The position numbers and the translations under genes are program-made. Shown here piece after piece: positions 1 through 54,718 of a stretch of 54,718 nt of DNA; position 1 is the first letter of the stretch; every line of letters starts with the position of its first letter. Under the pieces are notes generated by a model, which saw nothing but the letters and a program-made list of their open reading frames with translations, did no database searches and had not been told where the DNA came from. The stretch is from Clostridia bacterium (GTDB taxonomy: Bacteria > Bacillota > Clostridia > Oscillospirales > CAG-272). The stretch spans positions 1 through 54,718 of the forward strand of contig JAGAPG010000034.1 in assembly GCA_017623355.1 (NCBI GenBank), in the 5' to 3' direction.

Positions 1-600
1 GGCGCAAGAATAGACGCTATCGGGATGCAGTATCACCTCTTTAACAAAGCAGAGCTTGAATATGAAAGAACGAGATTGACGCTTAATCCCCAAAACCTTT
101 ATAATCATATGGATCTTTACTCAAATTTTGGTAAGCCCTTGCAGATCACCGAGGTAACAGTTCCCGCATATTCGTGGAAGAGCGAGGACGAAGAAATACA
201 GGCAGAGGTGATTGAAAATCTGTATTCCATTTGGTTTTCTCATCCGAATGTGGAACAGATCATCTACTGGAATCTTGTGGATGGTTATGCTCATTTTTGG
301 GATCCCGATCCCGAAAAGATCAAAGCCTCACAGGGAGATATGACACTGGGTGAGAATTACTATTACGGTGGACTTCTTCGTTTTGATCTCTCTCCTAAGC
401 CCGCGTATTTCAAAATTAAAGAGCTTTTGCAGAAAAAGTGGCACACCGAAACAGAAATCGTTGCAGACGAGAACGGAATCGCTGAATTTAGAGGCTTCTT
501 CGGCGAATATGATCTGGAGATCACTGCTAACGGAAAAAATGTAACAAAGAAAATCTGTTTATCGTCAAAAGTAGATAACGCAATAAGAGTGATATTGTAA
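1..600 (+). CDS. C-terminal part of GH10 endo-1,4-beta-xylanase (5' cut by window edge)
   Basis: The reading frame is open from base 1, so the start lies outside the window. Visible GH10 landmarks are a GIDGIGMQ-like strand at bases 1-30 (here IDAIGMQYH), the nucleophile strand QITEVTVPA with its Glu at bases 151-153, the late-barrel motif IIYWNLVDG, and the closing GGLLRFDLSPKPAY segment. The family cleaves internal beta-1,4-xylosidic bonds in xylan. After the barrel come about 55 residues that look like a small beta domain (FRGFFGEYDLEI), an extension I recall from clostridial GH10 enzymes. The stop overlaps the next start (TAATG), so the EamA transporter is probably co-transcribed. Family assignment is secure. 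Cellular location cannot be judged without the N-terminus. Confidence 0.88.
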   Translation, partial: GARIDAIGMQYHLFNKAELEYERTRLTLNPQNLYNHMDLYSNFGKPLQITEVTVPAYSWKSEDEEIQAEVIENLYSIWFSHPNVEQIIYWNLVDGYAHFWDPDPEKIKASQGDMTLGENYYYGGLLRFDLSPKPAYFKIKELLQKKWHTETEIVADENGIAEFRGFFGEYDLEITANGKNVTKKICLSSKVDNAIRVIL

Positions 601-1463
601 TGACAAAAGAAATATTGATCATTTTAGCCTGTGTACCACTGTATGTGACGAACTCATTTTGTGACAAATATGTTTCGTCGAAGGGCGATAACAAGCATAA
701 TTTCTTATATAATTGCCTGAAATTTTTGCTCGGAAGCCTCTGTCTTTTACCAATGTTTTTAGCAGACGATACCCCAAGGTTCAAGCTTGGAGTCATTCTT
801 TGCGGAATTGCCTGTGGTGTGATGTACGCGGTCAGCAAAACGATTATACTAAAAGGATATGAAAAGACCTCGGTGGCATTTATGACCTTTTGTCATGCCG
901 CGGGAATGATCGTTCCTTGCGTGATCGGACACTTTTTTTGGTCGGAAAAGTTAAGTATTTGGTCTGCGGTGGGTATTATTTTGGCGATCGCTTCGATCGT
1001 CCTGCTCAAGGATAGCAAAGCGGAAAAAAGGAGCTTTGATATCATGGGTATCCTCGTCGGTCTCGTTGTTTTTCTGACAAGCGGCGGCGTTATGATCGCC
1101 CAAAAGCTTATGGGACTTTATTTTGTCGAGCAAAGTGTAAGCGCGTATAATTTTTATTCTTTCATCGTAGCTTTTTTGATCTTGTGTCTTTTTGTCCGTC
1201 CACAAAAGCGGGATAAAAAAGATATGAAAGCGGTGTTACTGTGCGCTGCAGGAAGTGGGATTTCACTTTGTGTTATCAGTCTGGTTATGACAAAATTAGC
1301 CGGGAATGTACCCTCGGTTCTTTTGTTCCCTTTGTTTAACGGACTTGGCATTATTTTTGTTTGCATAGGGTCTGTATTTGCATTCAAGGAAAAACTGACG
1401 GCAAAGAAAATAATCGGCTTGATATTAGGGCTTGTCGGGCTCTGTATCGTCAATTTTGGATAG
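600..1463 (+). CDS. EamA/DMT-superfamily membrane transporter
   Basis: The 287 residues contain about ten hydrophobic segments arranged as two five-helix halves, typical of EamA (drug/metabolite) permeases. A short hydrophilic stretch near residues 140-148 separates the halves. The ATG overlaps the stop of the xylanase gene by one base, which implies translational coupling and hints at a substrate linked to glycan use, but EamA sequence does not predict substrate. A strong intrinsic terminator follows about 30 bases after the stop. The family call is confident; the transported compound is unknown. Confidence 0.85.
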   Translation: MTKEILIILACVPLYVTNSFCDKYVSSKGDNKHNFLYNCLKFLLGSLCLLPMFLADDTPRFKLGVILCGIACGVMYAVSKTIILKGYEKTSVAFMTFCHAAGMIVPCVIGHFFWSEKLSIWSAVGIILAIASIVLLKDSKAEKRSFDIMGILVGLVVFLTSGGVMIAQKLMGLYFVEQSVSAYNFYSFIVAFLILCLFVRPQKRDKKDMKAVLLCAAGSGISLCVISLVMTKLAGNVPSVLLFPLFNGLGIIFVCIGSVFAFKEKLTAKKIIGLILGLVGLCIVNFG

Positions 1464-1491
1464 CATCTATTAAGGTCACCAAACACAAAAG

Positions 1492-1525
1492 AAAAGACCA
1501 ACTCACCTGTGAGTTGGTCTTTTTT
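1492..1525 (+). terminator. Intrinsic terminator after the xylanase/EamA unit
   Basis: There is a 15-bp perfect stem (1492-1506 with 1509-1523), whose core GACCAACTCAC pairs with GTGAGTTGGTC, followed directly by a T-run. It lies about 30 bases after the EamA stop. Confidence 0.85.
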
Positions 1526-1527
1526 CA

Positions 1528-1635
1528 ACGAAATTCGCCTTCGGCGAGTGAAATTTGGCTTCGCCAAGTGAAATAGCTTCGCTGTGAAATATTTGCTTCG
1601 CAAATGTGAGGAGGAGAATTTCATTTCACATTGAC
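1528..1635. repeat. Array of four short TTCG-loop hairpins with GTGAAAT spacers
   Basis: Four consecutive units each have a short stem, a TTCG loop and the complementary stem, followed by the spacer GTGAAAT or GTGA. The stems are TCGCC/GGCGA, TTGGC/CCAA, AGC/CT and ATTTGC/CAAAT. The stems differ but pair with themselves, while the loop and spacer are constant. An inverted copy of the spacer (TTTCATTTCACA) lies at about 1619-1630. A similar array with other spacers ends the window. No coding potential is seen. Function is unknown; such arrays suggest mobile or plastic DNA. Confidence 0.7.
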
Positions 1636-1722
1636 CGTAGGGAGATATTTCACTAAAACCGTTTGAGTTCGAATCCTTGTTGCAAACCGTAAAAAATATC
1701 TTTTTCGTAGCCTTTATACAAG

Positions 1723-1760
1723 AAAGACCTAATCCGAAACATCGGGTTAGGTCTTTTTCT
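1723..1760 (+). terminator. Orphan intrinsic terminator
   Basis: AAAGACCTAATCCG (1723-1736) pairs with CGGGTTAGGTCTTT (1743-1756) with one G-T wobble and a 6-nt loop, followed by a T-rich tract. No intact gene lies upstream between the hairpin array and this terminator, so it may be left over from a lost gene or small RNA. Confidence 0.65.
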
Positions 1761-1764
1761 TTTG

Positions 1765-1949
1765 GCTGGTATGGATGTTATCTTGTGCTGTCCTACTCGC
1801 ATGCAAGGATTTGGTTCGCTCTTTTACCACAAGGTGTTATCTGCTTGCAAGCATAAACCGTTGGCAAAAGCCTCACCTGTGGCAAGAACTCATCCGCTTT
1901 GTTACTTTTTTAAAAGTTTCCGTCCAAGATAAGGTTTCCCCTGTCTTTC
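1765..1949. other. Intergenic DNA, possibly decayed coding sequence
   Basis: No intact gene is seen here. Read leftward, one frame gives a protein-like stretch broken by two stop codons, which may be a decayed reading frame. I could not assign it to a family. Confidence 0.25.
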
Positions 1950-3110
1950 TTATTTCTCCGCAAGCTTTAATGCTTTTTCATAAAGAACCAAAAATCTTTC
2001 ATCTGTGCGCACATTGTCAAACCAATGCCAATGTGTCATTGCCCTTCTTATGTCATTTTTAAGTCCAAAAAACAGCCATAAATACGGGTTCCAAACCTTT
2101 GTTCCGTTTTGCAGATGTATATAAACCACATTTGAGCTATCGTTTTTATTAACCTTTGCATTTTCAAAAAGCTCAGGCTTTCCTACTTCCATCAGCTTAC
2201 CTTCCGGAATTTCAATCCATTTTTCATATAATTCAAATGATTTTTCAAGATACGCAAAGCCCCCGTCAAGCTCGCCTGCACCAATTAAGGCGCCACCTGC
2301 TTTTAAGCACAGCTCGGCATAAGCGCCAAGCCAAGCTTCAGGTATATTTCCGTCACTTGAAATGCTTTCAAGCACTCGCATTTTGAATTTTGAAAGCTCG
2401 GCAGCTCTTATGGGATTTTCAAAAACAATTTTGAACCTGTCTTTTTCTCTTATATCGTGATAACGCATACAATCTCTGCCCAAAAAATGCATCAAGCTAA
2501 GCAAGTTATTTGCATTTGACTGAGCCTGAAATTTTTCGCTGTCGCACCTTTGATAGTATCGTTCTTCTATTTTTTCTGTTTCACAATCGGCAAATGTTCG
2601 AGGGCTTCTATACTTCCAATTTTCAAATTCTTCATCCGGGCAAACAATGTGCATATAATAAATGGCACTTTGTCTTATCCATTCGTTTGTACATTCTTCC
2701 ATTATTTTTTCGCAAATGTGTTTCAATAAAGGATATTCCTTTTCCCAATAGTCCTTAATTTCTACTATTGAGCTGCCTAAAACTTCCATAATCTCAAAAT
2801 TCTGCGGATATTTTTTGTGATAAGCCTTAGCTAACGACAAATGGTCTTTATAGTTTGCTTTTCCGTATTTTTCAAAAAAGCTTTCTATATCGCTTTTCAC
2901 ACTAACCTCATCATTTCCGATAAGCTCGTCAACAGTAATACCAAAAAAGTTAGCAATAGAGGGAAGCAAGGTTATATCGGGATAACCACCTCTTTCCCAA
3001 TTTGATACAGCCTGTGGTGAAATATATAGAGTCTTTGCTAATTCTTCTTGCGTTAAATTAAGTCGCTTTCTTTCTCTTGAAATAACCTCTGAAATTTTCA
3101 ATTCTACCAT
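1950..3110 (-). CDS. XRE-family transcriptional regulator with long alpha-helical C-terminus
   Basis: Residues 5-65 form a classic Cro/CI helix-turn-helix: ISRERKRLNLTQEELAK, then the recognition helix SPQAVSNWERGG, ending in FFGITVDELIG. The remaining 320 residues are helical and rich in Trp, Tyr and Glu, probably TPR-like repeats that sense a ligand or partner; I do not recognise a named domain there. A ribosome binding site AGGAGG sits 8 bases before the ATG and a near-consensus promoter lies upstream. The gene stands alone between hairpin-rich DNA and a hydrolase, a typical accessory setting. The target regulon is unknown. Confidence 0.85.
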   Translation of the reverse strand: MVELKISEVISRERKRLNLTQEELAKTLYISPQAVSNWERGGYPDITLLPSIANFFGITVDELIGNDEVSVKSDIESFFEKYGKANYKDHLSLAKAYHKKYPQNFEIMEVLGSSIVEIKDYWEKEYPLLKHICEKIMEECTNEWIRQSAIYYMHIVCPDEEFENWKYRSPRTFADCETEKIEERYYQRCDSEKFQAQSNANNLLSLMHFLGRDCMRYHDIREKDRFKIVFENPIRAAELSKFKMRVLESISSDGNIPEAWLGAYAELCLKAGGALIGAGELDGGFAYLEKSFELYEKWIEIPEGKLMEVGKPELFENAKVNKNDSSNVVYIHLQNGTKVWNPYLWLFFGLKNDIRRAMTHWHWFDNVRTDERFLVLYEKALKLAEK

Positions 3111-3159
3111 AATAAAATCCTCCTAAAATAATTAGACGGAGTGCACACCTTCTGTTATT

Positions 3160-3188
3160 ATGATAGCATTGTTTTTGACGATAGTCAA
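3160..3188 (-). promoter_or_regulatory. Sigma-A promoter of the XRE regulator
   Basis: -35 TTGACT, 17-nt spacer, -10 TATCAT, about 50 bases upstream of the start codon. The region 3190-3360 between this promoter and the next gene is AT-rich and otherwise featureless. Confidence 0.7.
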
Positions 3189-3364
3189 TAACTTTGGGCT
3201 TTAGCTTTCCTCAAACAACGATTGAATTTTACAAATCAAAATAGAAATCTAACATCTGTTCAAATTTGAATCATAAGCTGAGTCTTTTTTGTTATATTTA
3301 CCTTCGGCAATTAAAAATAATATATACAATTTTGCTCCTTATACCGTATCTTGAAGCAAAAGCA

Positions 3365-4135
3365 TCATCCGTCCTTGCTCACTGAGTCGATTTTTTGTTT
3401 TGCGAACACGATCTCATTAACGATATCACAAATCTGAGTGATTTTACCAAGATCAAGCTCCATAAACGGCAACGGCTCTACGTGCTTGCCCGTAAATGTA
3501 GCTAACCAAGTGAGTGCAACAGCATATCTGCCATAGGTCATCGACATATGGAAGCCGTCGCAGCACAACGACTCTCCACCGTTTGCATAATCAAAGGCGG
3601 GAATACGCTCGCGAAGCGCTTGAATAACGTCTCCTGACGGAATCAATGTCGCGCCGGTTGCAAGACACGCCATCTCTGAGGCTTTACAAATTGCGTTGTA
3701 CATTTTTCTTTGGTCACGGTCGTAAATTGGAAATTCGCTGTGTTGGGAGTCTGTTTCGTACGCCCATGTGCGGTGAAAATACAAATCTGCGCTTGGCTGA
3801 AAGTCTCGCACGTATGAAATTAGATCGTTTAAATAAGGCTGATAGGTTTCATACTGACCCGAAAAATGACTTACCTGCTGAAATGTAACGACATCATAGT
3901 AGTCAGCTTTCAAGATTTGCTCAATAGTAACAAGCTGCTCTGCCCAAGCTCCTCCATTGACGCTGTGCAAATAATTTGCTTTTTCGTTCACCACATTGTC
4001 CCAATGCGTTTGAAGACTACAACCGCCAATAGCCAAATTAACCGTTGTCAAATCTATACCTCTTTGCTCTGCCAGAGCATGCAGATACGCATGAGCATCC
4101 GCTGAAAAGCTGTTACCAATAGATAAAATTTTCAT
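3365..4135 (-). CDS. DUF4886-type SGNH-like hydrolase
   Basis: The N-terminus MKILSIGNSFSADAHAYL carries the GNS block of SGNH hydrolases (nucleophile Ser). A His in the late DGFHMSMTYGRYA region fits the Asp/His end of the triad. Length of about 256 residues and overall pattern fit the DUF4886 family. Biochemistry is poorly known; carbohydrate esterase activity is plausible. An ATG 15 bases upstream is in frame, but a GGAGG site placed 8 bases before the ATG at 4135 favours the shorter protein. There is no signal peptide, so the protein is probably cytoplasmic. A good promoter lies upstream with a leader of about 90 nt. Nearby glycoside hydrolase remnants suggest a polysaccharide context. 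Confidence 0.75.
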   Translation of the reverse strand: MKILSIGNSFSADAHAYLHALAEQRGIDLTTVNLAIGGCSLQTHWDNVVNEKANYLHSVNGGAWAEQLVTIEQILKADYYDVVTFQQVSHFSGQYETYQPYLNDLISYVRDFQPSADLYFHRTWAYETDSQHSEFPIYDRDQRKMYNAICKASEMACLATGATLIPSGDVIQALRERIPAFDYANGGESLCCDGFHMSMTYGRYAVALTWLATFTGKHVEPLPFMELDLGKITQICDIVNEIVFAKQKIDSVSKDG

Positions 4136-4231
4136 ATCATATTCCTCCATTATTTTTTAAGAATACACATTTTTAGCTGAAAACAGTAATATTTATACGT
4201 CCGAGTTCTTGTTCGTTTCATCTTTAAATAA

Positions 4232-4260
4232 ATTTTATCACACACTAAATATATTGTCAA
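4232..4260 (-). promoter_or_regulatory. Sigma-A promoter of the DUF4886 gene
   Basis: -35 TTGACA, 17-nt spacer, -10 TAAAAT. The distance to the start codon implies a 5' leader of about 90 nt; I see no riboswitch fold in it. Confidence 0.75.
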
Positions 4261-4309
4261 GATAACATAAATTAAGAAGGCCTATTTTTAACAAAAAAAG
4301 GAGCATATT

Positions 4310-4547
4310 ATGATCTTCAAAACCAAATTCAAAGAAAACGAATATTTTTGGGGCGGAGAGGCGGCAAGTGGAACCGAAATGCCTATAAATGCAAAAAGTG
4401 ATTATTGCCGTGATTTCAGAACATATGGACATCGTATTCCCAAGCGAAAGTTGGAGAGAAGAAAAAAATAATATCTATTTGGGTGACCGCACCGAAAGAT
4501 TTTTTGCTCCCGTAAACAAGCTCCTATGGTTCAGACGAGTTAAATAA
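4310..4547 (+). pseudogene. Remnant of a GH31-like glycoside hydrolase (internal deletion and frameshift)
   Basis: An AAGGAG site precedes an ATG at 4310 opening a 53-codon frame (MIFKTKFKENEYFWGG, then ...CRDFR) that resembles the N-terminus of GH31-type hydrolases. Near 4420 the similarity moves to the +1 frame. That frame (4425-4547) encodes about 40 residues, including DIVFPSESWREE and FFAPVNKLLWFRRV, which resemble the far C-terminus of the same family. The roughly 600 or more residues between are missing. It looks like a gene collapsed by a large internal deletion with its own terminator retained. Family assignment is by pattern only. Confidence 0.5.
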
Positions 4548-4611
4548 AAATCTTGGTACTGTCACAATAAAAGCGCTTTGTTTACAAGCATTTTATAATT
4601 GATAATATATC

Positions 4612-4646
4612 AAAAAAACAGGAATTTAAAAAATTCCTGTTTTTGT
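4612..4646. terminator. Bidirectional terminator between GH31 remnant and HAD gene
   Basis: AAAACAGGAATTT pairs with AAATTCCTGTTTT, with T-runs on both strands. It can serve the rightward remnant and the leftward HAD gene whose stop is at 4668. A very similar stem recurs at 51903-51936. Confidence 0.75.
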
Positions 4647-4667
4647 TTTATATAATTCTAACATTTA

Positions 4668-5273
4668 TCAAAGTATATTATCAAAATACTCCTTGAGCTT
4701 TTTTGAGCATCCGTCAAAAAGATATCCATTTATCCCAAACGCCTCAGCTCCTTCAATATTGACAACGCTATCATCCACAAATACAGTCTCGTTAGGAGCA
4801 AGATCAAAGGTGGAGCAAAGATGCTCAAATATCTTTCTGTTCGGCTTCGTTATACCAAGGTGAGATGAGAAAACACATCCCTCAACCTTAGAAAGAATAG
4901 GTATTTCCTTGCTATGTGATGCGAAATATTTTGAAATATTAGAAAGGACCACAACGCGAACACCGTATTTTTGTTTAATATAATCAATAAGCTCGCTCAT
5001 TCCCTCAATTTCGGGAATATTATATACCCAATTATAATATATCGTATCCGCTATTTTCCAAAGTCTTTCGGGAAGTCTTTTTCTGCACTCGGAAAGTGTC
5101 TCGTCATCGCTTATAGTTCCAAGATCGAGCCTATCCCAATACAGCCTGTCGAAAACGACCTCCTCAAGAAGCCTTGCATCGTTTTTATCAGTCACATATT
5201 TCCCCACCATATATTCAGGATCGAAGCGGACAAGCACCTGTCCGAAATCAAATACTACATTTTTTATTTTCAT
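4668..5273 (-). CDS. HAD-superfamily (subfamily IA) phosphatase, YihX-like
   Basis: The 201-residue protein shows motif I VVFDFGQVLV (Asp9 nucleophile, second Asp replaced by Gly as in YihX-type enzymes), motif II VLSNIS, motif III lysine in TKPNRKIFE and motif IV VFVDDSVVNIEGA. The family dephosphorylates small sugar phosphates such as glucose-1-phosphate. The substrate here is unknown, though the next genes downstream make amino-sugar phosphates. It starts after a GGAGAG site and has its own near-perfect promoter. Its transcript runs leftward away from glmS. Confidence 0.85.
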   Translation of the reverse strand: MKIKNVVFDFGQVLVRFDPEYMVGKYVTDKNDARLLEEVVFDRLYWDRLDLGTISDDETLSECRKRLPERLWKIADTIYYNWVYNIPEIEGMSELIDYIKQKYGVRVVVLSNISKYFASHSKEIPILSKVEGCVFSSHLGITKPNRKIFEHLCSTFDLAPNETVFVDDSVVNIEGAEAFGINGYLFDGCSKKLKEYFDNIL

Positions 5274-5302
5274 ATATGCTCTCCTTAACTGTTTATAAAA
5301 AA

Positions 5303-5331
5303 ATTATAACAGTATTTTTCTTTATTGTCAA
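5303..5331 (-). promoter_or_regulatory. Sigma-A promoter of the HAD gene
   Basis: -35 TTGACA, 17-nt spacer, -10 TATAAT, a near-perfect match, about 25 bases upstream of the start. It sits just after the glmS stop codon. Confidence 0.85.
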
Positions 5332-5374
5332 GACTGCCTTCGGACAGCATAAATTTAAAAGTGAATTTTATTTT

Positions 5375-7183
5375 CTACTCAACCGTTACGCTTTTGGCAA
5401 GGTTTCTCGGCTTATCTATATCGCATCCGCGAAAAAACGCAGCATAATACGCTATCATCTGCGTTAATGTAAGAGAACAAAAAAACCTTTCTATCGCACT
5501 CTGATACGGAACAAAAATGAGCGCATCCGCCTCGGAAGCGGTTTTTATATTAGATGTTATAAGTATCGTGTATGCTCCTCGCGACTTTGTTTCCAAAAGA
5601 TTGCTTTCCGTTTTTGAATAAAGCTGCTCATTTGTAGAAATAGCAACCACAGGTGTGCTTTTCTCGACGAGAGATATCGTTCCGTGCTTCAACTCTGCGC
5701 TGGGATATGCCTGAGCGTGAATATATGATATTTCCTTAAGCTTAAGAGCTGCTTCCATAGATATATAATAATCGACACCTCTGCCGATATAAAAGAGATT
5801 ATCAAGATCGAATATCCGTCTGGCGATTGATTTCATTTCGTTCTCTCGAAGCATTGTTTCGTTTATTGCCTTAGGTACACTATTCAGCAGCGTATCAGTC
5901 AAAACCTGAGCAATATGCGCATTGATTTGCGCGTTTTTATTTGCAAGATATATTGCTATAAGATAAATAAGCGCGACCTGTGTTGCATATCCCTTAGTAG
6001 TGGCGACAGCAATTTCGGGTCCTGCATAGGTATAAAGGCAAGCATCTGCTTCCTTGGCTATAGCGGTTTCCCTCGCGTTTACAATCGCAAGAGTTTTATT
6101 CCCGATACGCTTAGCCTCTCTTAATGCGCCAAGAGTGTCAGCCGTTTCTCCCGATTGCGATACCGCTATTGTAAGTGTATTTTTCTTAAAAGCAGGGACA
6201 GAGTATCTGTATTCTGATGCTATATACGCATTTGAAGGTATTTTTGCAAGCTGCTCTATAAAGCCTGCTCCCGCAAGAGATGCATGCATGGCAGAGCCGC
6301 ATGCTACGAATTCTATTCTTTCTGTTCCGTCAAAAAAATCACTTGCTAATTCATCGGAAAAATCAGGCATTTCCTTTTTTGCTCTTACAGAGATCGTATT
6401 ATATATAGCACTTGCCTGCTCATGCATTTCCTTGAGCATAAAATGATCGTAGCCGTCCTTTTGTATATTTTGTTCATCCTGCTCGCTTTTTTGCCAATGT
6501 ATCTCTTTTTCTCCGTTAGTATCAAAAACGATAGCACTATCCGAGCTTATACGTGCTATTTCTCCATCGTTTACGACGTAGTATGTGTCTGTAAAGGGCA
6601 ATAAAGCTATTATATCCGAGGAAACATAAAAGCCATCGTTTCCGTATCCTATAATCAAGGATGATTCTTTCTTAGCTACCCAAATTTCTTCCTTACCCTT
6701 AAACATTATAGCAAATGCATAAGAGCCCTTTATTTCAAAAAGAGCCTTTTTGATAGCATCTTTTTCACTACCAAGCTCGTTATAATATTTATTTATAAGT
6801 GCAGATGCAGCTTCGGTGTCCGTGCTTGATTTAAATACCACACCCTGTGTCTGTAATTCATTCTTTATTTCAATATAATTTTCTATTATACCGTTATGAA
6901 CGAGTGTTACGTTTCCCGATTTGTGCGGATGAGCATTTACATCGTTCACAGGACCGTGCGTAGCCCATCTCGTATGACCTATCGCGCAATACGATTTGTC
7001 GCTTTTTAATAGCTTTTCACGTAAGCTATCTACACGTCCGCTTGTTTTTACAATCCTTGCAGCTCCGTCCTTTAAAAAAGCTATTCCGGCGGAATCATAT
7101 CCGCGATATTCAAGAAGTGAAAGCCCCTTCACTATTTTTGGGGCGGCATTATCGTTTCCGACGTAGCCAATTATACCACACAT
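5375..7183 (-). CDS. glmS: Glutamine-fructose-6-phosphate aminotransferase (isomerizing)
   Basis: GlmS makes glucosamine-6-phosphate from fructose-6-phosphate and glutamine, the first step to UDP-GlcNAc. The start MCGIIGYVG exposes Cys2 as the glutaminase nucleophile after Met removal. The glutaminase domain (about 1-230) includes GHTRWATHG and HNGIIENY. Two SIS sugar-isomerase domains follow (CGSAMHASLAG and SQSGETADTLGALR in the first; GRGVDYYISMEAALKLKEISY in the second). The C-terminus ends LAKSVTVE as in full-length enzymes, and 602 residues is the usual length. It is the last gene of the glmM-acetyltransferase-glmS operon, with an 11-bp gap. I see no glmS ribozyme immediately upstream, since the gap is too short. 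Confidence 0.97.
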   Translation of the reverse strand: MCGIIGYVGNDNAAPKIVKGLSLLEYRGYDSAGIAFLKDGAARIVKTSGRVDSLREKLLKSDKSYCAIGHTRWATHGPVNDVNAHPHKSGNVTLVHNGIIENYIEIKNELQTQGVVFKSSTDTEAASALINKYYNELGSEKDAIKKALFEIKGSYAFAIMFKGKEEIWVAKKESSLIIGYGNDGFYVSSDIIALLPFTDTYYVVNDGEIARISSDSAIVFDTNGEKEIHWQKSEQDEQNIQKDGYDHFMLKEMHEQASAIYNTISVRAKKEMPDFSDELASDFFDGTERIEFVACGSAMHASLAGAGFIEQLAKIPSNAYIASEYRYSVPAFKKNTLTIAVSQSGETADTLGALREAKRIGNKTLAIVNARETAIAKEADACLYTYAGPEIAVATTKGYATQVALIYLIAIYLANKNAQINAHIAQVLTDTLLNSVPKAINETMLRENEMKSIARRIFDLDNLFYIGRGVDYYISMEAALKLKEISYIHAQAYPSAELKHGTISLVEKSTPVVAISTNEQLYSKTESNLLETKSRGAYTILITSNIKTASEADALIFVPYQSAIERFFCSLTLTQMIAYYAAFFRGCDIDKPRNLAKSVTVE

Positions 7184-7194
7184 AATATTCTCCG

Positions 7195-7863
7195 TTATTT
7201 CTTTAAAATTACATTATTATTTGATTTATAAATAGAATTTCCGCAAACGAAGCCTCTGACACAGCTAAGTGGATAAATATCAGTATTTTTTTCAATAATT
7301 GTTCCGGGATTGAGAACACTGTTGCAACCGATCTCACAATTATCGCCTATTATTGACCCAAGCTTTTTCAGTCCGCTTTTTACAGACCCATTAGGCAATT
7401 GAACAACTACCTCACTTTTATTGCTTTTTAGATTTGATAATATAACTCCTGCTCCAAGATGTGCACCAAAGCCGAGAATACTGTCACCTACATAATTGTA
7501 ATGAGGAACTTTAGACTCGTCAAAAAGAACTGAGTTTTTTATTTCCGTAGAATTTCCAACGACACATCCGTATCCAATGACGGCGCTACCGCGAATAAAC
7601 GCACCCTTTCGTATCTCAACATTAGGACATATTATAACAGGACCCTCTATCTGTGCATCTGGAGAAATTTTTGAGCTTTTTGAAATATATATATTCCCAT
7701 CCCGCTTCTCATATTCCTCGCTTGGCAAAGCCTTACCTATTTCCGGTATAATATCCTTTAAGTAGGATAATATCATCCAAGGATACCTTTCTTTTTCGAT
7801 ATATTTATAAATTACAGATCTCTTCGATGGGAAAAGCATACCTGTGTCGAAATAATTATTCAC
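7195..7863 (-). CDS. Stand-alone GlmU-like acetyltransferase (left-handed beta-helix)
   Basis: The 222-residue protein is built of hexapeptide repeats from about residue 50 onward (ISKSSKISPDAQIEGPVII and similar). It contains the GlmU acetyltransferase block KVPHYNYVGDSILGFG with the catalytic-type His, then HLGAGVILSN. No nucleotidyltransferase domain is present; the first 45 residues are a short helical region. In the usual pathway GlmU acetylates glucosamine-1-phosphate and then uridylates it. Here the acetyltransferase half lies between glmM (8-bp overlap) and glmS (11-bp gap), so acetylation of the GlmM product is the natural inference. A uridylyltransferase must then be encoded elsewhere. 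A different acyl acceptor cannot be excluded. Confidence 0.75.
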   Translation of the reverse strand: MNNYFDTGMLFPSKRSVIYKYIEKERYPWMILSYLKDIIPEIGKALPSEEYEKRDGNIYISKSSKISPDAQIEGPVIICPNVEIRKGAFIRGSAVIGYGCVVGNSTEIKNSVLFDESKVPHYNYVGDSILGFGAHLGAGVILSNLKSNKSEVVVQLPNGSVKSGLKKLGSIIGDNCEIGCNSVLNPGTIIEKNTDIYPLSCVRGFVCGNSIYKSNNNVILKK

Positions 7864-9208
7864 AACAAAGTCCCTCCTTAGCTATCGTTATAACAATTTT
7901 ATCGACACATTCCTTGCATTTTTGATAGCTTTCAGCCTCTACCATCACTCTTATTACATTTTCAGTTCCGCTTTTTCTGATAAGCACTCTACCGCTATCA
8001 GAAAGCTCATGTTTTACATCCTCGCATTTTTTAATTACGGAAGGATTATTCATAACCGCATCCTTATCAAAAACAGACACGTTCTCCGTTATTTGAGGCA
8101 TCATAACAAGCGAAGCACAAAGCTTGGAAAGAGTTGTTTTTTGCGATATCATCGTTTCGGTAAGCTTTATTGCCGTAAGTATTCCATCACCTGTTGTTGC
8201 ATATTTTGAAATTATTATATGCCCCGATTGCTCTCCTCCAAGAGAATATGCGTTTTTCATCATGCTTTCGTAAACGTACCGATCTCCAACAGCAGTAGCT
8301 TCATATTTTATCCCCTCACGCTCGAGCGCCTTATATAAAGCAAAATTTGACATAACGGTAGTAACGACTGTATCCTTGGCAAGCTCACCCTTCTTTTTAA
8401 ATTCCTTGGATAAAATATAAAGTATATGATCTCCGTTTATAACATTTCCGTTTTCGTCAACGGCAATACATCTGTCAGCATCTCCGTCAAAGGCAAAAGC
8501 AACATCAAGCGAATTACGTTTCACATAAGCGCAAAGCCCCTCTATATGAGTTGAGCCTGCATTGTCGTTTATATTAACACCGTTTGGAGAAGCATTTATA
8601 ACGTAGGTTTTCGCCCCGAGCGCATCAAAAACACTTTTTGCTATCATGTGTGCTCCGCCGTTTGCACAGTCAAGACCTATTCTCAAATCCTTAAACGAAT
8701 GAGCACAGCTTGATATAAGATATCCTATATATCTGTTTCTGCCCGCAGAAAAATCTATTATTCTTCCTATTTTTTCATCAGCTTCAAACGGTATTGTAGG
8801 CTCGCCAAGATCTATATATCTTTCTATTTCGGCAATAAGATCGTCATCTATTTTCTCTCCGTCTGAATTTACTATCTTTATTCCATTGTCGTTATATTTA
8901 TTATGACTTGCCGATATCATAATTCCGCAATCAAGCCTATCACTTGAAGTAACATACGATACACTCGGTGTCGTGGTTACATGGAGCATATAAACATAGG
9001 CTCCCGATGATGCCGCACCCGATGCCAATGCATACTCTAGCATATAGCTTGAAAGTCGCGTATCCTTTCCGATTGCTATTTTCGCTTTTTTCCCTTGCTT
9101 TTTTCCAAAATACCATCCCAAAAATCTGCCTATCTTGTATGCGTGCTCACTGTTGAGCGCATCTCCTGCTCTTCCGCGAAAGCCGTCAGTGCCAAAATAT
9201 TTTCCCAT
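7856..9208 (-). CDS. glmM: Phosphoglucosamine mutase
   Basis: GlmM converts glucosamine-6-phosphate to glucosamine-1-phosphate. The protein begins MGKYFGTDGFRG and has the phosphoserine loop ISASHN with Ser101, the metal-binding loop DGDADR, the sugar-specificity loop GGEQSGH and the C-terminal phosphate-binding RKSGTENVIRVM. At 450 residues it is full length. It is the first gene of a three-gene amino-sugar operon, preceded by a GGAGGG site and a plausible promoter. Its stop overlaps the start of the acetyltransferase gene by 8 bases. Confidence 0.97.
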   Translation of the reverse strand: MGKYFGTDGFRGRAGDALNSEHAYKIGRFLGWYFGKKQGKKAKIAIGKDTRLSSYMLEYALASGAASSGAYVYMLHVTTTPSVSYVTSSDRLDCGIMISASHNKYNDNGIKIVNSDGEKIDDDLIAEIERYIDLGEPTIPFEADEKIGRIIDFSAGRNRYIGYLISSCAHSFKDLRIGLDCANGGAHMIAKSVFDALGAKTYVINASPNGVNINDNAGSTHIEGLCAYVKRNSLDVAFAFDGDADRCIAVDENGNVINGDHILYILSKEFKKKGELAKDTVVTTVMSNFALYKALEREGIKYEATAVGDRYVYESMMKNAYSLGGEQSGHIIISKYATTGDGILTAIKLTETMISQKTTLSKLCASLVMMPQITENVSVFDKDAVMNNPSVIKKCEDVKHELSDSGRVLIRKSGTENVIRVMVEAESYQKCKECVDKIVITIAKEGLCCE

Positions 9209-9244
9209 AAGCCCTCCGTTATAATTTGGATGTGTCTTTATTAT

Positions 9245-9273
9245 TTTATAAAAAATTGCAATTTTTGATACAA
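9245..9273 (-). promoter_or_regulatory. Likely promoter of the glmM operon
   Basis: -35 TTGTAT, 17-nt spacer, -10 TATAAA, just downstream of the ribokinase terminator. The match is moderate. Confidence 0.45.
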
Positions 9274-9305
9274 AAAATCGGACTCTTTCAAAAGTCCGAT
9301 TTTTA
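9272..9305 (-). terminator. Terminator of the methyltransferase-hslO-trmO-kinase operon
   Basis: AAATCGGACT and AAGTCCGATTT form the stem, with a T-run on the leftward strand directly after the kinase stop codon at 9306. Confidence 0.85.
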
Positions 9306-10235
9306 TTATTTATTTATTTTTTCAAAAAATGCTTGAGTTTCAGAAAATGACGGAATAGCGCTTGAAGCTCCGTGTCGACTAACCGTAAGTGCGCCTGCAC
9401 AATTCGCAAATCTGCAAGCTTCGGCTATATCGTTGCACTCAAGATATTTAAGAGTCAGCGCCGCAGTGAATGCATCTCCTGCAGCCGTAGTATCAACCGC
9501 CTTTATTTCGTAGGACGGAAACAGTATTCCATCTTCTCCGTCAAAAACATATGCTCCCTTTGCTCCAAGCTTTATAACAGTATATTTTGCTTTTATTCTC
9601 TTTTTTAGCTCATAACAGGCTCTAAGACACGCATCCTCATCTATTGGAGATATGCCCGTAAATCCCAAAGTTTCGGTTTCATTGGGAGAAAACATTTCAA
9701 GAGGCGGAAGCTTTTCAAGAGGGAAGCTTTTATCAGCAGGACCTGCATCGATAAATACCGGTATGCCTTTTTTATAAGCCTCGTTTGCAGCGTGTAAAAT
9801 CGCGTCGTGATTTATTTCAAACTGCATATAAAGAGCATCAAGTGAAATGTCAAGCGCGTCATCTATCGTTTCTTTCTCTATTTTTTGATTAGCTCCTGCG
9901 AATACGATTATTCTGTTTTGCCCGCTTTTTTCAACAAAAATTGTTGCAAGACCCGTTGGAGCGCTTTCATCTCTTTTTATGTAGGAAATATCAATTCCCT
10001 CTTTTTTATAAAGCTCTAAAAGAGCATCTGCATTTGCATCCTTGCCTACCTTAGTCAAGAAAACACATTCCCCACCAAGTCTGCTTATAGCAACAGCAGA
10101 ATTTGCTCCCTTTCCTCCGGGTACATAAGAATAAGTGCCGTGCTCAATAACCGTTTCTCCTGCAATAGGAATTTCATTTATATTCATAACCATATCCATA
10201 TTAGCAGAGCTTACAACTAAAATTTTCTTCTTCAT
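9306..10235 (-). CDS. Ribokinase-like PfkB sugar kinase
   Basis: This 309-residue PfkB-family kinase has the N-terminal sugar-binding motif GGKGAN (residues 40-45) and the C-terminal ATP/catalytic motif DTTAAGDAF (248-256), in which Asp254 is the expected base. Both match ribokinase better than fructokinase or adenosine kinase, so D-ribose is the best guess for the substrate. It closes a four-gene operon: its start lies 2 bases after the trmO stop, and a terminator follows. The neighbours (tRNA methylation, redox chaperone) give no substrate hint. Confidence 0.8.
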   Translation of the reverse strand: MKKKILVVSSANMDMVMNINEIPIAGETVIEHGTYSYVPGGKGANSAVAISRLGGECVFLTKVGKDANADALLELYKKEGIDISYIKRDESAPTGLATIFVEKSGQNRIIVFAGANQKIEKETIDDALDISLDALYMQFEINHDAILHAANEAYKKGIPVFIDAGPADKSFPLEKLPPLEMFSPNETETLGFTGISPIDEDACLRACYELKKRIKAKYTVIKLGAKGAYVFDGEDGILFPSYEIKAVDTTAAGDAFTAALTLKYLECNDIAEACRFANCAGALTVSRHGASSAIPSFSETQAFFEKINK

Positions 10236-10237
10236 AG

Positions 10238-10927
10238 TTATTCCTCTATATTTATCAATATAAGCTTTTTGCCTTCCACCTTGAATTTTATCTCGTATCC
10301 GGCATATCCAAAGCCATATATTCTTTCCGCATCCTCAATATATGACGGACGCGGATCCTGAGCAAGTATTTTTATAAGTGCCTGTCTTTTTTCGATCGGT
10401 AATATATTTATAGTTTTTTCATCAAAAACAACATCTAAGACAAATTCGTCTATATCATCGGTAAAGCCTGCGCGCGCATTTTCTGCAACATCGGCATACG
10501 GAAGATATGGCTTTATATCATATATAGGAGTACCGTTCACCATATCTACTCCACTGACCTCTATAACAGTGCCAAGCTCTGTGTCGTTATAAACTCCCTT
10601 GATCTTAACCAAAGATAGCCCAAGTCCGTTAGGTCTGAATGGAGAACGCGTTGCAAAAACGCCCATTTTTTTGTTCCCTCCAAGCTTAGGAGGGCGCACG
10701 GTCGGCATAAATTTCTCATATGAATTTTCAGAAAACCCCCATATCAGCCAAAGGTGCGAAAAGCCTTCTATTCCCCTTAGCGCATCGGCGCTTCTGTATT
10801 TTCTTTCAAAAACTATTTTTCCGCAAAGCTCCTTAACGATTCCACTTTGGCGCGGTATGCCGAATTTAGTATCAAAATCAGTAAGTATACTTGCAATTTT
10901 ATTGATTTCCAAGCTTTGTTTCCTCAT
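10238..10927 (-). CDS. trmO: TrmO-type tRNA(t6A37) N6-methyltransferase (TsaA/YaeB family)
   Basis: This family methylates N6-threonylcarbamoyladenosine at position 37 of certain tRNAs using S-adenosylmethionine. The hallmark ATRSPFRPNGLGLS (about 92-105) and the C-terminal ILAQDPRPSYIED block are both present. The usual PIG is replaced by NGL, a mild variation. The length of 229 residues is typical. The start codon overlaps the hslO stop by 4 bases (ATGA), so the two are translationally coupled. Confidence 0.88.
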   Translation of the reverse strand: MRKQSLEINKIASILTDFDTKFGIPRQSGIVKELCGKIVFERKYRSADALRGIEGFSHLWLIWGFSENSYEKFMPTVRPPKLGGNKKMGVFATRSPFRPNGLGLSLVKIKGVYNDTELGTVIEVSGVDMVNGTPIYDIKPYLPYADVAENARAGFTDDIDEFVLDVVFDEKTINILPIEKRQALIKILAQDPRPSYIEDAERIYGFGYAGYEIKFKVEGKKLILINIEE

Positions 10928-11820
10928 TCAAAAAGCTTTTCTACATCTTCTTTAGAGAAAGCGTATTTTTTATCACAAAAATGACATTCGAGAATTATTT
11001 TATCATCCTCGCCGTTTTCTATTTTTTCTTCAAATATTTTTTCAGCCTCGCTCTTGCCTAAGCTTATAATGACCTTTTCTGTTCGTTCTCTTGAGCAATC
11101 GCATTTGTATTCGACCTCGATCTCATCAAAAAGATCATATTCAATTCCGTTTAAGGCAATTTTTAAAACATCCTCATTTGAAAGTCCTTCTGCAAATTTC
11201 GCAGACACATTAGTGAGCATTTTTGCATTTTGCTCAAGCTTTTCTATGATATCATCATCGGGAAAAGGAAGCAATTGCACAAACACTCCCCCCGCTGCCT
11301 TGCAGGTATAATCCGTATCTACCAGAACTCCGAGTGCACAAAGCGTCGGCGTTTGCTCGCTTACCGCAAAATACTGTGCTATATCCTCAGCTATTTCTCC
11401 GCTTACAAGCTCTATGCTTCCATTGTACGGCACTTCACCGCCCACATCCTTTGACACACTCAAAAGTCCGCCTCCAACGATTCCGGAAACATCAAGCTTC
11501 CCGTTCGGCTTAAGCGGAATATCAGCCACTGGGTTCGTTATATATCCCTTTACATTTCCATAATAATCAGCGCTTGCAAGTGTAGTTCCCGCTATTCCGC
11601 TGCCTCTTATAGTTAAGGTAAGCTTATTTTCCTTTTCGGGAAGCATAGTGCCCATTATTGATGCAGCTGTTAAAACTCTGCCAAGAAGAGCTGTTGCCGT
11701 CGGCGCGGTTTTATGATATTTTATTGCTTGATTTACTATTTCGGTTGAATTTATAACATAAGCGCGTGCGCTTCCGTCGCGCGTCATTGCGCGTAAAATT
11801 TTAGAATATTTCTTTTCCAT
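10924..11820 (-). CDS. hslO: Redox-regulated chaperone Hsp33
   Basis: Hsp33 is a cytosolic holdase that is activated when oxidation releases zinc from its C-terminal cysteines. Here Cys240 and Cys242 (KCDCSRE) and Cys279 and Cys282 (CHFCDKKY) form the expected CxC...CxxC zinc site. The N-terminal beta-sandwich contains LLGRVLTAASIMGTMLPE and the central GVLVDTDYT region. The length of 298 residues is normal. GGAG precedes the ATG. It lies 10 bp after the methyltransferase gene and overlaps trmO. Confidence 0.95.
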   Translation of the reverse strand: MEKKYSKILRAMTRDGSARAYVINSTEIVNQAIKYHKTAPTATALLGRVLTAASIMGTMLPEKENKLTLTIRGSGIAGTTLASADYYGNVKGYITNPVADIPLKPNGKLDVSGIVGGGLLSVSKDVGGEVPYNGSIELVSGEIAEDIAQYFAVSEQTPTLCALGVLVDTDYTCKAAGGVFVQLLPFPDDDIIEKLEQNAKMLTNVSAKFAEGLSNEDVLKIALNGIEYDLFDEIEVEYKCDCSRERTEKVIISLGKSEAEKIFEEKIENGEDDKIILECHFCDKKYAFSKEDVEKLFE

Positions 11821-11830
11821 ATTAACTCCA

Positions 11831-12592
11831 TCATTTTATATTTCTTGCGACAAAATACCACTTTTCATCGGTATCCTCCGCATTTTTTCCGTCAAGATCA
11901 CCTTTTATATCGAGAAGCTCAAAGCCGCATTTTTTGAGCATATCGGAAATCTGCCGTTTAGAATAACATTTTTCCCGTTGCACCTCATCGTTTCTTTCAT
12001 AAGTGCCGTCATCATTCTCGGTAAATATGCTCAAATAAAATTTACATATCCTTGAGCGCGCATTGTATTCATTCTGCCACGCGCACAAAACCCCCTCGTT
12101 TTCCAAGACATAAGAATTATCAGCATATATATTTTCAAATTTATATGGCGTATTTATATCAAAAATAAACACTCCGTCAGGGATAAGATAATTATGAACC
12201 AACGAAAAGCATTTTTCAAGATCCTTTTTATCGGTAAGATAATTTATTCCGTCAAGCGTACACACACACGCATCTACGGTTCCGTAAAGCTCAAATTCCT
12301 GCATACTCTGACAAAGCCAAAGTATATCCGTTATGTTTTCGCGATAGCACCGTTCACGAGCCTCGCAAAGCATATTCTCGCTAATATCTATTCCCGTCAT
12401 ATCATATCCGAGCGATCTTAGCTCAAATGTTATTTTTCCCGTACCGCAAGCAAGGTCGAGGACGAGAGATGTGTCTGTCTTTTCATATTTTTTTATCATT
12501 TTAGATAAAAATTCCGCATATCTTGCATAGTCAAAATCAACGTTCAGATCATCATACACTCCGGCAAGAGAGGTATATTGCCTCTTTGACAT
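11831..12592 (-). CDS. Class I SAM-dependent methyltransferase
   Basis: The 253-residue protein has the SAM-binding motif I LDLACGTGK (45-53), an acidic motif II region (TGIDIS) and a post-motif VDACVCTLDGINYL stretch, typical of small-molecule or unassigned class I methyltransferases. The substrate is unknown. It is the first gene of the operon leading to hslO, trmO and the kinase. AAGGAGG lies upstream of the ATG and a promoter overlaps the end of murC. Confidence 0.8.
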   Translation of the reverse strand: MSKRQYTSLAGVYDDLNVDFDYARYAEFLSKMIKKYEKTDTSLVLDLACGTGKITFELRSLGYDMTGIDISENMLCEARERCYRENITDILWLCQSMQEFELYGTVDACVCTLDGINYLTDKKDLEKCFSLVHNYLIPDGVFIFDINTPYKFENIYADNSYVLENEGVLCAWQNEYNARSRICKFYLSIFTENDDGTYERNDEVQREKCYSKRQISDMLKKCGFELLDIKGDLDGKNAEDTDEKWYFVARNIK

Positions 12593-12623
12593 ATTTACAT
12601 CCTCCTTTTCACTTATCTTATTT

Positions 12624-12652
12624 ATTTTATCACATTTACTCGTTAAAGTAAA
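12624..12652 (-). promoter_or_regulatory. Promoter of the methyltransferase-hslO operon
   Basis: -35 TTTACT, 17-nt spacer, -10 TAAAAT, starting immediately after the murC stop codon. The -35 is half of a short dyad (TTTACT...AGTAAA) that could bind a regulator. No terminator separates murC, so read-through is also likely. Confidence 0.6.
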
Positions 12653-14011
12653 TCATTTTATGAATTTTTTCGTTTTTTCTATATCTCCTGCACCCATTAT
12701 GATAGCGCAATCGCAATCGCTTTCCATAATTTTTTTTGCAAGCTCCGAAACATCATATACAAGCTCGGCGTTTATATCCGATGCAAATTTTTCGTCAGAA
12801 TATCCGTAAATGTTTTTTTCGCGCGCTTCATATACGGGAACTGTAAAAAGCTCGTCTGCGAAACTAAAAGAGCTTAAAAAGTCGCTATATAATGCCACTG
12901 TGCGCGAATATGTGTGTGGCTGAAACGCACACAGAAGCTTTTTGTATCCCATTCCCTTAAAGCCATCGAGCGATGCCCTTATTTCTGTCGGATGATGAGC
13001 GTAATCAAGATAGACATCCTTGCCCGGATATCGCTTTATGAGCTCCGCGCGTCTTTTTATTCCCTTAAAGCTTTCAAGCGCGCTTATTATTATTTCGCTT
13101 TTAATGCCTTTTTCATATGCTACACAAAACGCACACAAGGCGTTTTGTACCATATAATTTCCAAAAAACGAAAGCTTACAGCTACCCAAAAAGTGCCTGC
13201 CCTTGAATATATCAAAAACGGTATGTGTTTTCCCGATTTTTATATTTTTCGCCATATAGTCCGCTTTTTCCTCTATGCCAAAGGTTATTGCGCTTTTATG
13301 GTCGAGACACCGAGCGAGCGCACTATCCGAATTTATATACGCTCTTTGAGCCATACTAATATATTTTTGAAAGGACAAAAGTGTTTCATTACCGTCCTTA
13401 AAGAAATCCGGATGGTCAAATTCGACATTAGTAACAACTGCGTCGGTGGGATAAAAGCTGTGAAACGCATTTTGATATTCACAAGCCTCAAAAATAAATT
13501 CCTTACCCTTTCCAAGCTTTGAAGCGGAGCAAAATTCCTTCATCACCGCGCCGCAAAAAATACTTGGATCGTGACAGGCATATTCAAATATGTGTCCTAG
13601 CATAGCGCAAACCGTGCTTTTTCCGTGTGCTCCGCTTACACCTATCCTATCCCTGTACCCAAACATAACGTATCCGAGAAAATTAGATCTTGAAACCGTC
13701 GGTATTTTCAGCCTCAAAGCATTTTTAAGCTCGAAATTATTTTCATCTATTGCTCCCGTGTATATGACAAGATCCATTGATGTGACGCTATCGGGAGTTG
13801 AGCAATATTTTATATGACATATTTTTTCAAGACGGCGGCAGCTTTCATTTCTTTCTCTGTCGTAACCGAAAACCTCCTTTCCCGAAAAAACGCAAAATTC
13901 AGCAAGCGACGACATGCTTATTCCGCCTATTCCTATGAAAAATATTTTTTTAGCATTTCTGAATATTCGCTCAAGCTCATATACCGAAACACTCGTGTTT
14001 TCCTTATGCAT
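12653..14011 (-). CDS. murC: UDP-N-acetylmuramate-L-alanine ligase
   Basis: MurC adds L-alanine to UDP-MurNAc in peptidoglycan precursor synthesis. The N-terminal nucleotide fold has IGIGGISMSSLAEF; the ATP loop is GAHGKST (residues 127-133, normally GTHGKT). Central signatures are ACEYQNAFHSFYPTDAVVTN and NVEFDHPD, and the C-terminal domain has DYAHHPTEI and FQPHTYSRT. The length of 452 residues is full. GGAG precedes the ATG and about 230 bp separate it from the divergent spoVG. Its product uses UDP-GlcNAc made by the glm operon 3 kb away. Confidence 0.93.
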   Translation of the reverse strand: MHKENTSVSVYELERIFRNAKKIFFIGIGGISMSSLAEFCVFSGKEVFGYDRERNESCRRLEKICHIKYCSTPDSVTSMDLVIYTGAIDENNFELKNALRLKIPTVSRSNFLGYVMFGYRDRIGVSGAHGKSTVCAMLGHIFEYACHDPSIFCGAVMKEFCSASKLGKGKEFIFEACEYQNAFHSFYPTDAVVTNVEFDHPDFFKDGNETLLSFQKYISMAQRAYINSDSALARCLDHKSAITFGIEEKADYMAKNIKIGKTHTVFDIFKGRHFLGSCKLSFFGNYMVQNALCAFCVAYEKGIKSEIIISALESFKGIKRRAELIKRYPGKDVYLDYAHHPTEIRASLDGFKGMGYKKLLCAFQPHTYSRTVALYSDFLSSFSFADELFTVPVYEAREKNIYGYSDEKFASDINAELVYDVSELAKKIMESDCDCAIIMGAGDIEKTKKFIK

Positions 14012-14119
14012 AGCAGTATTCTCCTTTTTTCGATATTTTTTTATGCTTCTTCACATAAAAATCTTAATAATTTCACAAAAACATTTCATATTCAGCAAGC
14101 ATAATTCACATTTGATTGA

Positions 14120-14215
14120 TATAATATTTACAGATCAAAGCATTTGCCGATCAGCAAGCGAGATCAAGGCGAACTACGGCAAAGACCGAAGCGTTTTTCA
14201 AGTCCTTTGGACTTA
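14120..14215 (+). promoter_or_regulatory. spoVG upstream region: -10-like box and leader hairpin
   Basis: A TATAAT sits at 14120-14125 without a convincing -35. The expected leader holds a small perfect hairpin, AAGTCC-TTT-GGACTT, near 14200-14214 before the ribosome binding site. In Bacillus spoVG is sigma-H driven; I could not place a sigma-H promoter with confidence. Confidence 0.35.
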
Positions 14216-14243
14216 AGTATTTTATTTTGGAGGACATTTAAAA

Positions 14244-14540
14244 ATGATGATCACAGATGTAAAGATAAGAAAATTTTTTAATGAAGGACCTATGAAGGCT
14301 ATTGCCTCGGTCACATTTGATAACGCGCTTGCGGTTCACGATGTGAAAATCATAAATGCCAGAGATAAATTTTTTATCGTTATGCCAAGCCGCAAAAATC
14401 CTGACGGAACATTTAGAGATATAGTTCATCCTATCAATGCTCAATTTCGTGCAGAGCTTGAGGGTGCTGTTATAAAAGCATACTTCGATGAACTCGAAAA
14501 TGCGAGCTTTGAGGATGTTGAAGCGGTAGCAGAGCTTTAA
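14244..14540 (+). CDS. spoVG: SpoVG family regulator
   Basis: SpoVG is a small nucleic-acid-binding regulator affecting septation, sporulation and capsule genes in Firmicutes. The 98-residue product starts MMITDVKIRKF and carries AIASVTFDNALAVHDVKI and the FIVMPSRKNPDG core that defines the family, followed by IVHPINAQFRAELE. GGAGG lies 10 bases before the first ATG; the second ATG, three bases later, is also usable. A terminator follows about 90 bases downstream, so it is monocistronic. Confidence 0.95.
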   Translation: MMITDVKIRKFFNEGPMKAIASVTFDNALAVHDVKIINARDKFFIVMPSRKNPDGTFRDIVHPINAQFRAELEGAVIKAYFDELENASFEDVEAVAEL

Positions 14541-14630
14541 TCTTAATTTTAAAAGTAAAAATTCTTTAACAAGAATAAACGATACTCATACTTCGTTTGT
14601 GCTTGTAAGTTTTATTCATTCTCTCCCCAT

Positions 14631-14666
14631 AAAAAGCAGGTGTTTTTTCATCACCTGCTTTTTTAT
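14631..14666 (+). terminator. Terminator of spoVG
   Basis: AAAAAGCAGGTG pairs with CACCTGCTTTTTT, ending in a T-run. It is directly followed by the hisS promoter. Confidence 0.85.
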
Positions 14667-14678
14667 TTGCTAAAGTTA

Positions 14679-14707
14679 TTGACAGAGTGAAGAAAAGTTG
14701 CTATAAT
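14679..14707 (+). promoter_or_regulatory. Consensus sigma-A promoter of hisS-aspS-antiporter
   Basis: -35 TTGACA, 17-nt spacer, -10 TATAAT: a perfect consensus match, about 70 bases before the hisS start. The leader is too short for a T-box, unlike serS in this window. Confidence 0.9.
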
Positions 14708-14775
14708 ATTTCTGTAAAAATTTTATTAATATATTATATATTATGCAAATGCGCTTATTTATGCGAGGAATAAAA

Positions 14776-16038
14776 ATGGCAAACAAAATTCAAAAGCCAA
14801 GAGGAACTATGGATATTTTCCCTAACGATACTCCTCTTTGGCAAAAAATCGAAAACACTGCAAAGGACGTTGCCTCACGCTTTGGCTTTGGTGAAATACG
14901 CACTCCTACATTTGAGGAGCTTTCTCTTTTCAAGCGCGGTGTGGGTGAGGTTACTGATGTAGTTCAAAAGGAAATGTACACCTTCACCGATCGTGAAAAC
15001 AGAGCTTTCGCGCTTCGTCCCGAGGGTACTGCCTCTGTAGTCAGAGCTATTATTGAAAACGGTAAGACCTCAGATGCTATGCCGCTTAAATATTACTATC
15101 TTATAAACTGCTTTAGATACGAAAAGCCTCAGGCAGGGCGCAGCCGTGAATTTTTCCAATTCGGTACGGAAATGTTCGGAACTAAGGATCCCTCGGCTGA
15201 TGCTACCGTTATTTCTTTAGCTGATACTCTTATAAAAGAGCTTGGCATCAAAAATGTAAAGCTTCATATAAATTCAATCGGCTGTCCCAATTGCCGTCCG
15301 AAATACAGAGAGGCTCTTGTAAATTATTTTTCAGCCCACACAGAAGAGCTTTGCGACACCTGTAAGGAAAGACTTAACACAAACCCCTTGCGTATTCTCG
15401 ACTGTAAGAGCCCTATCTGCTCAAAAATCGCGGCCGATGCTCCATCTACTGTTGAACATCTTTGCGAGGAATGTTCAGATCATTTCGAAGATCTCAAGTC
15501 CTACCTCGATGCTATGGAAATTGAATATTCCGTAGATACAAGGATCGTTCGCGGACTTGACTATTATACAAAGACTGTATTTGAATTTATATGCGAGGGC
15601 ATCGGTGCTCAAAGCACTGTTTGCGGCGGAGGAAGATACGATGGGCTTATGCAACAGCTCGATGGTCCTGCGCTCCCCGGTATCGGCTTTGGAATGGGTC
15701 TTACAAGAATAATTCTTGCAATGAAGGAAAGCGGTTGCGCCGATGTTGATGAAGCAAAGCCACTTCTCTATATTGCTCCGCTTGGAAAAAAAGCCGTTGC
15801 AAAGGCACTCTCTATAGTATCAACGCTCAGAAGCAACGGAATTTATGCTGAATGTGATATTTCAGCAAGAAGCCTTAAGGCTCAAATGAAATATGCTGAT
15901 AAGCTTAATGCAAAATACACTCTTATCATTGGCGATAGCGAAATCGAAAGCGGACGAGCTATACTCAAGGATATGCAAAAGAGTGAGCAAACAGAAATTA
16001 ATATCGATAACATTTTTGATGTACTGAAAGAGGCGTAA
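14776..16038 (+). CDS. hisS: Histidine-tRNA ligase
   Basis: HisRS charges tRNA-His. Class II motifs are visible: PRGTMDIFP at the N-terminus, motif 2 CFRYEKPQAGRSREFFQFG, the histidine loop VRGLDYYTKTVFE, and motif 3 GIGFGMGLTRI, followed by an anticodon-binding domain from about residue 325. I place the start at 14776, where MANKIQKPRG follows a GAGGAA site; an in-frame ATG 33 bases upstream has no such site. The protein is 420 residues, normal length. The aspS start follows 2 bases after the stop. Confidence 0.96.
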   Translation: MANKIQKPRGTMDIFPNDTPLWQKIENTAKDVASRFGFGEIRTPTFEELSLFKRGVGEVTDVVQKEMYTFTDRENRAFALRPEGTASVVRAIIENGKTSDAMPLKYYYLINCFRYEKPQAGRSREFFQFGTEMFGTKDPSADATVISLADTLIKELGIKNVKLHINSIGCPNCRPKYREALVNYFSAHTEELCDTCKERLNTNPLRILDCKSPICSKIAADAPSTVEHLCEECSDHFEDLKSYLDAMEIEYSVDTRIVRGLDYYTKTVFEFICEGIGAQSTVCGGGRYDGLMQQLDGPALPGIGFGMGLTRIILAMKESGCADVDEAKPLLYIAPLGKKAVAKALSIVSTLRSNGIYAECDISARSLKAQMKYADKLNAKYTLIIGDSEIESGRAILKDMQKSEQTEINIDNIFDVLKEA

Positions 16039-16040
16039 TT

Positions 16041-17825
16041 ATGGATATTTTTGAAAAAAACGATAAGCGTACCCATTACTGCGGTACGGTAACGAAGGAA
16101 TTGATCGGCAAACGCGTTTGCGTTCTCGGTTGGGCGCAAAAGCAACGAGACCTCGGTTCTCTTATATTTATCGATCTTCGCGACAGAAGCGGAATTGTTC
16201 AGCTTGCTTTTGACGAGAACACTGACAGGAAAATTTTCGACGATGCTTTTACGGTAAGAGCCGAATTTGTTCTCTGTGCTAAGGGCGTTGTAAGAGAAAG
16301 AGCTACCGTTAATAAAAACATTCCCACAGGCGACGTTGAGATCGCTGTCGATGAATTTAAAATTCTCGGCAAGGCTCAGACACCTCCCTTTGAAATTGTA
16401 GAAAACAGCGATGTTAAAGCTGATCTGCGTCTTAAGCACAGATATCTTGATCTTCGCCGTCCCGATATGCAAAGAAACATAATTGCGCGTTCAAAAATAG
16501 TAAACCTTACAAGAAACTATTTCAACGAAAACGGATTTATCGACATTGAAACGCCTAATCTTATCCGTCCGACTCCTGAAGGAGCACGAGACTATCTCGT
16601 TCCCAGCCGTGTTCACAACGGAAAATTTTACGCACTTCCACAATCTCCACAAATATACAAGCAGCTTCTTATGTACTCAGGCTTTGACAGATACATTCAA
16701 ATAGCGCGCTGCTTCCGCGACGAGGATCTCCGTGCTGACCGTCAGCCCGAATTTACTCAGATAGATATGGAAATTTCGTTTACTGACGAGGACGAGATCA
16801 TCGCTATTAACGAGGGATATATAAAGTATCTTTTTGATAATTTTATGAATAAAGAGCTTACAGTACCCTTTGAAAGAATTACTTGGCGCGATGCTATGGA
16901 CCGCTTTGGCTCTGATAAGCCTGATATGAGATTCGGCTTTGAGCTCAAGGATCTTTCGGACATAGTTAAAAATACTGAGTTTAAGGTTTTCGCGGGCGCT
17001 ATTGCAAACGGCGGAAGCGTAAGAGCCATAAATGTTAAGGGCGGAGCTAAATTCTCAAGAAAAGAGATAGACTCCCTTACCGAGGTTGCCAAGACCTACA
17101 AGGCTAAGGGTATGGCTTGGCTCAAGATGGTAAATGGGGAGATCTCCTCATCATACGCAAAATTTCTTGCCGACGGCGAAAACAAGGCAATAAATGAAAA
17201 GATGGAGCTTTGTGACGGCGACCTTCTCTTAATCATAGCTGACAAAAATAAAATAGTATACGATTCTCTCGGCGCATTAAGATGTGAATGTGCAAAGCGC
17301 CTCGGACTTTTAAATCCCAACGAATTCAAGTTCGTTTGGGTAACTGAGTTCCCCCTCTTTGAGTACAGCGAGGAGGACGGAAGATACTATGCTATGCACC
17401 ATCCATTTACTGCTCCTATGGACGAGGATTATGAATTTATCGACACAGATCCCGGCAGAGTACGCGCACGCGCTTACGATATCGTTTTGAACGGTACTGA
17501 GCTTGGCGGCGGCTCTATCCGTATCCACACGACAGAAATGCAGGAGCATATGTTCTCTATTCTCGGAATAGGAAAAGAGGACGCAAACGAGAAATTCGGC
17601 TTCTTGCTTGAAGCATTTAAATACGGCGTTCCCCCACACGGCGGTCTTGCCTTCGGTCTCGACCGTTTGGTAACACTTTTGCTCGGACTTGAGGATATTC
17701 GCGATGTTATCGCATTCCCGAAGGTTCAAAATGCTTCCGAGCTTATGTCCAAATGCCCTTCTTTTGCAAATCCCGACGACTTAAAGGAACTCGGTATTGC
17801 TGTTATAAATACAGAAGAAGAATAA
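16041..17825 (+). CDS. aspS: Aspartate-tRNA ligase (bacterial type)
   Basis: AspRS charges tRNA-Asp, and also tRNA-Asn when non-discriminating; this cannot be decided by eye. The N-terminal OB fold contains GWAQKQRDLGSLIFIDLRD. The catalytic core has RPTPEGARDYLVPSR and motif 2 FRDEDLRADRQPEFTQID. The bacterial GAD insertion spans roughly residues 300-410, and motif 3 is GGLAFGLDRLV. At 594 residues it is full length. It sits 2 bp after hisS, a common hisS-aspS pairing in Firmicutes. Confidence 0.97.
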   Translation: MDIFEKNDKRTHYCGTVTKELIGKRVCVLGWAQKQRDLGSLIFIDLRDRSGIVQLAFDENTDRKIFDDAFTVRAEFVLCAKGVVRERATVNKNIPTGDVEIAVDEFKILGKAQTPPFEIVENSDVKADLRLKHRYLDLRRPDMQRNIIARSKIVNLTRNYFNENGFIDIETPNLIRPTPEGARDYLVPSRVHNGKFYALPQSPQIYKQLLMYSGFDRYIQIARCFRDEDLRADRQPEFTQIDMEISFTDEDEIIAINEGYIKYLFDNFMNKELTVPFERITWRDAMDRFGSDKPDMRFGFELKDLSDIVKNTEFKVFAGAIANGGSVRAINVKGGAKFSRKEIDSLTEVAKTYKAKGMAWLKMVNGEISSSYAKFLADGENKAINEKMELCDGDLLLIIADKNKIVYDSLGALRCECAKRLGLLNPNEFKFVWVTEFPLFEYSEEDGRYYAMHHPFTAPMDEDYEFIDTDPGRVRARAYDIVLNGTELGGGSIRIHTTEMQEHMFSILGIGKEDANEKFGFLLEAFKYGVPPHGGLAFGLDRLVTLLLGLEDIRDVIAFPKVQNASELMSKCPSFANPDDLKELGIAVINTEEE

Positions 17826-17846
17826 AATTTACATTGGAGAAAAGAA

Positions 17847-19730
17847 ATGAAAAACTTGCTTAACGACAAAAAGAAGCTTACTTCCGTTGTTGTGATGGCG
17901 GTTGTGCTCATTGCTTTCGTCGTTTGTTCTCTTGTCGTTCGTGCTCCCGAGACGCACGAATGTCACGATTGCGGCGGTGTTCCCGTATACTGTGAGGTTT
18001 GCGGAACTGCTGATAATCTTAAAGAACAAATGCTTGAATGTGATGATTGCAGCAACCTTACTCCCACATTAGTTTGCACAAATCCTGAGTGCTTTGACAA
18101 ATTAAATGCAGAAGTAACAAACGAAGAAGACAAAACAATGCCATTGGCTCTTACCTGCGAAGGCTGCGAGGGCGCAGGTTCGGTTGAAAATTCAAGCAGA
18201 TACTCTGAAACATTTATGGCGCTTGCTGCTCCCATAATCGCTATCGTGCTTGCTCTTATCACAAAAGAGGTTTATTCCTCGCTCTTTATCGGTATTCTTA
18301 TCGGTGGCTTGCTCAACGCCGGCTACAACCTTCCAAAAACACTTGATTTCGTTATAAACGACGGCCTTATTTCTGCTGTATCCGGTAGCGCAGGTATATT
18401 TATATTCCTCGTTATTCTCGGTATAATGGTTATCCTCGTTAACAAATCCGGCGGATCTGCAGCATTTGGAAGATGGGCTCAAAAGAACATAAAGACAAAG
18501 CTCGGCGCTACTCTTGCTACTTTCGTTCTCGGTGTACTTATCTTTATCGATGACTACTTTAACTGTCTTACAGTCGGCTCTGTAATGCGTCCCGTTACCG
18601 ATACGCACAAGATCTCAAGATCTAAGCTTGCGTTCCTTATCGATGCTACCGCAGCTCCTATCTGTATGATAGCTCCTATTTCATCTTGGGCTGCCGCAGT
18701 TGCTGAATACGCTCCGGAGGGTACAAGCGGTCTTGTAATGTTTGTTAAGGCTATACCCTTCAACTTCTATTCTATACTTACTTTAGTATTCATTATTGCT
18801 ATATCCATTATGGGATTTGATTACGGTAAGATGTCCGGCTTCGAGATTAAGGCTCAAAACGGAGATCTCGGCGCTATCGAATCCGAAGAAAGCGAAGAAG
18901 CAAAGGAAATCGCTGCAAACGAAAAGGGCAGAGTTCTTGACCTCGTATTGCCAATCGTAGTTCTTATAGTTACTTGTGTTATTGCACTTATCTACGTTGG
19001 CGGCTTCTTTGGTGAAGATATTTGGGGTGGCACTGACAATGCCGGTAACTTCATCGGCGCATTCGGAAATACCGATGCAACGGTAGCGTTGCCTTGGGGT
19101 AGTATTATAGCTCTTCTCTTTACGATCGTTTACTTTATGATTCGTAAAACGGTTTCCTTTAAGGAATCTATGGAAGCAGTTCCGAAGGGCTTTATCGCAA
19201 TGGTTCCCGCTATACTCATTCTTACATTCGCTACAGCTCTTAAGAATATGACATCTCTTCTCGGAGCTAAAGAATTTGTTGCAGGAATAGTAAACGGCGC
19301 AGGAACTCTCGGTGCTTTCTTGCCCGCTATCATCTTTATCGTTGCTTGCTGTCTTGCTTTCTCGACAGGAACATCGTGGGGTACATTCGGTATTCTTATC
19401 CCGATCGTTACTGCTATCTTCCCGGATGGCTCTATGATCCAAATAATCGCTATGTCCGCTTGTCTTGCAGGCGCAGTTTGCGGTGACCACTGCTCGCCTA
19501 TTTCAGATACAACAATTATGGCATCTGCAGGTGCACAGTGCAATCATGTTGAACACGTTCAAACTCAGCTTCCTTATGCTATCACGGTTGCCTCCGTTTC
19601 GTTCGTATCATTTATACTCGCAGGCGTGCTTGATCTTGCTAACGTAGCTTGGATTGCAATTCCCGTTTCTATCGCTCTTATGATAGGAACACTCTTCGTT
19701 ATCAAAAAAGTAACAAAGAAAAACATTTAA
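17847..19730 (+). CDS. NhaC-family Na+/H+ antiporter with a ten-cysteine N-terminal insertion
   Basis: From about residue 120 the protein is a typical NhaC-type antiporter: a dozen or so hydrophobic segments, GTSWGTFGILIPI, and the signature GDHCSPISDTTIMASAGA. Before that comes an unusual block. A first membrane helix (about 13-31), preceded by Lys/Asp-rich residues, is followed by a soluble stretch (36-115) with ten cysteines, mostly in CxxC pairs: Cys39/42, 49/52, 65/68, 77/82 and 104/107. The last reads CEGCEGAG, like one DnaJ CxxCxGxG repeat. By the positive-inside rule the domain should face outside. It could bind zinc or another metal, or form disulfides. It lies 21 bp after aspS and ends at a terminator, so it belongs to the hisS-aspS unit. 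Confidence 0.85.
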   Translation: MKNLLNDKKKLTSVVVMAVVLIAFVVCSLVVRAPETHECHDCGGVPVYCEVCGTADNLKEQMLECDDCSNLTPTLVCTNPECFDKLNAEVTNEEDKTMPLALTCEGCEGAGSVENSSRYSETFMALAAPIIAIVLALITKEVYSSLFIGILIGGLLNAGYNLPKTLDFVINDGLISAVSGSAGIFIFLVILGIMVILVNKSGGSAAFGRWAQKNIKTKLGATLATFVLGVLIFIDDYFNCLTVGSVMRPVTDTHKISRSKLAFLIDATAAPICMIAPISSWAAAVAEYAPEGTSGLVMFVKAIPFNFYSILTLVFIIAISIMGFDYGKMSGFEIKAQNGDLGAIESEESEEAKEIAANEKGRVLDLVLPIVVLIVTCVIALIYVGGFFGEDIWGGTDNAGNFIGAFGNTDATVALPWGSIIALLFTIVYFMIRKTVSFKESMEAVPKGFIAMVPAILILTFATALKNMTSLLGAKEFVAGIVNGAGTLGAFLPAIIFIVACCLAFSTGTSWGTFGILIPIVTAIFPDGSMIQIIAMSACLAGAVCGDHCSPISDTTIMASAGAQCNHVEHVQTQLPYAITVASVSFVSFILAGVLDLANVAWIAIPVSIALMIGTLFVIKKVTKKNI

Positions 19731-19736
19731 TAATTA

Positions 19737-19775
19737 AAAAAGAGAGGGTTTTTTAAACTCTCTCTTTACTTTTTT
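19737..19775 (+). terminator. Terminator after the antiporter gene
   Basis: AAAGAGAGGGTTT pairs with AAACTCTCTCTTT (one wobble), then a T-rich tract. The nrdR -35 box lies inside its 3' flank. Confidence 0.8.
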
Positions 19776-19793
19776 GAAAAATCGTGGTAAAAT
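19765..19793 (+). promoter_or_regulatory. Promoter of nrdR
   Basis: -35 TTTACT, 17-nt spacer, -10 TAAAAT, about 45 bases before the nrdR start. Confidence 0.6.
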
Positions 19794-19839
19794 ATCTTTG
19801 TTATGAGCTTTATGCTACATTCTGAAAAGAGGATTTTTT

Positions 19840-20283
19840 ATGAGATGTCCGCATTGCTCCTGCGAGGAGCTTAAGGTTATCGATTCACGTCCTATCGTTG
19901 AGACCTCAAGCATCAGACGACGTCGTGAATGTCTTAACTGCAAAACAAGATTTAATACCTATGAAACAATAGAAACGGTTCAACCAATAGTAATAAAAAA
20001 GGATGGCAGCCGTGAATATTTTAACAAAAACAAGCTCCTTCAAGGGCTTATGAAGGCATGCCAAAAGCGTCCTGTTGACTCGTCCAAGATCGCTGATAAA
20101 ATCGAAAACGATCTTTTGAACGGCATGATATCCGAAATCACCTCTATGGAGCTTGGAGAAATGGTAATGCGTGAGCTTAAGGATGTTGATGCTGTTGCTT
20201 ACGTTCGCTTCGCTTCCGTTTACCGCGAATTTAAGGACGTAGAAACGTTTATGAGCGAGCTTAAAAGCTTCTTAAAAAAATAA
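19840..20283 (+). CDS. nrdR: Transcriptional repressor NrdR
   Basis: NrdR represses ribonucleotide reductase genes in response to ATP/dATP. The N-terminal zinc ribbon is clear: [17 protein letters not shown], then [16 protein letters not shown]. The ATP-cone follows from about residue 47 ([18 protein letters not shown]) through [17 protein letters not shown]. The length of 147 residues is standard. No ribonucleotide reductase gene is in the window. Confidence 0.97.
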
Positions 20284-20299
20284 GCTACTTCAGCTAAAA

Positions 20300-20516
20300 G
20301 CTGTTAGCATAACAAGCGTATGCGGGGGAAAGTGCGGTGCAAATCCGTCACAACAGCCATTGCCGTTATAGTCGGAATGCCAAGCATATGTTTTCAGCGA
20401 ATGCTGAATGGTAAAATTGTTCTTGGGCATATGAAGAACAAAGCCAAGAGTTCATTCTCTTTGCTCACGCCTATGCGTGATTTTACTTTGTGGGCGAAAG
20501 CCGAAAATACAAAGAA
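20300..20516 (+). ncRNA. Cobalamin riboswitch
   Basis: The region contains the conserved core GCGGGGGAAAGTGCGGTG, followed by CAAATCC, the CAACAGCC...GCCGTTA arm, and a B12-box-like GTCGGAATGCC. CGTATGC at the 5' side can pair with GCATATG at the 3' side to close the aptamer (about 20315-20392). Downstream hairpins (TTCAGCGAATGCTGAA and TTGTTCTT...AAGAACAA) up to the ribosome binding site at 20517 are the likely expression platform. It precedes a DUF4430 lipoprotein, so B12 probably shuts off that gene. Confidence 0.82.
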
Positions 20517-20530
20517 AAGGAGATGAAAAA

Positions 20531-20908
20531 ATGAAAAAAGTTCTTTCATTAACAATAGCGCTATTGATGCTTTTTTCGTCGATTTTCTTTATCGTATCAT
20601 GCGATAAGGACGAAGAAGGGGATACGGTGTCCTTTAAATTTACCGTTGTTCACTCAAACGGCGAGGAAAAAAGCTTTGATGTAACGACCAACAAAAAAAG
20701 GGTTGGCGCTGCTCTTATTGAAAAGAATCTCATTTCGGGTGAGGACGGACCTTACGGTCTCTATGTAAAGACTGTTGACGGTGAAACCCTTGACTACGAA
20801 AAAGACGGAAAGTATTGGGCGTTTTATATAAACGGCGAATACGCTTCGACCGGTGTTGATATGACCGATATAGTCAATGGCGAATCATATTCGTTCAAAG
20901 CAGAATAA
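20531..20908 (+). CDS. DUF4430 (transcobalamin-like) lipoprotein under B12 riboswitch control
   Basis: The 125-residue product starts with a signal peptide, MKKVLSLTIALLMLFSS, and a lipobox ending IVSC (Cys around residue 23), so it is probably an exported lipoprotein. The mature part has the DUF4430 pattern: VGAALIEKNLIS...YGLYVKTVDGE and the closing YWAFYINGEYASTGVD. DUF4430 resembles the C-terminal beta domain of transcobalamin/intrinsic factor. Combined with the riboswitch, a corrinoid-binding surface protein is a good inference. The start at 20531 has AAGGAG 8 bases upstream. No transporter gene follows; a terminator comes right after the stop. Confidence 0.82.
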   Translation: MKKVLSLTIALLMLFSSIFFIVSCDKDEEGDTVSFKFTVVHSNGEEKSFDVTTNKKRVGAALIEKNLISGEDGPYGLYVKTVDGETLDYEKDGKYWAFYINGEYASTGVDMTDIVNGESYSFKAE

Positions 20909-20910
20909 GC

Positions 20911-20946
20911 AAAAAAGGAGATTGAAGTTCAATCTCCTTTTTATTT
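20911..20946. terminator. Bidirectional terminator between DUF4430 gene and phosphoribosyltransferase
   Basis: GGAGATTGAA pairs with TTCAATCTCC, flanked by A- and T-runs, so it can stop both convergent transcripts. Confidence 0.85.
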
Positions 20947-20949
20947 ATT

Positions 20950-21501
20950 TCAGATAGGCTCGCCTGACGATGTAAACAAGGGAAGTTTTTCAAGATAGAT
21001 TATATCCCCTCTGTCAATAGCATCTCCTTCGGCCAAAATAGCCATTTTACCGACAACCTCTCCGCCCGCCTTTTCAACAAGAGCCTCTATTGCATGAAGG
21101 GATTCTCCCGTTGAAATAACATCGTCAATGATAAGAATTCTTTTACCCTTCATTAAATCTGCGTCATTTCCGTCAAGATAAAGAGTTTGCTCCTTGGCGG
21201 TAGTTATTGAATGAACCGTCGCAGAAATAATATTTCTCATATAAAGCTTAGGTCCTTTTCTTGCAAGCATATATTTTTGATTACCTGCAATTCTTGCCAT
21301 TTCGTGAATAAGCGGAATTCCCTTTGCCTCTGCGGTTATCATATAATCGTATTCGGGAGCTTTTTCAAGAAGTGCCTTTGCACAAGCAGTCGTAAGCTCG
21401 GGATCTCCAAAAATAACGAATGCTCCTATACAGAGCTTATCATTCAGTGGACAAAGCGGTAATGCGCGCTCAAGCCCTGCAATATTCATTTTATAATCCA
21501 T
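20950..21501 (-). CDS. Purine phosphoribosyltransferase-like protein
   Basis: This 183-residue type I phosphoribosyltransferase has the PRPP loop RILIIDDVISTGES (about 120-133) and a pyrophosphate-loop region ITAEAKGIPLIHEMA near residue 56. The pattern is closest to adenine/xanthine phosphoribosyltransferases, but the base cannot be assigned. A GAGGTG site precedes the ATG and a strong promoter drives it alone. It may be a salvage enzyme; a regulatory PurR-like role is less likely because no helix-turn-helix is present. Confidence 0.78.
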   Translation of the reverse strand: MDYKMNIAGLERALPLCPLNDKLCIGAFVIFGDPELTTACAKALLEKAPEYDYMITAEAKGIPLIHEMARIAGNQKYMLARKGPKLYMRNIISATVHSITTAKEQTLYLDGNDADLMKGKRILIIDDVISTGESLHAIEALVEKAGGEVVGKMAILAEGDAIDRGDIIYLEKLPLFTSSGEPI

Positions 21502-21539
21502 AATATCACCTCATACATAGGATATTTCTCTATATGATA

Positions 21540-21568
21540 ATTTTAGCACATCTTTTCAAAAATGTCAA
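21540..21568 (-). promoter_or_regulatory. Promoter of the phosphoribosyltransferase gene
   Basis: -35 TTGACA, 17-nt spacer, -10 TAAAAT, about 40 bases before the start codon and just past the stop of the MORN/AAA+ gene. I see no clear terminator between them. Confidence 0.8.
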
Positions 21569-21581
21569 TTATAAAGACATA

Positions 21582-24506
21582 TCATTTTACTGTCTGACCG
21601 TTTTTGTAGGCTTCAAATTTATCAAGATCTTCTTTAGTAATATTGTTTTGCGCGTTATTCAACGCCGCTTCACAATCTTCTTTTGTAATAGCCTGCACTT
21701 TACCAAGTCTTACAGATTTTTTGTAAGCCTCTAAGCGGATTTTATCACAAATGGCGGTAATATCTCCGCCTCCGAAGCCTTCAAGCCTATCAGCAAGCTC
21801 CTCTAAGCTAACGCCCTCTCCTAACGGAATAGCTCCAATAGCTTTATTTACTAAAAATTCTCTTGCCTCTTTATCGGGGACGCCAACATAAATTTGAGTA
21901 TCAAAGCGTCCGCCGCGAAGCATTGCCGGATCAAGCGCCCACGGACGGTTGGTCGCAGCTATAAGCAAAAGCATCTTGTTTTGAGACGGCTTAAAGCCGT
22001 CAACCTTTGTCAAAAAGGTCGCAACAAAGCGCGCCATAGCGGGAGAGTCGTTATCATTATCACGCTTACCAGCCACAGAATCGAACTCATCAAAGAAAAT
22101 AATAGCCTTTTCGTGCTTTTGCGCCTCGTCAAATAGCTTATTTATCCTTTCCGAGCTTTCACCCAGCCATTTTGAAATAAGGTCCTGACAGCTTACAGAA
22201 TAAAATGCGGCATCTATCTCTCCTGCAATAGCTCTTGCCACAAGCGTTTTACCGGTCCCCGGAGGGCCGTAAAGCAATATCTTTCCGCCCGGCTTAATAT
22301 CAAACGCCTTAGCAAGCTCGGGATCTTTAAGAGGCTCGATTACGTGGAATATGATCTCTTCCTTAACATCATTAAGTCCCGCAACATCATCAAAGGTAAT
22401 CCCACCTTTTAGGGATTCAGGCGTAAACATGGTTTTTTCCTCGTTCACCTTGACAGCTGTATTATTAGTATTATCTTTGCTACCGTTGTTACTGCTTTGA
22501 TTGGTTTGATCATCGGAAGCAATAAACTTGCCATTCTCAAAGCTTCCGTCTAATACTCTACCATCTGCATAAGTATATACGCCCTTACCGTAAAGCTTTC
22601 CGTCTACAAATTCACCCTCGTATTTATCGCCGTTAGCATACGTGCGTACACCCTTACCTGTCACCTTATCGTCTGTAAAATCACCCTCGTATATGTCACC
22701 GTTTGTGTAGGTTCGTTTTCCCTTTCCTACTAATTTTCCATCCTCAAAGATTCCCTCGTCCTTGTTACCGCTCGCAAAAGTGTATACACCCTTGCCTGTC
22801 ACCTTATCGTCTGTAAAATCACCCTCGTATTTATCACCGTCAGCCCAAATAAAAGTACCCTTACCGTGATGCTTTCCGTCTAAAAATTCACCCTCGTATT
22901 TATTGCCGTTTGCAAAGTAATAAATACCCTTGCCGGTTCTTTTGTCATCCTTCCATTCGCCCTCGTATTTGTCACCTGACCACTCAGAGCTTCCGCCCCA
23001 AATGTAAACTCCTTTACCGTGATGCTTTCCGTCTACAAATTCACCCTCGTATTTATCACCGTCAGCCCAAACAAAAATACCTTTTCCGATTTTTTGACCG
23101 TCTACAAATTCACCCACATATTTATTGCCGTTTGAAAAATTATAAATACCCTTACCCGTGCGCACATCATTTTTCCATTCGCCATCGTATTTATCCCCAT
23201 TTGACCAAGTGTATACTCCGTAACCCTCGTATTTACCAAGAAACGTTTCTCCCTTGTAGGTATCATAGCCCTTTCCGTCTAAGCCTAAGAACCTTTTTTC
23301 GGGAATTACCCTAAAGGTATAGCTGCCCGTTTTTTCTGTACGCTTTTTTCTGCATTGTTCTTGTATGTTTTCAGCAAGCTTGGCGGTTTCTCTTGCCTTT
23401 GATGCCGCTTGGTTAACAGCTTTTGATAAAAGCTCAATCTCCTTGCTAAGCTCGCTTTTTTCCTCCTTCACTTCCGCGGCCTTTTCCGTATTTTCAGCCT
23501 CTTTTTTTGTAGAAGCTTTTGTTTTTGAAGCAGTTTTTTTCTCTGTGTTGTTTTTTGTAGCCGTCTTTTTAGCAGTACTCTTATTCTCGGAATTATCCTT
23601 TTTAACGGATGAAGTCTTTTTTACCGAGGTCTCTTGTTTAGTTTCTTCCTTTTTCTTAGAAGTTCTCTTGGAAGTCGCTGATTTTTCAGAATCTGCTTCC
23701 TTTTTTGACTCGTTTTTAGACGTTTTTTCTAAAGCTTTCTTTTCTTCTGCTTTATTATTGTTTACATTCGTAGTCTCTTGCTTGAGCGTTTCGGGATTTG
23801 TCGTTTCAATCAGCTCATCATTTAAATATTTTTCCGTATACTTCGTTCCGTCAGATAATGTGACCAGAAATTTACCGTGTTTCTTGTCGAGCTTAAAAGT
23901 ACCGGAATAAACAGTACCGTCCTTAGTAGTCAGAATGCCTTTACCATTGAATCTACCGTCAGAATAGTTTCCGCTATACACATCATATCCAACCGTTTTT
24001 TGTGCTTTTCCGTTTTTAAATATACCGTAATAAAATGTACCTTCAAAAAAATCCCCGTTTGAAAAAGTCTTTTTTCCATTACCGTGAATCTTATCCTTAG
24101 AAAATCCGCCTTTATATGTATATTCAGGACATTTTTCAACTCCGTTGCCTTCCTTCAACCCATGTCTGAACTGCCCCTCGTAGGTATACGAGCCGATTTT
24201 TTTAGTCAACTTGCCCTTACCATCGTATTTTCCATATACAAAGTCACCCTCATAGGTAGTATAACCGTCGGTGAATTTTCCCTTACCGTTCATTTTATCG
24301 TAATTCCATTCACCCTCATAGCTATACATCTCCCCCGAAAGCTTAGGACGGTAAAGCTTACCCTTGCCGCAACGCACGTCGTCGACCCAATCACCCTCAT
24401 AGATCTCGCCGTTTGCGTATATCATTTTTCCCTTGCCGTGACGTTTTTTAGTAAAGGTAGTACCTTCTCCATCGTATATTCCGCCGTCCTTATATTTTTT
24501 AACCAT
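21582..24506 (-). CDS. MORN-repeat / AAA+ ATPase fusion protein (974 residues)
   Basis: Layout: MORN block 1 (about 25-232, some nine repeats of the YEGDWVDDVRCGKGKL type); a Lys/Glu/Ser/Thr-rich disordered linker with a short helical end (235-390); MORN block 2 (about 415-662, ten or eleven repeats such as GDKYEGEFVDGKHHGKG); a short Asn/Ser linker; and a Vps4/Cdc48-like AAA+ domain (698-960). The ATPase is intact: Walker A GPPGTGKT (747-754), Walker B IIFFDEFD (Asp806, Glu807), sensor 1 ATNRP (Asn853) and arginine fingers in RGGRFD (Arg864, Arg867). No signal or membrane segment is seen, so it is cytoplasmic. MORN repeats often bind membranes or partners; the AAA+ motor would remodel a client. 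The start at 24506 follows GGGGG; in-frame codons further upstream lie inside the promoter. The gene is monocistronic and the client is unknown. Confidence 0.88.
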   Translation of the reverse strand: MVKKYKDGGIYDGEGTTFTKKRHGKGKMIYANGEIYEGDWVDDVRCGKGKLYRPKLSGEMYSYEGEWNYDKMNGKGKFTDGYTTYEGDFVYGKYDGKGKLTKKIGSYTYEGQFRHGLKEGNGVEKCPEYTYKGGFSKDKIHGNGKKTFSNGDFFEGTFYYGIFKNGKAQKTVGYDVYSGNYSDGRFNGKGILTTKDGTVYSGTFKLDKKHGKFLVTLSDGTKYTEKYLNDELIETTNPETLKQETTNVNNNKAEEKKALEKTSKNESKKEADSEKSATSKRTSKKKEETKQETSVKKTSSVKKDNSENKSTAKKTATKNNTEKKTASKTKASTKKEAENTEKAAEVKEEKSELSKEIELLSKAVNQAASKARETAKLAENIQEQCRKKRTEKTGSYTFRVIPEKRFLGLDGKGYDTYKGETFLGKYEGYGVYTWSNGDKYDGEWKNDVRTGKGIYNFSNGNKYVGEFVDGQKIGKGIFVWADGDKYEGEFVDGKHHGKGVYIWGGSSEWSGDKYEGEWKDDKRTGKGIYYFANGNKYEGEFLDGKHHGKGTFIWADGDKYEGDFTDDKVTGKGVYTFASGNKDEGIFEDGKLVGKGKRTYTNGDIYEGDFTDDKVTGKGVRTYANGDKYEGEFVDGKLYGKGVYTYADGRVLDGSFENGKFIASDDQTNQSSNNGSKDNTNNTAVKVNEEKTMFTPESLKGGITFDDVAGLNDVKEEIIFHVIEPLKDPELAKAFDIKPGGKILLYGPPGTGKTLVARAIAGEIDAAFYSVSCQDLISKWLGESSERINKLFDEAQKHEKAIIFFDEFDSVAGKRDNDNDSPAMARFVATFLTKVDGFKPSQNKMLLLIAATNRPWALDPAMLRGGRFDTQIYVGVPDKEAREFLVNKAIGAIPLGEGVSLEELADRLEGFGGGDITAICDKIRLEAYKKSVRLGKVQAITKEDCEAALNNAQNNITKEDLDKFEAYKNGQTVK

Positions 24507-24540
24507 AGTGCCCCCATATAAAAGAATATATATTATTATA

Positions 24541-24569
24541 ATTTTATCATAATATAATTTATTTGTCAA
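24541..24569 (-). promoter_or_regulatory. Promoter of the MORN/AAA+ gene
   Basis: -35 TTGACA, 17-nt spacer, -10 TAAAAT. Its position shows that translation begins at the ATG at 24506, not at upstream in-frame codons. Confidence 0.85.
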
Positions 24570-24616
24570 CCTGACTAAAAAGCAAAAGAGGTTACTAAAT
24601 GTAACCTCTTTGAATT

Positions 24617-25903
24617 TTATTTTTTACAAATAACGGTTTTTCCACCCATATAAGGCTGAAGAACCTTTGGAATATTGATGCTTCCATCCTCATTCATATT
24701 GTTTTCGAGGAATGCAATAAGCATACGCGGTGGAGCAACGACAGTATTATTAAGCGTATGAGCGAAATATTTTTTGCCATCCTTTCCGTTTACTCTTATC
24801 TTGAGTCTGCGAGCTTGAGCATCCCCAAGATTTGAGCAAGAGCCAACCTCGAAATATTTCTTTTGTCTGGGTGACCAAGCCTCAACGTCAATGCTCTTAA
24901 CCTTAAGGTCTGCAAGGTCTCCGGAGCAGCATTCAAGCGTTCTTACAGGTATGTCCATGCTTCTGAAAAGATCAACCGTGTTCTGCCAGAGCTGATCAAA
25001 CCAATAAGGGCTTTCCTCAGGCTTACAAACAACGATCATTTCTTGCTTTTCAAACTGATGTATTCTGTAAACTCCGCGCTCCTCTATACCGTGCGCGCCC
25101 TTTTCCTTGCGGAAGCAGGGAGAATACGATGTGAGTGTTTGAGGAAGGCTGTCCTCAGGAAGTATAGTATCGATGAATTTACCGATCATAGAGTGCTCGC
25201 TCGTACCGATAAGGAAAAGATCCTCACCCTCGATCTTATACATCATAGCCTCCATTTCAGCAAAGGACATAACTCCCGTTACTACCTCGCTTCTTATCAT
25301 AAACGGGGGAATGCAGTAGGTAAATCCGCGATCAATCATAAAATCACGTGCGTAGGAAATTATTGATGAGTGAAGTCTTGCGATATCTCCCATAAGATAG
25401 TAAAATCCGTTTCCTGCAACCTTTCTTGCGCTATCAAGATCAAGTCCGCCGAGATTTTCCATAATTTCCGTATGATAAGGAATTTCAAAATCGGGAACTA
25501 CGGGCTCGCCGTATCTTTGAACCTCAACGTTTTCGCTATCGTCCTTACCTATCGGAACAGAAGGGTCGATGATGTTAGGAATAGTCATCATTATCTTCTT
25601 TATCTTCTCGGAATATTCCTCCTCGAGTCTTTCAAGCTCGGCAAGGCGTGCCGCTGCATCTGTAACCTGCTTTTTTACGCCCTCAGCTTCTTCCTTCTTG
25701 CCTTGAGCCATAAGCATACCAATCTGCTTTGAAAGCTTATTTCTATCGCCACGAAGCGTATCTCCCTCCTGCTTGAATGCGCGATACGCATCATCAAGCT
25801 CGATAACCTCGTCTACCAAAGGTAGCTTTGAATCCTGAAATTTGTTTTTGATGTTCTGCTTTACAACATCGGGGTTCTCTCTTAAAAATTTTAAATCGAT
25901 CAT
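24617..25903 (-). CDS. serS: Serine-tRNA ligase
   Basis: SerRS charges tRNA-Ser. The N-terminal coiled-coil arm (about 28-105) is rich in Lys, Glu and Leu. The catalytic core has ALYLIGTSEH-like FLIGTSEHSM, motif 2 SYSPCFRKEKGAHG, RIHQFEKQEM, and motif 3 NNTVVAPPRMLIAFLEN. The start is set at MIDLKFLRENPD, directly after GGAGGAAAAT. The length of 428 residues is normal. Transcription is controlled by the T-box leader upstream. Confidence 0.97.
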   Translation of the reverse strand: MIDLKFLRENPDVVKQNIKNKFQDSKLPLVDEVIELDDAYRAFKQEGDTLRGDRNKLSKQIGMLMAQGKKEEAEGVKKQVTDAAARLAELERLEEEYSEKIKKIMMTIPNIIDPSVPIGKDDSENVEVQRYGEPVVPDFEIPYHTEIMENLGGLDLDSARKVAGNGFYYLMGDIARLHSSIISYARDFMIDRGFTYCIPPFMIRSEVVTGVMSFAEMEAMMYKIEGEDLFLIGTSEHSMIGKFIDTILPEDSLPQTLTSYSPCFRKEKGAHGIEERGVYRIHQFEKQEMIVVCKPEESPYWFDQLWQNTVDLFRSMDIPVRTLECCSGDLADLKVKSIDVEAWSPRQKKYFEVGSCSNLGDAQARRLKIRVNGKDGKKYFAHTLNNTVVAPPRMLIAFLENNMNEDGSINIPKVLQPYMGGKTVICKK

Positions 25904-25913
25904 ATTTTCCTCC

Positions 25914-25955
25914 AAAAAACAAAGCACCCCTGCAATATGCAAGGGTGCAAAAATT
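25914..25955 (-). terminator. Regulated terminator of the serS T-box leader
   Basis: GCACCCTTGCA pairs with TTGCAGGGGTGC, followed by a T-run, 10 to 15 bases before the serS ribosome binding site. It should form when tRNA-Ser is charged. Confidence 0.85.
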
Positions 25956-26127
25956 TACACGGTACCACCTTGAGTTTAACTCAAAAACCTATAACGCGGT
26001 AAACGGCGTATTCATCATACGCAACTCGGGAATGGAACGCCGCACACACAAACGACACCTCTCAGCTACAAGCATCGCTCTCTTTTTGTATGTTTATACG
26101 GTTATTTTTCCGTCATAGTCTTTCTTG
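25914..26127 (-). ncRNA. T-box riboswitch (serine) controlling serS
   Basis: The T-box sequence AGGTGGTACCGTG lies at about 25959-25972. Upstream are the typical leader elements AGAGAGCGATG and GCTGAGAGGTGTCG. A UCC serine codon followed by A (GTTCCATTCC, codon at 26034-26036) is a credible specifier. A terminator helix follows the T-box and overlaps the antiterminator position. Uncharged tRNA-Ser should therefore turn on serS. Confidence 0.92.
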
Positions 26128-26132
26128 GCACA

Positions 26133-26161
26133 ATTATACTATAAAAAATATGAGTTGTCAA
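26133..26161 (-). promoter_or_regulatory. Consensus promoter of the serS T-box transcript
   Basis: -35 TTGACA, 17-nt spacer, -10 TATAAT, a perfect match, placing the RNA start near 26126. Confidence 0.92.
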
Positions 26162-26221
26162 GTAATAATATCATTTTTTTATTCATAGAATTTAATGAAA
26201 GATTTTTTAAGGAGATATAAT

Positions 26222-27766
26222 ATGAATGATTTTAATTTAAATGCGCCGTCGCCTAAAACCTGTAATTTTACAAAATTCAATCTCGAAAATAGCGTTTTTA
26301 CAGAGGTCAGTGAGGATTTTTCCTTGCCGGACTATGTTCCTGAGGTAAGGCGAGTTCTTTTCGCAAAGGCAAGCGTTTTGCCTGAAAGTAAATTTATATC
26401 CGAAGCAACCTCCTCCTCTTTCGTAGAGTTTGGCGGTACTGTTACATATGCCATAATTTACGTTGATGATGAAGGAAGGCTATGCTCAACTCCACTTTCA
26501 AGCTCCTTTGAGGAAAAAGCATCTCTTTCTACTCACCCAAGCACTGTTTTCATCGACACGTATGTAGATAATTTATCATTAAGGGTCGTTGCTCCGAGAA
26601 AACTTTCATTAAAAACAAGACTCAAGAGCAAGCTATATTCCTTCGAGGACAATGAATATTCCGAAAGCATCAAACCAAAATCAAGCGCAGATGAGCTTTA
26701 TATCGAAAGGCTTGGAAGAAGCATTACTTCTCTCGGCGTAAAGAGCGCGTCTATGCAAAATATCGGAATTTCCGAAAAATTCGACACTCCCCCAGCAAAA
26801 AATCCAGTTCCTATATGGTGCGATGCGGATATTTGCATAAAAAATTCCACAGCAAAAAGCGGTTATGTCGAGGTGGGATGCGATGTTCATATAAAATGTC
26901 TTTGCGAATGTGAGGGTGAAATAATCACTCTTTCGAAAACGATACCGCTTTATGAGGACATCGAATGTAACGGCGCGGAAGAAAAGGATAGCGTGCGCGC
27001 AACGGGAAGATGCGTAAGCCTTACCATATCAAGCGAAGAAAACGCAGAGAGCTCCTCTCTCTTTTTCGATGTAAGATGCGAAATAGATTGCGATGTATAC
27101 GGAAATTATGAAAACAACGTTACCTGTGACTGTTTTTCAACAAAATGTGAGGTTGATGCAAGCTATAAAAGCATTGATGTTTTCTCAAGCCTATGCGCTC
27201 AAAACCGTTCATTTTCCGTAAACGAAAATGTTCGCAGAAAAAGCAAGGATATGTCAGAAATAATCGACGTTTCTCTCAACCCTGTGGTTGATAAAGCTGA
27301 AATTAAAAATTCCAAGCTATCATTTATCGGCACGCTGAAGGCTAATGTTATTGGAAAAAGCCTTCCCAACGAAAACGCACAATGGGAATACGTATGTGAA
27401 ACCTACGATATTCCGTTCAAATACGACACGGATATTTCATCGGAAAATGAAATTTTCTCTCGTGTAAATGCAAACGCATTTAATTGTAACGCCCGCATTG
27501 ACGATGATAAGATATCCTTAAATACGGAAATATATATTAGCTATTGCGCCATAGCAAAGGAAAGCGTTAAGATTCTCGACACTGCTCAGCTTAAGACAGA
27601 AAACGAGTTTGAGCAGAATGAGGCTTGCATAAAAATATATTTTCCCAAATCCGGCGACACTCTTTGGGATATTGCAAAAAGATATCATACGAGAACAAAG
27701 GATATAATAGAACAAAATTCCCTTGAGGATGTGTCGCTAAAAGGCATTGAACATATTATAATTTGA
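26222..27766 (+). CDS. DUF3794 + LysM spore protein, SipL-like
   Basis: The 514-residue protein carries DUF3794 (SPOCS) modules, recognisable in VFTEVSEDFSLPDYVPEVRR near the N-terminus and repeated in the middle (SVNENVRRKSKDMSEIIDVS, then PVVDKAEIKNSKLSFIGTLK). It ends with a LysM domain (GDTLWDIAKRYHTRTKDI). This is the architecture of SipL of Clostridioides difficile, which binds the coat protein SpoIVA at the forespore surface. The start at 26222 follows AAGGAGATATAAT. No sigma-A promoter is obvious, as expected for a mother-cell gene; I could not define a sigma-E box. Gene identity as sipL is inferred from domain order. Confidence 0.82.
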   Translation: MNDFNLNAPSPKTCNFTKFNLENSVFTEVSEDFSLPDYVPEVRRVLFAKASVLPESKFISEATSSSFVEFGGTVTYAIIYVDDEGRLCSTPLSSSFEEKASLSTHPSTVFIDTYVDNLSLRVVAPRKLSLKTRLKSKLYSFEDNEYSESIKPKSSADELYIERLGRSITSLGVKSASMQNIGISEKFDTPPAKNPVPIWCDADICIKNSTAKSGYVEVGCDVHIKCLCECEGEIITLSKTIPLYEDIECNGAEEKDSVRATGRCVSLTISSEENAESSSLFFDVRCEIDCDVYGNYENNVTCDCFSTKCEVDASYKSIDVFSSLCAQNRSFSVNENVRRKSKDMSEIIDVSLNPVVDKAEIKNSKLSFIGTLKANVIGKSLPNENAQWEYVCETYDIPFKYDTDISSENEIFSRVNANAFNCNARIDDDKISLNTEIYISYCAIAKESVKILDTAQLKTENEFEQNEACIKIYFPKSGDTLWDIAKRYHTRTKDIIEQNSLEDVSLKGIEHIII

Positions 27767-27780
27767 AAATCAGCTTATGG

Positions 27781-27813
27781 AAAAGCGCCTGTGAATTCAC
27801 AAGCGCTTTTTAT
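27781..27813. terminator. Bidirectional terminator between sipL-like and uvrA
   Basis: AAAAGCGC...GCGCTTTT encloses the palindrome TGTGAATTCACA. Convergent genes end on both sides. Confidence 0.85.
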
Positions 27814-30650
27814 TAATCCTTATATCCGTTTAAAGCCTTTTTCACATATATTCCGGTGTAGGATTTCGGGTTTTGAGCTACCTCCTCGGGTGTTCCGATT
27901 GCAACTATCTGTCCACCCTCATCTCCTCCCTCAGGGCCGAGATCTATTATATAGTCAGCAGTTTTTATAACGTCAAGATTGTGCTCAATAACTATAACAC
28001 TGTTTCCTGCGTCAACTAAGCGTTCAAGAACGCCTATAAGTTTATTTACATCATCCGAATGAAGTCCCGTTGTCGGCTCATCAAGAATATAAACCGTTTT
28101 TCCCGTAGAACGCTTTGAAAGCTCGGTAGCAAGCTTTACCCTTTGCGCCTCTCCTCCTGAAAGTGTAGTTGAGGATTGACCTATCTTTACATATCCCAAG
28201 CCAACATCACATATTGTTTGAAGCTTTCTTGATATAGATGGGATCTCGCTGAAGAATACAGCGCCCTCCTCCGCCGTCATATCAAGAACATCTGAAATAT
28301 TCTTACCCTTAAATTTAACCTCTAAGGTGTCTTTGTTATAGCGTTTTCCCTTGCAAACATCGCATTTTACATACACATCAGGCAAGAAATGCATTTCTAT
28401 CTTCTTTACTCCGTCGCCCTCGCAAGCCTCACATCTTCCGCCTTTTACATTAAAGGAAAATCTTCCGGGACCGTATGAACGCATCTTAGCATCGGGAGTC
28501 TTAGCGAAAAGATCTCTTATTTCATTAAATAGACCTGTATACGTCGCAGGGTTTGAGCGCGGCGTCCTTCCTATCGGAGACTGATCTATTGCTATGACCT
28601 TATCAAGATTTTCAAATCCCTCTACACGATCGCATTTTCCCGGATACGTGATCGCTCTGTTTAGCTTTTTAGCAAGAGTCTGCAAAATTATTTTATTTAC
28701 AAGCGAGCTTTTTCCCGATCCGGAAACCCCTGTAACCGCGACAAAGCATCCGAGCGGTATCTCTACATTTATATTTTTAAGGTTATTTTCTCTTGCGCCT
28801 ATAACTCTTAAAAAGTTTCCGTTACCCTTTCGTCTTACGGTCGGAATAGCTATGGATTTTCTGCCTGAAAGATATGCGCCAGTTATGGATTTTTCATTTT
28901 TAATTATCTGATCCGGAGTTCCGCAAGCTACCACCTCTCCGCCGTGAACGCCTGCTCCAGGTCCGATATCTATGATATAGTCGGATTCAAGCATCGTTTC
29001 CTCGTCGTGCTCTACGACTATAACACTATTACCGACATCCCTAAGCTCCTTGAGAGTTTTTATGAGCTTACTGTTATCTCTTTGATGAAGACCTATGCTC
29101 GGCTCGTCAAGAATATACAAAACTCCCACAAGCGATGAGCCTATTTGAGTTGCAAGTCGTATCCTTTGCGCCTCTCCACCCGAGAGCGTGGCTGACTTTC
29201 GAGCCAAGGTAAGATATTCAAGTCCTACACTCTTCATAAATCCAAGACGCGCCTTTATCTCCTTCAAGATTTCCTTAGCTATTTCAGCCTCACCTGGAGT
29301 AAATTTCAACGAATTAACGAAATCAAGCTCATCCGTCACCGACATACGGCAAAATTCATCTATTGTTTTTCCGTTAACCGTTACTGATGCAGCGAATTTA
29401 TTAAGCCTTTGACCATGACACTCAGGACACGGAGTTTCCTCTATAAATTGCTCATAATATTCCTCGCCCATCATACTCATACGGTTCTCTATAGTCTTTA
29501 TTATTCCCTCAAACTTCACAGTTTGACGCTTATGCTGCTTTGCAAAATATCTGTCTATAGTATAATATTCATCACCCGTACCGTAAAGAAGCGCGTTCAT
29601 CTGCTCTTTGGTAAAAGCCTTTAGAGGGGTGTAAATATCAAAGCCCATTCTTTCTCCAACCGCCTTTATAAGAGGTCCCATCCAGCTTTCTTCCTCTATG
29701 GTTTTAAATCCGTTTACAGCTATAGCTCCCTCGTTTAATGAAAGCTCTTTATCCGGAATAATTTTTTCAGGAGAAATGTTCCTCATTTCTCCTATACCGA
29801 GGCAGTGTGGACAAGCTCCAAAAGGATTATTGAATGAAAACGAACGAGGCTCAAGCTCACCAAAGCTTATATTATGCTCCTCGCAGGCGTAATTCGTTGA
29901 AAATTCGTATTCACGCTCATTTTCCTCGCCTTTAGGAACTGTAACTACACTCACTCTGCCTTCTCCCGCCTTAAGCGCGTTTTCGACAGAATCCGCAAGA
30001 CGCGGACGAATACCGTCCTTCATAACAAGACGGTCAACTATTATATCTATATTATGCTTTTTTGTAAGCTCAAGCTCGATCTCCTCTGAAAGATCATAAA
30101 TAACTCCATCTATCCTGAGTCTTGCATATCCGCTTTTTCTCGCATCCGCTATTACCTTTTCGTGTCTGCCCTTTTTTCCTTTTATAACAGGAGAAAGAAC
30201 CATAAAGCGTTCTCCCTCCGGAAGTTCAAGTATCTTTTCGATAATTTGGTCAACGCTTTGCTGTTTTATCTCTTTTCCGCACACGGGGCAATGTACAGTA
30301 CCAAGACGCGCATATAAAAGTCTTAAATAATCGTATATCTCAGTAACTGTACCAACAGTTGATCTCGGGTTCTTCGATGTAGTCTTTTGATCAATTGATA
30401 TAGCGGGAGAAAGTCCCTCTATTGAATCTATATCGGGCTTGTCAAGCTGTCCTAAAAACATTCTTGCATATGACGAGAGTGATTCCACGAAGCGTCTGTG
30501 TCCCTCCGCGAATATCGTATCAAAAGCAAGAGAGCTTTTACCCGATCCTGAAAGTCCTGTAAGTATTACAAGCTTATCTCTCGGTATCGTAACATCTATA
30601 TTTTTAAGATTGTGAACTCTTGCGCCCTTTATCTCTATATTATTTATCAT
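27813..30650 (-). CDS. uvrA: Excinuclease ABC subunit A
   Basis: UvrA is the damage-recognition ATPase of nucleotide excision repair. Two ABC modules are present: Walker [15 protein letters not shown] and [14 protein letters not shown], each with an LSGGEAQR signature. The zinc-finger cysteines are in CPVCGKEI and in [11 protein letters not shown]...CDVCKGKRY, and the insertion has CPHCLGIGE. The length of 945 residues is standard. Its start overlaps the uvrB stop by 4 bases, so the two are coupled. Confidence 0.98.
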
Positions 30651-32620
30651 TTTTCGCCTTTCGTAGCTTTAAGCTCCTTTATCCTATCACGCAGGAATGC
30701 AGCTTTTTCAAATTCGAGCTTTCTTGATGCCTCACGCATCTCGGATGTATATTGCTCAATAAGCTTTTCCTTGTCCTTAGCGCTAAGCTTGCGCTTTCTT
30801 TCCTTTTCGTCTGATTTTTTGCCAAGATCTATAACATCGTATACGTCCTTTATTATGGTTTTAGGAACTATTCCGTTGGCTTCGTTATACGATTTTTGAA
30901 TGTTTCTGCGTCGATTTGTTTCATCGATTGCGCTTTTCATTGATCTTGTAACAGTATCAGCATACATTATCACCTTACCGTTTGCGTTACGCGCAGCTCG
31001 TCCTATCGTTTGTATCAATGACGTTTCGGAACGGAAAAGTCCTTCCTTATCAGCATCAAGTATTGCAACCAATGACACCTCGGGGATATCAAGACCCTCT
31101 CTCAAAAGGTTAATTCCCACAAGCGCATCAAATTCGCCCATACGAAGAGAACGTATTATTTCCATTCTTTCAATAGTGTCTACATTATGATGTATATATT
31201 TGACCTTTAATCCGTTTTCCGTAAGGTATTCTGTAAGATCCTCAGCCATTTTGGTCGTAAGCGTCGTAACCAACACTCTCTCGCCTCTTTGGGCACGTAT
31301 CCTTATTTCGCCCATTACATCATCGACCTGCATTTCTATCGGTCTTATATCTATCTCAGGATCAACAAGACCCGTTGGACGTATAAGCTGCTCCGCTGTA
31401 TTCTCGGAATGCTGTTTTTCAAAATCTGCAGGAGTTGCCGATACGAATATCGTTTGATTTAATTTGCCCAAGAACTCATCAAAATACAGGGGTCTGTTAT
31501 CGTATGCTGACGGCAAACGAAATCCGAATTCTACAAGATTTTTCTTTCTTGCAAGATCTCCGCCACTCATTCCTCTTACCTGCGGAATAGCAACGTGACT
31601 TTCATCTATAAACATCACAAAATCCTTTGGGAAATAATCAAGAAGCGTATACGGTGTCGATCCTGGCTCTCTGCCGGAAAGTATTCTTGAATAGTTTTCA
31701 ACTCCGGAGCAAAATCCTATCTCTCGAAGCATTTCTATATCGTATTTTGTTCTTTCCTCTATTCTCTGAGCCTCAAGATGCTTGTTCTGTGACTTGAAAT
31801 AAGCGACACGCTCCTGCATTTCCTCATATATTTCCGCAAGAGCAGCTTCTCTTTTGTCGTCCGACACAACATAGTGATTTGCTGGGAATATAGCACAATA
31901 GCTAAGATGTCTTATAACCTCACCGGTCAGCGTATTTATCTCGCTTATACGGTCTATCTCCTCGCCGAAAAACTCTACACGTATAGCCTTATCAGAGGAG
32001 GATGCAGGCAAAATTTCAACCACATCTCCGCGTATTCTGAATTTATCACGAACAAAATTCACATCGTTTCTTTCATAATTCATGCTTATAAGACGGCGCA
32101 CCAATGTATCGCGATCAAGCTCCATACCTTCGCGTAAATCAATGAGCATTTTTTGATACTCCATAGGATCTCCCAATGAGTAAATGCACGACACAGATGC
32201 GACAATTATTACATCACGACGTTCAAAAAGAGAGCTCGTCGCGCTATGACGCAGCTTATCAATCTCGTCATTCACCATAGCATCCTTTTCGATATATATA
32301 TCCTTACCCGGAATATATGCCTCGGGCTGATAGTAATCATAATAAGAAACGAAATACTCCACCGCGTTATTTGGAAAAAGAGCTCGCATTTCCGTGCACA
32401 CCTGCGCGGCAAGAGTTTTATTCGGCTCTAAGATCAAGGTAGGACGGTTGATATTTGCTATAACATTCGCCATAGTAAAGGTCTTTCCCGAGCCCGTAAC
32501 ACCAAGCAAAGTTTGCATTTTTTTGCCGTTTTTAATGCCCTGTGTCAAGCTTTTTATCGCCTCGGGTTGATCTCCAGTCGGCTTATACGAGCTTTTAAGC
32601 TCAAATTTTCTATTATCCAT
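30647..32620 (-). CDS. uvrB: Excinuclease ABC subunit B
   Basis: UvrB is the DNA-loading helicase-like subunit. Walker A is [12 protein letters not shown]; the beta-hairpin region [12 protein letters not shown] inserts at the lesion; motif VI is QTIGRAARN; and the C-terminal UVR domain ([19 protein letters not shown]) binds UvrC. It is full length at 657 residues. It is the first gene of the uvrB-uvrA operon. A TTGACA lies upstream without a well-spaced -10, so the promoter is unresolved. Confidence 0.98.
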
Positions 32621-32673
32621 GCTTCCGCCCCTTTCCTTTATATTCTTCTTGTTTTAACATTTATATATTCTGT

Positions 32674-32714
32674 CAAAAAACTTCCTCAAACCGCAAAAAA
32701 GCCGAGGAAGTGTT
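32674..32714 (-). terminator. Terminator of the small membrane protein gene
   Basis: ACTTCCTC and GAGGAAGT form the stem around a 16-nt loop, followed by a T-run on the leftward strand, just after the stop codon at 32717. Confidence 0.75.
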
Positions 32715-32716
32715 TG

Positions 32717-33328
32717 TTATTCAAGTTCTTTAAGCTCTTTTTTAGAAAACTCGTAGGCTACGGACTCCTCTCCCTTTTTATGAATTATAAGGTCGTTAAG
32801 TCCTTCTGAATCAAAATCGTGATCAACACCCTCTATCTTCATTCTTGCGATAAGATCGTCTTCCTTAAAGCTGTATTCCCCTTCGGAAAATTTATACTCA
32901 AGCTTTATATACACGTAGTTATACTTCGTTTCCTCGCCCAAAACGGTCGGAGTATATTCCTTATCATTTGAATCTCGAAGCACAAAACAAACGTCCTCAA
33001 AACCAGGATATTTTTCCTTGAGCGAATCAAGCTGATTCAAATTATATCTTATGCAAAACTGTACGTATCCTGCTTCTTCAATATAATAAAGAGAGTATGC
33101 ATAAAAGCCTCCATTTTCGGAAAATTCATCTCTTACAGGATGAGTGCGAACATCCTTTGATTCGGAATACGCAGACTTAAAGGTGTCGTTTATCGTGATA
33201 TCCTCCATAGCCCTATAATCTTGTTGACACATTCTCAAAAAGAGCACTGACAAAATAGCTATAAGCGCGATTATAAATACCCACGATATTATTCTTCCGA
33301 ATATACGCGGTTTTTCTCTTTCTTCCAT
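32717..33328 (-). CDS. Membrane-anchored protein of unknown function
   Basis: The 203-residue product has a charged N-terminus, one transmembrane helix (about 12-32, WVFIIALIAILSVLFL) and an exported domain rich in Tyr, Glu and Asp without a family I recognise. The ATG at 33328 follows GGAG by 7 bases; a GTG just before is less well placed. It has its own promoter and terminator and stands alone between uvrB and yceD. The function is unknown. Confidence 0.7.
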   Translation of the reverse strand: MEEREKPRIFGRIISWVFIIALIAILSVLFLRMCQQDYRAMEDITINDTFKSAYSESKDVRTHPVRDEFSENGGFYAYSLYYIEEAGYVQFCIRYNLNQLDSLKEKYPGFEDVCFVLRDSNDKEYTPTVLGEETKYNYVYIKLEYKFSEGEYSFKEDDLIARMKIEGVDHDFDSEGLNDLIIHKKGEESVAYEFSKKELKELE

Positions 33329-33378
33329 CACAAGTCTCCTTTTGATTATTTATTATATTATCTTAATTATATAGACAT

Positions 33379-33407
33379 ATTGTATCACAGTTTTCTCTTA
33401 TGTGCAA
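33379..33407 (-). promoter_or_regulatory. Promoter of the membrane-anchored protein gene
   Basis: -35 TTGCAC, 17-nt spacer, -10 TACAAT. It is back to back with the yceD promoter, only about 20 bases apart. Confidence 0.65.
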
Positions 33408-33425
33408 GTTTTTTTGAAAAAATAC

Positions 33426-33454
33426 TTGACAAAGTCTGTTTTTTTATATATAAT
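33426..33454 (+). promoter_or_regulatory. Consensus promoter of yceD-rpmF
   Basis: -35 TTGACA, 17-nt spacer, -10 TATAAT, a perfect match, about 60 bases before the yceD start. Confidence 0.9.
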
Positions 33455-33517
33455 AACTATGCTCAATTAAAACTCTGTTTATTTGAGCATTACGAAATAC
33501 TGCGACGGAGGGCTGAT

Positions 33518-34039
33518 ATGGTTTTAGATCTTACTTCTCTTATAAGCGGAAAGGTCTCAACGCTCGACTTTGAATACGAGCTTGATACTCAAAGTGAGGA
33601 TAATCCCATTATAGCGCCCGATGATGTGTCTTTCGCGCAAAGTGTAAAGGTGCGCGGTACTCTTACCGACACAGCCGGCTACATTACCTTAGAGGCTACT
33701 GCCGAGCTTGATTACACCTCACGCTGCGCAAGATGTCTGGAGGACATCTTTGGCAAATTTGTCCTTCAATTCAATCGCACTGTTGCGATTTCAGGTACTC
33801 TTCAAGACGAGGATAATGACAGCTTTGTCATCGTAAAAAACGGGAAATTGGACATCGACCGTGAGCTCGTTGAGGATCTGCTGCTTGAATTTCCATCAAG
33901 GCTCCTGTGTAAAGAGGAATGCGCAGGACTTTGTCCGAAATGCGGAAAAAATCTGAATTTTGGTCCTTGTGATTGCCCGAAGAAAAAAGAAATAGACCCA
34001 AGACTCGCAATTTTCGCAAAACTACTTGAAAACGATTAA
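33518..34039 (+). CDS. yceD: YceD family (DUF177) protein
   Basis: YceD/DUF177 proteins are encoded next to rpmF across bacteria and plastids and act in 23S rRNA or L32-related ribosome assembly. The 173-residue product has the central CARCLEDI block and the C-terminal cysteine cluster CKEECAGLCPKCGKNLN...CDC. The start at 33518 (MVLDLTSLISG) follows GGAGG; upstream in-frame codons lie in the promoter. rpmF follows after 56 bp. Confidence 0.92.
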   Translation: MVLDLTSLISGKVSTLDFEYELDTQSEDNPIIAPDDVSFAQSVKVRGTLTDTAGYITLEATAELDYTSRCARCLEDIFGKFVLQFNRTVAISGTLQDEDNDSFVIVKNGKLDIDRELVEDLLLEFPSRLLCKEECAGLCPKCGKNLNFGPCDCPKKKEIDPRLAIFAKLLEND

Positions 34040-34054
34040 GTAATGTGCTATAAT
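34026..34054 (+). promoter_or_regulatory. Internal promoter for rpmF
   Basis: -35 TTGAAA, 17-nt spacer, -10 TATAAT, overlapping the last codons of yceD. It would allow extra L32 synthesis independent of yceD. Confidence 0.7.
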
Positions 34055-34095
34055 ATTCAAGATAAAAGTTCAGTTCACAAAGGAGGTTCTTACAA

Positions 34096-34278
34096 ATGGC
34101 AGTACCAAAGAGAAAACAATCTCATTCCAGAACAAATCTCAGAAGATCGCAAAACAGCAAGATGACAGCTCCTACTATGGTTAAATGTCAAAGATGCGGC
34201 GAATACAATCTCGCTCACCGTGTATGCTCTGCTTGTGGCTTCTACGGCGGCAAGGAAATAGTTAAGAAGGCCGACTAA
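34096..34278 (+). CDS. rpmF: 50S ribosomal protein L32
   Basis: The 60-residue protein begins MAVPKRKQSHSRTNLRRSQ and carries a four-cysteine zinc ribbon, CQRCGEYNLAHRVCSACG, the zinc-binding form of L32. AAAGGAGG precedes the ATG. It forms the yceD-rpmF pair and is followed by a strong terminator. The usual plsX-fabH neighbours are not here. Confidence 0.98.
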   Translation: MAVPKRKQSHSRTNLRRSQNSKMTAPTMVKCQRCGEYNLAHRVCSACGFYGGKEIVKKAD

Positions 34279-34290
34279 TTTTAAACATTC

Positions 34291-34322
34291 AAGACCGCGA
34301 AGCCTCGCGGTCTTATTGTTAT
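34291..34322 (+). terminator. Terminator of yceD-rpmF
   Basis: A 10-bp stem, AAGACCGCGA with TCGCGGTCTT, followed by T-rich sequence. Confidence 0.88.
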
Positions 34323-34388
34323 TTTTATTTTTACTAAAAAACGAAGCTTTTCATTTTTTCAAATTTTTCGTTTTACACGGAGCTCATT

Positions 34389-34913
34389 ATGAAATATATT
34401 CCTAAAAAAGCAGATCTTAAGGCTCGTATCCTTTATGCCTCTCTATTTATTATATCTGTATTTTGTATGATGATTGATTTTGTTCCGAGGCTAAAGCCTA
34501 TTTTTTCATCAATAGGGCTTGTTTGTCTTGTCGCTTCACTTTATCTTTTTATAAGATTTGAATTCACAATATATGAATATATTCTTATTGAAAGAAACAA
34601 CACCCTTGATTTTTATGTGAACAAGATCACAGGCAGACGATCAAGCTATGTTTGCTATTTTCCGCTTACCGACGCCTGTGAAATACGCTCCTACACAAAA
34701 AATTTAAAAAAAGAAATTTGCGAAAAATATAAAAATGTTTCATTTTATAAATATAATCAAAATATATTTCTCAAGGAAAAACAGGTTGTTATATTTAACA
34801 ACGACGGAAAATATATCGCTATCGTATTTGAGCCTGATGAAAAATTCGCATTCACTGTAAGTCAAGAGATTTCACGGATCAAGGAATCAAGCTCTGATGA
34901 ATCTCAATTATAA
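34389..34913 (+). CDS. Small membrane protein of unknown function
   Basis: The 174-residue product has two adjacent transmembrane helices (about 13-33 and 38-55) followed by a cytosolic-looking domain of about 115 residues with the pattern ERNNTLDFYVNKITGRRSS. This resembles membrane proteins with a PH-like tail, but I cannot assign a family. GGAG lies shortly before the ATG. It may be co-expressed with nothing, since terminators lie on both sides. Confidence 0.65.
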   Translation: MKYIPKKADLKARILYASLFIISVFCMMIDFVPRLKPIFSSIGLVCLVASLYLFIRFEFTIYEYILIERNNTLDFYVNKITGRRSSYVCYFPLTDACEIRSYTKNLKKEICEKYKNVSFYKYNQNIFLKEKQVVIFNNDGKYIAIVFEPDEKFAFTVSQEISRIKESSSDESQL

Positions 34914-34916
34914 ATT

Positions 34917-34943
34917 AAAAAAGCCGTAAAAACGGCTTTTTAT
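34917..34943 (+). terminator. Terminator of the small membrane protein gene
   Basis: AAAAAGCCGT and ACGGCTTTTT form a short GC-cored stem with a T-run, directly after the stop. Confidence 0.85.
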
Positions 34944-34991
34944 TATACAATTGTAATTCATATATTCATATGTTCATATATAAAATTATTT

Positions 34992-35022
34992 TAAAACCCG
35001 CTAAAATAGCGGGTTTTTAAAA
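34992..35022. terminator. Terminator of the EamA-Nudix unit
   Basis: AAAACCCGCTA pairs with TAGCGGGTTTT. It works for the leftward EamA gene ending at 35043 and could act in both directions. Confidence 0.8.
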
Positions 35023-35042
35023 TTTTATGCTTTGTGCTGTTA

Positions 35043-36038
35043 TTACAAAAGCTCCTCTGCAACGCCAAGAACCATAATTCCCGCAAATACTATCGCAATA
35101 GTAAGATAGTGCTTCCAAGAAAGCTGCTCTTTCAAGAATATCCTGCTCCACAAAACAGAAAGCGCACAGTAAGCCGATATTATAACCATACCAACGGTGA
35201 AGTCGCTAAACATAACTGCCATATAGAATACCTGTCCGACAGTTTCACAAGCTCCGCCAAGGAAAAAGTGTTTATTTCCCTTAAACACATTATCCTTCTT
35301 TACAAACTTTATAAATATGAATGCAAATATAGCGAGAAGGAAGAATGTGAGCTCAAACGCTGAGTTTGCCGCGTAATCGGTTATTATACCGTTTCCTGCC
35401 TCATCCTCGATAGCGAATATAAATTCATCACCGACAGTTCCAAGCGCGTCTATTATAAGATATGCAATAGGAAGCAGGAATGCAAGAATACTCTTTGCAT
35501 ATTTTCTGTTTGACTTTTCCTGTCTTGCAAGCTTTACCTCGTCATCCTCGCGATTTTCTACAAATCCGAGTCCTACGATACCGACGGTAACAAGCACAAC
35601 GCCTATTATTGCAGGAATCGAAACATCATCAGCCGAGGTAAGTCCTACTATCAAGCAAAGCACGAATGCAAGCGCTCCGGAGGAATTACATATCGGTGAG
35701 GATATTGAAAGCTCGATATAGCGAAGTCCTATGTAACCAAAGACCATCGCAAGAATATAAAGTCCTGCGACAGGCAAATATCTTACAAAATCCATAAACT
35801 GAAAATCAGTATAGAAAAGACTTGCAACGAACTTAGGCACAGCATCAACACCGCAGGTGTTGTCAATTATAGCACCGCCTATAAGTGTTATAATAAAGTG
35901 AATTCCCATAACAAGACCGACTGCGAAAACGACCTTCCAATGACTGTTTTTGTCGTTCTGGCGCGTTCCTGCCTTGGAAAAGAAATCAGATCCGCTCCAA
36001 CAAAGCAGAGCAATGAGTGAAAAAACAAACCAAATCAT
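35043..36038 (-). CDS. EamA/DMT-superfamily membrane transporter
   Basis: The 331-residue protein has about ten membrane segments in two EamA halves: SLIALLCWSGSDFFSKAG at the start and an SAYCALSVLWSRIFLKEQLSWK signature near the end. A charged cytosolic loop of about 25 residues (VENREDDEVKLARQEKSN) joins the halves. The substrate is unknown. Its start overlaps the Nudix stop by 4 bases, so the two are translationally coupled. It is unrelated in position to the first EamA gene at 600. Confidence 0.85.
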   Translation of the reverse strand: MIWFVFSLIALLCWSGSDFFSKAGTRQNDKNSHWKVVFAVGLVMGIHFIITLIGGAIIDNTCGVDAVPKFVASLFYTDFQFMDFVRYLPVAGLYILAMVFGYIGLRYIELSISSPICNSSGALAFVLCLIVGLTSADDVSIPAIIGVVLVTVGIVGLGFVENREDDEVKLARQEKSNRKYAKSILAFLLPIAYLIIDALGTVGDEFIFAIEDEAGNGIITDYAANSAFELTFFLLAIFAFIFIKFVKKDNVFKGNKHFFLGGACETVGQVFYMAVMFSDFTVGMVIISAYCALSVLWSRIFLKEQLSWKHYLTIAIVFAGIMVLGVAEELL

Positions 36039-36478
36039 AATGTTCTTTCCGTAGCCTCCCCAAATCGAGTTTTAATAAATTTTAAAGCCTCGGTGAATAT
36101 CATACGGTCATTTTCAAAGGTTCTGTCCTCAGGAAACTGATCTTCAAAAAACCAACGAAAAGCCGCGATTTCCTCCTCTTGTGGCTCAATGTATGCTCGC
36201 GTTGTAAGAGATGCGAAATAAACAACCTTTTTCTCGACATTTTTCTTCTTGCCGATAAAATAAACGGACTCCATGCGAAAACCGTTTTCGATCTTCACAT
36301 CTATGCCTGTTTCCTCCTTTACTTCGCGGATAGCTGTTTGATATTCATTTTCTCCGGGTTCAACATGCCCCTTAGGGAAAGACCAAAAATCAGCATATCT
36401 GTTTCTTATAAGGAGTACGGCATATTTTCCGCGTGTCTTACGAAAGATTACTGCGCCGCAAGACTTCTCGTACTTCAA
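36035..36478 (-). CDS. Nudix hydrolase (Ap4A-hydrolase/MutT type)
   Basis: The Nudix box is complete: GHVEPGENEYQTAIREVKEE followed by TGI (residues near 40-62). The N-terminus KYEKSCGAVIF and PKGHVEPGE resemble bacterial diadenosine-tetraphosphate hydrolases. I place the start at a TTG at 36478 (read as Met-Lys-Tyr-Glu-Lys), because AAAGGAG lies 8 bases upstream and the promoter leaves no room for the ATG at 36502 to have a leader. The product is 147 residues. It is coupled to the EamA gene. Confidence 0.82.
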   Translation of the reverse strand: MKYEKSCGAVIFRKTRGKYAVLLIRNRYADFWSFPKGHVEPGENEYQTAIREVKEETGIDVKIENGFRMESVYFIGKKKNVEKKVVYFASLTTRAYIEPQEEEIAAFRWFFEDQFPEDRTFENDRMIFTEALKFIKTRFGEATERTL

Positions 36479-36510
36479 ACAACCATCTCCTTTAGCAACC
36501 ATACTATGAC

Positions 36511-36539
36511 ATTGTAGCACATCTTTCGACAAATGTCAC
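36511..36539 (-). promoter_or_regulatory. Promoter of the Nudix-EamA unit
   Basis: -35 GTGACA, 17-nt spacer, -10 TACAAT. The predicted RNA start is close to 36504, which supports the TTG start codon. The next 160 bases (36540-36700) are very AT-rich and show no gene or clear terminator. Confidence 0.65.
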
Positions 36540-36703
36540 CCGGTTGCGCTCATAGTTTTAAAAAACTTAACGTTTTAGTAATATTTTATTAATATTTTTT
36601 GTTGATTTAATTTGATTTTCTGCTTTTTTAGCTTTGTTTTTGTGTTTTTGTTAATACTTTGTACATATTTATAGCAAATTTTCATCATTCAAGGCTTGTC
36701 AAA

Positions 36704-37474
36704 TTAAAGAACAGCCTTTAAAAATTGAATCGTACGTGGATTTTGAGGATTTTCAAATATTTCTTTAGGAGATCCCTCCTCGGCAATATTTCCTCCATCC
36801 ATAAAGAGAACTCTCGTTCCGACCTCTTTAGCAAATCCCATTTCGTGAGTAACTATTACCATAGTCATTCCTTCGTCAGCAAGATCCTTTATAAGATCAA
36901 GCACCTCGCCAACCATTTCAGGATCGAGTGCCGAGGTAGGCTCGTCAAAAAGCATAACCTTCGGGTTCATAGCAAGCGCTCTTACTATAGCGATACGTTG
37001 CTTTTGTCCGCCGGACAATGTAGACGGATACACATCAGCCTTATCCTCAAGTCCGATACGGCGAAGAAGTGCCATGGCATTTTCGCGACATTCCTCGATA
37101 AATTGCTTTTTTGTTTTGCCTTCTTTAATTGCTTTTTTTGTATAGATCGTTACAGGTGCGAGCATTATATTCTGCAAAACTGTCTTATTATTAAAAAGAT
37201 TGAATTGTTGGAATACCATACCCATATTCTGACGGTGAATATTTATATCAACCTTAGGATCGGCAATGTTTTCATTTTCAAAAATAATTTCGCCTGCCGT
37301 TGGATCCTCAAGGCAGTTAAGACATCTTAAAAACGTACTTTTTCCGCTTCCCGAAGGGCCTATTACAACAACCTTCTCACCTTGATAAATATTTGTTGAA
37401 ATATCATCAAGCACTCTGAGATTTCCAAAGCTTTTAATAAGACCCTTGACTTCTATAAGAGGTTTATTTTCCAT
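36704..37474 (-). CDS. Polar amino acid ABC transporter, ATP-binding protein
   Basis: This GlnQ/HisP-type ATPase has Walker [12 protein letters not shown]-loop [14 protein letters not shown], signature [15 protein letters not shown], Walker [15 protein letters not shown] and switch VTHEMGFA. A 20-residue insertion ([20 protein letters not shown]) after the Q-loop is common in the family. The ATG at 37474 has GGGGG 8 bases upstream and is preferred over a GTG 9 bases earlier. It overlaps the permease gene by 11 bases. It is the last gene of the binding protein-permease-ATPase operon. Confidence 0.93.
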
Positions 37475-38192
37475 TACCAGCACCCCCGTTACGTCTGTCG
37501 CTCTTAGCCAGCTTATTTTCTATTATGTGCAATATTTTTGTAAGTATCATAACTATTACAAGATAGAATATTGCCGCTATAAGTAGCGGGAACAAATATT
37601 CAAACGTTCTCGACTGAACAAGTCCGGGGACCTTTCCGAGGTCCATAATGCCAACGTATCCAACTATTGCCGTTTCCTTTACAAGCGTTATAAACTCATT
37701 GAAAAGAGGCGGCAAGCAGTTTTTAACCGCCTGAGGTATTATTATATGCCACATTGTTTGCCATGTGGACATACCGAGGGAGCGTCCTGCCTCCATCTGT
37801 CCGTCGTCTACGCTTTCAAATCCTGCGCGTGCGATCTCCGCAACATAAGCACCGGAGTTAAGACCGAATGTGATCGCACCTATCATTATCCCGTTATCCC
37901 AAGAAGCGAATACAACGAAATACAATATCATAAGCTGCAAAACAACAGGTGTTCCTCTTATGATAGTTATGTATACATTAGCTATCTTTGATAATATTTT
38001 AAGCTTTCCGGTCTTTTTGTTAAGATAATTTATCATAGCAAAGGCTACGCCTATAACCGTTCCGATAAGTGCCGCTACAATAGCTATGAGTATTGTGTTT
38101 CCAAGTCCCTCAAGATAAAGCTTCCATCTGTCTTGAAGTATAAACGCCTTCTTAAACTTATTAAGAACCGATATATATATTAAATTTTCCAT
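37464..38192 (-). CDS. Polar amino acid ABC transporter, permease
   Basis: The 242-residue protein has five or so membrane helices and the HisM/GlnP-type coupling motif: [20 protein letters not shown] then QAVKNCLPP. The His/Glu/Gln permease signature [18 protein letters not shown] is also present. The first 30 residues are an extra soluble/amphipathic lead. The start is taken at MENLIYIS after GAAAGGGAAT. A single permease gene implies a homodimer in the membrane. It lies 59 bp after the binding-protein gene. Confidence 0.92.
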
Positions 38193-38251
38193 ATTCCCTT
38201 TCAGCAGAAGAAGTGAGAGAGCCAAAGCCCCCTCACTTTTCTTTCAAAAAA

Positions 38252-39154
38252 TTATTCTGCAACCGAGAGCATTGTTTGTGCGGGAAGCTTATCCATAAGG
38301 ATAGCATCTATACGACCGTTTTTAAGATCCGAGAATGCAAGAGCATATTGCTGATATTGCTTAACCTCAGCACCGGGAGCCTTAACAACTACCGTGGTAA
38401 CATTTCCGTCATCATCTTCAACATCATAAGAATATCCTGCATCCTTAGCAGCTGCGCTTATGATAAGGTCACCGCTTGTACCTTGTTGAACACCAACCTT
38501 AAGACCTGCAAGATCCTTAACACTGGAAATGGATTTATCCTTAGCTGAAACTACAACCAATGTCGAGCTGAAGTAGATGTTTGAAAAATCAACAGTGTCC
38601 TTTCTCTCATCGGTGATAGTCAAGCCTGCTGCTCCAACAGCTGTGCCGGAAGCACTGCTTACCATTGTAGGTATCGTATCAAACGCTACGTCCTTAACCT
38701 CAAGCTTTTTGCCCATATTTTTAGCAACCTGGCTCATGATAGCGATATCAACTCCGATTACCTTTTCACCGGACATGAACTCAAAGGGAGCAAAGCCTGA
38801 TTCTGTATAAACAGTAATAACCTCTGTTGCAGAACCGAAGTCCCAAGAAACAGCAAGGTCGCCTGCTACAGGAGCGCTAACGCCCTCAACTCCTGCTTCA
38901 TAGTCAGCAAGCTGTGTGTAATAATCGATATACTTTGTCATTGTGCCGTCCTTAACCCATGCGTCAACAACAGCGTTTACTGCTTCAAGTGTTGCAGTAT
39001 CGCCCTTCTTTACTGCTATACCGAAGTCTTCCTTGATGAGGTCAGTTGCATCAACCGCAACATATTCTGTACCTTCATCATCCGAGCACGATACCATTGC
39101 TACTGTGCAAAAAAGCATAACAAGGCAAAGTGCGAGTGAAATGATTTTTTTCAT
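38252..39154 (-). CDS. Amino-acid-binding lipoprotein with circularly permuted SBP family 3 fold
   Basis: A signal peptide and lipobox (AMVSC, Cys23) make this a lipoprotein. Normal family 3 binding proteins begin with a strand like ITVYTESGFAPFEF and end with FGIAVKKGDTATLEAVN plus a helix ending in GT(Y/I)xKIY. Here the order is swapped. Residues 30-80 are that C-terminal segment (KEDFGIAVKKGD...VKDGTMTKYIDYYT). A linker (86-108) follows, then the usual N-terminal strand at 112, the ITDERKDTVDFS block (180-191), and the protein stops after RIDAILMDKLPAQTML, exactly where the missing C-terminal segment should begin. All pieces of one fold are present once, so a circular permutation is the simplest reading. 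GGAGG precedes the start; a consensus promoter and ArgR-like sites lie upstream. Confidence 0.88.
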   Translation of the reverse strand: MKKIISLALCLVMLFCTVAMVSCSDDEGTEYVAVDATDLIKEDFGIAVKKGDTATLEAVNAVVDAWVKDGTMTKYIDYYTQLADYEAGVEGVSAPVAGDLAVSWDFGSATEVITVYTESGFAPFEFMSGEKVIGVDIAIMSQVAKNMGKKLEVKDVAFDTIPTMVSSASGTAVGAAGLTITDERKDTVDFSNIYFSSTLVVVSAKDKSISSVKDLAGLKVGVQQGTSGDLIISAAAKDAGYSYDVEDDDGNVTTVVVKAPGAEVKQYQQYALAFSDLKNGRIDAILMDKLPAQTMLSVAE

Positions 39155-39203
39155 TTTTTATTCCTCCAAAATTATTAGCGCATTCGCGCCGTAAGATGTT
39201 AAC

Positions 39204-39232
39204 ATTATACATCTATACAAATAAATTGTCAA
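39204..39232 (-). promoter_or_regulatory. Consensus promoter of the amino acid ABC operon
   Basis: -35 TTGACA, 17-nt spacer, -10 TATAAT. The putative operator dyads start 9 bases upstream of the -35. Confidence 0.88.
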
Positions 39233-39240
39233 TAGTTTTT

Positions 39241-39359
39241 GTGAAAAATATTCACGATTTGCGAATATTTTTCACACATTTTATATTTAACGCGCTATTT
39301 ATTATAAAAAATAAGTGGTTTCACTGCAAATATTCACAAAATATGAATATTATTCATTA
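39241..39359 (-). promoter_or_regulatory. Cluster of ArgR-box-like operators
   Basis: Dyads of the TGAAT-ATTCA type recur: GTGAAAAATATTCAC (39241-39255), GCGAATATTTTTCAC (39261-39275), and TATGAATATTATTCATTA (39342-39359), with a half site TATTCAC at 39331. The third closely matches the ArgR box consensus. The first two are also an inverted repeat of each other with a 9-nt centre. This suggests arginine- or lysine-type repression of the transporter. ArgR itself is not in the window. Confidence 0.5.
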
Positions 39360-39391
39360 AATCGGTTGAAATTTATTTTCAAAAATTTTAT

Positions 39392-39425
39392 AAAAAGAAA
39401 GGGCAAACATTTGAAAATGTTTGCC
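39392..39425 (-). terminator. Terminator of the seven-gene Mrr-CPBP operon
   Basis: GGCAAACATTT pairs with AAATGTTTGCC, followed on the leftward strand by CTTTCTTTTT. It lies just after the CPBP stop at 39433. Confidence 0.85.
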
Positions 39426-39432
39426 ACAAAAA

Positions 39433-40455
39433 TCAAGTTTCCCACAAATGCTTTTTAGGCGATGGTATATAACCTTGCTCCATATAGCTGATCTCGGTTC
39501 TTTTAGTTTTCAAAAGCAACGCAAGAGCTATAGCTCCAAGCATAACAAACGTACAGCAAAGGCTTCCCTCAAGTCCGAATACATCTCCGTTCAAAAGCCA
39601 CATAGCTGTGCCTTCATTATTCGTAACGGTAAAGATAGACGGCATAAGCTCAAGCCCGCTGACACTTATTCCAAAAACATTTCCCTGTGCAAAATTCCAC
39701 ATAGTGTGTATCGCGCAAGCTCCCCACAGATTTCCGCGTTTGAATACGTATATGGCGAAGAAAACTCCAACCAAAAAAATATTTAAAAAGGCAATGACGG
39801 TCATGCCCGTATTGAAAATATGAATAAACGCAAAAACAAGTGAGCTTGTTATTATTGCAAAAAAGACCTTATAATCTCTTGCCACAGACACCATAAAATA
39901 TCCTCTGACAAGAAACTCCTCAGCAGCGCCTTGAATAACAAAGCCGAGAAAATAAAGAATCAATATCCACGACACTCCCTCGGGATTTACCGAGATTTCA
40001 ACACCGCCAAAAAGCCACGCAAAAAAGAATGTCAAGAAAAAAATCGCAAAACCTATAACGAGACCAACAAGATACTCCGGCAGCGCATTTCCTTTTCGTA
40101 TTCCCATCGAGCGAATAGATCTTTTCTCAAATGTTTTACAATACAGCACGCAAACGACTATTATGCCAAATCTCGACACAAGGTCCACTATCATAAACCA
40201 GCCCGGATACGAAAAGTTTTCCATAAATGACATAAATGCTTCAAGAGGAGCATCGCTTTCCAACACTGCATCAAACGCAGGATTGGAAAACATCACGCCA
40301 AGCATCGGGAAGATTTGTATTAATGCAGCGGCGAAGGACGAGGCATAATAAACCAAAAGAAATATCAGCACAGATATATACAGGGGAGTAGGTCTGTGAA
40401 ACTGCGCCGCCTCATCTATCATTTTAGTCCTTTTTATATAAAAATATTTGTTCAT
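39433..40455 (-). CDS. CPBP family intramembrane glutamic endopeptidase
   Basis: The 340-residue multi-pass protein carries the CPBP (Abi/CAAX-protease-like) motifs: EEFLVRG with Glu179, Glu180 and Arg184, then FAFIH with His212, then HTMWN with His250 and Asn254. These line a membrane active site. Members process prenylated proteins, peptides or bacteriocin-related substrates; the target here is unknown. Its ATG abuts the NudF stop (TAAATG). An alternative ATG at 40422 has a better AAAGGA site, so the protein may be 11 residues shorter. Confidence 0.87.
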   Translation of the reverse strand: MNKYFYIKRTKMIDEAAQFHRPTPLYISVLIFLLVYYASSFAAALIQIFPMLGVMFSNPAFDAVLESDAPLEAFMSFMENFSYPGWFMIVDLVSRFGIIVVCVLYCKTFEKRSIRSMGIRKGNALPEYLVGLVIGFAIFFLTFFFAWLFGGVEISVNPEGVSWILILYFLGFVIQGAAEEFLVRGYFMVSVARDYKVFFAIITSSLVFAFIHIFNTGMTVIAFLNIFLVGVFFAIYVFKRGNLWGACAIHTMWNFAQGNVFGISVSGLELMPSIFTVTNNEGTAMWLLNGDVFGLEGSLCCTFVMLGAIALALLLKTKRTEISYMEQGYIPSPKKHLWET

Positions 40456-40995
40456 TTACTTACCCAAAAGCATTTTTTCAGCCTTTAATATAGCCACCTG
40501 TGTTTTGGAATCGGCAATTTCACCGTTCATAACCATTTCAACAAGCTTTGAAATGTGAATTTTTTCAACCTCCAAAAACTCATCGTCATCAGGATGCGAG
40601 TCCCTATAGGTAAGACCTGTTGCAAGATACGCGTATATCTTTTCATCGGTAAACGCAACAGTCGTATATATCATACCCATAAATTCGATTTTTTCCGCAT
40701 TAACTCCGCTTTCCTCCTCAAGCTCGCGCTTAGCGGCGCAAAGAGGATCCTCACCGGGCTCAAGCTTTCCCGCAGGTATTTCCAGAAGCGTCTTACCAAA
40801 CGGATAACGAAACTGTCTTATCATAGTAACATACCCCTCATCATCTACAGGGATAACGCAAACAGCTCCGGAGTGACGTATAACCTCACGTATAGCCTTC
40901 TTGCCGTTAGGAAGCTCTACCTCGTCAAAATAAAGCTTAACGACTTTTCCGTCAAAAAGTTGCTTCGATGTAAGTTGTTTTTCAAAAAGCTCCAT
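40456..40995 (-). CDS. nudF: ADP-ribose pyrophosphatase (Nudix, NudF type)
   Basis: NudF hydrolyses ADP-ribose and related sugars to AMP and the sugar phosphate. The 179-residue protein has an N-terminal beta domain (VVKLYFDEVELPNGKKAIRE, then VIRHSGAVCVIP) typical of ADPRases, the FRYPFGKTLLEIPAGKLEPGE segment, and the Nudix box AKRELEEESG with Val-Asn replacing the usual end. AAGGAG precedes the ATG. It lies 9 bp after the lipoprotein gene. Confidence 0.92.
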   Translation of the reverse strand: MELFEKQLTSKQLFDGKVVKLYFDEVELPNGKKAIREVIRHSGAVCVIPVDDEGYVTMIRQFRYPFGKTLLEIPAGKLEPGEDPLCAAKRELEEESGVNAEKIEFMGMIYTTVAFTDEKIYAYLATGLTYRDSHPDDDEFLEVEKIHISKLVEMVMNGEIADSKTQVAILKAEKMLLGK

Positions 40996-41004
40996 ATCTT
41001 CTCC

Positions 41005-41697
41005 TTAGCTTATATGTTGTTTCTTAAGAGTATATATTTCCTCACCTATTGTAAGCGTAAGAGTATCATTCTCTATTGCATAAGTACAGCTCGATACATA
41101 TTCGGGCTTAAATTCATAATCGGGATTCAATATATTTTCATTGATAAATATATAAAGCGTTTGACCCAGTGTTGAAAAATAGATCTCATTCATTCCCTTA
41201 TCGTCGGTAACAGAGCCCGTATAATCGGATAGAAATTTCCATGTTACTCCTGAATCCTCATCTCTCCAAGTCCCCAATATATCATTGCTTTTATTATATT
41301 CAAGATTATACTTTTCAAGAATTATATCGTCACCTGTGTCAATGTAAAGCCTTCCGTCAGATATAGAAAAGCGATGTCTTTCCGTAGAGATGGAATTTTC
41401 ATTATAATCTATAACGAGAATATTTCTATCCTCAACTCTGTAAGTCGCCTTAACGCTAAAGGCCTCTATCCCGTAAAAATACATACTAACCGTAGCGTTA
41501 TTGTAGCCTGCTTGAGAACCACCCTCAAAATCGTATACAGTATAGCTTGAATGATCAAGATTTGCGCTCTGCCACCTTCCAACAAGAGATACTCCGTCAT
41601 ATTCATAATCCTTATCAAGCTTAAATTCATCATCCTTGCAGCTTACAAACGCAAAAGTGAAGCAAAGGATCAAAAGTAATGATAATATTTTTTTCAT
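41005..41697 (-). CDS. Lipoprotein of unknown function with two GTW-type beta repeats
   Basis: The signal peptide MKKILSLLLILCFTFAFVSC ends in a lipobox with Cys20. The mature 210 residues hold two similar beta-rich halves, each opening with a glycine-arginine/threonine-tryptophan motif (SLVGRWQSAN and DILGTWRDED), as in DUF5640-like or lipocalin-like lipoproteins. The function is unknown. The start overlaps the phosphatase stop by 4 bases, so it is an integral member of the nucleotide-metabolism operon, which is odd for a surface protein. Confidence 0.72.
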   Translation of the reverse strand: MKKILSLLLILCFTFAFVSCKDDEFKLDKDYEYDGVSLVGRWQSANLDHSSYTVYDFEGGSQAGYNNATVSMYFYGIEAFSVKATYRVEDRNILVIDYNENSISTERHRFSISDGRLYIDTGDDIILEKYNLEYNKSNDILGTWRDEDSGVTWKFLSDYTGSVTDDKGMNEIYFSTLGQTLYIFINENILNPDYEFKPEYVSSCTYAIENDTLTLTIGEEIYTLKKQHIS

Positions 41698-42350
41698 TTT
41701 TCCTCCGAATTTTCTGTGACAAACTGAACAATATCGTCACACGATATATCATACGCCTGCAAAACAGGCTTGTTTCCGTCATAAGAATAAATAGCAACAT
41801 TACAGTTGCCGATAGCAAACGTCTTTTCATCAGCAAACGCCTCGCTTTTTTCGGCATTGGAAGCAAAAACACGTGTAACCGCGCCGTGAGTTACGAAAAT
41901 AACTCTTTCTCCGACACTCACCCTATCCTTTATAAGCTCGTTTACTCTTTCTATCAAGCTTTCGACAGTTTCAATACTTGAAATTTCAGGAACTGCGTCA
42001 TAAACAGCTCTGCTATAATCATCGTATTTTGTGCCCGAAAGAGCTCCGAAATCTCTCTCCAAAAGTCTATCATCTACTATGAAATTATTACACTCCACCG
42101 CCTCTTTGACGATCATAGCGGTAGTTTTAGCTCTTTCAAGCGGACTGCTTATTATCTTATCCCAAAAAAGCCCCGTTTCGTTCTTGGCTCTTTTAAGTCC
42201 CGTTGCCGCCGTCTTAGCTTGAGCTATCCCGACCTCGTTAAGCGGAACTTCCTCTCTGCCCTGCATTCTGCATTGAACATTCCAATCAGTTTGACCGTGT
42301 CTTAAAAAGCATATTATCGCTTGCTTCTTATCAAAAAAATTAAGCTCCAT
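41694..42350 (-). CDS. Histidine phosphatase family protein (phosphoglycerate mutase-like)
   Basis: This branch-1 histidine phosphatase has the RHGQTDWN catalytic loop near residue 17, the proton-donor region LLERDFGALSG, SSPLERAKTTA, and the second catalytic His in FVTHGAVTRVF. At 218 residues it resembles bacterial phosphatases of unknown specificity (CobC/GpmB-like) more than a glycolytic mutase. The ATG overlaps the dut stop (TGATG). Confidence 0.85.
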   Translation of the reverse strand: MELNFFDKKQAIICFLRHGQTDWNVQCRMQGREEVPLNEVGIAQAKTAATGLKRAKNETGLFWDKIISSPLERAKTTAMIVKEAVECNNFIVDDRLLERDFGALSGTKYDDYSRAVYDAVPEISSIETVESLIERVNELIKDRVSVGERVIFVTHGAVTRVFASNAEKSEAFADEKTFAIGNCNVAIYSYDGNKPVLQAYDISCDDIVQFVTENSEEK

Positions 42351-42787
42351 CACTTATTTCCCGTAGAACCAAACCCACCCAGACCGCGATCGGTATCATC
42401 AAGCGTATCGGCTTCTTCAAAATCACATTTTATATACGGAGTGATCACCATTTGCGCTATTCTTTCGCCGGCAGCAACTGTATACGGCTCGCTTGAGTGG
42501 TTATGAAGCGCAACCTTCACCTCTCCGCGATAATCACTATCAACAACTCCAACCTTATTTGCCGGCGCTAAGCCCCTTTTGCACGCAAGTCCGCTTCTTG
42601 CATATATAAGCGCAACATTTCCGCATGGCACAGAAATCGCAAGACCTGTGTCGATAAATGCGGTTTTCCCGGGCTCGATAATTATATCATTATCTATACA
42701 AGCATAAAGATCTGCTCCCGCAGATTGTTCCGTTGCATATGTTGGAATTATAGCCTTTTCGTTTAATTTTTTTATTTTAAGCTTCAT
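42350..42787 (-). CDS. dut: dUTP diphosphatase
   Basis: Trimeric dUTPase hydrolyses dUTP to dUMP, keeping uracil out of DNA. All five motifs are present in 145 residues: SAGADLYAC, ARSGLACKRGL, GVVDSDYRGEVKVAL, GERIAQMVITP and the C-terminal RGLGGFGSTG arm. It lies 11 bp after the AlkD gene. Confidence 0.97.
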   Translation of the reverse strand: MKLKIKKLNEKAIIPTYATEQSAGADLYACIDNDIIIEPGKTAFIDTGLAISVPCGNVALIYARSGLACKRGLAPANKVGVVDSDYRGEVKVALHNHSSEPYTVAAGERIAQMVITPYIKCDFEEADTLDDTDRGLGGFGSTGNK

Positions 42788-42798
42788 TTTCCCTCCAA

Positions 42799-43479
42799 TT
42801 ACTTTATCCTTAAGCCTTTAAGATATTCCTTTCTTTCGTTCGGAACTCTAAAGCTTTCAATGGATTTGGATATTGATTTATTATGCACCCACTTATCAAG
42901 CTCTTTATTTTCGATAAGAGCCACAGCCTTTTCATATTGCTTAACTATTGCTACACTTACAAGCCACGCCTGAGCCATTTTTACATAATATTCATCGTTT
43001 TTTATATTTTTAACAGTATCAAGAACGTCGTCTATATAAATTGCATCTATATAATAATCAAGCATACATACCAGACCAAAGCGCGATATATACGTCTTAC
43101 TCGAAGCGGACATATTCTTCACAAAATCATACACTCTGTCGCGATTTTTGAAAAAATTTTTTAAATTTTGAGCGCAGGTATCAACTACGTCCCAATTATC
43201 CATATGCGGCAAAAAATCGATGAGTCTGTCTTTAAGATCTTCAAAATCGCATTTCAAATATCCAAACATATAAGCGTGCACCATATTTTCGTCAAAATAT
43301 TTGTGCGGAAGATCATTCAAAAACGCCTCGCCTGTGTCCGTATTTGCGTATTTTTTAGCTATTCTTTTTACTATTGGAGCTCTTACGCCAAGTATGTTTT
43401 TAATTCCCGGCACAAGAGATGACTGAAAGCTCTTATAACCGTCATCAGCATTTTCAAAAAGCTCATTCAAAATACTCAT
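42799..43479 (-). CDS. AlkD-like DNA alkylation repair protein
   Basis: The 226-residue all-helical (HEAT-like) protein fits the DNA alkylation repair (AlkC/AlkD) family. It has GVRAPIVKRIAKKY near the start, the key MDNWDVVDTCAQNL with the catalytic-type Asp, SRFGLVCMLDYYID with a conserved Arg, and a late YYVKMAQAWLVS with Trp. AlkD excises cationic alkylated bases. The start lies 1 base after the Mrr-like gene's stop. Confidence 0.9.
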   Translation of the reverse strand: MSILNELFENADDGYKSFQSSLVPGIKNILGVRAPIVKRIAKKYANTDTGEAFLNDLPHKYFDENMVHAYMFGYLKCDFEDLKDRLIDFLPHMDNWDVVDTCAQNLKNFFKNRDRVYDFVKNMSASSKTYISRFGLVCMLDYYIDAIYIDDVLDTVKNIKNDEYYVKMAQAWLVSVAIVKQYEKAVALIENKELDKWVHNKSISKSIESFRVPNERKEYLKGLRIK

Positions 43480-43480
43480 A

Positions 43481-44437
43481 TTACACCCTCATAAGCGAGC
43501 ATTCCCTCGCAAGAGCATAAAGCTTTTTTCCGTCTATCGCTGTAACGTTATATATTTTATCTATAAGAGCCTGCGCATTGGGATGAAAGGTAGAGGTGGT
43601 AAGATATATTCCTCTCGTTGCATTCTTTGTATGCATAGCTCCTATAAATTCCCTAACCTCTTTAACGCTCACCTGTGCACTTCTTCTCGCCTTTGCCTGA
43701 ACCGCTATATATTCTACAAACCCAAGCTTGTCGCGAGTACGCAGCTCAATGTCGACTCCGCCGTCGTCGCTGCCTCCGGTAACATCACATTCAAACACCT
43801 CGACGCCTGCTTTTTCGTAAAACTTCTTAAGAAGCATAGCCCCGTAGCGCTCAAAATATTCTCCGCCTCTTGAATTTACAGAATTCAAAAACTGCTCGTA
43901 GGAATCAAGAATATTCTCCTTTTCCTGCGACATATAGTATCTTCCGTTTGATACCGTAATAAGAGATGCGCGCTGTGATGCAGCCAAAAAATCGCCTATA
44001 TATGCGCGTAAGCGGTTATCATCTCTTTCAGAAAGAGTTTTATCTGTGCCAAACGCACGTATACATTTATTAAATATTTCTCTCTTTGTAAGAGGCTTAT
44101 TTTCCTTAAAAAGATTTTTTACATACTCCTTCACTTCGCTTTCGCGAATATATATCGGCATATCTCGGTTAAGATATATAACTCCGTTTTCGTCGGTCAC
44201 CTCTGCATTTTCAATGCCTTCACACAACACCGCGCCGATAAGAGCCCTGTAAAGCACACCTGCGCTATCAACAGAGCTTTCCCTTACCTGCTCCTCGGTA
44301 AGCTCCGATCGGGCAAAAAGTTCCTTAAAAAGCTCCCCCTTGGCTATTTTGTCGCAAGAGGACAAAATGTCTATAAAATCGCGGCGTATCTTTGCTTTGA
44401 CAGAGCGTTGATTTTTCTTAAGGTATGAAATATCCAT
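43481..44437 (-). CDS. Mrr-like restriction endonuclease
   Basis: The C-terminal domain (about 190-310) is an Mrr_cat PD-(D/E)xK nuclease: GGSDDGGVDIELR, then YIAVQAKAR as the QxK motif, VREFIGAM and GIYLTTSTFHPNAQ. The N-terminal 180 residues are helical and likely bind DNA (a winged-helix-like region TKREIFNKCIRAFG). Mrr enzymes usually cut methylated DNA, and no partner methyltransferase is present, which fits. AGGAGG precedes the ATG. It opens a seven-gene operon with DNA-repair and nucleotide-cleaning genes. Confidence 0.85.
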   Translation of the reverse strand: MDISYLKKNQRSVKAKIRRDFIDILSSCDKIAKGELFKELFARSELTEEQVRESSVDSAGVLYRALIGAVLCEGIENAEVTDENGVIYLNRDMPIYIRESEVKEYVKNLFKENKPLTKREIFNKCIRAFGTDKTLSERDDNRLRAYIGDFLAASQRASLITVSNGRYYMSQEKENILDSYEQFLNSVNSRGGEYFERYGAMLLKKFYEKAGVEVFECDVTGGSDDGGVDIELRTRDKLGFVEYIAVQAKARRSAQVSVKEVREFIGAMHTKNATRGIYLTTSTFHPNAQALIDKIYNVTAIDGKKLYALARECSLMRV

Positions 44438-44466
44438 TTTTTATCCTCCTGTTCCTATCTTTTATA

Positions 44467-44495
44467 ATTTTAGCATAAATATATTATTATTTCAA
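44467..44495 (-). promoter_or_regulatory. Promoter of the Mrr-AlkD-dut operon
   Basis: -35 TTGAAA, 17-nt spacer, -10 TAAAAT, about 30 bases before the Mrr-like start. Confidence 0.7.
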
Positions 44496-44504
44496 TAAAA
44501 ATAA

Positions 44505-44537
44505 AGAAAATCCGGCTCGCAAGAGTCGGATTTTTCA
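44505..44537 (-). terminator. Terminator of the fucO-rhaD operon
   Basis: AAATCCGACTC and GAGCCGGATTT form the stem with one mismatch, followed by a T-run on the leftward strand. Confidence 0.82.
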
Positions 44538-44549
44538 ATTATTTAAAAA

Positions 44550-45362
44550 TTATTTAATTATACCGTCACGGTATGTAAGATTAAATCTGCCTGCAAGAAG
44601 CTTAAGCTGATCGTCTGTTATTATGTTCTTAAGACCGATAGGAGCTGTCATCATATATATCTGAGCTGCCTTTTCGATGGTTTCTACAAGTCCAAAGGTT
44701 TCATCAAGATCGTGTCCGCCACAGTAAATACCGTGCATAGACCAGATAACTGTACGGCACGCACCGATCTTTGCCGCAGTAGCCTCTCCGATCTCGTTTG
44801 TTCCGCAAAGCATCCAAGGAAGAACCTCAACACCGTCAGGAAATACTACGATGCACTCAGTATTCATTTGCCAAAGAGTATGCGTAAACTTAACAGTATC
44901 AAGCTCGTGAACATATGTCATGGCAAGAAGATTTGTGGGGTGTGTGTGCATTACTACTCTGTTAAGCGGATCTGCTTTGAGTCTTGCAATATGGCTCATA
45001 AGGTGCGCCGGAAGCTCACTTGTGAATTTTCCGCCATCCTTATAGCCCCAAAGAAGCTCAGCATCCGTGCCGTTCTTTGCAATTCTGATAATTCCTATAT
45101 TGTTTTCGGGATCACCAACAAAGTTTTTGAAATATTTTCCCGTTCCGCTAACGAGAAAGTACTTTCCTACAAGCTCTTTTGCATCAAAGCCGAGAGGAAT
45201 TATTCTTTCAACCTTATCAGTATCAAGATATTCCTTCACCTCTTTCTCAGTAAGAAGATAGGAAATGTTTCCGCCGTTACGCTCATCCCAACCAAGACGG
45301 TACATATTTGCTGCTGTCGCGCAGTATTCTTTTATAAATTTTGCATCAAGAATGTTAGCCAT
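44550..45362 (-). CDS. rhaD: Rhamnulose-1-phosphate aldolase
   Basis: RhaD splits L-rhamnulose-1-phosphate into dihydroxyacetone phosphate and L-lactaldehyde. The class II aldolase zinc site is visible: VVMHTHPTN (two His), and SMHGIYCGGHDL (third His), with a Glu in SELPAHLMSH. GNISY, FLVSGTGKYF and DETFGLVETIEKAAQIY match RhaD specifically. The length of 270 residues is typical. It follows fucO by 18 bp. Fuculose-phosphate aldolase is shorter and a poorer fit. Confidence 0.93.
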   Translation of the reverse strand: MANILDAKFIKEYCATAANMYRLGWDERNGGNISYLLTEKEVKEYLDTDKVERIIPLGFDAKELVGKYFLVSGTGKYFKNFVGDPENNIGIIRIAKNGTDAELLWGYKDGGKFTSELPAHLMSHIARLKADPLNRVVMHTHPTNLLAMTYVHELDTVKFTHTLWQMNTECIVVFPDGVEVLPWMLCGTNEIGEATAAKIGACRTVIWSMHGIYCGGHDLDETFGLVETIEKAAQIYMMTAPIGLKNIITDDQLKLLAGRFNLTYRDGIIK

Positions 45363-45380
45363 TTTTACGCCTCTTTTTTA

Positions 45381-46529
45381 TTAATATACTTTTTTATAAA
45401 GCTCAAGAATATCGTCCTGTGTGATCTCTCTGGGATTGCCGCCTGTGCAAACATCATTAAATGCATCACTCGCAAGCTGCTCAAGAGCATCCTCGGGAAT
45501 ACCTATTTCACGAAGTGTTTGAGGAATACCAAGATCAATAGAAAGCTGCTTAACTGCATCTACTGCTGCCTGAGCTGCCTCTTTTGTATCCATTTCTGTT
45601 GTATCAACGCCCATAGCCTTAGCTATTCTGCCGTATTTGATTTCACAAGCGGGCATATTGAATTCCATTACTGTAGGAAGAAGAAGTGCGTTTGCTACGC
45701 CGTGAGCGATATCAAATCTTGCGCCGAGAGGATGAGCCATTGAGTGAACACATCCAAGTCCTACGTTAGAGAATGCCATTCCGGCAACATACTGACCAAG
45801 TGCCATTTGCTCTCTTGCCTTCATATTAGCTCCATCAAATGTCGCTGTGCGAAGATTATCGGCGATAATCTTGATTGCATTGATTTCAAGAATGTTTGAA
45901 AGCTCCCAAGATCCCTTTGTAATGTATCCTTCTATTGCGTGAGTAAGAGCATCCATACCTGTAGCTGCGGTAAGTCCCTTAGGCATTGAAGCCATAAGCT
46001 CTGCATCTACGATTGCAAGAACAGGAATATCGTTTGCATCAACGCAAACCATCTTTCTTCCGCTATCCTCGTCAATAATTACATAGTTGATAGTAACCTC
46101 AGCCGCTGTTCCTGCTGTTGTGGGAAGCGCGATAATCGGAATACATTTATTCTTTGTAGGAGCAACTCCCTCCAAGGAAACTACATCTGCAAATTCGGGG
46201 TTTGCTACAACGATAGCAATTCCCTTTGCGGTATCTATTGCGCTACCACCGCCGATAGCAATTATAAAGTCTGCCTCTGAATTCTTAAAAGCCTCAACGC
46301 CGTCCTTTACGTTTTTAACAGTTGGGTTTGCCTTGAACTCATCAAAAATCTCGTAAGGAAAATCTCCGAGAGTGTCAGTAACCATTTTTACAACGCCAAA
46401 CTTAACAAGATTCTTGTCGCCTACAATAAGAGCCTTTTTAAAGCCTCTTTTCTCAATCTCACCTGCAAGAACCTCTCTTGAGCCTGCTCCGAAATAAGAT
46501 GTTTCATTCAAAATAAATCTGTTTGCCAT
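45381..46529 (-). CDS. fucO: Lactaldehyde reductase (iron-containing alcohol dehydrogenase)
   Basis: FucO reduces L-lactaldehyde to L-1,2-propanediol with NADH, removing the product of RhaD. The start is at MANRFILNETSYFGAG after AAGGAGATAAATAAT. GGGSAIDTAKG is the cofactor loop; iron ligands are in DALTHAIEGY (Asp, His) and HSMAHPLGARFDIAHGVANA (two His). The length of 382 residues is normal. It is the first gene of a two-gene operon. Rhamnose isomerase and kinase are not in the window. Confidence 0.93.
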   Translation of the reverse strand: MANRFILNETSYFGAGSREVLAGEIEKRGFKKALIVGDKNLVKFGVVKMVTDTLGDFPYEIFDEFKANPTVKNVKDGVEAFKNSEADFIIAIGGGSAIDTAKGIAIVVANPEFADVVSLEGVAPTKNKCIPIIALPTTAGTAAEVTINYVIIDEDSGRKMVCVDANDIPVLAIVDAELMASMPKGLTAATGMDALTHAIEGYITKGSWELSNILEINAIKIIADNLRTATFDGANMKAREQMALGQYVAGMAFSNVGLGCVHSMAHPLGARFDIAHGVANALLLPTVMEFNMPACEIKYGRIAKAMGVDTTEMDTKEAAQAAVDAVKQLSIDLGIPQTLREIGIPEDALEQLASDAFNDVCTGGNPREITQDDILELYKKVY

Positions 46530-46576
46530 ATTATTTATCTCCTTTTTTAATATCAAGCCGTTGCTTAATCATAATT

Positions 46577-46606
46577 ATTTTAACACATATTATATATAAA
46601 TTTCAA
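46577..46606 (-). promoter_or_regulatory. Promoter of fucO-rhaD
   Basis: -35 TTGAAA, 18-nt spacer, -10 TAAAAT in AT-rich DNA. Confidence 0.55.
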
Positions 46607-46689
46607 GAGATATGTGAAATTTTATCGATTAGCATAAAATGAAAAGCTCTAAAAATGCAGTTTTTATACAATTTATATAAGATTTAAAT

Positions 46690-46716
46690 AAAAAAGCAGA
46701 TTCGATCTGCTTTTTA
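46690..46716 (-). terminator. Terminator of the MmcQ-AKR-GH172-TetR operon
   Basis: AAAAAGCAGAT and ATCTGCTTTTT form a perfect stem with a 3-nt loop; it overlaps the TetR stop codon. Confidence 0.85.
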
Positions 46717-47430
46717 ATTTGTTATTTGCTTTTCTCTGTTTCTTTCAATCGCATTCTCAAGTGCCTCATCGTTCACCCTATTCGCATATTCGGTAAACTC
46801 GGAAAATATCCTTTTCCCTATAGATGCGTAATCGGAGCTGAGCACCTTATTGATAATACTCTCTCGCACTCCTGCGGGAATCTCATAAAGCAGAAGTATC
46901 GCATTCAACGCATAGTCCAATCTTTCGTTTAAAGGCGTCCTTTCTCCCGGCGTAAACAGCGCGGTAAATTCTATTCCCGAAACGATATTTTCCATATTTT
47001 CAAACTTCTTTTCGTTCCAATCGGGATGATATTGGCCAAACACCTCTTTAGCCTTTTTGGTATCGTTTTTTTGAATTATCGCAAGCGTCATAGGATGAGA
47101 ATATGCCGCGGAATAAAAGCTTTTTGCTTTTTCGTTTTTCTCACAGCATGATGCTATTGCCGTTATCTCAAGGCAATACGCCATAAGCGCAGATTCACCC
47201 TCTCCTATGTTTTGCTTCATTATCTTCCATTGAAAATCACAAAGCTCCTCAACTGCCTCAACCAAAAGATGCTCCTTTTTTGGAAAATGAAATGTAAGAT
47301 TGCCCGTGCTTATGCCGATACTCGACGCTATCCTTGCTGCCGAGGTCGAATCAAAGCCGTCCTCTAAAAACATTTTCGTTGCAGCCCGAATTATTTCAAG
47401 CCTTGTATCTATTCTATTTAATCTTTTCAT
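46714..47430 (-). CDS. TetR-family transcriptional regulator
   Basis: The 238-residue protein starts with a TetR DNA-binding domain: TRLEIIRAATKMFLEDGFDS, then SAARIASSIGISTGNLTFHF and PKKEHLL. The rest is a helical ligand-binding domain with a Cys-Cys pair (ASCCEKNEKA). The ligand is unknown. It is the last gene of the operon with GH172 and the aldo-keto reductase (18-bp gap), so autoregulation is possible. Confidence 0.88.
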   Translation of the reverse strand: MKRLNRIDTRLEIIRAATKMFLEDGFDSTSAARIASSIGISTGNLTFHFPKKEHLLVEAVEELCDFQWKIMKQNIGEGESALMAYCLEITAIASCCEKNEKAKSFYSAAYSHPMTLAIIQKNDTKKAKEVFGQYHPDWNEKKFENMENIVSGIEFTALFTPGERTPLNERLDYALNAILLLYEIPAGVRESIINKVLSSDYASIGKRIFSEFTEYANRVNDEALENAIERNREKQITN

Positions 47431-47448
47431 CGTTTTCCGTACGGTCCA

Positions 47449-48510
47449 TTAAATTATTTCAAGCTCATCCTTGCTCGGAAGCGGCTTGTATTCATCCTCA
47501 AGATTATCGGAATACCAATATGCAACAGATGAAATATCGTCCTGAAGCGGAAGATATCTGCATTGATTTCTCCAACCAAGTGCCTGTATAGTTATCCGAA
47601 GATCCTTCTTGAAATAAATAGGGTCTGTTATATGGAAGCGATACATATCGAAATAACGCTGAGATTTATAAGTTTTATCGGTTTCTCCTACCTTAGAAAG
47701 GCCTGAATAAGGTGTGGAAAACTCGATGTATTCTCCGTTTACATCAAAATTATACGCTCCGCCGAAATAATCCTCAGTTCCCGTTCCGCAGATGCTTGGA
47801 TAATCCGTATCGCCGTCGATATAGAATTTTATCTCACCCTCGCCCCACCAGCCGTTTGATTTGACGCCCCAGTGAATATAAGTTCCAACATACGCTCCAT
47901 TTCCTTTTATTCCGTCAAGAATAGTATATACCTGCTTATACGGCACAGGGTTTACTCTGTTAAAGCTTGCGTGAAAATAAAGGCTATCCTTATCAATCGC
48001 TTTTTCCTCGCAGTCTATTTGATAATAAACGTGCACATCCTCAAATCCTATATTTTCAAGCTCCATTCTGAAGCTTTTAAAATAAGGCATTTCAAAATAG
48101 CAGTTCATTCCTTTTCGGGGATTGTAGCATATGGGCAAGCTGCTAATTTGCTTATATTCTCTGTTGTCGGCATTGGCAAAAAAATCGTACAGCGGAACGC
48201 AAACCGCAGGATTTTTTTGTCCGTCAAAATATATGCGAAGTATGCTTTGTCTGCCATCCGTGCTGCTATCAACTATCCAAAAATGCTTTATTGCTCCCTG
48301 TCCTGTAATGTCTGCAAGGGTAGCGCTTTCTCCTGCCTTTAAAACTATGTACGGATTTACCTTCCAACCCTCTCCGAGATCACGCGCTGCGCTTGCCGCG
48401 CTTCCGTTTTCAAGCGTAGCTCTTGCGCCGCCCCCTTTTTCTCCCGTAGGATTTTCAGGACTAACAGAAAAGGTTCTTATATCCTTTTTCAAAGTCAAAT
48501 TATGTAACAT
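47449..48510 (-). CDS. GH172 (DUF2961) glycoside hydrolase
   Basis: DUF2961 proteins form family GH172, which includes alpha-D-fructofuranosidase/difructose-anhydride and D-arabinofuranosidase enzymes. The double jelly-roll core shows GAIKHFWIVDSS, LRIYFDGQKNPAVCVPL, the catalytic-region SNGWWGEGEIKFYIDGD and the GTGTEDYFGGAYNF block with the conserved Glu. There is no signal peptide, so it is probably intracellular, acting on imported oligosaccharides. The length of 353 residues is normal. It lies between an Fe-S aldo-keto reductase and TetR. Confidence 0.87.
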   Translation of the reverse strand: MLHNLTLKKDIRTFSVSPENPTGEKGGGARATLENGSAASAARDLGEGWKVNPYIVLKAGESATLADITGQGAIKHFWIVDSSTDGRQSILRIYFDGQKNPAVCVPLYDFFANADNREYKQISSLPICYNPRKGMNCYFEMPYFKSFRMELENIGFEDVHVYYQIDCEEKAIDKDSLYFHASFNRVNPVPYKQVYTILDGIKGNGAYVGTYIHWGVKSNGWWGEGEIKFYIDGDTDYPSICGTGTEDYFGGAYNFDVNGEYIEFSTPYSGLSKVGETDKTYKSQRYFDMYRFHITDPIYFKKDLRITIQALGWRNQCRYLPLQDDISSVAYWYSDNLEDEYKPLPSKDELEII

Positions 48511-48520
48511 AAATACTCCT

Positions 48521-49651
48521 TTATTTCATTCTCTCGGTGAAGTCCGTCATCATTTCACTTATTTTTATATTTTGAGGACAAACCTCCTCACATGAACGGC
48601 ATCCTATACAAGCAGACGGCTTTTTATCATCCGAAAGGGATCTTAATGCCATAGGAGCAATAAATCCTCCACCCGAAAATACGTGCTCGTTGTACAGCTC
48701 GATAAACCAAGGAATATTGAGCTCCTTGGGACAGTGAGTTGTGCAATACTGACATTTAGTACAGGGGAGCTTGTTCTTTGATGTCATTTTATCCGCAATA
48801 TAAAACAGCGCATCCATTTCCTCTTTATTAAGAGGCTTATTTTCCTTGTACGTTTCTATATTTTCCTTCAACTGATCAAAGCTTGACATTCCCGAAAGAG
48901 TAAGAGTTACCTCGGGCAAGCTTTGAATAAATCTAAACGCCCATTCAACCGATGTCGCTTCAGGACGAAGCGCCTTTAATATATCCCTATATTCGTCTGA
49001 AAGATTTGCTAAAGCTCCGCCTCTTACAGGCTCCATCACCCAAACGGGAATTCCGTATGAGCTTACAAGCTCAACCTTTTCTTTTGCGTTTTGAAAATTC
49101 CAATCAAGCCAGTTTATCTGGAGCTGGCAAAACTCCATATCTCTTCCGTAAGCGTCAAGAAAACGCTTCATAGTATCCATATTTCCGTGAGTTGAAAATC
49201 CAAGATGTCGGATACGTCCGTTCTTCTTTTGCTTAATGAGATAATCGTATATACCGTATTTGGGATCAAGATATCCGTCTATATTTACCTCGCACACGTT
49301 ATGAAAAAGATAAAAATCAAAATAATCGGTTCTGCATCTTTCAAGCTGTTTTTCAAATATCTCCTCCACCATTCCCATGAGGCTAAGATCGTATCCCGGA
49401 AACTTTGATGCAAGATAAAAGCTTTCACGGTCATAATTCTGTAATATTTCTCCCAAAACAGGCTCGGAGTGACCTGCGTGATATCCCCACGCAGTATCGA
49501 AATAATTGATTCCGTTTTTAAACGCATAATCTATCATTTCTCTCGTTTTTTCGATGTCTATATCGGAATTTCCGCCCTCTTTACACGGAAAGCGCATACA
49601 TCCCATTCCAAGCGCGGATAGCTTTATATTTTGAAAATCACTATATACCAT
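48521..49651 (-). CDS. Aldo/keto reductase with two C-terminal 4Fe-4S clusters
   Basis: Residues 1-290 form an AKR TIM barrel: LGMGCMRFP, the catalytic YFDTAWGYHAG (Asp, Tyr), ASKFPG (Lys) and FYLFHNVCE (His). The C-terminal 90 residues hold two ferredoxin-like clusters, CTKCQYCTTHCP and CIGCRSCEEVCP. This fusion is common in anaerobes, where the clusters may supply electrons in place of NADPH. The substrate is unknown; an oxidised sugar is plausible next to GH172. The start overlaps the MmcQ gene by 11 bases. Confidence 0.92.
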   Translation of the reverse strand: MVYSDFQNIKLSALGMGCMRFPCKEGGNSDIDIEKTREMIDYAFKNGINYFDTAWGYHAGHSEPVLGEILQNYDRESFYLASKFPGYDLSLMGMVEEIFEKQLERCRTDYFDFYLFHNVCEVNIDGYLDPKYGIYDYLIKQKKNGRIRHLGFSTHGNMDTMKRFLDAYGRDMEFCQLQINWLDWNFQNAKEKVELVSSYGIPVWVMEPVRGGALANLSDEYRDILKALRPEATSVEWAFRFIQSLPEVTLTLSGMSSFDQLKENIETYKENKPLNKEEMDALFYIADKMTSKNKLPCTKCQYCTTHCPKELNIPWFIELYNEHVFSGGGFIAPMALRSLSDDKKPSACIGCRSCEEVCPQNIKISEMMTDFTERMK

Positions 49652-50033
49652 TTTTATTCTCCTTACGTTTCTTTATTTTTGGCTTAGTTAACCCGTAGCT
49701 GATATCGAGCAACCATTCAACCGTATCTTTTTCAACGCTTCCATCAAGCGAAACTGAGAGCCAATGACTCTTGCTCATATGATACGCAGGATATATTCCT
49801 CTCTCCTGCCACATTGAATCGATTATTTCATCTGCGCATTTAACATTAACGATATCTATTTTTCCGTCATCTTTAATGCCGAGCTTTGATTTGGAAACTG
49901 TCATAATAACCGCAAACCACTTGCGATTTCCTTTGTGACGGAATACCGCGCAGGTGGGATATATCTCCCACAAGTATTCGGGCGAAGCATCGTAAGCATT
50001 AAAAATAAACGTCTCAAGCTCTTTTCTGTCCAT
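49641..50033 (-). CDS. MmcQ/YjbR family protein
   Basis: The 130-residue protein matches the MmcQ/YjbR (CyaY-like fold) family: YPTCAVFRHKGNRKWFAVIM, IVNVKC, GIYPAYHMSKSHWLSVSLDG and the DISYGLT end. The family is DNA-binding-like but functionally undefined. The C-terminus is Lys-rich. It is the first gene of the operon, with a good promoter. Confidence 0.88.
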   Translation of the reverse strand: MDRKELETFIFNAYDASPEYLWEIYPTCAVFRHKGNRKWFAVIMTVSKSKLGIKDDGKIDIVNVKCADEIIDSMWQERGIYPAYHMSKSHWLSVSLDGSVEKDTVEWLLDISYGLTKPKIKKRKENKNGI

Positions 50034-50070
50034 GAACTCCCCTAAATATTATCAGAACTATATTATATCT

Positions 50071-50099
50071 ATTTTAACACGAATTTTTATAATTGTAAA
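50071..50099 (-). promoter_or_regulatory. Promoter of the MmcQ-AKR-GH172-TetR operon
   Basis: -35 TTTACA, 17-nt spacer, -10 TAAAAT, about 35 bases before the MmcQ start. Confidence 0.68.
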
Positions 50100-50117
50100 T
50101 ATTTTTAATTATTCAAG

Positions 50118-50149
50118 CTGTAAAAAAGAATCCAATTGCTTTTTTACAG
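50118..50149. repeat. Inverted repeat between divergent promoters
   Basis: CTGTAAAAAAG pairs with CTTTTTTACAG (11 bp) around a 10-nt centre. It lies between the MmcQ and ClC promoters and could be an operator or a cruciform; no T-run marks it as a terminator. Confidence 0.5.
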
Positions 50150-50187
50150 TTTATTAGATTTATTTATTATTAGGTATATAAAAGCTA

Positions 50188-50216
50188 TTGAAAAATCCGT
50201 CAAAATCATATATACT
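50188..50216 (+). promoter_or_regulatory. Promoter of the ClC gene
   Basis: -35 TTGAAA, 17-nt spacer, -10 TATACT, about 40 bases before the start codon. Confidence 0.7.
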
Positions 50217-50254
50217 GTAATTATAACAACGTAACTCCATAAGGAGCTTTTTTA

Positions 50255-51847
50255 ATGAAAAACAAATATCTCGGTTATTTTATAAACTTAATATTTCCCG
50301 CCGTCGTTTTCGGATCGGTAACAGGACTTATTACCGCAGCTATTATCACCTTATATAAGCTATGCGCTAAGCTGATAATAGAATTTTCCGCTCTCGGATA
50401 TAGCCTTTTAAAAGAGGATCTTATATTTATTCCGTTAGTTCTTATAGCCATTTTTGCAATCTCATCTGGCTATTCGGCTATATATAAACGAATACCTAAT
50501 ATCAAGGGCGGCGGTATTCCAACGTCTATAGGAATACTGCGCGGACTTATTCCTTTTAATTTTCTCAAAAATATTATAGGTACCTTTTTTCTTTCTCTCG
50601 GAACGTTTCTTTTAGGAGTTCCTCTCGGAAACGAGGGACCGAGCGTTCAAATGGGAACTGCTATAGGTAAGGGTAGCGTTTTTCCTCTCTTAAAAAAGCA
50701 TCAGGCTTGGGCGCGATACTCTATGACAGGCGGTGCGTGCGCAGGCTTCAGCGTTGCCACAGGAGCTCCTGTTTCCGGAATTATTTTTGCCATAGAGGAA
50801 GCTCATCAGCGTGTTTCTCCTATGATATTTATCGTGGCAAGCACGTCAGTTACCGTTTCGAGAATCGTAACAGAGATAATCTCTCCATTTTTAGGTGTCA
50901 GTGTATCGCTTTTTCCAAAGCTTGACCTTCCGGAGCTATCCTCCTCTGATATATGGATTCCTCTTTTGATCGGTATATTACTTGGCATCTTTGCTGTGCT
51001 GTTTTTAAGATTTTATTCTTTCGTAAACAGACTTTCAAAAAGGCTACATAAGATTCCAGATCATATCAAGATTTTTTCCGTTTTAACGCTTACGCTTATT
51101 GCCGGTCTTTTCTCTTTCTCGTTTATTTCTACCGGACATCATCTCATCGTTGAGCTTTTTGACGGCGGCATAGCTATATATATGCTTCTTATTATACTTA
51201 TTATCAGGACAGTTCTTACCGTTTTTGCCAATTCAAGTAATATAACAGGTGGAATATTTCTTCCTATAATGGCAATCGGCGCAGTGTTTTCCGCATTGAT
51301 AGCAAAAGCTGCTTTAGCTCTCGGTCTTAGCAGTGAATATTACACTATTATTCTTGTTTTAGGAATAACAGCCTGCATTTCCGGAATGATGAAAATGCCG
51401 CTTACCGCCATCGCATTCGCAATAGAAGCTCTTTCTTGCTATCAAAATATACTTCCGGTAATAACAGTTTCCGCAGTGTCATTTATGATAACGGAGCTTT
51501 TTGAAGCAAAATCAATTAACGACAGTGTTCTTGATAACAGACTTGCCGATCTTAACGAGGGCAAAAAAATGAAGGTTTTCGATGCTTTCGTAACAGTACA
51601 GGATGGCTCCTTTGCTGTAGGAAAGCAAATACGCGATATTTTTTGGCCCGCAAATCTTTTTGTTCTTTCTGTACAGCATCAGGAAATGAATAATGCTAAG
51701 GTCGACAAGCACGGCGGAAGCGAAATACGTTCGGGAGATGTTCTTCACATAAGATACTCTACCTTTGATGACGTCAGAACGCGAGAGGAGCTAACAACAA
51801 TAATCGGCGAACAGGAATACAAAGTTACATTAGTAAATAAAATATAA
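50255..51847 (+). CDS. ClC-type anion transporter with RCK_C domain
   Basis: The ClC core (about 1-420) has the anion-filter motifs GGGIP (85-89, Gly in place of the usual Ser), GNEGPSVQMG with the gating Glu127, and ITGGIFLPIMAIGA. The IFAIEEAHQR segment (Glu181/182) has the internal Glu typical of proton-coupled exchangers, so a H+/Cl- (or fluoride) antiporter is likely. Residues 430-530 form a TrkA-C/RCK_C regulatory domain (DGSFAVGKQIRDIFWP, then RSGDVLHIRY). The missing filter Ser makes anion choice uncertain. It is monocistronic. Confidence 0.9.
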   Translation: MKNKYLGYFINLIFPAVVFGSVTGLITAAIITLYKLCAKLIIEFSALGYSLLKEDLIFIPLVLIAIFAISSGYSAIYKRIPNIKGGGIPTSIGILRGLIPFNFLKNIIGTFFLSLGTFLLGVPLGNEGPSVQMGTAIGKGSVFPLLKKHQAWARYSMTGGACAGFSVATGAPVSGIIFAIEEAHQRVSPMIFIVASTSVTVSRIVTEIISPFLGVSVSLFPKLDLPELSSSDIWIPLLIGILLGIFAVLFLRFYSFVNRLSKRLHKIPDHIKIFSVLTLTLIAGLFSFSFISTGHHLIVELFDGGIAIYMLLIILIIRTVLTVFANSSNITGGIFLPIMAIGAVFSALIAKAALALGLSSEYYTIILVLGITACISGMMKMPLTAIAFAIEALSCYQNILPVITVSAVSFMITELFEAKSINDSVLDNRLADLNEGKKMKVFDAFVTVQDGSFAVGKQIRDIFWPANLFVLSVQHQEMNNAKVDKHGGSEIRSGDVLHIRYSTFDDVRTREELTTIIGEQEYKVTLVNKI

Positions 51848-51902
51848 CAAGTAAAAAACTTTCCTCTTTAGGCGCAACTACAACGCACGAAAGAGTACAA
51901 AT

Positions 51903-51936
51903 AAAAAACAGGACTTTGCAAAAATTCCTGTTTTTT
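51903..51936. terminator. Terminator after the ClC gene
   Basis: AAAAAACAGGA and TCCTGTTTTTT form the stem with a 12-nt loop, T-runs on both strands. It also lies downstream of the leftward metalloprotease gene. Confidence 0.75.
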
Positions 51937-52001
51937 GTTTTATTATTAACTGTAAAATTCTTATAAACCAAGGATTATTAATGTGATATTCCCTTTATTT
52001 A

Positions 52002-53000
52002 TCATATAATTTTGTTTTCTTTAAATAAATCTGTCAGCCATTTGTTATAATTCTTGGGAATTTCTTTTTCCTCGACAAGCAGCTTAAAAATGACAACCGA
52101 GGTAGAACAGCATCCGCCATAGCGTTGCTCTGCTCTTTTTATAAGCTCATCCTTACTGAAAATTCCCGCTAAATATGAAAGATAATATTCAGCAGCCAAA
52201 ACAAGCTCCTCCTCGTCGCCCGAATGATAATCCTCAATTAGCGCTTTATGACGAGCCTTTAAAAAGTCGTTGCTTTCAGTATGCTTTATATATAGCTCAG
52301 TAAGCTCTTTGCTTGCAAAACCGTGCATATTTTCGTGCGCCATAAGCGAATAATAATCAATTGAATTCGGTGGGCAAAAGCAAGCTAAAAATGATCCGCC
52401 ATATAAAGAAAAAGCTGTTGGAGCGCTGAAAAATGATATATAAATGCTTGGTGTACCTACATTATCTATGTTTTTGAGTACTGAAATGTTTTTAAATAAC
52501 TCTTTCGTATCGTATCTTGCTATTTCCTTTTCTTTTTCCGATATTTCTTCGTTAACCAGCGGCATAATGCGTTCTCTGTACAAATTTTCAAAATCAATGC
52601 TTTTCAGCTTTTCAAGCTTTTTTATATAGTCGTCCGCATATCCGTCATTAAGATACGGCAACACCTGATATATATATGCTCTGAAATCATCTTTTTTAAT
52701 CTTTTCTTTGACTGATTTTTCAATCGTTTTCGGATTCTTAAACAACTCTATAAGATCGTCAATTGTAAGAGCATCAAGATCATTTTCGATGCAAGCACTG
52801 ACTATCAAGCAAATATTCGACATACCGATATGATCATGCCCAAAATCGCTTGGCAAAAGACTGTTTATGTATTTGATTTCTTCTATCTGCTTTTCGTTCA
52901 TCCACTGTATTCTGTCAAGTGTCCGCTTTTCGAGAAAACATAATGAATCAAGAGCTATACAAGGCTTTACACAAACGTAAGAGCCGTTTTTCATAATCAT
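52002..53000 (-). CDS. Putative HExxH metalloprotease of unknown family
   Basis: The 332-residue protein contains HENMHG (222-227), a zinc-metalloprotease HExxH+G motif, and a later LAAEYYLSYLAG (Glu271) that could supply the third ligand, as in DUF2268-type or gluzincin-like peptidases. The rest is helical with a charged middle (KEKEIARYDTKELFK). No signal peptide is seen, so action is cytosolic. The start at 53000 follows AGAGGTAAT and lies 1 base after the upstream gene's stop, so the two are coupled. The substrate is unknown. Confidence 0.65.
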   Translation of the reverse strand: MIMKNGSYVCVKPCIALDSLCFLEKRTLDRIQWMNEKQIEEIKYINSLLPSDFGHDHIGMSNICLIVSACIENDLDALTIDDLIELFKNPKTIEKSVKEKIKKDDFRAYIYQVLPYLNDGYADDYIKKLEKLKSIDFENLYRERIMPLVNEEISEKEKEIARYDTKELFKNISVLKNIDNVGTPSIYISFFSAPTAFSLYGGSFLACFCPPNSIDYYSLMAHENMHGFASKELTELYIKHTESNDFLKARHKALIEDYHSGDEEELVLAAEYYLSYLAGIFSKDELIKRAEQRYGGCCSTSVVIFKLLVEEKEIPKNYNKWLTDLFKENKII

Positions 53001-53001
53001 A

Positions 53002-53436
53002 TTACCTCTTATTGCGTATTTTAACTTTATTTTTGAGTGTTCCTCTGTTAGCCAAGCACTTTTTGGAAAGAACATCTATAAGCTCTCGGCAGTGCTGAGG
53101 CTGACTCCCTGTAATATCTGTTATTAGCGAATCATATTCGTATATCGTAAGTCGATGAGTTTTATCGTTTTTGATTTTTAATCTTATTATTTTTTTATTA
53201 AAAATGCTTCTGCGAATTATAAGCTTTTTGATATTTGAGGATATATCCTCTGTTACACCGGAACTTTTATAATAAACACGATCATTTGCACAGTAAATAT
53301 AACAAATTTGTGAAATAAAACGCCAAAATACTGTGCGTATAATAACAGCACCGTATACTTGAAATTCAATGTTCGGCTCTCTTCTCTTTTCGATAAGATA
53401 AGCTCCGTCAATGGCTCGCTTTAAAGCGTTACTCAT
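53002..53436 (-). CDS. Small unknown protein coupled to the HExxH gene
   Basis: The 144-residue product has a hydrophobic N-terminal middle (VIIRTVFWRFISQICYIY) and a very basic C-terminal half (NIKKLIIRRSIFNKKIIRLKI). I recognise no family. A GGTGGT site precedes the ATG. It sits 1 base upstream of the metalloprotease start. The pairing resembles substrate/protease or toxin/antitoxin modules, but nothing in the sequence proves this. Confidence 0.55.
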   Translation of the reverse strand: MSNALKRAIDGAYLIEKRREPNIEFQVYGAVIIRTVFWRFISQICYIYCANDRVYYKSSGVTEDISSNIKKLIIRRSIFNKKIIRLKIKNDKTHRLTIYEYDSLITDITGSQPQHCRELIDVLSKKCLANRGTLKNKVKIRNKR

Positions 53437-53466
53437 AGATTTACCACCACTTTTAATTATTTATCA

Positions 53467-53940
53467 TTATAAAAGTTTAATATAGATGTATACCTCATTA
53501 CCGTGTCTGTTTATCATTTCGCAGTCCAACACAAATCCAAGCTTTTCGTGTAATTTTATGCTCGCAATATTATTATTTCTTACTTGAGCTGTTGCGACTT
53601 TATATCCTTTACCTTTTGCATAGTCATATGCTTGCTTCAGCGCCTCATAAGCATATCCCTTGCGACGGTATTCCAAAAAAATCTCAGGACCTACGCTTAT
53701 TATATAATCATTATGCTGATACAAAGAAACATATCCTACAATACGTTCATTACAAATCACCGCAAAAAATTCAGAATACTTTCCTTTAAATTCAAGATTA
53801 TCCCACTCGCTTAAAACGGAGATTATTTCTTCATCGGTTTTCCCAACAAACATATTATTTTTCAGCTCTGGGATATCATTTTTATTAAAATGCCTTAAAG
53901 TGATCATATAATTATGTTGTTTAGCCATCTCGTTTTTCAT
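53467..53940 (-). CDS. GNAT family N-acetyltransferase
   Basis: The 157-residue protein has the GNAT fold: RHFNKNDIPELKNNMF at the start, the acetyl-CoA-binding motif YRRKGYAYEALKQAYDYA (about 95-112), and the closing NNNIASIKLHEKLGF. It resembles RimJ/RimI-like enzymes; the substrate is unknown. The promoter lies so close to the first ATG that the real start may be Met5 (53928) or Met12 (53907). No good ribosome binding site decides this. Confidence 0.82.
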   Translation of the reverse strand: MKNEMAKQHNYMITLRHFNKNDIPELKNNMFVGKTDEEIISVLSEWDNLEFKGKYSEFFAVICNERIVGYVSLYQHNDYIISVGPEIFLEYRRKGYAYEALKQAYDYAKGKGYKVATAQVRNNNIASIKLHEKLGFVLDCEMINRHGNEVYIYIKLL

Positions 53941-53941
53941 T

Positions 53942-53969
53942 ACTATATAACACCTTTGGTAAAAATCAA
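53942..53969 (-). promoter_or_regulatory. Promoter of the GNAT gene, part of a duplicated module
   Basis: -35 TTGATT, 16-nt spacer, -10 TATAGT. The surrounding bases 53953-53999 are a diverged copy of 54493-54539, which carries the promoter of the neighbouring pseudogene. Confidence 0.5.
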
Positions 53970-53999
53970 CTATAACTCAGCATACCGAACAAAAAGGTC
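53961..53999. repeat. Direct repeat, copy 1 (promoter module)
   Basis: AAAAATCAACTATAACTCAG and the following bases match 54501-54539 (AAAAATCAACTATAAATCAG) closely in the first 20 bases and more weakly afterwards. The two copies flank the ADP-ribosyltransferase-like pseudogene. Confidence 0.7.
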
Positions 54000-54005
54000 A
54001 ATATA

Positions 54006-54434
54006 CTATTTGTCATTGTAAATTCGTATCCTTTCCGGAGAAATATTCCCCTTTACCAACACTTCCGGAGATAATAGATTTCCGTCTCTATATTGAGATA
54101 GAGGAATAGCGGTTGTAGCATATAGTTTTACAAACAATTCAGAGGCCGTTTCGTTTATAGGAATGTTCATCCCACCATACTTTAATCCACCGTATTTATA
54201 CATCATAGCAAAACTTATATAGTCCATGCTTGCAACAATGCAATCATTTTAATTTACAGTTACTTCAAGGCATATCGTATCATCGGAAAATATTTTATTG
54301 TGAGATGGAGATAGCCAACAGAAAACAACATTATTTCGCAATTCGGTAAAGGTCTCGTATCTTGAAGTTGCCATAAGACCGCTCCGCATTATGCTATCAA
54401 AATTTGCTTTATCGGTATAATGATAAACTATCAT
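54006..54434 (-). pseudogene. ADP-ribosyltransferase-like (HYD1/DUF3990-type) gene with in-frame stop
   Basis: The frame starting at 54434 (GGGGG upstream) encodes MIVYHYTDKANFDSIMRSGL, the opening of HYD1/DarT-like ADP-ribosyltransferase folds. It stops at a TAA (54249-54251), but the same frame continues without a shift through MDYISFAMMYKYGGLKYGG to NLLSPEVLVKGNISPERIRI and a second stop. The second part fits the C-terminal half of the same fold. One in-frame stop therefore splits what was about 142 residues. It may be a pseudogene, or a toxin tolerated only when broken. Confidence 0.6.
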
Positions 54435-54480
54435 TTCACGTCCCCCTTTGTCCTCTTTCATAACCACATTTCTTAAACCA

Positions 54481-54509
54481 ATTATATCACACTTTCGGTT
54501 AAAAATCAA
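54481..54509 (-). promoter_or_regulatory. Promoter of the ADP-ribosyltransferase-like pseudogene
   Basis: -35 TTGATT, 17-nt spacer, -10 TATAAT, about 45 bases before the chosen start. The -35 side lies within the duplicated module. Confidence 0.65.
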
Positions 54510-54539
54510 CTATAAATCAGAGCTCCAAACAAACGGTTA
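54501..54539. repeat. Direct repeat, copy 2 (promoter module)
   Basis: Counterpart of 53961-53999; the first 20 bases differ at one position. Confidence 0.7.
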
Positions 54540-54700
54540 CAACTTCGTTTGCACGAAGCGCAACATCGTTTACGGCGAAGCCGTAACATTATTACGCAGT
54601 ACATCATTTGCGACTTGTCGCAACCTCGTTCATTTGTGCCGCAAGCGGCAATGATGTCGACCTTCGGTCAAATGATGTTGTGCCTATCGGCACAAATGAA
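54540..54700. repeat. Array of short hairpins with ATGATG-type spacers
   Basis: Five or more small self-complementary units occur: TACGGC-GAA-GCCGTA, GCGAC-TT-GTCGC, GCCGC-AA-GCGGC, GACC-TTCG-GTC and GTGCC-TATC-GGCAC. They are separated by spacers related to CATCATT/AATGATGT. A larger inverted repeat pairs TTCATTTGTGCCG (54629-54641) with CGGCACAAATGAA (54688-54700). No gene is seen. The array may extend past the window edge. Confidence 0.7.
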
Positions 54701-54718
54701 AAAATCCAACTCCTACGA

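Follow-up and report, generated by a model that had tools for sequence, protein, structure and literature searches.

Our analysis supports the reading of the lipoprotein encoded at 38252..39154 (minus strand) of the window, the whole stretch of 54,718 nucleotides that was analysed, as one family 3 solute-binding fold that has been circularly permuted in nature. The support comes from its sequence, from the same segment order in many independent assemblies and from an AlphaFold2 model whose A-B part matches solved proteins. Segments are named after classical members of the family (PF00497, SBP_bac_3; GlnH, ArtJ, AncQR of 4zv1): A extends from the N-terminus as far as the first inter-lobe strand, lobe 2 makes up B, and C comprises the return strand and the last helix. 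Family 3 proteins follow the linear order A-B-C, whereas that of the window follows C-A-B and is therefore classed as a circularly permuted derivative of SBP_bac_3, not as a classical member. The gene (300 residues and a stop codon; identified from the open reading frame, its translation, PF00497 and the permuted blocks against 4zv1) is preceded by a likely ribosome-binding site, GGAGG (39163..39167, minus strand, read from the sequence), 8 bases upstream of the ATG. On the same strand, the translation opens with a signal peptide and lipobox (residues 1-23, with Cys23; 39086..39154). Segment C comes next (residues 31-81, 38912..39064; delimited by the 4zv1 alignment and the C profile) and consists of a strand, an inter-lobe strand and a helix, which are C-terminal in classical members. 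The stretch between segments C and A (residues 82-111, 38822..38911) is a linker from the former C-terminus to the former N-terminus. Segment A (residues 112-206, 38537..38821; PF00497, A profile and conserved columns) corresponds to the N-terminal part of classical members as far as the first inter-lobe strand and carries the conserved Arg184. Segment B (residues 207-300, 38255..38536; B profile, alignment with the classical L034, L036 and L038, and conserved columns) is lobe 2, with the conserved Thr226 and Asp288. The coordinates that the earlier note gave for these parts were correct to within a few residues, but its linker of 25 residues has to be lengthened to about 30, as C ends near residue 81 and lobe 1 starts near residue 112.

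PF00497 matched the protein with 81.7 bits, above the curated cut-off of 26.4, and the match was limited to residues 113-245, corresponding to profile positions 1-98 of 132. When PDB sequences were searched with phmmer, the window protein aligned to AncQR (4zv1) in three blocks of permuted order: query 113-241 to chain 12-141 (78.9 bits), query 256-292 to chain 135-171 (16.9 bits) and query 40-76 to chain 191-227 (15.5 bits). Profiles built from classical sequences only located C at 41-81 (31 bits), A at 114-207 (107 bits) and B at 218-296 (47 bits), residues being numbered here in a frame begun one residue early, and they found each segment once. These scores, in the order C-A-B, ruled out chance similarity. 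Identical orders were obtained with a first set of segment profiles that had permuted sequences among their seeds. In an alignment with the classical Bacilli relatives L034, L036 and L038, the window protein stops where their C part continues. The earlier note had proposed a permuted single fold with the C part ahead of lobe 1 and each element present once; the first point is borne out by the 4zv1 blocks, the classical-only profiles and the independent assemblies described below, and the second by the classical-only profiles.

A match to the window protein was found in 26 of the 29 genomes of the genus, its own included. A full-length gene, 66-73% identical, was present in 9 of the 28 other genomes, always in the order CAB, as were the named records L032 and L033, the former coinciding in position with the gene copy of G025, a genome among these nine. 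The classical-only profiles identified all three rotations in the genus, some of them as neighbouring genes: besides CAB, the ABC genes L051, L053, L054 and L061 and the BCA genes L046, L058, L059 and L062. Neighbouring pairs of different rotation were BCA-CAB (L046), CAB-ABC (L054) and CAB-BCA (L059). A permease and an ATPase followed downstream in nearly all loci, the exceptions being contig ends. The raw orders were CAB 88, ABC 32, BCA 9, CA 4 and A 1, overlapping loci included. They reduced to 109 distinct complete proteins, window included (CAB 74, ABC 26, BCA 9), numbers which are not frequencies because the proteins were mostly sought with the window protein itself. On the tree, two CAB forms, L065 and L068, are placed near the classical L002 and L069. 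Several BCA matches had been reported to contain internal stops; this was dismissed, as the frames read intact. Four loci, L098-L101, contain frames of 532-563 residues; tandem duplication was rejected for these, which by eye are a CAB protein fused to a permease. Likewise L165:1453-2982 (510 residues) appears by eye to be a BCA binding domain fused to a permease. L066:885-1868 and L067:1581-2606, in which the first classical profiles saw only C and A, look BCA-like by eye, belong to a more distant subfamily and, again by eye, have an insertion in lobe 1.

The frequency of permuted genes was estimated by a census of 39 genomes of the order, 36 of which had a PF00497 match at an E value of 1e-8 or better. 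Every matched frame of fewer than 420 residues, 72 in total with those of the window and L002 included, was read with profiles retrained on classical segments; longer frames were left out. We counted 58 ABC, 9 BCA and 5 CAB genes, so that 14 of the 72 single-domain genes were permuted (13 of 70 once the window's genome is set aside), and the linear profile covers many such proteins only in part. Five of the nine BCA genes (L332, L333, L334 twice and L335) had weaker B or C scores, of 8 to 24 bits. Outside the order, at least 15 of 109 genomes drawn from the class carried a permuted gene (9 CAB, 6 BCA), a lower bound since at most the best 30 loci per search were read. A search of the phylum (119 genomes) yielded 28 newly read loci, of which two were permuted, L223 (BCA) and L221; the other 26 were classical, indicating that the method does not label everything permuted. 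In L221:1480-2301 the profiles read CAB with a short B; by eye the cut falls inside lobe 2, giving the end of lobe 2, C, A and the start of lobe 2, so that L221 looks like a further cut point.

The AlphaFold2 model of the window protein was built from 11 rows, of which 8 are fragments, and reached a pLDDT of 81.3 and a pTM of 0.74, against 70.5 and 0.61 for a first model based on 6 rows. It places strands at 31-35, 42-45 and 47-49, followed by two helices, 53-69 and 71-86. Foldseek superposed the model on 4zv1 with an rmsd of 2.5 over 191 columns and a TM-score of 0.65 by target length, the aligned part being A and B alone, not C. Among 265 distinct proteins, 32 columns favour one shared residue in at least 70% of rows in each of the three rotations, and in a few of these columns the window protein itself has a different residue. 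Where rows have a letter in the Arg184 column, it is Arg in 93, 98 and 90% of ABC, CAB and BCA rows, respectively; the corresponding figures for Asp in the Asp288 column are 96, 100 and 90%. We take Arg184 and Asp288 to be conserved ligand contacts of family 3 binding proteins, and the alignment shows these likely contact positions to be retained in every rotation. The join from C to A measures 20-33 residues in CAB (94 proteins) and 21-34 in BCA (10th-90th percentile). Under a loose rule, which asks for a Cys that lies before the first segment and is preceded by Ala, Gly, Ser or Cys, a lipobox cysteine was present in 128 of the 129 open frames of order ABC, CAB or BCA (overlapping loci kept); its median distance to the first segment is 15 residues in ABC, 15 in CAB and 6 in BCA.

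These data bear on several other ways of reading the gene. Segment C might be a small domain of its own, acquired from another gene, whose likeness to the classical C-terminus is convergent or due to chance; its block is weak when taken alone against 4zv1 (15.5 bits), and the C profile scores only 6 bits in the CAB relative L147. However, with the classical-only C profile the window protein scores 31 bits and the other CAB proteins listed score 14-48 bits, the complementary segment is absent after lobe 2, and in six segment C columns (window residues 42, 44, 50, 55, 60 and 70) the favoured residue is shared by all three rotations. Moreover, the curated cystine-binding model PRK11260 aligns residues 27-154 of the BCA relative L163 to its positions 139-264 of 266. 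A separate domain at residues 31-81 is thus unlikely, and its derivation from another gene we hold to be very improbable. Segment C could also be exchanged with a neighbouring binding protein or, in a domain-swapped dimer, with another molecule, the permutation then serving oligomerisation rather than a monomer. Tandem binding-protein genes of different rotation would provide the partners in some genomes, but the C-to-A linker of the 94 CAB proteins appears to have the length needed to close the fold in a single chain, and segment C is modelled with confidence when one chain is folded alone (pLDDT 81-94 for blocks of residues 31-90), so that we give such an exchange little credit. Lastly, the source is an incomplete draft assembly (76.9% complete, 39 contigs), in which parts of two genes could have been joined by an error of assembly or binning. 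The CAB genes of 66-73% identity in the nine other genomes rule out an assembly error, and intact frames of similar length with the same order occur in many independent assemblies, where the earlier note had proposed to check the reading frame; the probability left to an artefact is negligible.

The window lipoprotein gene is followed by a gene for a polar amino acid type ABC transporter permease (37464..38225, minus strand; PF00528 and TIGR01726) and then by one for a GlnQ-like ABC transporter ATPase (36704..37483, minus strand; PF00005 and NCBIfam). The permease frame has a TTG start, with an in-frame ATG 33 bases further in, and scored 60.9 bits against TIGR01726, the three-TM domain of amino-acid-type permeases (cut-off 42.2). 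The best NCBIfam match of the ATPase was the GlnQ model, with 312 bits, under its cut-off of 379. The window protein has its segments, lobes, conserved columns and gene setting in common with family 3 proteins, and we consider it highly probable that it is the permuted receptor of an amino-acid importer, of a fold re-cut more than once, likely via fused tandem copies. The protein would be tethered to the membrane and serve an amino-acid-type ABC importer; its two-lobed trap would close on an amino acid and hand the ligand to the neighbouring permease, as in classical members. The linker joins the old termini, and the new termini correspond to the second crossing of the chain between the lobes. 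Membrane attachment would then lie at a different point of the fold than in classical members, a displacement that follows from the topology. The permuted order is inherited within a lineage, and the tree tests described below indicate that related bacteria have re-cut this fold on more than one occasion. We infer the ligand class, the retained transport, the effect of the tether and the route of origin. The permutation could equally be a neutral by-product of tandem duplication, devoid of functional effect, a view compatible with the receptor just described and to which we assign even chances. In CAB and BCA proteins the chain is cut where one lobe borders the other, plausibly at tolerant places, and different rotations precede the same kind of permease and ATPase. 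No point against neutrality is decisive; selection on the tether would also predict recurrence and long retention.

The number of origins was addressed by phylogeny. Six changes of order were needed on the tree of the 109 proteins. Approximately unbiased (AU) tests rejected a single clade for CAB (p 4.9e-7), for BCA (p 0.014) and for CAB and BCA together (p 1.6e-8), with the proviso that they presume groups named before the tree is seen and that the trees contain long branches. When two outlying groups were removed from CAB, a single clade was still rejected if BCA was kept outside (p 0.0147), but not if 8 BCA proteins were nested inside (p 0.554). The two large CAB groups may accordingly share an origin, with a later change from CAB to BCA, and in view of this p value we do not claim a separate origin for the CAB group of the window with respect to the other large one. 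A FastTree of 265 proteins required 18 changes, branches supported at 95 or above forcing at least 9 for ABC, at least 7 for CAB and at least 4 for BCA; this tree also has long branches, and its single placements are unsure. A tree of segment A alone gave 22 changes, with supported branches forcing 5, 4 and 4 for ABC, CAB and BCA, and adds little as it has few columns. Taken as phylogenetic evidence, the tests indicate more than one origin of the permuted order.

Protein engineers make common use of circular permutation, and natural cases are, to our knowledge, mostly single events. In the ligand-binding domain of ionotropic glutamate receptors, the chain is interrupted by an inserted channel after the first inter-lobe strand, approximately where the BCA termini lie, and this without permutation. 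The earlier note knew of no described family with the order found here. For family 3 this agrees with the titles and abstracts retrieved from the open PubMed Central literature (preprints not covered), none of which describes a natural permutation of such a protein, but a permuted precedent exists in another class of binding proteins. According to the report on TpMglB-2 (Tp0684) of Treponema pallidum (PMC4990184), this protein is a permuted Type I sugar-binding lipoprotein of an ABC importer, as established by its crystal structure; it forms with its relatives, found in Gram-positive gut bacteria, a 'Type Ic' or 'Cluster Bc', and its authors raised tethering as a possible reason for the permutation. 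Like the window protein, TpMglB-2 is a naturally permuted, membrane-tethered binding lipoprotein, but it has the Type I (Cluster B) sugar-binding fold, for which one permutation is described (PMC4990184), whereas the proteins studied here are of family 3, occur in several orders and have more than one apparent origin. The window protein does not fall into Type I (Cluster B): its listed matches are family 3 proteins. What is new here is the family, the repeated events and the several cut points. One fold occurs in three rotations, with an apparent further cut, in related bacteria, next to comparable transporter genes and with its likely ligand contacts kept. With such a set one can ask of naturally evolved proteins where the chain of a two-lobed receptor may be broken and whether a shift of the tether alters transport.

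The most likely route to the permuted orders would be the fusion of tandem copies followed by the loss of their outer parts. The top solved match of the CAB profile was GlnPQ (6h30), over chain 187-395, from SBD1 into SBD2: its two tandem family 3 domains contain C-A-B across their junction, although each domain is itself classical. The joints of tandem genes, and those of the arrays L336-L338, also contain other orders; together with the CAB match over the GlnPQ junction, this would fit a fusion of copies and loss of outer parts. Possible intermediates are neighbouring genes of different rotation, permease-fused arrays and the SBD1-SBD2 junction of GlnPQ. The arrays comprise four (L336:617-4288), two (L337:1058-3301) and three (L338:933-4040) binding units ahead of a permease domain; they begin with B-C and finish with A, and can be read either as repeated BCA modules or as a series of classical modules in which the initial BC pairs with the final A. 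A bolder scheme, which we put forward tentatively and regard as rather doubtful, is that the family 3 fold behaves in Clostridia as a ring repeatedly re-cut, that BC-(ABC)n-A permease arrays are the source of single CAB and BCA receptors, that in these arrays one domain may be completed by the initial BC together with the final A, and that the position of the tether is selected. We also observed a long frame with three binding units, by eye beginning with B (L263:1-2295), a single BCA gene adjoining a two-unit BCA-BCA frame cut by the end of the locus (L256:3-2355) and a tandem of three classical binding-protein genes (L308:947-4033).
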